A stretch of 33,105 nucleotides of DNA from Gemmatimonadota bacterium. GTDB taxonomy: Bacteria; Gemmatimonadota; Gemmatimonadetes; Gemmatimonadales; GWC2-71-9. Position numbers and translations under genes: made by a program. Below, piece by piece: positions 1-33,105 of the stretch (the stretch's first letter is position 1; each line of letters starts with the position of its first letter). A model generated the notes under the pieces. The model searched no databases, was not told the origin of the DNA, and worked only from the letters and a program-made list of their open reading frames with translations. Location: the NCBI GenBank assembly GCA_016794805.1, contig JAEUJI010000003.1:1-33105 (forward strand), given 5' to 3'.

Positions 1-195
1 GACCCAGTGGTGGGTGGCCTCGCGCGCGTTGGCCAGGACGGTGGTGAGGCCGGTCTGCACCGACTGGCGGACCGCTTCATGAATCCGGTCGAGGGTCCAC
101 CAGGTGCCCGCGCCGACGCCGACCACAAACAGCAGCGCGCCCCCGAGCGCGGCGCGACTCAGGAGGCGGTCCATCTTCGCGCGCAGGACAGCCAT
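1..195 (-). CDS. N-terminal fragment of a membrane protein, possible sensor
   Basis: Only the first 65 codons are in the window; the gene continues beyond position 1. The visible part has a short basic N-terminus (MAVLRAKMDRLLSR), one hydrophobic segment at about residues 15-35 ending in TWW, and then an amphipathic stretch (residues 38-65) that should lie outside the membrane. This layout is common at the start of sensor kinases or cyclases with an extracytoplasmic sensing domain, but no domain is identifiable, so that role is inference only. It lies downstream of the FHA-protease gene on the same strand and probably belongs to the phospho-signalling operon. The start is uncertain: in-frame ATGs at 222, 219 and 210 are alternatives, and a GGAGGG lies just before the 210 ATG. 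I use 195 because it gives a conventional N-terminus. Confidence 0.5.
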   Translation of the reverse strand, partial: MAVLRAKMDRLLSRAALGGALLFVVGVGAGTWWTLDRIHEAVRQSVQTGLTTVLANAREATHHWV

Positions 196-268
196 GGGGC
201 GGGGGGGCATCCCTCCCATCATGGGATCTGGGGCAATTCCGGGCGGTGACCCCCCTCACCCGGGCGCG

Positions 269-1720
269 TTATTCGTTATCGGACAGGAGCCGGTGGGCGA
301 AGCGTATCGGGACACCGTAGAGGATGCGGCCATTACTGCCGGGCTGGCCGCCGTAGAGCACGGCGACCACGTTGCCGTTGCGGTCGAAGATGGGGCTGCC
401 GCTCGCGCCCTGGGCGCCGTAGCTGTCCAGTTGCACCAGGTCGGGGAGGGTCCGGGACACGGTGCCCAGCGTGAGCGTGCTCGCCACCCCGATCTGGCTC
501 CAATCCCGCCCGCCCGCGAGGTCGAGCCCCAGCGGGAAGCCGAGCACCGCGCTCGGCTCGCCCACCTCCACCACGCGGCCGCTGTCCGCCAGCGATTTCA
601 CCACCGGAAAGCCACGATGCACCGACGCCCGGATGAGCGCGACGTCCGCGTCCGGCGAGACCCGCACCAGGTCGGCGCGGAAATTCTGCCGGGAGCCCTC
701 GAAGACCACCCCCAGCCGGCTGGCGACGGTGCCGTTGGAGTCCACCACCACGTGCTTGTTGGTGATCAGCAGCCCGCCATTCGGGTCGGAGCGGACCGCG
801 AACGCGGTCCCGGTGATGACCCGACCATCGGGGAATTCCACGAAGACCAGGGCGATGGCGTCGCGATTGGCTGCGGCGATCCCGCGGGCATCCACGGAGG
901 CGGCGCCGGCCAGGGAACGCTGCTGCCGGAGCGCCTGCTCCAGCCGGGCGCGCAGCTCCGCCATCCGGTCCTCATCCGGCGCGTTGGCCAGCAGCTGGCG
1001 CAGCCGCTCCGCTTCGGCCTGCGAAGAGTCAAGCGCCGCCCTGAGGCCCTCGTTGCCCTGCGCGATGGCGCCGATCTCCTGCATCAGGCTGTCTACCTGG
1101 CCGAGCAGCGCCCGCCGCTGGTCCGCCAGGGCCTGGTCGGCGGCCCGGACCTGCCAGAGGTAGGCGCCCGAGAGCACCACCAGCAGGGCGAAGAGCCCGA
1201 TCGTGGTGGTGCGGAGGCCCTTGGTCTGCCGCCGGACCTCCATCCGCACCTTGGTCTGGGTTCCAGGGCCGGGCGTGCGCCGGGGGCTCCGCAGCTGTTC
1301 CGGGGAGAGTTGCGGGGGCGGCGGCGGGGGCGGGGCGGCTGGCTGCTGACCGAACACCACGGTGCCATCCGGCTTGGCCGCTGGTGCGGGGCCGGGCGCG
1401 GGCCGCGGGTCCCCGATCGCCGTGAACTCCACCTGCGGACCGCTCGGTCCGAAGCGGATCACATCCCGGGTGGCCAGCATGTGGTCCCCGGTGAGCTTCT
1501 TCCCGTTGACGAAGGTGCCGTTGGTACTGCCCAGGTCGCGGAGGATGTAGAACTCCCCCACCAGCGTGACGGACGCATGGCGGCTGGAGACGTCCAGGTC
1601 CTGGTCTGCGTCGAAGCGGAGTTCGGACTGGGGGTGCCGGCCGATGCTGAGGTGGGCCTGGCTGAAGACATCGGTCTGGCCCGCGCGGGCGCCGGAAATG
1701 AAGGTGAACTGGGCTTTCAT
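269..1720 (-). CDS. FHA domain - TM - coiled coil - trypsin/HtrA-like serine protease
   Basis: A 483-residue protein that joins a phosphothreonine-binding module to a protease. The FHA domain spans about residues 22-95 with the expected GRHP (27-30), SSRHAS (45-50) and GSTNGTF (64-70) motifs. A proline-rich linker (about 103-150) leads to one TM helix (172-190), then an Ala/Gln/Arg-rich coiled coil (193-270), then a chymotrypsin-fold protease. The triad is readable as His323 (ITNKHVV), Asp359 (DADVALI) and Ser440 in GASGSP. Inferred topology: FHA in the cytoplasm, protease in the periplasm, so kinase activity inside could control proteolysis outside. There is no PDZ domain, unlike DegP or DegS. 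The ATG at 1720 is 13 nt after the stop of the upstream phosphatase gene. The same reading frame stays open further upstream, but that stretch lies inside the phosphatase gene and shows no domain. Confidence 0.9.
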   Translation of the reverse strand: MKAQFTFISGARAGQTDVFSQAHLSIGRHPQSELRFDADQDLDVSSRHASVTLVGEFYILRDLGSTNGTFVNGKKLTGDHMLATRDVIRFGPSGPQVEFTAIGDPRPAPGPAPAAKPDGTVVFGQQPAAPPPPPPPQLSPEQLRSPRRTPGPGTQTKVRMEVRRQTKGLRTTTIGLFALLVVLSGAYLWQVRAADQALADQRRALLGQVDSLMQEIGAIAQGNEGLRAALDSSQAEAERLRQLLANAPDEDRMAELRARLEQALRQQRSLAGAASVDARGIAAANRDAIALVFVEFPDGRVITGTAFAVRSDPNGGLLITNKHVVVDSNGTVASRLGVVFEGSRQNFRADLVRVSPDADVALIRASVHRGFPVVKSLADSGRVVEVGEPSAVLGFPLGLDLAGGRDWSQIGVASTLTLGTVSRTLPDLVQLDSYGAQGASGSPIFDRNGNVVAVLYGGQPGSNGRILYGVPIRFAHRLLSDNE

Positions 1721-1733
1721 GGGCGGCGGCCCG

Positions 1734-2756
1734 TCACCGGCCACCGAACGCGAGGTAGAGCGCGGCGGCGAGCGCGAGCAGCGCCAGCAGCCCCAGCACC
1801 GTGCGCCGGGGCTGGGCCGGCTGATCGCTGAGGGGCACGGGCGCGGGGCTGCCGGTGTAGACGGGTACCGGCTCGGTGGTGGCCTCCGCCTCGGTGAGCG
1901 GATAGACCTGGTGGCCCACCTCGGCGCTGCCGTCCGGCTCCGGCAGGCCGTCCCCGCCGAAGCGGGCGGCGATCGCCGTGATGTTGTCGGGACCGCCCCG
2001 CTCGTTGGCCACGGTGATGAGCCGCGAGCAGATATCCACGAGTTCGCCCCCCTCGGCGACCAGCTGGGCAATCTCCTCCTTCTTGACCTGACCGGAGAGC
2101 CCGTCGGAGCAGAGGACCAGGAGGTCGCCCCGGCGGAGGGGCTGGTAGGTGAGGTCCACCTTGACCCGCGGATCGGGGCCGAGCGCCTGGAGGATGATGT
2201 TGCGCCGCTCGCTCTGCTCGGCCTCCTCCTCGGTGATCTCCCCCGCCTCCACCAGCCGCTGCATGAGCGACTGGTCCTTGGTGATCTGGGTGATGGCGCC
2301 CTTCCGGATCAGGTAGGCCCGGCTGTCCCCGACCTGGGCCAGGTAGAGATCGCTGCCGAAGACGCCGGCCACCGTCGCGGTGGTGCCCATGCCGCGGACT
2401 TCGGGATGATCCTTGGCGTGGAGGTGGATCCGGTTGTTGGCCAGTTCCACGGCTTCCTTCATCCGGTAGGCGAATCGCTGCGCGCTGACGTCGCTGTCCT
2501 CGCCCCAGGCGCTCGACATGTGACTGAAGACCAGGTCGGCGGCCATGCGGCTGGCGACCTCGCCGGCGGCCGCCCCGCCCATGCCGTCCGCGACCATGAA
2601 CAGCGTGCCGCGCTGCCCGACGTCGTGCTCGCGCACGTCGGGCTGCAGGGACGCGACCTTCCGGGTCAGGTCCGCGACGAGGAAGGTGTCCTCGTTGTGG
2701 TCGCGGGTCTTGCCCACGTCGGTCTTGCCGAAGACGGAGATGTGCACGTTAGCCAA
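1734..2756 (-). CDS. PP2C-family Ser/Thr protein phosphatase, membrane-anchored
   Basis: A 340-residue phosphatase expected to reverse the phosphorylation made by the adjacent kinase. The PP2C domain fills about residues 5-245 and has the metal-binding and core motifs: RDHNEDTFLV near the N-terminus, VADGMGGAAAGEVAS, LYLAQVGDSRAYLI, LLVLCSDGLSGQV and GGPDNITAI. A Pro-rich linker is followed by a C-terminal hydrophobic helix (about 318-337), so it is tail-anchored with the catalytic domain in the cytoplasm. The start is a TTG at 2756, chosen because GAGG sits 4 nt upstream of it and because it begins only 6 nt after the stop of the kinase gene. A GTG three codons later is the alternative. This matches the prpC/stp partners found beside PknB-type kinases. 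Confidence 0.93.
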   Translation of the reverse strand: MANVHISVFGKTDVGKTRDHNEDTFLVADLTRKVASLQPDVREHDVGQRGTLFMVADGMGGAAAGEVASRMAADLVFSHMSSAWGEDSDVSAQRFAYRMKEAVELANNRIHLHAKDHPEVRGMGTTATVAGVFGSDLYLAQVGDSRAYLIRKGAITQITKDQSLMQRLVEAGEITEEEAEQSERRNIILQALGPDPRVKVDLTYQPLRRGDLLVLCSDGLSGQVKKEEIAQLVAEGGELVDICSRLITVANERGGPDNITAIAARFGGDGLPEPDGSAEVGHQVYPLTEAEATTEPVPVYTGSPAPVPLSDQPAQPRRTVLGLLALLALAAALYLAFGGR

Positions 2757-2762
2757 GTTGCC

Positions 2763-4501
<1,739 letters not shown>

Positions 4502-4505
<4 letters not shown>

Positions 4506-5419
4506 CCGATCTCCGCCCGGAGCATCTGGTCGCCGGCGAGGAGCCGCGCGCCGGGCGGCACCCGCCGTTCTCCCCGCACCGCGACGGCCACGCCGTTCCG
4601 GCTCCCGGCATCGACCAGGACGAAGTCGGCGTCCTCGCTCCGGATGAGGGCATGGAGGGCGCTCATCGAGGAATCGTATGGGAACTGCCAGTCCCCCTGC
4701 TCCCGGCCCACCCGCACCGACCGCCCCGGGGAAAGCGTCAGGATATCGCGGGCGCTGCCATCGCCCCGGACCTGGGCCAGGTTGGCGATGTCCGCCGCCG
4801 GCGTCAGGCTGCCGAGCCGCCGGGTCTGGTCCTGCTCCGGGGGACGCGGCCCGGGATAGCCAAGCCGGCGGTAGCGGAGGATCTGGCTCCCGAGGAGGAT
4901 GAGGTCTCCGTCGGTGAGCTTGTGGGGTTCGTCGAGGTAGAGCCAGGTGCCGTTCTTGCTGCCGAGGTCCCGGAGGGTCAGGATGCCGTCGATCAGGAGG
5001 AACTGGGCGTGCAGCGGCGAGAGATAATCGTCGTCGGGGAAATTGACGTCTGCCCCCTGACGGCCCAGCGTCGTTACGGCATTGAGCAGCGGGAAGCGCT
5101 GCGCGACCTGGCCGCCCCGGTCCAGCAGGGCAAGGTGCGCCGTGACGGGCCCACCACTCTTGGCCGGGGGGGCGGGAACCTGCGGCTGCGGCCCGGTATT
5201 GCCAAAGGCGGCCCCGCAGGCGGGGCAGAACTTGGAGCCCTGCTCGTTCAGCCGACCGCACCGGGTGCAGGCATGCGCCGCCCGCGCCTGGGTCAGCCGC
5301 GTGCCGCACTGGCCGCAGAAGGGCAGGTCGGCGGCGACGCCGGCGTTGCAGCTCGGACACTTCACGCTGGCGCCCGCACCCGCCGGGCCGCGCGAGACCT
5401 CCGGCGCCGGTGGTGACAT
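4502..5419 (-). CDS. Double zinc-ribbon, double FHA domain protein
   Basis: A 305-residue soluble protein, first gene of the phospho-signalling operon. Two Cys4 zinc ribbons occupy the N-terminus (Cys21/24/35/38 and Cys51/54/65/68). A Pro-rich spacer is followed by a first FHA domain (about 92-172, with TLGRQ, SPLHAQF and DLGSKNGTW) and a second, more divergent one (about 205-300, with VRVGRE, SALHALI and DAGSRNGVAV). FHA domains bind phosphothreonine peptides, so this is a likely adaptor that docks on the kinase encoded next, with which it shares a 4-nt overlap. The start at 5419 is chosen because GAGGGG lies just upstream; an in-frame ATG at 5467 would add 16 basic residues. The 5' leader from the predicted promoter is about 107 nt. 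Confidence 0.88.
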
Positions 5420-5532
5420 CAACCCCTCGCCTTGCAGGCGGCGAAGCTGACCAGCCAACCGACGCACGCCGGGTGCTTGTTGATGTTGCGATCCTCGGAT
5501 CTCGGGACGTTGTACGGAAGGGCTATCCCAGC

Positions 5533-5561
5533 AATCTAGGATTGCGCCCGTGGAGCGTCAA
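5533..5561 (-). promoter_or_regulatory. Sigma70-type promoter of the FHA-kinase-phosphatase operon
   Basis: Read on the minus strand, the sequence is TTGACG, a 17-nt spacer, then TAGATT. Transcription would start near 5526, about 107 nt before the ATG at 5419. Hexamers and spacing match the promoter seen before the aldolase gene (TTGACG-17-TACATT), which supports both. Confidence 0.6.
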
Positions 5562-5569
5562 CGGATGAT

Positions 5570-5599
5570 CTGCCGTAAGTCGCGGTGGCTGTGTACCTT
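5570..5599 (+). promoter_or_regulatory. Possible promoter of the amidase gene, leaderless start
   Basis: CTGCCG (5570-5575), an 18-nt spacer and TACCTT (5594-5599). The -35 is weak. The -10 lies 7 nt before the ATG at 5607 and no Shine-Dalgarno is visible, so the transcript may begin at or next to the start codon. It diverges from the operon promoter at 5533-5561. Confidence 0.35.
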
Positions 5600-5606
5600 G
5601 CAGCCC

Positions 5607-7505
5607 ATGCCCCTTGCGGTGCGCGGCGGTCTCACCCTGGCGCTCCTCCTCCTGGCCGGCTGCGCCCGGCCGGGATCCACCCCCGGTCCGCTCCCGCCAG
5701 ACGGTTCCCGACTCCCGCCGGTTCCCACGGTGGATGGCCCCCTCGAGATCCGGGTGGTCTATCCCGGGCCCCGCGACGTCGTGGACGCCCGGGACTCGAC
5801 CTTCCTGTTCGGAACCGTCGGCACCGGGCGGGCCCGGCTCACCGTCAATGATGCGGCGGTGAAGGTCTGGCCCAATGGCGCCTGGCTCGCCTGGGTGCCG
5901 CTCCCCCCGGACACCGCACCGACGTTCGCGCTGGTGGCCACCGCCGGCCCCGATACCCTGCGATACCAGCATCCCCTCCGGACCGTCCCCCGGTTCCACC
6001 CGCCGGAGACGCCAGTCTGGGTGGATAGCCTCAGCCTCAGTCCCGGTGGCCGGGTCTGGTGGCCCCGGGACGAATACCTGCCTGTCAGTCTCCGCGCGGT
6101 CGAGGGCGCCGAGGTACGCCTGCGGCTCCCCGGTGGCGCCGTGGTCCCGCTTGCAGCTGAACGGGGGCCTGGGGAGGTTGCGTGGGGAATCCGGGCGTTT
6201 GACCGGGACACCGCCAACCTCCTCGCGCCCCGGCGCGCCGAACGCTACGTTGGCGCCCTCCGCGGCCAGGCCCTTCCGGGGGACTCCACGGGTGTCGTCA
6301 TCGAAGCGATTCGCGGCGCCGATACCGTTCGGCTGCGCTGGCCGCTTGAGGTCACCCTGCTCGATACCATCCCGTTGATGGTCGAACTGAACGACGACAC
6401 CGCCGGCAGCGGCACCACCGACAGCCTGACGGTGGGACGGGCGCGCCCCGGCGCGACCTATCACTGGTTCTTTCCGACCGGGACCCGCGCCCAGCTCACG
6501 GGTCGGCTGGGGGACGACGCGCGCATCCGGCTCTCCCGCCAGCAGGAGGCCTGGGTGCCGGCGGCGGATCTGGTGCCGCTGCCCGCCGGGAGCCCCGCGC
6601 TCCGCGCCACCGTGCTCTCCCTTACTGCCACTCCGGCCACCGACCGGATCGTGGTCCGGGTACCGCTCACGGCGCGGATACCGTTCCGGGTTGAGGAAGA
6701 GGGGCGCCGGCTCACGCTGCGGCTGTACCACACCGTGGGCGACATCAACTGGATTCGCTACGGCGCCAACGATCCCTATCTGCGGCAGATTCGCTGGCTG
6801 CAGGCGGCGAGCGACGAGGTCACCATCACCCTGGACGTCGCGGGTCCGGTGTGGGGCTACCGGGCGCGCTGGAGCCGGAATGACCTGGTGCTGGAAGTGC
6901 GCCGGCCGCCGGTGGTTGATGGCGCCGCGCCGCTCCGGGGCCGGAGAATCGTGGTGGACCCGGGCCACCCGCCCCTGGGCGCGACCGGTCCCACCGGGCT
7001 CACCGAGGCCGAAGCCAACCTTGCCGTCTCCCTGGAACTGGTTCGGCTGCTGGAGGCCGCCGGCGCGCAGGCGATCCTGACCCGGCGGGGCGCCGAGAGC
7101 CTGGACCTCAACGCCCGGACCCGGTTGGCAGACTCGCTCGGCGCCGAATTGCTGGTCTCAATCCACAACAACGCGCTGCCGGATGGGGTGAACCCGTTCA
7201 CCAACAACGGCTCGAGCGTCTTCTATTATCACCCCCGCAGCCTGCCGCTGGCCCAGGACATCCAGGCCGCATTGGTTCGGCGCCTCGGGCTGCGGGACCT
7301 CGGCGCCGCGCGCGGGGACCTCGCGCTGGTCCGGCCCACCTGGATGCCGGCGGTGCTCTGCGAGGGACTCTTCATGATGCTGCCGGACCAGGAGGCCGCC
7401 CTTCGGCAACCGGCGGGGCAGCTGGCCTACGCCCTCGCGGTGCGGGATGGGCTGGTGACGTTTCTGAAACGTGTGGCGGAAGGTCAGGGGAGCGACGTCC
7501 CCTAG
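5607..7505 (+). CDS. N-acetylmuramoyl-L-alanine amidase (Amidase_3) lipoprotein
   Basis: A 632-residue lipoprotein that should cleave the amide bond between MurNAc and the stem peptide. The N-terminus is a lipoprotein signal with lipobox LLAG-Cys19. Residues 25-340 are beta-rich and of no family I recognise. About 345-442 resemble an AMIN-like peptidoglycan-targeting domain. The catalytic Amidase_3 domain occupies about 446-625 and retains the zinc ligands: His454 in DPGH, a Glu in TEAEANL (Glu469 likely), His520 in SIHNN, plus the catalytic Glu586 in CEGLF. The protein is much longer than typical AmiA/AmiC because of the large N-terminal module. I chose the ATG at 5607 over one at 5550 because it begins exactly at the signal peptide. 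It is followed 50 nt later by the GWxTD gene. Confidence 0.9.
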   Translation: MPLAVRGGLTLALLLLAGCARPGSTPGPLPPDGSRLPPVPTVDGPLEIRVVYPGPRDVVDARDSTFLFGTVGTGRARLTVNDAAVKVWPNGAWLAWVPLPPDTAPTFALVATAGPDTLRYQHPLRTVPRFHPPETPVWVDSLSLSPGGRVWWPRDEYLPVSLRAVEGAEVRLRLPGGAVVPLAAERGPGEVAWGIRAFDRDTANLLAPRRAERYVGALRGQALPGDSTGVVIEAIRGADTVRLRWPLEVTLLDTIPLMVELNDDTAGSGTTDSLTVGRARPGATYHWFFPTGTRAQLTGRLGDDARIRLSRQQEAWVPAADLVPLPAGSPALRATVLSLTATPATDRIVVRVPLTARIPFRVEEEGRRLTLRLYHTVGDINWIRYGANDPYLRQIRWLQAASDEVTITLDVAGPVWGYRARWSRNDLVLEVRRPPVVDGAAPLRGRRIVVDPGHPPLGATGPTGLTEAEANLAVSLELVRLLEAAGAQAILTRRGAESLDLNARTRLADSLGAELLVSIHNNALPDGVNPFTNNGSSVFYYHPRSLPLAQDIQAALVRRLGLRDLGAARGDLALVRPTWMPAVLCEGLFMMLPDQEAALRQPAGQLAYALAVRDGLVTFLKRVAEGQGSDVP

Positions 7506-7555
7506 CCCGAGAGCCGTTGCAGCCGGACCACCGACCGCGTAACCCAACGAGACTG

Positions 7556-9829
7556 ATGCCGAGTAGCCGAGTCGCCAGGCTGGGAACTCGCCCCCGTGGG
7601 CCGTGCCTCCCGGGCGCCGCCAGGCGCTGGCGGACGCTGCTGATGCCCCTGTTCGCCGCCACCTCGCTGGCGGCCCAATCTCCCGAAGACCGGGTGGCGA
7701 TCGAGCGCTTCCGTGACTCGCTCGCGACCATCCCCGACAGCGGCTCCCTCCTGGGGCTGGAACAGCGGCTGATCGGGGAGGCGCGCGCGGACCGCAACAA
7801 TGCCATGCGCCACCTCAAGCTCGGCTTCGTGGCGATGCGCCTGGGGGAGCAGGGCAGCCGGAGCCGCTTCGATGATGCGGCGGGCGAGTTCCAGTGGGCC
7901 ACCGAGATCGAGCCGACCTGGCCCTGGGCCTGGTACGGGCTCGGAGTGGCGGAAGACCGGGTCGGCGACTCCGAGATCGCGATCGTCCAGGGACTGCAGG
8001 CGATGTTCGGCAAGGACCACCTCTCCCGCGCCGCCAACGCCTACGCGCGCTCGGTCCAGACCGACCCATCGTTCGTCCGTGGCCTGGTGGAGCTCGCCTC
8101 CACCGCGCTCCGCCAGCGGATCAACGTGAAGACCGCCCTGGCCCGCGAGGCGTTGCGTCAGGCCGCCGCCACCAGCGCCGCCGCCAACCCCGACGTGCTG
8201 CTCTACCGCGGCCGGCTGGAACGGGAAGTGGGGGACATCGACTCGGCGCTGGTGGCGTTCCGTTCCTACCTCTCGGGGGGCGGGGCCCAGGGGCTGGGCC
8301 TGCTGGAACTGGCGCGCACCGAGCTCCTCGCCGGCAACCTCGCGGGGCAGCGCTCCTACTACGAAGGGGCCCGCATCGACGACGACGAGACAGTCGCCGC
8401 GTACCGCGCGGACCTGGCCCTGGTGGCCAATGACAGCGCCCTCGCGGAGTTCGACGCCAACACCGGGGACCGCCGGGTGTCCTTCCTGCGCCGGTTCTGG
8501 GGCCAGCGGGACCGCGCCTCCCTGCTGCGGGACGGCGAGCGGCTGCGGGAACACTACCGCCGGGTGTTCTATGCCCGGCGCAACTTCCAGCTGGTCTCCC
8601 CCAACCGGCACTACGATATCGTCGAGCGGTTCCGCAGCGGCAGCCGCGACTACGATGACCGCGGCGTCGTGTACATCCGCCACGGGGAACCGGCCGAGCG
8701 CGCCACCTACAATGCGCCGGGCATCCAGTTCAATGAATCGTGGATGTACGAGCGGGCCGATGGCAACCTGGTCTTTCATTTCGTGGCCCGCGAGGACGTG
8801 CAGGACTACAAGCTGGTGGAAAGCGTCTTCGACGTCCTCGGCTTCAGCAACGCCCTGGCGCTGCGGGGGGACCGGGACAACGTCACCACCGGCCGGGTGA
8901 GCGACCTGCTCTCCACCCGCGAGCGCCTCGCGCCGATTTACAGCCGCCTGATGCAGACGGGCACCGCGGGCTCCCAGCAGTACCTCACCGAGGAGCGGAT
9001 GCTGGGCCGCCGGAGCATCGCGCGGGGCACCGTCACCGACACCTACGAGCTCCGCTACGGCAGCCGCCTGCGGCTCTCCACCGACGTGGTGGTGGCGGGC
9101 CGCGATACCGCGGGGGGCCTGCTGCACCTCTCCTACGCGATTCCCGGCTCCGCCCTCCGCGAGGTGCCCTCCGACCGGGGACACCTCTACCCCGTGCGGG
9201 TGCGGCTGAGCGTAGTGGACCGGACCGGGCGGCCAGTGGCGACGATGGACACCACGCGGCTCTTCATCGCCCGGGAGCCGGTCCCGGAGCGGGAACACCT
9301 GGTGGGGCAGATCCGGGTCCCGGTCGTCCCGGGCCTGCTCACCTACCGGCTGGCGGTGGAGCAGGGTGACGACAACGGCGTGATCCTGGCGAGCGACACG
9401 ATCACCGCCGGCGATTTCTCCGGCAATCGCTTCGAGCTGAGCGGGCTGGTGGTGGGGACCCGGGAGGCGAACCTGCAGTGGCGGCCCACCGCCCGCGATA
9501 CCGTCTGGTTCAACCCCCTGCGGCGCTACCGCAAGGCGGCCCCGCTGGAGCTCTACTACGAGGTGTACGGCCTGCCGGAAGGCGCGCCGTTCAGCACCGA
9601 AGTCTTCATCACCCGGCAGGGGGGCGGGGGCTTCCTCGGCATCTTCGGCTCCCGGAAGCCGGCCATCCGGCTCAGCTTCGAGGACCAGTCCCAGGGGCTT
9701 CGCACCCAGCTGCAGCGGAGCGTGTCGCTGGAGCGTCTCTCCCCCGGCAAGTACGATCTCGAGGTCGCGATCAAGGACGCGACCGGCGCCGTCCGCCACA
9801 GCCGCGCGGGCTTCGAAGTCAGACCCTAA
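7556..9829 (+). CDS. GWxTD-domain exported protein with TPR-like N-terminus
   Basis: A 757-residue exported protein of unknown function. A long basic N-region leads to a signal peptide ending TSLAA before Gln41. Residues about 80-260 are helical and TPR-like. The region about 300-420 matches the GWxTD family: FWGQRDR, then EHYRRVFYARRNF, then YDDRGVVYIRHGEPAER and a FNESWMYER segment. The namesake GWxTD is degenerate here (SRDYDDRG). The C-terminal 300 residues look like beta-sandwich material. The family is known mainly from Acidobacteria and Gemmatimonadota and no biochemical role is established. The start at 7556 is chosen because it gives a plausible signal peptide; an ATG at 7643 would leave too short a one. 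It probably shares a transcript with the upstream amidase. Confidence 0.88.
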   Translation: MPSSRVARLGTRPRGPCLPGAARRWRTLLMPLFAATSLAAQSPEDRVAIERFRDSLATIPDSGSLLGLEQRLIGEARADRNNAMRHLKLGFVAMRLGEQGSRSRFDDAAGEFQWATEIEPTWPWAWYGLGVAEDRVGDSEIAIVQGLQAMFGKDHLSRAANAYARSVQTDPSFVRGLVELASTALRQRINVKTALAREALRQAAATSAAANPDVLLYRGRLEREVGDIDSALVAFRSYLSGGGAQGLGLLELARTELLAGNLAGQRSYYEGARIDDDETVAAYRADLALVANDSALAEFDANTGDRRVSFLRRFWGQRDRASLLRDGERLREHYRRVFYARRNFQLVSPNRHYDIVERFRSGSRDYDDRGVVYIRHGEPAERATYNAPGIQFNESWMYERADGNLVFHFVAREDVQDYKLVESVFDVLGFSNALALRGDRDNVTTGRVSDLLSTRERLAPIYSRLMQTGTAGSQQYLTEERMLGRRSIARGTVTDTYELRYGSRLRLSTDVVVAGRDTAGGLLHLSYAIPGSALREVPSDRGHLYPVRVRLSVVDRTGRPVATMDTTRLFIAREPVPEREHLVGQIRVPVVPGLLTYRLAVEQGDDNGVILASDTITAGDFSGNRFELSGLVVGTREANLQWRPTARDTVWFNPLRRYRKAAPLELYYEVYGLPEGAPFSTEVFITRQGGGGFLGIFGSRKPAIRLSFEDQSQGLRTQLQRSVSLERLSPGKYDLEVAIKDATGAVRHSRAGFEVRP

Positions 9830-9848
9830 CTCTAGCATCTTCAGGCAC

Positions 9849-9878
9849 TTGACTCGCCGCGCCGCACCCGCCTAGGTT
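9849..9878 (+). promoter_or_regulatory. Promoter of the second kinase gene, leaderless start
   Basis: TTGACT (9849-9854), 18-nt spacer, TAGGTT (9873-9878). Only 5 nt separate the -10 box from the ATG at 9884 and there is no Shine-Dalgarno, so transcription probably begins at the start codon. Confidence 0.5.
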
Positions 9879-9883
9879 CGGCC

Positions 9884-11914
9884 ATGTTCTGCTCACGGTG
9901 CGGCGCGGAAGTTCAGCCTGCCACGCAATTCTGCCCTACCTGCGGGCTGGATCTCCGGGTGACGACGCCGGTGCAGGCGATCGCCACCGGGGACGTCACC
10001 GAACTCGACATCGTGCGCGAGGCGCTGTCCGACGAGTACGAGCTGCTCGAGGAGCTCGGCCGCGGCGGCATGGCCATCGTGTATCGCGCGATGGACAAGC
10101 ACCTCGAGCGCGAAGTCGCCATCAAGGTCCTTCCCTTCTCGCTGGCCTTCGACGCCGAATTCGTCGAGCGCTTCACCCGGGAAGCCCGCACCTCCGCCCA
10201 GCTCGAGCACCCGAACATCATCCCCATCTATCGCGTCGGGAAGACCGGGCGCGTCATCCACTTCGTGATGAAGTTCCTGCGCGGCGGCTCGCTGTCGCGG
10301 GTGATGGCCGAGCGGAAGAAGCTCACGCCGGCCGAGATCCGGAAGCTGCTCACCGACGTCGGCGGGGCGCTGGGGTACGCGCACAAGCGGGGGATCGTCC
10401 ATCGGGACATCAAGCCCGACAACATCATGTTCGACGAATTCGGGCAGTGCGTGGTGACGGACTTCGGCATCGCCAAGGCGGGCACCGGCTCCAAGCTCAC
10501 CGGCACCGGCATGTCCATCGGCACCCCGCACTACATGAGCCCGGAGCAGGCGCGGGCCCAGAGCATCGACGGCCGGAGCGACCTCTACAGCCTCGGCATC
10601 CTGGCCTACCAGGCCCTGGTGGGAGAGGTTCCGTACGATGGGGAGGACAGCTTCGCCATCGGGTACAAGCACATCATGGAGCCGATCCCGGTGCCCCTGC
10701 TCGACACCGTGGACGAGCGCCGGGTCTTCGAGATCATCAAGCGGCTGATCGCGAAGGACCCGTTCGACCGGTTCCAGGACGCGGAGGCGCTGCTCAAGGC
10801 GCTGGAGGGCCAGCCGCGGGAATCGGTGGCGGCGCGCAGGATCTCCACCGCCCAGGCCATCCTGTCTCCCCAGTCCACCACTCCGCTTCCAGCCGGGTCG
10901 GTCCCGCTGTCGCCGCTCTCCCAGTCGGGCTCCAACCCGGCCCTCCCGCCGCGCCGGGCGTCGGAGTCGGTCATGATGCCCGGGGAGGCGCGGCGCCCGG
11001 TCATGCGCCGGTCGGTGGTGGTGCAGGAGCCGCCCAAGACGGGATGGGTGCCGTGGATGTTCGTCCTGCTGGCCGTGCTGGGCTTTGCCCTGGGCGGGCT
11101 CTACCTCTATAGGGCCGGCGTGCTGGGGGGGCCGGTGCGGCCGGACAGCCTCCCCGGGGCAGCCGCTCCGGACACCCTGCAGGCCGGGGATTCGCTCTTC
11201 GACGAAGATGCGCTGCTGCCCGGCGCGGTCCCGGACGGGCAGGGCGCCGCCTTCGCGCCCGAGACTCCCGCCAGCCGGCCCGTCGTGGCGCCCCCGGCGA
11301 GCGCCACCCGGCCGGAGCCGGCCCCGACGGACAGCGGAGTGCTGCTCTTCTCGTCGCTGCCCGCCGGTACCAATCTCTTCATCGACTCGCGACTGGTCAC
11401 CCAGGGGAGCGGCGGCATATCGCTGCCGTCCGGCTGGCACGAAGTCGGCATCTCGGCTCCCGGCTATGCGCTGTATATCGACAGTGTCCGGATCGAGGGG
11501 GGCCGCACGGTGCAGTTCGCTCCCAACCTGAGCGCCACCAATTCGCCGGCGCCACCGCCCGGCTCGGCCGCCGAGCTGCGGCGGCGGGCGCTCGCCCGTC
11601 TCGATTGCGACAACCCGGCGGCGGCCAACAAGTTCGGCCGGGCCTGCTACGACACCCCGCCGCAGCCCCTCGGCCCGATGCGAGTCCCGATCCCCAACGG
11701 CGGGCGCACGCACCCATCCCCTGTCGTCCTGATCGTGAAAGTGTCGCGCCAGGGGAAGACCCTCGCGCTCCGGACCCGGCAGGCCTCCAACGACCCCGCC
11801 TTCACCCGCGCGGTCGAGAGCTATGCCCAGGGGATGACCTGGACCCCCGCCATGCGCGAGGGCCAGCCGGTGGACGGCTGGACTCAGGCCCCCTTCCAGC
11901 CCGACACCCCGTGA
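9884..11914 (+). CDS. Ser/Thr kinase with zinc ribbon, TM, PEGA and TonB-C-like domains
   Basis: A 676-residue transmembrane kinase. Zinc ribbon: Cys3, Cys6, Cys17 and Cys20. Kinase domain about 52-309: GRGGMAIV (59-66), Lys81 in VAIKV, HRD 173-175 with catalytic Asp175, DFG 193-195, GTPHYMSPEQ. A Ser/Pro-rich juxtamembrane segment (310-385) precedes the TM helix (388-409). Outside the membrane come a Pro-rich linker, a PEGA domain (about 484-548: SSLPAGTNLFID ... LPSGWHEVGISAPGY), two Cys (575, 588) that could form a disulfide, and a C-terminal domain (598-675) resembling TonB-C. PEGA and TonB-C modules suggest contact with envelope or outer-membrane components, which would make it an envelope sensor; that is inference. 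It ends in a GTGA overlap with the next gene. Confidence 0.93.
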   Translation: MFCSRCGAEVQPATQFCPTCGLDLRVTTPVQAIATGDVTELDIVREALSDEYELLEELGRGGMAIVYRAMDKHLEREVAIKVLPFSLAFDAEFVERFTREARTSAQLEHPNIIPIYRVGKTGRVIHFVMKFLRGGSLSRVMAERKKLTPAEIRKLLTDVGGALGYAHKRGIVHRDIKPDNIMFDEFGQCVVTDFGIAKAGTGSKLTGTGMSIGTPHYMSPEQARAQSIDGRSDLYSLGILAYQALVGEVPYDGEDSFAIGYKHIMEPIPVPLLDTVDERRVFEIIKRLIAKDPFDRFQDAEALLKALEGQPRESVAARRISTAQAILSPQSTTPLPAGSVPLSPLSQSGSNPALPPRRASESVMMPGEARRPVMRRSVVVQEPPKTGWVPWMFVLLAVLGFALGGLYLYRAGVLGGPVRPDSLPGAAAPDTLQAGDSLFDEDALLPGAVPDGQGAAFAPETPASRPVVAPPASATRPEPAPTDSGVLLFSSLPAGTNLFIDSRLVTQGSGGISLPSGWHEVGISAPGYALYIDSVRIEGGRTVQFAPNLSATNSPAPPPGSAAELRRRALARLDCDNPAAANKFGRACYDTPPQPLGPMRVPIPNGGRTHPSPVVLIVKVSRQGKTLALRTRQASNDPAFTRAVESYAQGMTWTPAMREGQPVDGWTQAPFQPDTP

Positions 11915-12420
11915 CCCAGCCGCGGATTCACCCGACCGCCTTCATCGCGCCGACGGCGGCGGTGATGGGGGATGTGACGTTGGCCGAGCAGTCCAGCGTC
12001 TGGTATGGTGCAGTGCTCCGGGGGGACATGGCCCCAATCACGATCGGGGCCCAGACCAACCTCCAGGACGGGACCATCGTCCACGTGGATGAGGGGGTGC
12101 CTTGCACGATTGGGTCGCGGGTCGGGGTCGGGCACCGGGTAATCCTGCACGGCTGCACCGTCGGCGACGACTGCCTGATCGGCATGGGGAGCATCCTGCT
12201 CAACGGATCGGAGATCGGGGCGGGGAGCCTGATCGCCGCCGGGGCGCTGGTGCCGGAGGGGATGCGGGTGCCGCCGGGGTCGCTGGTAATGGGAATGCCA
12301 GGCCGGGTGGTGCGACGGGTGGACGCCCGGCTGGCCGAGCGGATCGAGGAGACCTGGCGGCATTACGTGGGGCAGGCGGAGCGGCACCGGGCAGGGACCT
12401 TTCCGCTGGTTGTCAAGTGA
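11911..12420 (+). CDS. Gamma-carbonic-anhydrase-like hexapeptide-repeat protein
   Basis: A 169-residue left-handed beta-helix protein of the YrdA/PaaY/gamma-carbonic anhydrase type, trimeric with zinc bound between subunits in characterised members. Hexapeptide repeats run from about residue 10 to 150. The three histidine ligands are visible as His58 (TIVHVDEG), His75 (GVGHRV) and His80 (ILHGC). The loop that carries the acidic catalytic residues in Cam is absent, as in most of this subfamily, so CO2 hydration is possible but not assured. The GTG start at 11911 overlaps the kinase stop by 4 nt (GTGA), so translation is coupled to that gene. The start fits the family N-terminus, which begins shortly before IHPTAFIAPTA. 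Confidence 0.9.
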   Translation: MTQPRIHPTAFIAPTAAVMGDVTLAEQSSVWYGAVLRGDMAPITIGAQTNLQDGTIVHVDEGVPCTIGSRVGVGHRVILHGCTVGDDCLIGMGSILLNGSEIGAGSLIAAGALVPEGMRVPPGSLVMGMPGRVVRRVDARLAERIEETWRHYVGQAERHRAGTFPLVVK

Positions 12421-12535
12421 AGGGAATCACGAAGTGGGCAGGCGGCGTGCGTCGCGGCGGCAGGGCTGGGCGGTGCGAGACATGTTTGTGATGTGAAAAC
12501 TCGTTTTCCGCGTGATTGCGTCGGTTCCGTGCGTA

Positions 12536-12564
12536 TTGTCGTTCCCGCCCCGCGTTTCTACTTT
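12536..12564 (+). promoter_or_regulatory. Promoter upstream of the ribonucleotide reductase gene
   Basis: TTGTCG (12536-12541), 17-nt spacer, TACTTT (12559-12564). This gives a leader of about 72 nt before the ATG at 12643. The 222-nt gap (12421-12642) also holds an inverted repeat, GAAAAC-TC-GTTTTC (12495-12508), about 28 nt upstream of the -35, which could be an operator. I looked for a cobalamin riboswitch and an NrdR box and found neither. Confidence 0.45.
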
Positions 12565-12642
12565 TGACTCCCCCGATCTACTCCGTCGTGATCAGATAAC
12601 AACGGATCCGTTACACACTTCGTCTCCGCAGCAGGGACAGCC

Positions 12643-15177
12643 ATGGCGATTTCCAACGACGCGAAGCACGCCCTCGACCTCTCGGCCAACGCCATCACGG
12701 TGCTGGAGAAGCGCTACCTCATCAAGGACGATCAGGGCAAGCCGACCGAGTCGTCGCCGGATCTCTTCTGGCGCGTCGCCCGGACCATCGCCGAGCCGGA
12801 TCGCCGTTACGGCGCCTCGGCCGGGGCCGTGGAGGCCCTGGCGGAGGCGTTCTTCGGCCTCATGGCCCACCGGATGTTCATGCCCAACAGCCCCACCCTC
12901 ATGAACGCGGGCCGCCCCCTGGGGCAGCTGTCCGCCTGCTTCGTGCTGCCGGTGGACGATGCCCTCTCCAACGGCCGGAGCGGCATCTACGACACCCTGC
13001 GGGCCATGGCCCTGGTGCACCAGTCGGGGGGCGGCACCGGCTTCTCCTTCTCGCGGCTCCGGCCCAAGAACGACATCGTCCGCTCCACCATGGGGGTGGC
13101 CAGCGGCCCGGTGTCCTTCATGAGCCTGTACGACGCCTCCACCGACGTGGTCAAGCAGGGCGGCACCCGCCGGGGCGCGAACATGGGGATTCTCCGGGTG
13201 GACCACCCGGACATCCTCGACTTCGTGACCTGCAAGGACGACATCACCAAGATCACCAACTTCAACATCTCGGTGGCCGTCACCGACGCCTTCATGGCCG
13301 CGGTGGAGGCGGACGCCGAGTATGACCTCATCCATCCCAAGACCCGGCAGGTCGTGGGGCAGCTCCCCGCCCGCGAGGTCTGGAGCAAGATCATCCACGG
13401 GGCCTGGAAGACCGGCGAGCCGGGGGTGTTCTTCATCGACCGCGCCAACCAGTACAACCCGGTGCCGCACCTCGGCGCCTACGAAGCCACCAACCCCTGC
13501 GGCGAGCAGCCGCTGCTGCCGTACGACGTCTGCAACCTGGGCTCGATCAACGTCGGGTACTTCGTGAAGGACGGGCAGGTGGACTGGGAGCACATGCGCC
13601 AGGTCATCCACCTCTCGACCCACTTCCTCGAGAACGTGATCGACGCCAACAACTACCCGCTCCCCGAGATCGACGATCTCTCCAAGCGGATCCGCCGGAT
13701 CGGGCTGGGCGTCATGGGCATGGCGGACCTGCTGATCCGGCTCGGGATCCCGTACGACAGTGACGAGGGCGTCGAGATGGGCCGCCGGGTCATGGCCTTC
13801 ATGGACGAGGAGGCCAAGGTCGAGTCGGAGCGGCTCGCCACCCAGCGCGGTGTCTTCGCCGAGTGGGAGCAGAGCATCTGGGGCCCGGACAGCAGCTGCG
13901 GCCGGGACGCGCAGGGCAACCGGGTGCGCCCCATGCGCCGGCTGCGCAACTGCAACGTCACCACGGTGGCGCCCACCGGCACCATCTCCATCATCGCCGG
14001 CTGCAGCTCGGGGATCGAGCCGCTCTTCGCCGTCGCCTTCATGCGCAACCAGGCCGGCGTGCTCATGCCGGACGTGAACGAGGACTTCGTGGCGATCGCC
14101 CAGCGGGAGGGGTGGTACTCCGAGGCCCTGATGACGAAGATCGCCGAGACCGGCACCATCCACTTCCCCGAGGTGCCGGAGAAGTGGCAGCGGGTCTTCG
14201 CCACCGCCAACGAGATCAAGCCGGAGTGGCACATTCGGATGCAGGCGGCGTTCCAGGCGCATAACGACAGCGCCATCTCCAAGACCTGCAACTTCGCCAA
14301 CGACGCCACCGAGGAGTACGTCGAGGAGATCTACCGCCTCGCCTTCTCGCTCAACTGCAAGGGCGTCACCGTCTACCGCGACGGCAGCCGGGACATGCAG
14401 GTGCTCTCCACCGGCTCCACCGCCCGGAAGGTGGCGGAGCAGGCCACCAGCAGCGGCAAGGCGGAGGCCCGCTCCGACCTCGTCATGCAGCCCGCCGGCG
14501 CCCCCGCGCGGGCCGACGCGGCGGATCTCTACGGCGAAATCGCGGAGGTCCGGGCCGAGAACGAGCGGCTGCGGAAGCTGGTCCACGATCTCGAGGCGGA
14601 AAACCTGCAGCGCCGCCAGAAGCGCTCCCGGCCGGACATGCTCCGGGGCACCACCCGGCGCATCGAGACCCCGCTGGGAACGCTCTACGTCACCATCACC
14701 GAGGACGACCGGGCCCAGCCGTTCGAGGTCTTCATGAGCCTCGGCAAGGCCGGCGGGGCCATCATGGCCGACGTCGAGGCAATGGGCCGGCTGATCAGCC
14801 TGGCCCTCCGCTCCGGCATTCCCCTCAAGGAAATCCACCGCCAGATCCGGGGCATCAGCTCCGATCGCGCCATCGGGCTCGGGCCCAACAAGGTGCTCTC
14901 GGTGCCGGATGCCGTGGGCATCGCGATCGAGCGGTGGATGCAGGAGAAGCAGGGGATCCAGCAGGAACTCCTCTCCGGGCACACCCCCGCGATGGGCACC
15001 CCGATTCCCACCGTGGCCCAGGTGCAGCAGATCGTGACCCAGGGCGGCGAGCAGTTCCAGCTGGTCAAGGAGCAGCAGCCGGTCCTCACCGGCGCCTGCC
15101 CGGACTGCGGGTCACAGCTCGAGTTCGCCGAAGGCTGCAACAAGTGCCACGTCTGCGGCTTCTCGGAGTGCGGCTGA
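12643..15177 (+). CDS. nrdJ: Adenosylcobalamin-dependent (class II) ribonucleotide reductase
   Basis: An 844-residue enzyme that reduces ribonucleotides to deoxyribonucleotides using a B12-derived radical, oxygen-independent. Catalytic barrel: NSPTLMNAG (82-90), Cys99 in the LSACF motif, thiyl-radical Cys286 with Asn284 and Glu288 in NPCGEQP, and Cys297 in DVCNLGS, which has the spacing of the second redox Cys. The PTGTISIIAG loop is present. After the barrel (about residue 625) a coiled-coil-like stretch (IAEVRAENERLRKLVHDLE) leads to a TSCPD domain (RGTTRRIETPLGTLYV ... EAMGRLISLALRSGI). The C-terminus is a zinc ribbon (CPDCG, CNKCHVCG) that in relatives shuttles electrons to the active site. 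AGGGA 7 nt upstream of the ATG is the ribosome site. The gene stands alone between its own promoter and a strong terminator. Confidence 0.97.
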   Translation: MAISNDAKHALDLSANAITVLEKRYLIKDDQGKPTESSPDLFWRVARTIAEPDRRYGASAGAVEALAEAFFGLMAHRMFMPNSPTLMNAGRPLGQLSACFVLPVDDALSNGRSGIYDTLRAMALVHQSGGGTGFSFSRLRPKNDIVRSTMGVASGPVSFMSLYDASTDVVKQGGTRRGANMGILRVDHPDILDFVTCKDDITKITNFNISVAVTDAFMAAVEADAEYDLIHPKTRQVVGQLPAREVWSKIIHGAWKTGEPGVFFIDRANQYNPVPHLGAYEATNPCGEQPLLPYDVCNLGSINVGYFVKDGQVDWEHMRQVIHLSTHFLENVIDANNYPLPEIDDLSKRIRRIGLGVMGMADLLIRLGIPYDSDEGVEMGRRVMAFMDEEAKVESERLATQRGVFAEWEQSIWGPDSSCGRDAQGNRVRPMRRLRNCNVTTVAPTGTISIIAGCSSGIEPLFAVAFMRNQAGVLMPDVNEDFVAIAQREGWYSEALMTKIAETGTIHFPEVPEKWQRVFATANEIKPEWHIRMQAAFQAHNDSAISKTCNFANDATEEYVEEIYRLAFSLNCKGVTVYRDGSRDMQVLSTGSTARKVAEQATSSGKAEARSDLVMQPAGAPARADAADLYGEIAEVRAENERLRKLVHDLEAENLQRRQKRSRPDMLRGTTRRIETPLGTLYVTITEDDRAQPFEVFMSLGKAGGAIMADVEAMGRLISLALRSGIPLKEIHRQIRGISSDRAIGLGPNKVLSVPDAVGIAIERWMQEKQGIQQELLSGHTPAMGTPIPTVAQVQQIVTQGGEQFQLVKEQQPVLTGACPDCGSQLEFAEGCNKCHVCGFSECG

Positions 15178-15201
15178 GGCTGTAGCCGATTCCGGGGAGG
15201 C

Positions 15202-15240
15202 ACGGGGGGCGGACACCACATCCGCCCCCCGTCGCCTTTT
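15202..15240 (+). terminator. Rho-independent terminator after nrdJ
   Basis: A perfect 12-bp inverted repeat (15202-15213 with 15221-15232; left arm ACGGGGGGCGGA) around a 7-nt loop, followed by CGCC and TTTT ending at 15240. It begins 24 nt after the nrdJ stop. Confidence 0.9.
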
Positions 15241-15289
15241 CCGGCCGGCCGCGACATCTTGTCGGGCGCGTCCAGCCCCGGGAGCCGTC

Positions 15290-15865
15290 ATGGACTACGA
15301 GCAAGAGTTCCTGCCCGCCGCGGGCATTCCCCGCGCCGCCCACCCGCTGTTCCAGCACCTGGTCGAGACCTACGTCTCGGAGACCAACAAGACCGCCGCC
15401 GTCTGGAGCGCCCTGCGGGACGACCAGCTTGGCTTCCGGCCCCATTCGAAGAGCAGCACCGTGCGGGAGATCCTCACCCACCAGATTCTCTCCGAACGCC
15501 GGTTCTTCGCCGAGTTCATGGGGTTTGCCGAGCCACCGGCCGCCACCTTGCTCCCGGGCGGGGACGCGGGGGTGACCGCCTACATCGCGCGCTACGTGGA
15601 ACTGGCTGGGGCCCGGCTCGCCGGGCTCGCCTCCGGTAACGAGGCGTTCTGGCAGGGTCACGTCCCATTCTTCGACGTGACCCGTGAACGAATCTGGGTC
15701 TTCTGGCGCCGGGTGCTCCATACCGCCCACCACCGGGCGCAGGTCGGCGTCTGCCTCAGGCTGCTGGAGGACCGGGTGCCGCCAACCTATGGCCCCACCG
15801 CGGACGTCACGTGGGCGGCCGCGGACCCCACCCGCACGGTGGCGGCGGCGGAACGCCGGGTGTAG
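15290..15865 (+). CDS. DinB/YfiT-like metal-binding four-helix protein
   Basis: A 191-residue protein with the DinB-like fold. The metal triad typical of the family is visible as His64 (EILTHQ) and His144/His148 (VLHTAHHRAQ), with His147 also available. The family includes thiol-dependent S-transferases (bacillithiol, mycothiol) and many uncharacterised members, so the substrate cannot be given. Length is slightly above the usual 150-170 residues because of an N-terminal helix. GGGAG lies 6 nt upstream of the ATG. It follows the nrdJ terminator and is 54 nt upstream of the next small gene, with which it may be transcribed. Confidence 0.85.
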   Translation: MDYEQEFLPAAGIPRAAHPLFQHLVETYVSETNKTAAVWSALRDDQLGFRPHSKSSTVREILTHQILSERRFFAEFMGFAEPPAATLLPGGDAGVTAYIARYVELAGARLAGLASGNEAFWQGHVPFFDVTRERIWVFWRRVLHTAHHRAQVGVCLRLLEDRVPPTYGPTADVTWAAADPTRTVAAAERRV

Positions 15866-15919
15866 CTTGGGCTTCCACTCGCGGAATGGCCCTAACCCCC
15901 CGCAGCCGAGGTTCGCGCA

Positions 15920-16186
15920 ATGTCCGATCAGTCCGGCGATCTGACCCCCATCAAGCCGGCGCGCGTCGCCCAGGAAATCGCCAAGCTGTCCGCGGCGCGG
16001 AAGAGCGGCGAACTCAAGGCGGATGCCTACGACATGAAGTTTGCCCGCATGATCCAGGAACTGCGGGACCGTCGGATCGATGGCGGACGCGATGAAATCG
16101 TTGCCGCCCTCAAGCCGCTGCTCGATGCCGGCGACATCACCGAGAAGGAGCATTTCCGGTTGATCGCCCAGCTCGGCATGCGGTAG
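15920..16186 (+). CDS. Small SHOCT-like protein
   Basis: An 88-residue, charged, probably cytoplasmic protein without signal or TM segment. Its C-terminus (LKPLLDAGDITEKEHFRLIAQLG, in two parts: LKPLLDAGDITEKE and HFRLIAQLG) has the pattern of the SHOCT motif: a short helix, an Asp-Ala-Gly-x-Ile-Thr-x-x-Glu turn and a second helix. The middle (ARKSGELKADAYDMKFARM) may be a degenerate second copy. SHOCT motifs occur at the ends of many unrelated proteins and rarely as stand-alone proteins, and their function is not established. GAGG lies 8 nt before the ATG. The identification rests on motif pattern only. Confidence 0.65.
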   Translation: MSDQSGDLTPIKPARVAQEIAKLSAARKSGELKADAYDMKFARMIQELRDRRIDGGRDEIVAALKPLLDAGDITEKEHFRLIAQLGMR

Positions 16187-16239
16187 TCCCGCCCGGCCAG
16201 CGGCTCGCGCCCATCCGGCCCCCGTCGGCGCCCTTGACC

Positions 16240-17115
16240 ATGCGTCTCCTCCCCCTCGGCCCCGGTCTCCCCGCGGTCTCCGTCGTCGGCTATGGCGGGA
16301 TGCACCTCTCCATCCAGGATCGGCCCCCGGAAGCCCAGGGCATCCGGGTGATTCACGCCGGCCTCGACGCCGGCGTGACGCTCATTGACACCGCCAATGC
16401 CTACTGCCTCGACGCGGCCGACACCGGCCACAACGAGCGCCTGATTGCCCGGGCGCTCCGGGAGTGGCGCGGGGCGCGGGAGCGAGTGGTCGTGGCCACC
16501 AAGGGTGGGATCGTCCGAACCGGAGGGCGCTGGGACCGCGATGGCCGGCCCGAGAGCCTCAAGGCCGCCTGCGACGCCTCACTCCGCGCGCTGGGCGTGG
16601 AGCAGATTGCCCTGTACCAGCTGCACGCCCCCGACCCCTCGGTGCCGTTCCTCGAGAGCGTGGGGGCGCTGGCCGAGCTGCGGCGCGCCGGGAAGATCCG
16701 GTGGCTGGGGTTGTCCAATGTCTCGGTGGACCAGATCCGGCAGGCGCAGGGCGTCGCCCCCATCGCCACGGTCCAGAACCGGCTGAACCCCTTTTTTCGC
16801 GAGGCGATCCAGGACGGCGTCGTGCGCTACTGTGGGGAGCAGGGTATCGGCTTCCTGGCCTACAGCCCGACCGGCGGGGGGCGGCTCACCAGGAAGCTGC
16901 CCACGGACCCGGTGCTCTCCACGATCGCCCGGCGGACCGGGTTGGGCGCCCACCAGCTCTGCCTCGCCTGGGTGCTGGCTCAGGGCCCGACCGTCTTCGT
17001 CATTCCCAGCGCCCGCAAGGTGGAGCACCTTCTCGACAGCACCGGCGCGGCGGACCTGACGCTTACCCCGGCGGACCTTGCCGCCATCACCGGGGCGCAG
17101 TTCGACCGGAGCTGA
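16240..17115 (+). CDS. Aldo/keto reductase
   Basis: A 291-residue TIM-barrel oxidoreductase expected to use NADPH to reduce aldehydes or ketones. The catalytic tetrad is visible: Asp50 and Tyr55 in LIDTANAY, Lys88 in VVVATKGG, His129 in LYQLHAPD. Later barrel motifs include [27 protein letters not shown] and VFVIPSARK, the last for NADP phosphate contact. It resembles the YajO/PLR-like branch with a compact C-terminus. Substrate unknown. I prefer the ATG at 16240 over a TTG at 16234 that would add two residues. Upstream 53 nt show no promoter, so it may be cotranscribed with the small gene before it. Confidence 0.92.
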
Positions 17116-17152
17116 TCCGGCCCCCGGACAATTCCCCGGCCCCGAGCCGGGA

Positions 17153-17158
17153 TATATT
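17153..17158 (+). promoter_or_regulatory. Possible -10 element of ispG, leaderless start
   Basis: TATATT is the only AT-rich hexamer in a very GC-rich gap and lies 7 nt before the ispG ATG. No Shine-Dalgarno is present and no convincing -35 is seen at 17-18 nt. Confidence 0.35.
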
Positions 17159-17165
17159 TCCCGCC

Positions 17166-18401
17166 ATGTCCAACGCCACCCGCCGGCCGACCGTCACCAC
17201 CTGGATCGGTGACGTCCCCGTAGGCAGCGATCACCCGATCGTGGTCCAGTCCATGACCAACACCGACACCGCCGACGTCCCCGGGACGATCCGGCAGGTG
17301 GCGGCCCTCGCCAAGGCGGGGAGTCAGCTGGTCCGGGTGACCGTCAATAACGAAGCGGCGGCCCAGGCGGTGCCGGCCATCGTGGCCGGCCTGGCGGAGC
17401 AGGGGGTCATCGTCCCTATCGTCGGGGACTTCCACTACAACGGCCACATTCTCCTCACCCGCTATCCGGAGTGCGCCGCCGCCCTGGCCAAGTACCGGAT
17501 CAACCCCGGCAACGTGGGCGGCAAGCGGGCCGATGAGAACTTCCGGGCGATCATCGAGGTGGCGCTGCGGAACGACAAGCCGGTGCGGATCGGAGTGAAC
17601 TGGGGCTCCCTGGACCAGATCCTGCTCACCGAACTGATGGACGCCAACGCCCTCCTTCCTGCGCCCCGGGACGCACGGGACGTGATGATGGATGCGATGC
17701 TCGAAAGCGCGCTCCGCTCCGCGGCTCACGCGGAGTCGCTGGGGATGGCGCACGACCGGATCATCCTGAGCGCCAAGGTGTCCGGGGTGCAGGACCTCGT
17801 CGATGTGTACCGGCTGCTGGCCGCGCGTTGCGACTACCCGCTGCACCTGGGCCTCACCGAGGCGGGAATGGGCACCAAGGGGGTGGTCGCCAGCGCCGCG
17901 GGGCTCGCCATCCTGCTCCAGGAGGGGATCGGGGACACGATCCGGGTCTCCCTCACCCCGCGGCCCGGGGGCGACCGGACCGAGGAGGTGCTGGTGGCGC
18001 AGCAGATCCTCCAGTCGCTGGAGCTGCGGAGCTTCGCGCCCCAGGTGACCGCCTGCCCGGGGTGCGGCCGCACCACCAGCACGTTCTTCCAGCAGATGGC
18101 CGAGGACATCCAGGGCTACCTGCGGCAGCAGATGCCCGAGTGGCGGGAGCGCTATCCCGGTGTGGAGGAGCTCAAGCTGGCGGTCATGGGGTGCGTGGTG
18201 AACGGGCCGGGAGAATCGAAGCACGCCAACATCGGAATCTCCCTGCCGGGGACCTTCGAGGAGCCCAAGGCGCCGGTCTATGTGGACGGCCGCCTGATGG
18301 TGACGCTCAAGGGGGACACCATCGTGGCCGACTTCCTCCGCCTCCTCGACGAGTATGTGGAAAACCGGTATGGCGCTGCCGCTCGATCAGGTACTGCGTG
18401 A
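17166..18401 (+). CDS. ispG: 4-hydroxy-3-methylbut-2-en-1-yl diphosphate synthase
   Basis: A 411-residue iron-sulfur enzyme of the MEP isoprenoid pathway, converting MEcPP to HMBPP. Family hallmarks in order: [13 protein letters not shown] near the N-terminus, [62 protein letters not shown], then the 4Fe-4S region with [12 protein letters not shown] and [12 protein letters not shown], which supplies three Cys, followed by a Glu. It is the short bacterial form without the inserted plant-type domain. The same frame is open upstream inside the aldo/keto reductase gene, but homology and the -10 element place the start at 17166. Its 3' end overlaps the start of the CcdA-type gene by 32 nt. Confidence 0.97.
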
Positions 18402-19071
18402 GGCCCCGCTTACCGGACTGGCGCTGATGTTCGGCGCCGGTCTGGTGACCAGCCTGACTCCCTGCGTCTATCCCATGATTCCCATCGTCGCCGGAGTGCT
18501 GGGTGGCGCCGGCGCCCGGGAGCGTTCCCGGGGACGGACCGTGGCGTACACTGCGGTGTACATCCTCGGCGTAGCGCTGGTGTACGCCGCCCTGGGCCTG
18601 CTGGCGGGGCTGACCGGGTCGCTCTTCGGGGCGGTCAGCTCCAACCGGTGGTCCTACTTCGCCATCGGCAACCTGTTGCTGCTCTTCGCGCTGGCGCTGC
18701 TGGACGTGTTTCCTGTGACGGTGCCCCAGCGGTTCCTCAACTGGGCCAACCGCTTCGGTGGCGGCTCGGTGGGCGGGGTGTTCGCCATGGGAGCCACGTC
18801 CGGCCTGGTGGCCGCCCCCTGCGGGGCACCGGCCTTCGCCGCGGCGCTCACGTTCGTCACCACCACGGGGAGTGCCGTGTGGGGTTTCCTGTACCTGTTC
18901 GTCTTTTCCCTCGGGATGACCGCGCTGCTGGCGCTGGTAGGCCTCACCTCCGGCATGGCGGCGGTCCTCCCCCGCAGTGGACGCTGGACCGCCTGGATCA
19001 AGCGGGGGGCGGGCGTCGTCCTGCTGGGCATGGCCGAGTACTACTTCATCCAGATGGGAATGGTCTCCTGA
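18370..19071 (+). CDS. CcdA/DsbD-type transmembrane thiol-electron transporter
   Basis: A 233-residue integral membrane protein with six predicted TM helices that should carry reducing equivalents from cytoplasmic thioredoxin to the periplasm. The two redox cysteines sit in the expected places: Cys32 in [11 protein letters not shown] of TM1 and Cys151 in [10 protein letters not shown] of TM4. It corresponds to the isolated DsbD beta domain and lacks the soluble alpha and gamma domains. The ATG at 18370 overlaps the ispG 3' end; an ATG at 18355 is an alternative. It is coupled to the TlpA-like gene (TGATG overlap) and an exported peroxiredoxin follows, so its main job here is probably feeding these partners rather than cytochrome c maturation, of which no other gene is seen. 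Confidence 0.92.
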
Positions 19072-19577
19072 TGCGCATGCTGCTGCAGGCTGGGTCCCTC
19101 GCCGCGGTGCTGGTAGCCGCCCCGCTTGCGGCCCAGGGTGAATCGGGTATCCGGGTCGGTGATCGGGCCCCGGTGCTCAGCGTCAACGACCTCGATGGCA
19201 AGCCGGTGAACCTGGGCCAGTGGATCGGGAAGAAGCCGGTGCTGATCGAGTTCTGGGCCACCTGGTGCTCCAACTGCGAGGAACTGCTGCCGCGGTTCCG
19301 TGAGGCGCAGAAGCTGGTAGGGGACCGCGTCGAGTTCATCGGAGTCAACGTCACCGTCAACCAGACCCCCGCCCGGGTGCGCCGCTACCTCGAGGATCAC
19401 CCCATCCCCTTCCGGGTGCTCTACGACGATGAGGGTGCCAGCACCCGGGCCTACCTGGCCCCGGCCACCAGCTACGTGGTGATCGTGGACCGGGCCGGCA
19501 ACGTGGTCTACACCGGCGTCGGGGCCGACCAGCGATTCGAGCCGGCGCTCAAGCGGGTAGCCGGAGTCCAGGAGTAG
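19071..19577 (+). CDS. TlpA-like exported thioredoxin
   Basis: A 168-residue protein with a signal peptide ending PLAA before Gln22, then a thioredoxin fold with active site WCSNC (Cys66, Cys69) in LIEFWATWCSNCEELLP. The start overlaps the stop of the CcdA-type gene by one base. Where TlpA/ResA proteins normally have the cis-Pro directly before Thr, this one reads LAPATSYVVI, so Ala occupies that position and Pro is one residue earlier; this may alter substrate choice. From context it is the soluble carrier that takes electrons from the CcdA-type protein and passes them to the peroxiredoxin encoded 3 nt downstream. That relay is inference from gene order. Confidence 0.92.
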   Translation: MRMLLQAGSLAAVLVAAPLAAQGESGIRVGDRAPVLSVNDLDGKPVNLGQWIGKKPVLIEFWATWCSNCEELLPRFREAQKLVGDRVEFIGVNVTVNQTPARVRRYLEDHPIPFRVLYDDEGASTRAYLAPATSYVVIVDRAGNVVYTGVGADQRFEPALKRVAGVQE

Positions 19578-19580
19578 TCC

Positions 19581-20171
19581 ATGCGCATGCTGACAGTGGC
19601 GGTCACCGCCCTCATGCTGGTCATCTCCCTCCCGCTCACGGCCCAGGACCGGGACACGACGATTGGTCGCCCCACTGCGGTCCTCGTCTCGGGGCCGCGC
19701 GAGGGGGACCGGGCCCCTGACTTTCTCCTCCCCTGGGCCAGCAGGGACACCGTGGTCGGTTCGGAGCCATGGTTCGGCCTGAGCGGGCAGCGAGGCAAGG
19801 TGGTGGTCCTGGCCTTCTACCCCAAAGCGTTCACCCCGGGCTGCACCGCCGAGATGCGCACCTTTGCCGACCAGTACGCCGAGCTGTTCGGCGAGGATGT
19901 GGTGGTGGTGGGGATCAGCGCCGACTCGCTCGAGACGCAGCAGCGCTTCGCCGCCAGTCTCGGCCTCCCCTTCCGCCTGCTCTCCGACCGGGACCAGAAG
20001 GTCGCGAAGCTGTACGGCAGCGCGGATCGCGAGGGATATAACCGCCGCACCGTGTACGTCGTCGACCGGCAGGGCCGGGTGGCCTATGCCGACCTCCGCT
20101 TCCGCGCCCTGGAGCCCGCATCCTACCGCGACCTCGACCGGGCCGTGGACGCCGCCCGGGCGGGTCGCTGA
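19581..20171 (+). CDS. Exported one-Cys peroxiredoxin (Bcp/AhpC-TSA family)
   Basis: A 196-residue peroxiredoxin with a signal peptide ending LPLTA before Gln22. The peroxidatic cysteine is Cys88 in PKAFTPGCTAEM, the canonical PxxxTxxC setting. No other Cys occurs in the protein, so the resolving Cys of typical Bcp enzymes is missing and an external thiol must regenerate it. The TlpA-like thioredoxin encoded just upstream is the obvious donor. It should act on peroxides in the periplasm. GGAG lies 6 nt before the ATG and overlaps the tlpA-like stop, so the genes are one transcript. Confidence 0.92.
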   Translation: MRMLTVAVTALMLVISLPLTAQDRDTTIGRPTAVLVSGPREGDRAPDFLLPWASRDTVVGSEPWFGLSGQRGKVVVLAFYPKAFTPGCTAEMRTFADQYAELFGEDVVVVGISADSLETQQRFAASLGLPFRLLSDRDQKVAKLYGSADREGYNRRTVYVVDRQGRVAYADLRFRALEPASYRDLDRAVDAARAGR

Positions 20172-20194
20172 CCCTCTCTCAGGACCCCATCCAG

Positions 20195-21046
20195 ATGCCC
20201 CTGTTCTGTCGTCGCTGGACCGCCGTGGCCACGATTGCCCGTGCCCTCCCGGTCCTGGTGCTTCTCCCGCTCTCGCTCCAGGCCCAGGATACCGGGGCGC
20301 TCGCGGAGCCCAAGGTCACCTGGGAGATCGGGGAGGGGCAGGGGAACTGGTGCGTGCATCTCCTGCTCGACCCCCGCGCCGCCGCGGACCTGGCCATCAG
20401 GGGCCAGCGACCGGTGGCCGCCCGCGACTACCCCCTCCTCCACCCCGCGCTGCGCCGGGTCCTCACCGACGAGCCGCAGTACGCCGAGTGGGTTCCCTCC
20501 CAGGTCTGCCTCTGGTTCACCAAGGGGGTGTCCATTGGGAAACGGGACTACGAGCGGGCAGATGGGGGGAAGAAGCCGCTGGCGATCTTCTGGTGGGGGC
20601 TGGTCGCCACCGGGGACCGGCTCGGCTCCGGGCCGGGGCTGTCCCAGATCGTCCTGGCAACCAACAATTCCGGCCTCAAGCGGCAGATGGAGCTGTCCTT
20701 CATCCAGATGGAGCGGATCGAGATCAACCGGGAGCCCGTCCCGGAATCGGACGATGAGCAGTACCGGCTGCGCCTCGATCGGACCGACCTGGTCTTCTCC
20801 GGCCACCCCCGACCGGACTCGACCCTGAGCCTGGGCCCGGTCGGGCACCATTGGGCAGTCCGGGGGGATGGCAATCGGGTCTGGCAGGTCGAGTTCAGCG
20901 CCTATCCCACCCGGATCTCCGCCCTCCCTGGGGCCCTGAGATTCCAGGGGAAGGGAAAGCTCGCGGAGGCCCTTTCCGCGTCACCCATCCGGCTCGTTGG
21001 GACCTTCCTGGAGGGCGGTACGGCCTGGATGAAGTTCGTGGAGTAG
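20195..21046 (+). CDS. Exported protein of unknown function
   Basis: A 283-residue protein that I do not recognise. A signal peptide (basic start, hydrophobic PVLVLLPLSL) ends LQA before Gln31. The mature part is mixed alpha/beta with no repeat or TM segment. It has just two Cys (53 in GNWCVHL, 105 in SQVCLWF), which could form a disulfide. The last gene of the redox operon, 23 nt after the peroxiredoxin and directly before a terminator, it may be a substrate or partner of that system. AGGA sits 11 nt upstream of the ATG, rather far for a ribosome site. Confidence 0.8.
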   Translation: MPLFCRRWTAVATIARALPVLVLLPLSLQAQDTGALAEPKVTWEIGEGQGNWCVHLLLDPRAAADLAIRGQRPVAARDYPLLHPALRRVLTDEPQYAEWVPSQVCLWFTKGVSIGKRDYERADGGKKPLAIFWWGLVATGDRLGSGPGLSQIVLATNNSGLKRQMELSFIQMERIEINREPVPESDDEQYRLRLDRTDLVFSGHPRPDSTLSLGPVGHHWAVRGDGNRVWQVEFSAYPTRISALPGALRFQGKGKLAEALSASPIRLVGTFLEGGTAWMKFVE

Positions 21047-21073
21047 CCGCTTCCCGAAGCCCCGGCTGATGTG

Positions 21074-21114
21074 GAAACCTCGATCCGCCGTCCCGGATCG
21101 GGGTTTCTCCTTTT
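21074..21114 (+). terminator. Rho-independent terminator of the redox operon
   Basis: A 13-bp stem with one G-U pair (21074-21086 with 21095-21107; left arm GAAACCTCGATCC), 8-nt loop, then TCCTTTT ending at 21114. It starts 28 nt after the stop of the last operon gene. Confidence 0.85.
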
Positions 21115-21487
21115 GCCCCACTCCCCCCGGCCTACGGCCGGGCGGTCAGCATACCGGCTGTATATACACAATCTGTGCATAGAATACTCGGCACTGGCGA
21201 CACTGTCGCCACCCCTATTATCAACATCCGTCGTGACGTTTTTCCCATTGTGGGAACTGTGTTTAGCCGTTTGACCTCAAGTGGAAAACCAGCTGGAGGT
21301 CTAGTTGTTTATGCCACAGCGCCATGCAACCGGTATTCAGGCTGTTTCCCCATTCCACATGTGGATAAAGGCATGATTCCACAGGCGTGGGAGACTCAGT
21401 GTCGGAGTCGTGGCGGCTCCTACTGGCCACCGCTTTTTGTGTGGATAATTGTCATTGCGACGGCATTGTCAGTTTTCCACGACCGGA
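21115..21487 (+). other. Gene-free AT-richer region with DnaA boxes, origin-like
   Basis: This gap between the redox operon and the amidohydrolase is clearly less GC-rich than the rest of the window and shows no credible gene. It contains two perfect DnaA boxes in the same orientation, TGTGGATAA at 21360-21368 and 21440-21448. One-mismatch matches to TTATNCACA lie at 21162-21170, 21174-21182 (reverse) and 21218-21226. A two-mismatch form, TTTTCCACG, is at 21473-21481. Short palindromes lie at 21196-21210 (GGCGACA-C-TGTCGCC), 21242-21256 (TTCCCA-TTG-TGGGAA) and 21354-21365 (TCCACATGTGGA, overlapping the first perfect box), plus a GC hairpin at 21126-21142. The pattern fits a chromosomal origin or a DnaA-titrating or DnaA-regulated site. 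No dnaA, dnaN or other usual oriC neighbour is in the window. Confidence 0.5.
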
Positions 21488-21516
21488 TGGTCGTGGGTCG
21501 GCGCCGGGAGTAAGTT
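21488..21516 (+). promoter_or_regulatory. Possible promoter of the amidohydrolase gene, leaderless start
   Basis: TGGTCG (21488-21493), 17-nt spacer, TAAGTT (21511-21516), then 5 nt to the GTG at 21522. Spacing and -10 to start distance match those of the kinase promoter at 9849-9878. Confidence 0.4.
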
Positions 21517-21521
21517 GGGGC

Positions 21522-23096
21522 GTGGATCCTCCCCAACTCCCAGCATCCACCGGCCTGCTACGCGGCGGCCAGGTTCTCTCCCTCGTCCCGGGGGTGGAGG
21601 GTGACGCCATCTGGTGGCAGGAGGGTGTAATCCGGGCGGTTGCCACCGCCGCCGAGCTGGAGCGCCGGGTCCCCTCGAGGGTGCCCAGGTACGACCTTCC
21701 CCGCACCCTGATCACCCCTGGAATCGTGGACGGGCACACCCACTTCGCGATGTGGGCCCAAGGACGGAGACGGGTCCATCTCGCCGGTGCCAGCCGCCGG
21801 TCGGAGGCCCTGCGCCGGGTGGCGGGGGGGACGATCGAGCAGGGGTGGCTGCGGGGCCACGGCTGGGACGCGAACCGATGGGACGAGGCACCGGACCGGC
21901 GGTCGCTCGACGCGGTGGTCCCGGCCCCCGTCTTCCTGGAATCGGTAGATATCCACGCCGCCTGGGTGAACAGCGCGGCGCTGGCCCGGGCCGGGGTGGA
22001 CCGGAGCACGCCCGACCCGGTTGGGGGTCGGATCGTCCGCGATGCGGCGGGTGAGCCCACGGGGCTCCTGCTCGAGCGCGCCGTGGACCTGGTTCGCGCC
22101 GTGCTCCCGGCCCCGGATCCGGAGGGGCTTGTGACCGCCCTCCGTCAGGCTCAGGCCGATGCCCATGCGCTGGGCCTCACCGGCATTCACTCCATGGAAG
22201 GCCCCGACGCCCTGCGGGCCTTCCAGACCCTGGAGCGGCGAGGGGAACTGCGGCTACGGGTGTTCTTCCACCCGCCGGTGGCCCAGCTCCCCGACCTGCT
22301 CCGGCATCAGGCGCGGAGTGGGGAGGGGACGGGCTGGCTGGCCCTGGGCGGCATCAAGCTGTTCCTCGATGGCAGCCTGGGAAGCCGGACGGCCTGGATG
22401 CTCGAGCCCTATGAGGGGGGCGCCGACCACGGCCTGCCGCTGGCGGACACCGCCAACGCACGGCGGGTGGTGGAGGCCGCGGCCGGCGCCGGCATCGCGA
22501 GCACCATCCACGCCATCGGCGATGCGGCGGTGCGCCAGGCGCTGGACCTGCTGGCGCCGCTCCCTTCCGCGGCCCTCCCGCACCGGATCGAGCACTTTCA
22601 GTGTGTGCACCCCGCCGACCTGGGTCGCGCCGCGGCGCACGGCATCGTGCTGTCGATGCAGCCCGCGCACCTCCCCGCGGACGTGGCGCTCGCGGAGGAG
22701 CGGTGGGGGGCCCGCAGCAGCCGGGTGTACCCGTTCCGGTCACTGCAGGAGTCCGGCGCGGTCCTGGCCTTCGGCAGCGACGTCCCGGTGGCCTCCCCGG
22801 ATCCCCGGCAGGGGATCGCGGCGGCCATGGCGCGGGTGGCGGCGGACGGCAGCTTCGGCGAAGGGTGGCACGCCGGGGAGCGGCTCGATTTCGAGTCTGC
22901 GCTCCGGGCCTACACGGTGGGGAACGCCATTGCCGGCGGCGTGGCGAGCCGCCGCGGGCGGCTGGCCCCGGGGTATGACGCGGACCTGGTGGTGTGGAGC
23001 CTGGATGCCGGGGTGGCACGGGGGGACTGGCTCGCGGTGCGCGAGGCGCAGGTCCGCCTCACCGTCGTGGCCGGCGAGGTGGTGTTCCGCCGCTGA
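21522..23096 (+). CDS. YtcJ-like amidohydrolase (amidohydrolase family 3)
   Basis: A 524-residue metal-dependent hydrolase with the amidohydrolase TIM barrel flanked by N- and C-terminal beta pieces. Metal-site and family motifs are visible in order: GIVDGHTHF (HxH), SVDIHAAWVNSAAL, GGIKLFLDGSLGSRTAWML with a Lys, STIHAIGDAAVRQAL, HRIEHFQ and FGSDVPVASPDPRQG with the catalytic Asp. YtcJ-type proteins have no firmly established substrate. No signal peptide, so cytoplasmic. The reading frame is open back to 21387, but that part overlaps the DnaA-box region and shows no homology. The GTG at 21522 begins the conserved part and has a -10 box 5 nt upstream; this start is likely, not certain. Confidence 0.88.
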   Translation: MDPPQLPASTGLLRGGQVLSLVPGVEGDAIWWQEGVIRAVATAAELERRVPSRVPRYDLPRTLITPGIVDGHTHFAMWAQGRRRVHLAGASRRSEALRRVAGGTIEQGWLRGHGWDANRWDEAPDRRSLDAVVPAPVFLESVDIHAAWVNSAALARAGVDRSTPDPVGGRIVRDAAGEPTGLLLERAVDLVRAVLPAPDPEGLVTALRQAQADAHALGLTGIHSMEGPDALRAFQTLERRGELRLRVFFHPPVAQLPDLLRHQARSGEGTGWLALGGIKLFLDGSLGSRTAWMLEPYEGGADHGLPLADTANARRVVEAAAGAGIASTIHAIGDAAVRQALDLLAPLPSAALPHRIEHFQCVHPADLGRAAAHGIVLSMQPAHLPADVALAEERWGARSSRVYPFRSLQESGAVLAFGSDVPVASPDPRQGIAAAMARVAADGSFGEGWHAGERLDFESALRAYTVGNAIAGGVASRRGRLAPGYDADLVVWSLDAGVARGDWLAVREAQVRLTVVAGEVVFRR

Positions 23097-23174
23097 CCTG
23101 GCGCGGTGGATGTCCCGGACCCGGCAGTGGTCAGGGCGCCGCGCGCCGCCGTTCCGCCGCTCCCGCCGGACGAT

Positions 23175-23180
23175 TAGACT
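23175..23180 (+). promoter_or_regulatory. Possible -10 element of the pyk gene
   Basis: TAGACT in an otherwise GC-rich gap, about 44 nt before the GTG start. The hexamer 17 nt upstream (TTCCGC) is a poor -35, so this is tentative. Confidence 0.25.
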
Positions 23181-23224
23181 CCCCACCACTTGAGCCCCCG
23201 CCGCCCGCCAGCCTGAGGAGTCCC

Positions 23225-24688
<1,464 letters not shown>

Positions 24689-24690
24689 GG

Positions 24691-25470
24691 GTGAAGCTCA
24701 CTTTTCTCGGCACCGGCACGTCGTTCGGCGTCCCGCAGATCGGCTGCCACTGCCCGGTGTGCAGCTCCCGCGACCCGCGGGACCACCGGACCCGCTCGGG
24801 GGCGTTGCTGGAGGCCGGGGGGCGGACCCTCCTGATCGACACCGGGCCCGAGCTGCGGCTGCAGCTCCTGGCCGCAGGGGTGAACCGGGTGGACGCGGTG
24901 CTCTACACTCACGAGCATGCCGACCACCTGAACGGGATCGATGACCTCCGCATCTTCTCCGTGAAGCAGCGGGGGCCCCTGGTCTGCTACGGGCCGGCGG
25001 AGACCCTGGCCCGGGTGCGGGAGGGGTTCCGGTACATCTTCGATCACGAGGTGCACGCCTTCGAGGGCACCTCGAAGCCGCAGCTCCAGCTGCAGGCCCT
25101 GGAGCCGGGGATGCCCACCGAGATCGCCGGCATCCAGGTGCTGCCACTGGCGTTCGAGCACGGGTTCCTGCGGGTCTTCGGCTACCGCTTCGGGCCGATC
25201 GCCTACATCACCGACGTGAAGGCCGTGCCGCCGGAGGCCTACGGCGCGCTGGCGGGGCTGGAGGTCCTGGTGCTCAATTCACTCTGGTGGCGGCCGCACC
25301 CGACCCACCTTTCGATCGGCGAGGCGATCGACACCGCCCGCGCCCTCGGCGCGGAGCGCACGTACCTCACCCACCTTACCCATGAGACCGGACACGCCGA
25401 GCTGGCGGCCCAGTTGCCGCCCGGCGTCCTTCCCGCCTACGACGGGCTTTCGATCGAGGTCAACGGATGA
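24691..25470 (+). CDS. PhnP-like metallo-beta-lactamase-fold phosphodiesterase
   Basis: A 259-residue MBL-fold hydrolase. The di-metal motif THEHADH (His74, His76, Asp78, His79) and later ligands (LAFEHG, ITDVK, THLTHETGH) are present. Near the N-terminus GTGTSFGVPQIGCHCPVC carries Cys19, Cys21 and Cys24 in the CxCxxC spacing of the extra structural zinc site of PhnP, the 1,2-cyclic phosphodiesterase of the C-P lyase pathway. No phosphonate genes accompany it, so it more likely acts on another cyclic or linear phosphodiester. The GTG start lies 2 nt after pyk, and its stop overlaps pgi by 4 nt (ATGA), so all three genes are probably one transcript. Confidence 0.9.
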   Translation: MKLTFLGTGTSFGVPQIGCHCPVCSSRDPRDHRTRSGALLEAGGRTLLIDTGPELRLQLLAAGVNRVDAVLYTHEHADHLNGIDDLRIFSVKQRGPLVCYGPAETLARVREGFRYIFDHEVHAFEGTSKPQLQLQALEPGMPTEIAGIQVLPLAFEHGFLRVFGYRFGPIAYITDVKAVPPEAYGALAGLEVLVLNSLWWRPHPTHLSIGEAIDTARALGAERTYLTHLTHETGHAELAAQLPPGVLPAYDGLSIEVNG

Positions 25471-26843
25471 AGCTGCACTACGGACGGATGCTGAGTGACC
25501 GGCTGGATGGGGTGCACGGGCTGCCCCGTCCGCGCCTGCTGGAGCTGGCCCGCCGTTTTGGCGAAGTGCAGGCCGAGGTGCGCCGCCGCCGCGGCGCGGG
25601 AGAGTACGGCTTCTATGGCCTCGGAGACCAGGCGGCCTCCGTGACCCAGATCCGCCGTTTCGCCGAGGGGGTAGGGCAGGCGTTCGATCACGTCCTGGTC
25701 CTGGGGATCGGGGGCTCGGCGCTCGGCATGAAGGCGCTGCTCAATGCCCTGAAGCGGCCCGGCTGGAATGAGCTGGATGACGAAGGCCGGGAGTTCTTTC
25801 CCCGCCTCACTGTGCTGGACAACGTGGACCCGACGTCGGTGGCGGAAGCGCTCCGCCGGATGGACCCGCGCCGCGCCCTGGTCAACGTCATCAGCAAGTC
25901 CGGCGGTACCGCGGAGACCATGGCCCAGTACCTGGTGGTCCGGGAGTGGCTGGAGCGCGCGCTCGGCCCCGCTGCCGCCCGGCACCTGGTGTTCACTACC
26001 GACCCCGCGCGCGGGGCACTCCGGGAGATTGCGGCGCGGGATGGCATCGCGGCGCTCGAGGTGCCACCGGCGGTGGGCGGCCGCTTCAGCGTGCTGTCAC
26101 CGGTGGGGCTGCTCCCGGCGGCGCTGGTCGGGATCGACATCGAAGGGCTGCTCGCCGGGGCCCGCGATGCCCTGGCCGGCGCCGAGGCGGACGACCTGCT
26201 GCAGAATCAGTCCGCGCTCTGGTCGGCCCTCCACTGGGCGGCCGACACCGCGCTGGGGGCCCGCATCCACGTTCTGATGCCCTATACCGACCGGCTCCGG
26301 GAGTTCGCCGAGTGGTACCGGCAGCTCTGGGCTGAGAGCCTGGGCAAGGCGAAGGACCGCCGGGGGCAGGAGGTCCATACCGGCCCCACCCCGGTGGCCG
26401 CGGTCGGCCCCACCGACCAGCACAGCCAGGTGCAGCTCTTCATGGAGGGGCCCTTCGACAAGGTGGTCACCTTCATGGCAGTGGACCGGTTTGCCGAGGA
26501 TGTCACCATTCCCCAGGTGGCGGGACTCCCGGCGGATCTGGCCTACCTGCCAGGGCACTCGCTGGCCGGGCTCTTGCAGGCCGAGTATCAAGCCACCTCG
26601 GCCGCCCTCGCAAGCATGGGCCGGATGAACTGCTCGCTGCACCTGCCGGAGCTGTCCGCCCGGACCCTGGGGGAGGCCATCATGTTCTTCCAGCTCGCTA
26701 CCGGCTACGCCGGCGTCTGGTACGGGGTGGACCCGTTCGATCAGCCCGGTGTGGAGCTGGGCAAGCGACTCACCTTCGCCGCCATGGGGCGGGCTGGGTA
26801 CACCGCCGAACCGCTGGGGCTCCCCCCCGGCGACGTGGCGTAG
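25467..26843 (+). CDS. pgi: Glucose-6-phosphate isomerase
   Basis: A 458-residue isomerase interconverting glucose-6-phosphate and fructose-6-phosphate. Family motifs: VLVLGIGGSALGMKAL (about 76-91), NVISKSGGTAETM (phosphate binding), PYTDRLREFAEWYRQLWAESLGK, and the signature region TPVAAVGPTDQHSQVQLFMEGP with catalytic His. The active-site Lys is expected in GVELGKRL near the C-terminus, and it is there. Length matches the short bacterial/archaeal-like PGI group rather than the 550-residue E. coli type. The ATG overlaps the stop of the PhnP-like gene. Confidence 0.96.
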   Translation: MKLHYGRMLSDRLDGVHGLPRPRLLELARRFGEVQAEVRRRRGAGEYGFYGLGDQAASVTQIRRFAEGVGQAFDHVLVLGIGGSALGMKALLNALKRPGWNELDDEGREFFPRLTVLDNVDPTSVAEALRRMDPRRALVNVISKSGGTAETMAQYLVVREWLERALGPAAARHLVFTTDPARGALREIAARDGIAALEVPPAVGGRFSVLSPVGLLPAALVGIDIEGLLAGARDALAGAEADDLLQNQSALWSALHWAADTALGARIHVLMPYTDRLREFAEWYRQLWAESLGKAKDRRGQEVHTGPTPVAAVGPTDQHSQVQLFMEGPFDKVVTFMAVDRFAEDVTIPQVAGLPADLAYLPGHSLAGLLQAEYQATSAALASMGRMNCSLHLPELSARTLGEAIMFFQLATGYAGVWYGVDPFDQPGVELGKRLTFAAMGRAGYTAEPLGLPPGDVA

Positions 26844-26879
26844 GCTCTCATGTCAATCACCCTCCAGGACCCGGACCGT

Positions 26880-28574
26880 ATGCCTACACGACACCGTCTT
26901 CAGGCGCTCTTCCTTCCGGCCGCGGCGGCGGCCGGCCTGCTCCTTCTCGTCGCGGATGCGGCGGCGGCCCAGGCGGTGCTCCGGCCCGGGGTCGAGGCCC
27001 GGGGGGAACTGAGGAGCGGCGACCTCCGCCTCGATGACAACACCTACGCCGACCTGTGGCGCTTCAGCGGCACCAGGGGCCAGTCGGTCCGGGTCACCAT
27101 GCGGGCGAAGGACTTCGACGCCTACCTGGCCGTCGGGTACACCGACGACAGCGGCGAATGGCACCTCGTCGAGGCCGATGACGACGGCGCCGGCGGCACC
27201 GATGCCCAGGTGAACGCCACCCTCCCGCAGAATGGCGAGTATGTGGTACGCGCCAACACCCTGAGCGAAGGGGAAACCGGCGGCTACACCTTGAGCCTCG
27301 AGATCGGCGCCGCCGGGGCGCCGGCCCCGCAGGTCACCGGCGGGGGTGCTCCGCCCAGCGCCGGTACGCTCACCCTGGGTACCCCGGCGAGCGGCGAGCT
27401 GCGCCAGGGCGACGAGCTCCTCGAGGATGAGAGCTTCGCCGACACCTGGCGCTTCCAGGGCCGCGCCGGCCAGCAGATCGACGTCACGCTGCGCTCTCCC
27501 GATTTCGACGCCTATCTGGTCGTGGGGCGGCTCAGGAACGGCGAGTTCAGCAGCATCGAGAGCGACGATGATGGCGCCGGCGGCACCGACTCGAAGGTGA
27601 GCCTGACGCTCGACACCAGCGGGGAGTACCTGGTGCGGGCCAACACCCTGTTCAAGAGCAAGACCGGCAGCTACACGCTGCTGGTTGCCGAGGCGGGCGG
27701 TCCAGTCATGGTCGAGGCGCCCGCCACCGGGGCGGGCGGGAATCCGCTGGTCTCCAGCACCCCCGGGGCCAGGATGCCCCTGGTCCTGGGCCAGGAGCTC
27801 AGCGGCACCCTCGGCGCGGGCGACGACAAGATCTCCGATGGCAGCTACGCCGACATCTGGGTCTACCAGGGTCGCCGCGGCGAAACCCTGACCATGATCC
27901 AGCGCTCGCGCGACGTGGACTCCTACCTGACCTTCGGGGCGGCGGAGAACGGCCGCTGGACCTGGCAGACGGCGGACAACAACGGCGCTGGCGGGAAGGA
28001 CTCCCGGCTCGTGGTCACGCTGGAGCGGGATGGTGAATACTGGGTCCGGCCCAACGCGCTCTTCTCCGGCGAGGGGCGGTACACCCTCGTGGTCACCAGC
28101 GATCGTGTGGGGGGCCCGGCGCCCGTGACCCCGGCGGGGCCCGCCCCGTCACAACCCGCGCCCCCCGCGGGGCCGCTCCAGCCCGGCCTCAACCTCACCA
28201 AGGCGATTAAGGGCGAGACCACCGCGCCGCGCCAGGTGAAGGAGCTCAAGAAGGGCGAGGAGATGCGGGGCCAGCTCACCACCGATGACGAAGACAGCGG
28301 CGACGGGACCTATGTGGACACCTGGGTCTTCGAGGGCCGGAAGGGGCAGGTGGCGATCGTGAGCCTGAAGTCCGACGACTTCCGGCCCTACCTGCTCATC
28401 GGCCGCGCACCGGGACGGGACGGGAGCTTCACTTCCCTGGAAACCGATGGGGCGAGCGTCGGGGAGGCGGCCAAGGTGACCATCGAGCTGCCGGCCAACG
28501 GCCGCTACTGGGTCCGCGCCAACACCTTCGACAAGGCCACGGGGAAGTACACGATCAAGCTCCGCCTCCGCTGA
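26880..28574 (+). CDS. Exported protein with four PPC domains
   Basis: A 564-residue secreted protein made almost entirely of four pre-peptidase C-terminal (PPC) beta-sandwich domains, at about 40-131, 162-251, 293-396 and 452-564. Each repeat has the pattern GEL-x2-GD ... YADxWxFxGxxGQ ... DFDAYL ... DDDGAGGTD ... NGEYxVRANT ... YTL. The acidic DDDGAGGTD loop, a likely calcium site, is clear in repeats 1 and 2, altered in repeat 3 (ADNNGAGGKD) and lost in repeat 4. PPC domains usually sit behind secreted proteases; here no catalytic domain is attached, so an adhesive, binding or scaffolding role is more likely. A signal peptide ends DAAAA before Gln31. The ATG at 26880 is preferred over 26850 because it gives a standard signal. 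Confidence 0.87.
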   Translation: MPTRHRLQALFLPAAAAAGLLLLVADAAAAQAVLRPGVEARGELRSGDLRLDDNTYADLWRFSGTRGQSVRVTMRAKDFDAYLAVGYTDDSGEWHLVEADDDGAGGTDAQVNATLPQNGEYVVRANTLSEGETGGYTLSLEIGAAGAPAPQVTGGGAPPSAGTLTLGTPASGELRQGDELLEDESFADTWRFQGRAGQQIDVTLRSPDFDAYLVVGRLRNGEFSSIESDDDGAGGTDSKVSLTLDTSGEYLVRANTLFKSKTGSYTLLVAEAGGPVMVEAPATGAGGNPLVSSTPGARMPLVLGQELSGTLGAGDDKISDGSYADIWVYQGRRGETLTMIQRSRDVDSYLTFGAAENGRWTWQTADNNGAGGKDSRLVVTLERDGEYWVRPNALFSGEGRYTLVVTSDRVGGPAPVTPAGPAPSQPAPPAGPLQPGLNLTKAIKGETTAPRQVKELKKGEEMRGQLTTDDEDSGDGTYVDTWVFEGRKGQVAIVSLKSDDFRPYLLIGRAPGRDGSFTSLETDGASVGEAAKVTIELPANGRYWVRANTFDKATGKYTIKLRLR

Positions 28575-28579
28575 GCCTC

Positions 28580-28614
28580 CGGCCATCGGGCGCGGGTTTG
28601 ACGCCCGGTGGCCG
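28580..28614 (+). terminator. Hairpin after the PPC gene, overlapping the aldolase promoter
   Basis: Inverted repeat with a 13-bp stem including one G-U pair (28580-28592 with 28602-28614) and a 9-nt loop. It starts 5 nt after the upstream stop but has no T tract, so termination would be inefficient or factor-assisted. The -35 hexamer of the next promoter straddles its loop and right arm. Confidence 0.4.
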
Positions 28615-28626
28615 CGGGCCTACATT
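28598..28626 (+). promoter_or_regulatory. Sigma70-type promoter of the aldolase gene
   Basis: TTGACG (28598-28603), 17-nt spacer, TACATT (28621-28626). Transcription would start near 28633, about 36 nt before the ATG at 28669, and the leader contains the ribosome site AAGGGG. Confidence 0.65.
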
Positions 28627-28668
28627 GCGCTGGCGCGTGAGTTGTAACTCTCAAGGGGACAGTAACTT

Positions 28669-30084
28669 ATGTCCGATCATCGCAGCGACCTCCTTGCCCT
28701 GTTCGGCGGTGCCGTCACCCGGGCCGGGGAAGGAGTGAAGGTCTCCGATCTCGCGGCCCTCCAGTCCGAAGCCACAGACCGGCTGGTGTTCGACGCGGTC
28801 TTCGCGGCGCCCGCCCGCCGGGAGGCCGCCCGCTGGCTCCTTTGGGAACTGGGGCAGGCCGTCGGTGCCCGGCCCTCCACGATCGGACCGATCTACTTTG
28901 CCCGCGGCCGGGGGGAGTGCGGCGGGTTTACCGTGCCCGCCATCAACGTCCGGATGCTGGCCTACGACACCGCGCGCGCCATCTTCCGGGCCGCGCGGGC
29001 GCGGCAGGCGGGGGCCATCCTGGTCGAGATCGCGCGGTCGGAGATCGCCTACACCGATCAGCGGCCGGCGGAGTACGTGGCCGTGATGATCGCCGCCGCG
29101 CTCCGCGAGGGATACCTGCTGCCGATCTTCATCCAGGGGGACCACTGCCAGGTGAATGCCAAGAAGTACCAGGCGGACGCCCGGGCGGAAGTCGAGGAGG
29201 TGAAGCGGCTGATCCAGGAAGAGGTCGGCGCGGGGTTTTACAACATCGACGTGGACACCTCCACCCTGGTGGACCTCTCGAAGGACACCCTGCTGGAGCA
29301 GCAGCGGCTCAACTTCGAGCACGCGGCGGAGATCACGGCGTTCATCCGCGACATTGAGCCCGACGGGATCCCGGTGTCGGTCGGCGCGGAGATCGGCGAG
29401 GTCGGGCACAAGAACAGCACCGTGGAGGAACTCCGCGCCTTCATGGACGGCTACATGCCCTCCCTCCGGCGCCACGGCGACCACGAGGGGATCTCCAAGA
29501 TTTCGGTCCAGACCGGCACCAGCCACGGCGGCGTCGTCCTGCCGGATGGGAGCATCGCCAAGGTGAAGCTGGACCTCGACGCCCTGGCCGCGCTCTCCCG
29601 TGTAGCCCGGGAGGAGTACGGGATGTCGGGCGCGGTGCAGCACGGGGCCAGCACCCTCCCCTCCGACGCCTTCGGGAACTTCGCCCGGCTGGAGACGGCG
29701 GAGATCCACCTCGCCACCAACTTCCAGTCGCTGGTCTTTGACCACCCCGCGCTGCCGGGCGAGTTGCGCCAGCGGATGTACGCCTGGCTGGACGAGAACG
29801 CCCAGAGCGAGAAGAAGGCCGGGGACACGCCGGAGCAGTTCTACTACAAGGCGCGGAAGAAGGCGATCGGCCCCTTCAAGCGGGACCTCTGGTCGCTGCC
29901 CGCCGGGATCCGGGAGGCCATCGGGGCGGACCTGGAGAAGACGTTCGGGTTCCTGTTCGACCAGCTCAAGGTGCAGGGCACCGCGGCGCTGGTCGCCAAG
30001 TACGTCCAAGCGCCGTATCAGTCGCACGCCTCGCTGGCGCGCGCGCTGGTCACGGCCGAGGACGATGCCGAAGCGGGGGAGTGA
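28669..30084 (+). CDS. fba: Class II (zinc) fructose-bisphosphate aldolase, long form
   Basis: A 471-residue member of the class II aldolase family, which cleaves fructose-1,6-bisphosphate to two triose phosphates. Conserved sites: VPAINVRML (about 89-96), catalytic Asp158 and zinc His159 in IQGDHCQVN (the usual H/D-x-D-H element), IDVDTSTL, Glu241 in AEIGEVG, zinc His286 in VQTGTSHGG, and His325 in QHGAST. It is well over 100 residues longer than common bacterial enzymes: about 85 extra N-terminal residues and an extended helical C-terminus (from about 370). A related sugar-bisphosphate aldolase such as tagatose-bisphosphate aldolase cannot be excluded, but pgi and pyk nearby favour glycolysis. 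AAGGGG lies 10 nt before the ATG. The next gene starts 2 nt after the stop. Confidence 0.88.
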   Translation: MSDHRSDLLALFGGAVTRAGEGVKVSDLAALQSEATDRLVFDAVFAAPARREAARWLLWELGQAVGARPSTIGPIYFARGRGECGGFTVPAINVRMLAYDTARAIFRAARARQAGAILVEIARSEIAYTDQRPAEYVAVMIAAALREGYLLPIFIQGDHCQVNAKKYQADARAEVEEVKRLIQEEVGAGFYNIDVDTSTLVDLSKDTLLEQQRLNFEHAAEITAFIRDIEPDGIPVSVGAEIGEVGHKNSTVEELRAFMDGYMPSLRRHGDHEGISKISVQTGTSHGGVVLPDGSIAKVKLDLDALAALSRVAREEYGMSGAVQHGASTLPSDAFGNFARLETAEIHLATNFQSLVFDHPALPGELRQRMYAWLDENAQSEKKAGDTPEQFYYKARKKAIGPFKRDLWSLPAGIREAIGADLEKTFGFLFDQLKVQGTAALVAKYVQAPYQSHASLARALVTAEDDAEAGE

Positions 30085-30086
30085 CC

Positions 30087-30449
30087 ATGGCCCGGGATGA
30101 GGAGCGTGAGGTGGTCTACGTGGAACGGGAGGGCGGATCGCTCCGGCCCATCCTGTTCGGGGCGCTGCTGGGGCTGGCGGCCGGCCTGCTCTTCGCGCCC
30201 CAGAGCGGCGACGAGACCCGCCGTCAGCTGAAGCGCCGGTTGCGGAAGGCGCGGGCGCTGGCGGAGGAGAAGATGGGGGAACTGAGCGACAAGGTGAGTG
30301 GGGAGTTCCGGCGCCCCGCCGCCAGCAGCCCGGAGGAGCGCCGGGAAGAGGCGCGGACCGAGCTGGAACGGCGGCTGGCCGACGCCCGCGCCCGCCGCCG
30401 CGCGCCGGCCGCGATGGACCTGGACGAGGACGAGGAGCCCGTCGCCTGA
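30087..30449 (+). CDS. YtxH-like membrane-associated small protein
   Basis: A 120-residue protein: charged N-terminus, one Gly/Ala/Leu-rich TM helix (PILFGALLGLAAGLLFAPQSG, about 23-40 in its core), then a long, highly charged helical tail rich in Arg and Glu. The TM end LLFAPQSGDETRRQL matches the YtxH family signature LLFAPxSGxETR. These proteins are linked to envelope or general stress in Bacillus; molecular function is unknown. A GTG at 30081 is an alternative start overlapping the aldolase stop; I use the ATG at 30087 because GGGGGAG lies 5 nt upstream. Confidence 0.85.
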   Translation: MARDEEREVVYVEREGGSLRPILFGALLGLAAGLLFAPQSGDETRRQLKRRLRKARALAEEKMGELSDKVSGEFRRPAASSPEERREEARTELERRLADARARRRAPAAMDLDEDEEPVA

Positions 30450-30505
30450 CGGACGGGCTGCTCCGGGATCGGCTGCAGGCGCTGGGGGCGTTCGTCCGCC
30501 GCACC

Positions 30506-31402
30506 GTGAACCAGGCCGACCGGCACAATATTCCCTTCCTGGCCAGCGCGCTCACCTTTGACGCGCTGCTCGCCGCGATTCCGCTCCTCCTCCTGGTGCT
30601 GGTCGCGCTGACCCACATCGCCCAGCTGTCCCCGGGCTCGACCGCCCAGGACCTGCACCAGCTGTTTCAGCGGGTGGTCCCGGCGTGGGCCGGCCCCGAT
30701 GGGCAGGGCCCCTTCGCCCGGGTGGAGCAGTTCCTGCTCGGTTTCACCCGGGCCCGGGCCGCGATCTCGTTCTACGCCCTCCCGCTCTTTCTCTGGTTCT
30801 CCACCCGGCTCTTCGCCTCGATCCGCACCTCGCTCACCCTCGTCTACGATGTGCCCCGCCGGCCGACCGGCCAGCACGTCGTGTTCCTCTACCTCAAGGG
30901 CAAGGCGCGGGACGCGGGCATGGTCATTCTCACGCTGGTGCTGGTGGTGGGCAACGCCGTACTGTCCGGGGGGCTCAAGGTGCTCAACGCCCGGGGCGAG
31001 CAGCTGATTCACGCCCTCCCCGGCCTCGGGTTCTTCGTGGGGTCGGTGGGGCAGTTCATCACGGAGGCCCTGGCGTTCGCCTTTTCGCTCCTGCTCTTCT
31101 ACATGGTCTACCGCCACGCTTCGCCGCGCCGCCTTCCCCGGCGGGCGGCGCTGGCCGGCTCGCTGTTCGCCGCGGTGCTGTTCGAGATCGCCAAGCGGCT
31201 GTATGGCTGGTACCTGGTGCACCTGGCGGTGGTCAATCGTTTCTCCGCCGATGCCAACCTGGGCGCGATCATCCTGTTCGTCGGCTGGCTGTACTACACC
31301 GCCCTCGTGTTTCTGCTTGGAGCGGTCGTGGTGGAGACCTGGGACCTGCTCGGCCGCCAGCGCGCGGCCCCTCCCCGGCCGGTGCTGCTCGGCCGTAGCT
31401 GA
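30506..31402 (+). CDS. YihY/BrkB-family integral membrane protein
   Basis: A membrane protein (298 residues from this start) with about six TM helices, of the YihY/BrkB family (formerly misnamed ribonuclease BN). Family features: a short amphipathic N-terminus, then FLASALTFDALLAAIPLLLLVL, the LYDVPRRP loop, LLFYMVYRHASPRR, and the late FSADANLGAIILFVGWLYYTALVFLLGA block. Function is not established; a transporter or lipid-handling role has been suggested. The GTG at 30506 is the first conventional start, but it truncates the amphipathic N-terminus that relatives have. A CTG at 30446, preceded by GAGGAG and overlapping the ytxH-like stop (CTGA), would add 20 residues and may be the real start. 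The 105-nt gap after this gene holds only GC-rich inverted repeats and the -10 box noted separately. Confidence 0.88.
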   Translation: MNQADRHNIPFLASALTFDALLAAIPLLLLVLVALTHIAQLSPGSTAQDLHQLFQRVVPAWAGPDGQGPFARVEQFLLGFTRARAAISFYALPLFLWFSTRLFASIRTSLTLVYDVPRRPTGQHVVFLYLKGKARDAGMVILTLVLVVGNAVLSGGLKVLNARGEQLIHALPGLGFFVGSVGQFITEALAFAFSLLLFYMVYRHASPRRLPRRAALAGSLFAAVLFEIAKRLYGWYLVHLAVVNRFSADANLGAIILFVGWLYYTALVFLLGAVVVETWDLLGRQRAAPPRPVLLGRS

Positions 31403-31418
31403 CGGGCCCGGCCCGGGC

Positions 31419-31424
31419 TATACT
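31419..31424 (+). promoter_or_regulatory. Possible -10 element of the carboxypeptidase gene
   Basis: TATACT, the strongest -10 match in this very GC-rich gap. The hexamer 17 nt upstream (TAGCTG) is a weak -35. Leader length would be about 77 nt. Confidence 0.3.
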
Positions 31425-31507
31425 CACTGCGGCCCGGCCCCGGGCGGCCGCCCCGGCCGCCGCTGCGAGACCGGGGCCGGCGCATCCACCTCCTCCCATC
31501 CGTCCTC

Positions 31508-33105
31508 ATGCGACTGCTCGCCGCCCTGCTGCTCGCCCCCTCGCTGCTCACCGCCCAGGGGTTCGACTTCTACGCCCGCGGGCCGTACCGTCCCGCCGTG
31601 CCCCGGCCCGATTCGCTGCTGGGCTACGCCGTCGGCTCGCAGCACACCATGTATCACCAGCAGCAGCAGGTGCTGGACCGCATGATCGCCGCGGCGCCGG
31701 ACCGGGTCCGGACCGAGGTGATGGGCCGGACGGCCGAGGGAAAGGTGATGCGGCTGCTGGTGATTTCCGCGCCGGAGAACCTGGCCCGGCTCGAGGAGAT
31801 CCGGAACAACCTCTCCCGCCTGGCCGACCCGCGGCGCACGACGGCCGCCGAGGCGCGGGCCCTGGCGGACCGGACCCCGGTGACCGTGCTGCTCACCCAC
31901 TCGGTGCACGGGAACGAGCCGGCCGGCTTCGAGACGGCGATGCAGACCACCTACCAGCTGCTCGCCTCCGAGGAGCCTGCGACCCTCGAAATCCTCCGCA
32001 ACGCCGTCGTGCTGATCAACCCGAGCCAGAATCCGGACGGGCACGAGCGGTTTGCCGCCTGGTACAACTCCATCATGGTGAACACCGACGAGCCCGCGGC
32101 CGTGGAACAGACCGAGCCGTGGGCGGTGTGGGGGCGGTTCAACCACTATCGGTTCGACATGAATCGGGACCTGCTGGCCCAGTCGCAGCTCGAGTCCCGC
32201 GCCCTCGCCGCGGTCTACGTGCGCTGGCGGCCGCAGGTGGTGGCGGACCTCCACAGCACCACCTCACAGTACTTCTTCCCGCCGGTGGACCAGGCCCAGA
32301 ACCAGAACCTGCCGCCGCGGACCTACGCCTGGTTCGAGCGCTTCGGGCGCAGCAACGGGCAGGCCTTCGACCGCTTCGGCTGGCAGTACTACGTGCGGGA
32401 CGTCTTCGACTTCTTCGATCCGGGCTACATCGACATGTGGCCCACGATGCGCGGTGGCGTCGGGATGACCTACGAGACCGACGGCGGGCCCGAGCTCCGG
32501 AAGCGGAAGGACGACGGCACCTACATGACCTTCGAGATGGCGATCGCGCACCATTACATCGCCTCCCTTGCAACCCTGGAATACGCCGCCCGCAACCGGG
32601 CCGAGCGGCTGCGGGACTTCCACGAGTTCCACCAGAGCGGGATGGCGGAGGCGCAGAGGCGGCCGCTCCGGCGGGTGCTCTTCTCCGGCAGTGACGTCAC
32701 CCGGGTGGCCTGGCTGCTGCGCCGCCTCACCGGCGAGGAAATCGAGGTCTCCCGCCTCACCCAGCCGTGGACGACGCTGCGGGCCACCTCCTACTACGGC
32801 GGCGCCGCCGCCCGGCGCACCTTCCCCGCCGGCACCTACGTGGTGGACCTCAACCAGCCCCAGGCCCGGCTCGCGACCACGATGCTCGAACCGCGCGCGG
32901 TGTTCGATTCCGGCTTCGTCCGGGCGCAGCTGGGTGCCTACCAGCGGAACCAGCGTCGCGGCGAGGATGCCGACCGCGAGGGCTACGAGTTCTACGACGT
33001 GACCGGCTGGTCGCTCCCCTTCACCCAGGGGCTCGATGCCTGGTGGACCGACGACACCACCCGGATCGGCGGGGAGCGGGTGCGTGCCGCGGCCGCGCCC
33101 ACGGT
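31508..33105 (+). CDS. Exported M14-family zinc carboxypeptidase, 3' end missing
   Basis: The frame stays open to the end of the window: 532 codons seen, the C-terminus is missing. A signal peptide ends LLTA before Gln17. The M14 catalytic domain begins near residue 40. Zinc ligands are His134 and Glu137 (HGNE) and His249 (VVADLHST). Substrate-binding NPDG (175-178) and DMNRD (Asn219, Arg220) and the likely catalytic Glu323 (MTYETDGG) are all present, so the enzyme should be active as a metallocarboxypeptidase outside the cytoplasm. From about 390 on (RRVLFSGSD ...) a second domain of the kind found in large exported M14 proteins of environmental bacteria follows. Peptide specificity cannot be read from the sequence. 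Confidence 0.92.
   Translation, partial: MRLLAALLLAPSLLTAQGFDFYARGPYRPAVPRPDSLLGYAVGSQHTMYHQQQQVLDRMIAAAPDRVRTEVMGRTAEGKVMRLLVISAPENLARLEEIRNNLSRLADPRRTTAAEARALADRTPVTVLLTHSVHGNEPAGFETAMQTTYQLLASEEPATLEILRNAVVLINPSQNPDGHERFAAWYNSIMVNTDEPAAVEQTEPWAVWGRFNHYRFDMNRDLLAQSQLESRALAAVYVRWRPQVVADLHSTTSQYFFPPVDQAQNQNLPPRTYAWFERFGRSNGQAFDRFGWQYYVRDVFDFFDPGYIDMWPTMRGGVGMTYETDGGPELRKRKDDGTYMTFEMAIAHHYIASLATLEYAARNRAERLRDFHEFHQSGMAEAQRRPLRRVLFSGSDVTRVAWLLRRLTGEEIEVSRLTQPWTTLRATSYYGGAAARRTFPAGTYVVDLNQPQARLATTMLEPRAVFDSGFVRAQLGAYQRNQRRGEDADREGYEFYDVTGWSLPFTQGLDAWWTDDTTRIGGERVRAAAAPT

What the first reader, a model, noticed from the sequence alone, without database searches (positions are those of the whole stretch)
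21115..21487. Cluster of DnaA boxes in a gene-free AT-richer patch: candidate replication origin
Two perfect TGTGGATAA boxes 80 nt apart in the same orientation, three one-mismatch boxes and three short palindromes, one fused to a perfect box, occur within about 320 nt of intergenic DNA that is far less GC-rich than its surroundings. I noticed no further perfect copies elsewhere in the window. The neighbours (redox operon, amidohydrolase, pyk) are not classic oriC neighbours, so this would be an origin away from dnaA, or a DnaA-titration or regulatory locus.
Basis: partly seen in the sequence, partly recalled or inferred. Interest (0 to 1): 0.65.

Follow-up and report, generated by a model that had tools for sequence, protein, structure and literature searches.

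The report
Conserved DnaA-box cluster, not an origin
A short AT-rich gap in a Gemmatimonadales genome carries a cluster of binding sites for the replication initiator DnaA that is kept at the same place in many related genera, but base-composition tests in relatives argue that it is not where replication starts; it is more likely a DnaA-controlling side locus like E. coli datA or DARS.

Summary
Two perfect TGTGGATAA boxes (21360, 21440) are two of only five in the 3.9 Mb genome, and they lie in the lowest-GC stretch of the window. The gap is conserved: in 14 related genomes the matching gap upstream of (amidohydrolase-)pyk-mbl-pgi and/or downstream of the ispG-dsbD-trx-trx operon is a low-GC island with exact TTNTCCACA boxes. 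On 10 locus-bearing contigs, 19 of 28 such boxes fall in 0.8% of the DNA. A second element, the palindrome GGCGACACTGTCGCC, is also kept.
The origin reading is not supported. GC skew keeps one sign straight through the locus in the three relatives with significant skew on both flanks (304, 85 and 46 kb contigs). dnaA sits elsewhere, in the classic rpmH-yidC-mnmE cluster, linked to parB in relatives; a sister family has a better origin candidate beside parB. G005 and the window itself are only weakly origin-like.
Best explanation: a conserved, non-origin DnaA-binding locus that titrates DnaA or changes its nucleotide state (datA/DARS/DBC-like), with possible side effects on the neighbouring glycolytic operon. 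DnaA binding and function are inferred, not shown.

The parts
21047..21521 (.). Whole gene-free, low-GC island between the 283-aa gene (stop 21046) and the amidohydrolase (probable GTG start 21522)
   Evidence: ORFs, GC 0.566 vs 0.703 and lowest-GC stretches of the window; start codon inferred from the reading frame
21360..21368 (+). Perfect DnaA box TGTGGATAA (box II)
21351..21359 (-). Degenerate box (CATTCCACA read on +, core TTCCACA) abutting box II head to head; together the palindrome TCCACATGTGGA 21354-21365. The same abutting pair recurs in G004, G005, G010 and G014
21375..21383 (-). GATTCCACA, convergent with box II, spacer 6 nt; same box and spacing in G002 and G029
21440..21448 (+). 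Second perfect DnaA box TGTGGATAA
21473..21481 (-). Degenerate box TTTTCCACG, overlapping the hairpin CCACGACC-GGAT-GGTCGTGG (21477-21496)
21218..21226 (-). One-mismatch box TTATCAACA
21280..21288 (+). Degenerate box AGTGGAAAA
21196..21210 (.). Palindrome GGCGACACTGTCGCC, second conserved element of the island (CACTGTCGC in 8 of 14 islands)
21242..21256 (.). Short palindrome TTCCCATTGTGGGAA
21090..21104 (+). Terminator-like hairpin that probably ends the upstream operon
16464..21046 (+). Upstream block: ispG/gcpE, dsbD-like, two thioredoxin-fold genes, 283-aa gene without a Pfam match
21522..26843 (+). Downstream block: amidohydrolase, pyruvate kinase (pyk), metallo-beta-lactamase-fold gene, phosphoglucose isomerase (pgi)

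Best explanation
The gap is a conserved non-origin DnaA-binding locus of one Gemmatimonadales family. DnaA would bind the two perfect boxes and the abutting and convergent weaker boxes around 21351-21383, and assemble into an oligomer over about 130 to 260 nt. By holding DnaA, or by driving ATP hydrolysis or nucleotide exchange on it, the locus would help set initiation timing at an origin elsewhere, as datA, DARS and the B. subtilis and Streptomyces box clusters do. The palindrome GGCGACACTGTCGCC would be the site of a helper protein (unknown; a role like IHF or Fis). Shown: the boxes, the island, its conservation, the palindrome, and absence of a skew turn in relatives. Inferred: DnaA binding, oligomer formation, the effect on initiation, the helper.
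For: Exact TTNTCCACA boxes occur in the matching island of G002 (4), G004, G005, G008, G013, G015, G022, G027, G029, G033 and L294 (2 each), and L293, G034, G035 (1 each). On 10 locus-bearing contigs 19 of 28 boxes lie in 8 of 950 kb (248-fold, p about 2e-33). TTTTCCACA is in 9 of 14 islands and CACTGTCGC in 8 of 14; shuffles reach at most 4. Not an origin in relatives: skew (G minus C per kb) left/right is -23/-35 in G029, -22/-11 in G002, +35/+12 in G004. Not one gene's promoter: the next gene is amidohydrolase, pyk or, in G015, an unrelated gene with pyk 7.6 kb away. DnaA domain IV keeps the E. coli box-contact positions R399, R407, Q408, D433, H434, T436 (numbering from own knowledge), and a box lies in the dnaA-rpmH gap, as expected for autoregulation. 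Non-origin clusters of this sort are known (PMC5742627).
Against: No binding or phenotype data. G005 (-14/+11) and the window (-10/+5, not significant) have origin-like skew signs. The array usually lies 40-180 nt upstream of a start codon, which also fits transcription control. G014 and G010 keep the place and the palindrome or pair but only degenerate boxes; G019, G021 and G. aurantiaca lack boxes upstream of pyk, so the locus is not essential across the order.
Confidence: 0.6

Rival explanations
1. It is the chromosome origin (oriC) of this genome, away from dnaA: DnaA melts the AT-rich part of the gap and loads helicase there.
For: Dense boxes in both orientations, low GC, conserved place. 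In G005 the cumulative skew minimum lies at 13-25 kb with the locus at 13.2 kb, and rises for 225 kb after it. The window skew is weakly negative left and positive right.
Against: No skew turn at the locus in G029, G002, G004, although the array is kept there. dnaA lies in the classic dnaA-rpmH-yidC-mnmE cluster, and parB and dnaA share a contig other than that of the locus in G029, G014 and G035. In sister-family genomes G045 and G047 a tandem box pair beside parB sits exactly at the local skew minimum. Genes on both sides of the gap run in the same direction.
Confidence: 0.15
2. The boxes are mainly a DnaA-controlled promoter region for the downstream (amidohydrolase-)pyk-mbl-pgi operon, linking glycolysis to the replication cycle.
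For: The island lies directly upstream of pyk or amidohydrolase-pyk in nearly all genomes, stays on that side in L294 and G035 where the ispG block is inverted and moved, and in G034 boxes persist in the short gap (under 100 nt) between ispG and pyk. pyk has a known link to replication control in B. subtilis (PMC9009071).
Against: In G015 the boxes are 7.6 kb from pyk with opposite-strand genes between. The array reaches 300-400 nt upstream, long for a simple operator. No strong promoter was found on the sense strand (the scan covers sigma-70 consensus only).
Confidence: 0.18
3. The motif is the site of another regulator that happens to look like a DnaA box, acting together with whatever binds the palindrome.
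For: Position 3 varies freely and many sites are paired as inverted repeats, as for a dimeric regulator.
Against: TTATCCACA, TTGTCCACA and TTTTCCACA are accepted box variants (own knowledge); DnaA domain IV is standard; the same motif sits in the dnaA-rpmH gap and upstream of dnaA in G043, G058, G045, G047, G053 and G010.
Confidence: 0.06

Closest known systems
DARS1/DARS2 (E. coli DnaA-reactivating sequences)
   Same: Non-coding box cluster away from oriC; mixed orientation, one box opposed to others (DARS core: box I opposite to II and III, PMC5742627).
   Different: Spacing differs among relatives here; no IHF or Fis sites identified, a different palindrome instead; no activity shown.
datA (E. 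coli, DnaA-ATP hydrolysis and titration)
   Same: Non-coding, gene-free cluster of high-affinity plus weak boxes, conserved in place.
   Different: datA's essential boxes share one direction (PMC5742627); here they are paired in opposite directions. No IHF site identified.
Chromosomal DnaA-box clusters of B. subtilis and Streptomyces coelicolor
   Same: Box clusters outside oriC that repress untimely initiation (as cited in PMC5742627).
   Different: Other phylum and other gene neighbours; function here untested.
Bacterial oriC
   Same: AT-rich, gene-free, box-dense.
   Different: No skew turn in relatives; dnaA, rpmH and parB elsewhere.

Membership tests
oriC | Cluster of DnaA boxes in a gene-free AT-rich region | tested here: met
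oriC | GC skew changes sign (minimum) at the locus | tested here: not met
   Same sign on both sides in G029, G002 and G004; weakly origin-like in G005; not significant in the window
oriC | Near dnaA, rpmH, parAB or mnmG (usual, not obligatory) | tested here: not met
   dnaA on C215 and parB on C18 of the same assembly; on other contigs in relatives
oriC | Highest copy number in growing cells | not testable with these tools
   No reads available
datA/DARS-type DnaA-control locus | Non-coding DnaA-box cluster away from the origin, conserved in place among relatives | tested here: met
datA/DARS-type DnaA-control locus | Site for a DNA-bending helper (IHF, Fis) | tested here: inconclusive
   A conserved palindrome of unknown binder is present; IHF/Fis sites were not modelled
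datA/DARS-type DnaA-control locus | Promotes DnaA-ATP hydrolysis or ADP release; affects initiation timing | not testable with these tools
   Needs biochemistry and genetics
DARS core | Three boxes with fixed spacing, box I opposite to II and III | tested here: not met
   An opposed abutting pair is present, but spacing to the third box varies among relatives

The most novel reading that the evidence does not exclude
A DnaA-control locus peculiar to one Gemmatimonadales family, built from opposed box pairs plus its own palindrome GGCGACACTGTCGCC for an unknown partner, placed next to pyk-pgi so that initiator availability and central carbon metabolism are coupled through one cis element.
Probability: 0.2. 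Interest if true: 0.7.

Novelty: new variant of a known kind. Interest (0 to 1): 0.5.

Why it matters
I found no paper on the origin or on DnaA-control sites of Gemmatimonadota in the library searched. If right, this extends non-origin DnaA-control loci to a further phylum, gives a conserved site whose partner protein can be fished out, and warns that a dense conserved DnaA-box cluster is not enough to call an origin.

Tried and rejected
Direct DNA search for the gap in 60 relatives found nothing, so synteny was used. The palindrome alone as a marker in other genomes gave mostly chance hits in coding DNA. A second box pair in the genome (C41:1300/1716, AT-rich gap before an amidase gene) was considered as the real origin; its genes have no informative relatives among the held loci. 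The gap after parB in this family holds no boxes, so the family's origin was not found. No Rfam family in the window. The single-strand fold of the box region is only mildly more stable than shuffles (z -2.06), so no structured RNA is claimed.

Full report
Observation. The genome is a 3.91 Mb, 377-contig assembly of the order Gemmatimonadales: one syntenic relative is a named Gemmatimonadales MAG (L292, the same 9,646-bp contig as G033), and the order's complete genome G043 has the length 4,636,964 that I recall for Gemmatimonas aurantiaca T-27. Perfect TGTGGATAA occurs 5 times in the whole assembly against 4 for the reversed control pattern, so the box is not enriched genome-wide; two of the five lie within 89 nt here.

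Conservation. The gap's DNA is not alignable to 60 relatives, but the neighbours are. Thioredoxin and pgi orthologues led to matching loci in other genera of the same family. In them the gap is again a low-GC island holding exact TTNTCCACA boxes: G002 (4 boxes), G004, G005, G008, G013, G015, G022, G027, G029, G033 and L294 (2 each), L293, G034, G035 (1 each); G010 and G014 have degenerate pairs. On ten locus-bearing contigs, 19 of 28 exact boxes lie in the islands, which make up 0.8% of the sequence. The islands were found by gene order, but their centres were set on the boxes, so the p-value is somewhat flattering; the size of the effect is not in doubt.

Anatomy. Many boxes come in opposed pairs: abutting heads (TTxTCCACA|TGTGGAxAA in G004 and G005, degenerate in the window, G010, G014) and convergent pairs with short spacers (TGTGGATAA-N6-GATTCCACA in the window and G002, TGTGGAAAG-N6-GATTCCACA in G029; several in L293, L294, G035). 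A second element, the palindrome GGCGACACTGTCGCC, is perfect at the locus in the window, G033 and G014 (the last having lost good boxes) and recurs in part in others; CACTGTCGC is in 8 of 14 islands against at most 4 in shuffles. In relatives it lies on the upstream-gene side of the downstream box pair.

Is it an origin? In the window it is uninformative (left -10, right +5 per kb, not significant). In relatives that keep the array it is decisive where there is signal: G029 has strongly negative skew on both sides (z -12 and -9), G002 negative on both, G004 positive on both. Only G005 looks origin-like, with 13 kb on one side. The direction of the skew relative to the locus also differs between genomes, as expected for a locus that lies within a replichore. 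dnaA lies in the classic dnaA-rpmH-yidC-mnmE neighbourhood (gene names other than dnaA read by eye from the translations), and parB and dnaA share a contig other than that of the locus in G029, G014 and G035. In the sister family (G045, G047) a tandem pair TGTGGATAA-C-TGTGGATAA plus TGTTGATAA beside parB coincides with a local cumulative-skew minimum in both genomes: that is what an origin would be expected to look like in this order. The family's own origin was not found.

Is it one gene's promoter? The island mostly precedes (amidohydrolase-)pyk-mbl-pgi and stays with that side in L294 and G035, where the ispG block lies downstream in inverted orientation. But in G015 it stays with the ispG-trx side, 7.6 kb and opposite-strand genes away from pyk. 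The element therefore behaves as an independent unit at a conserved address, though transcriptional effects on the neighbour are likely.

Mechanism. DnaA of this genome has a standard box-reading domain IV, and a box sits in the dnaA-rpmH gap, as for autoregulation. I therefore infer DnaA binding and an oligomer seeded on the opposed pair, acting on DnaA availability or nucleotide state. Opposed boxes resemble DARS more than datA, whose essential boxes share a direction (PMC5742627), but the fixed DARS spacing is not met. Which of titration, hydrolysis or exchange applies cannot be told from sequence.

Noticed in passing
L081 (G000 C269) 2505-4529: A protein with two DnaA-type AAA+ domains in tandem and no DnaA domain IV, in a cluster with TPR/roadblock, DUF4388 and CheR genes; tandem Bac_DnaA matches recur in most genomes of the order. 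It looks like a signalling ATPase derived from DnaA.
   Followed up: partly
L083 7453-7545 and L084 6987-7075 (G045, G047): Tandem TGTGGATAA-C-TGTGGATAA plus TGTTGATAA beside parB, at a local cumulative GC-skew minimum: a good oriC candidate for the sister family.
   Followed up: partly
G043 1630566-1630627 and G058 1819309-1819422: Clusters of two and three TTNTCCACA boxes in the two complete Gemmatimonas-type genomes, nearer the terminus than the origin by sampled skew in G043; possible counterpart box locus, sequence not read.
   Followed up: no
L372 (G000 C41) 1300-1833: Second box-bearing AT-rich gap in the same genome (TGTGGAAAA, TGTTGAAAA, TTCTCCACA, TTATCAACA) before an amidase-like gene.
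   Followed up: partly
window 2763-5360 and 9884-11914: Two large serine/threonine protein kinases close together; one carries a zinc ribbon, PEGA and a TonB C-terminal domain.
   Followed up: no
window 20195-21046: 283-aa gene without a Pfam match, conserved at 25-33% identity at the same place in many relatives.
   Followed up: no
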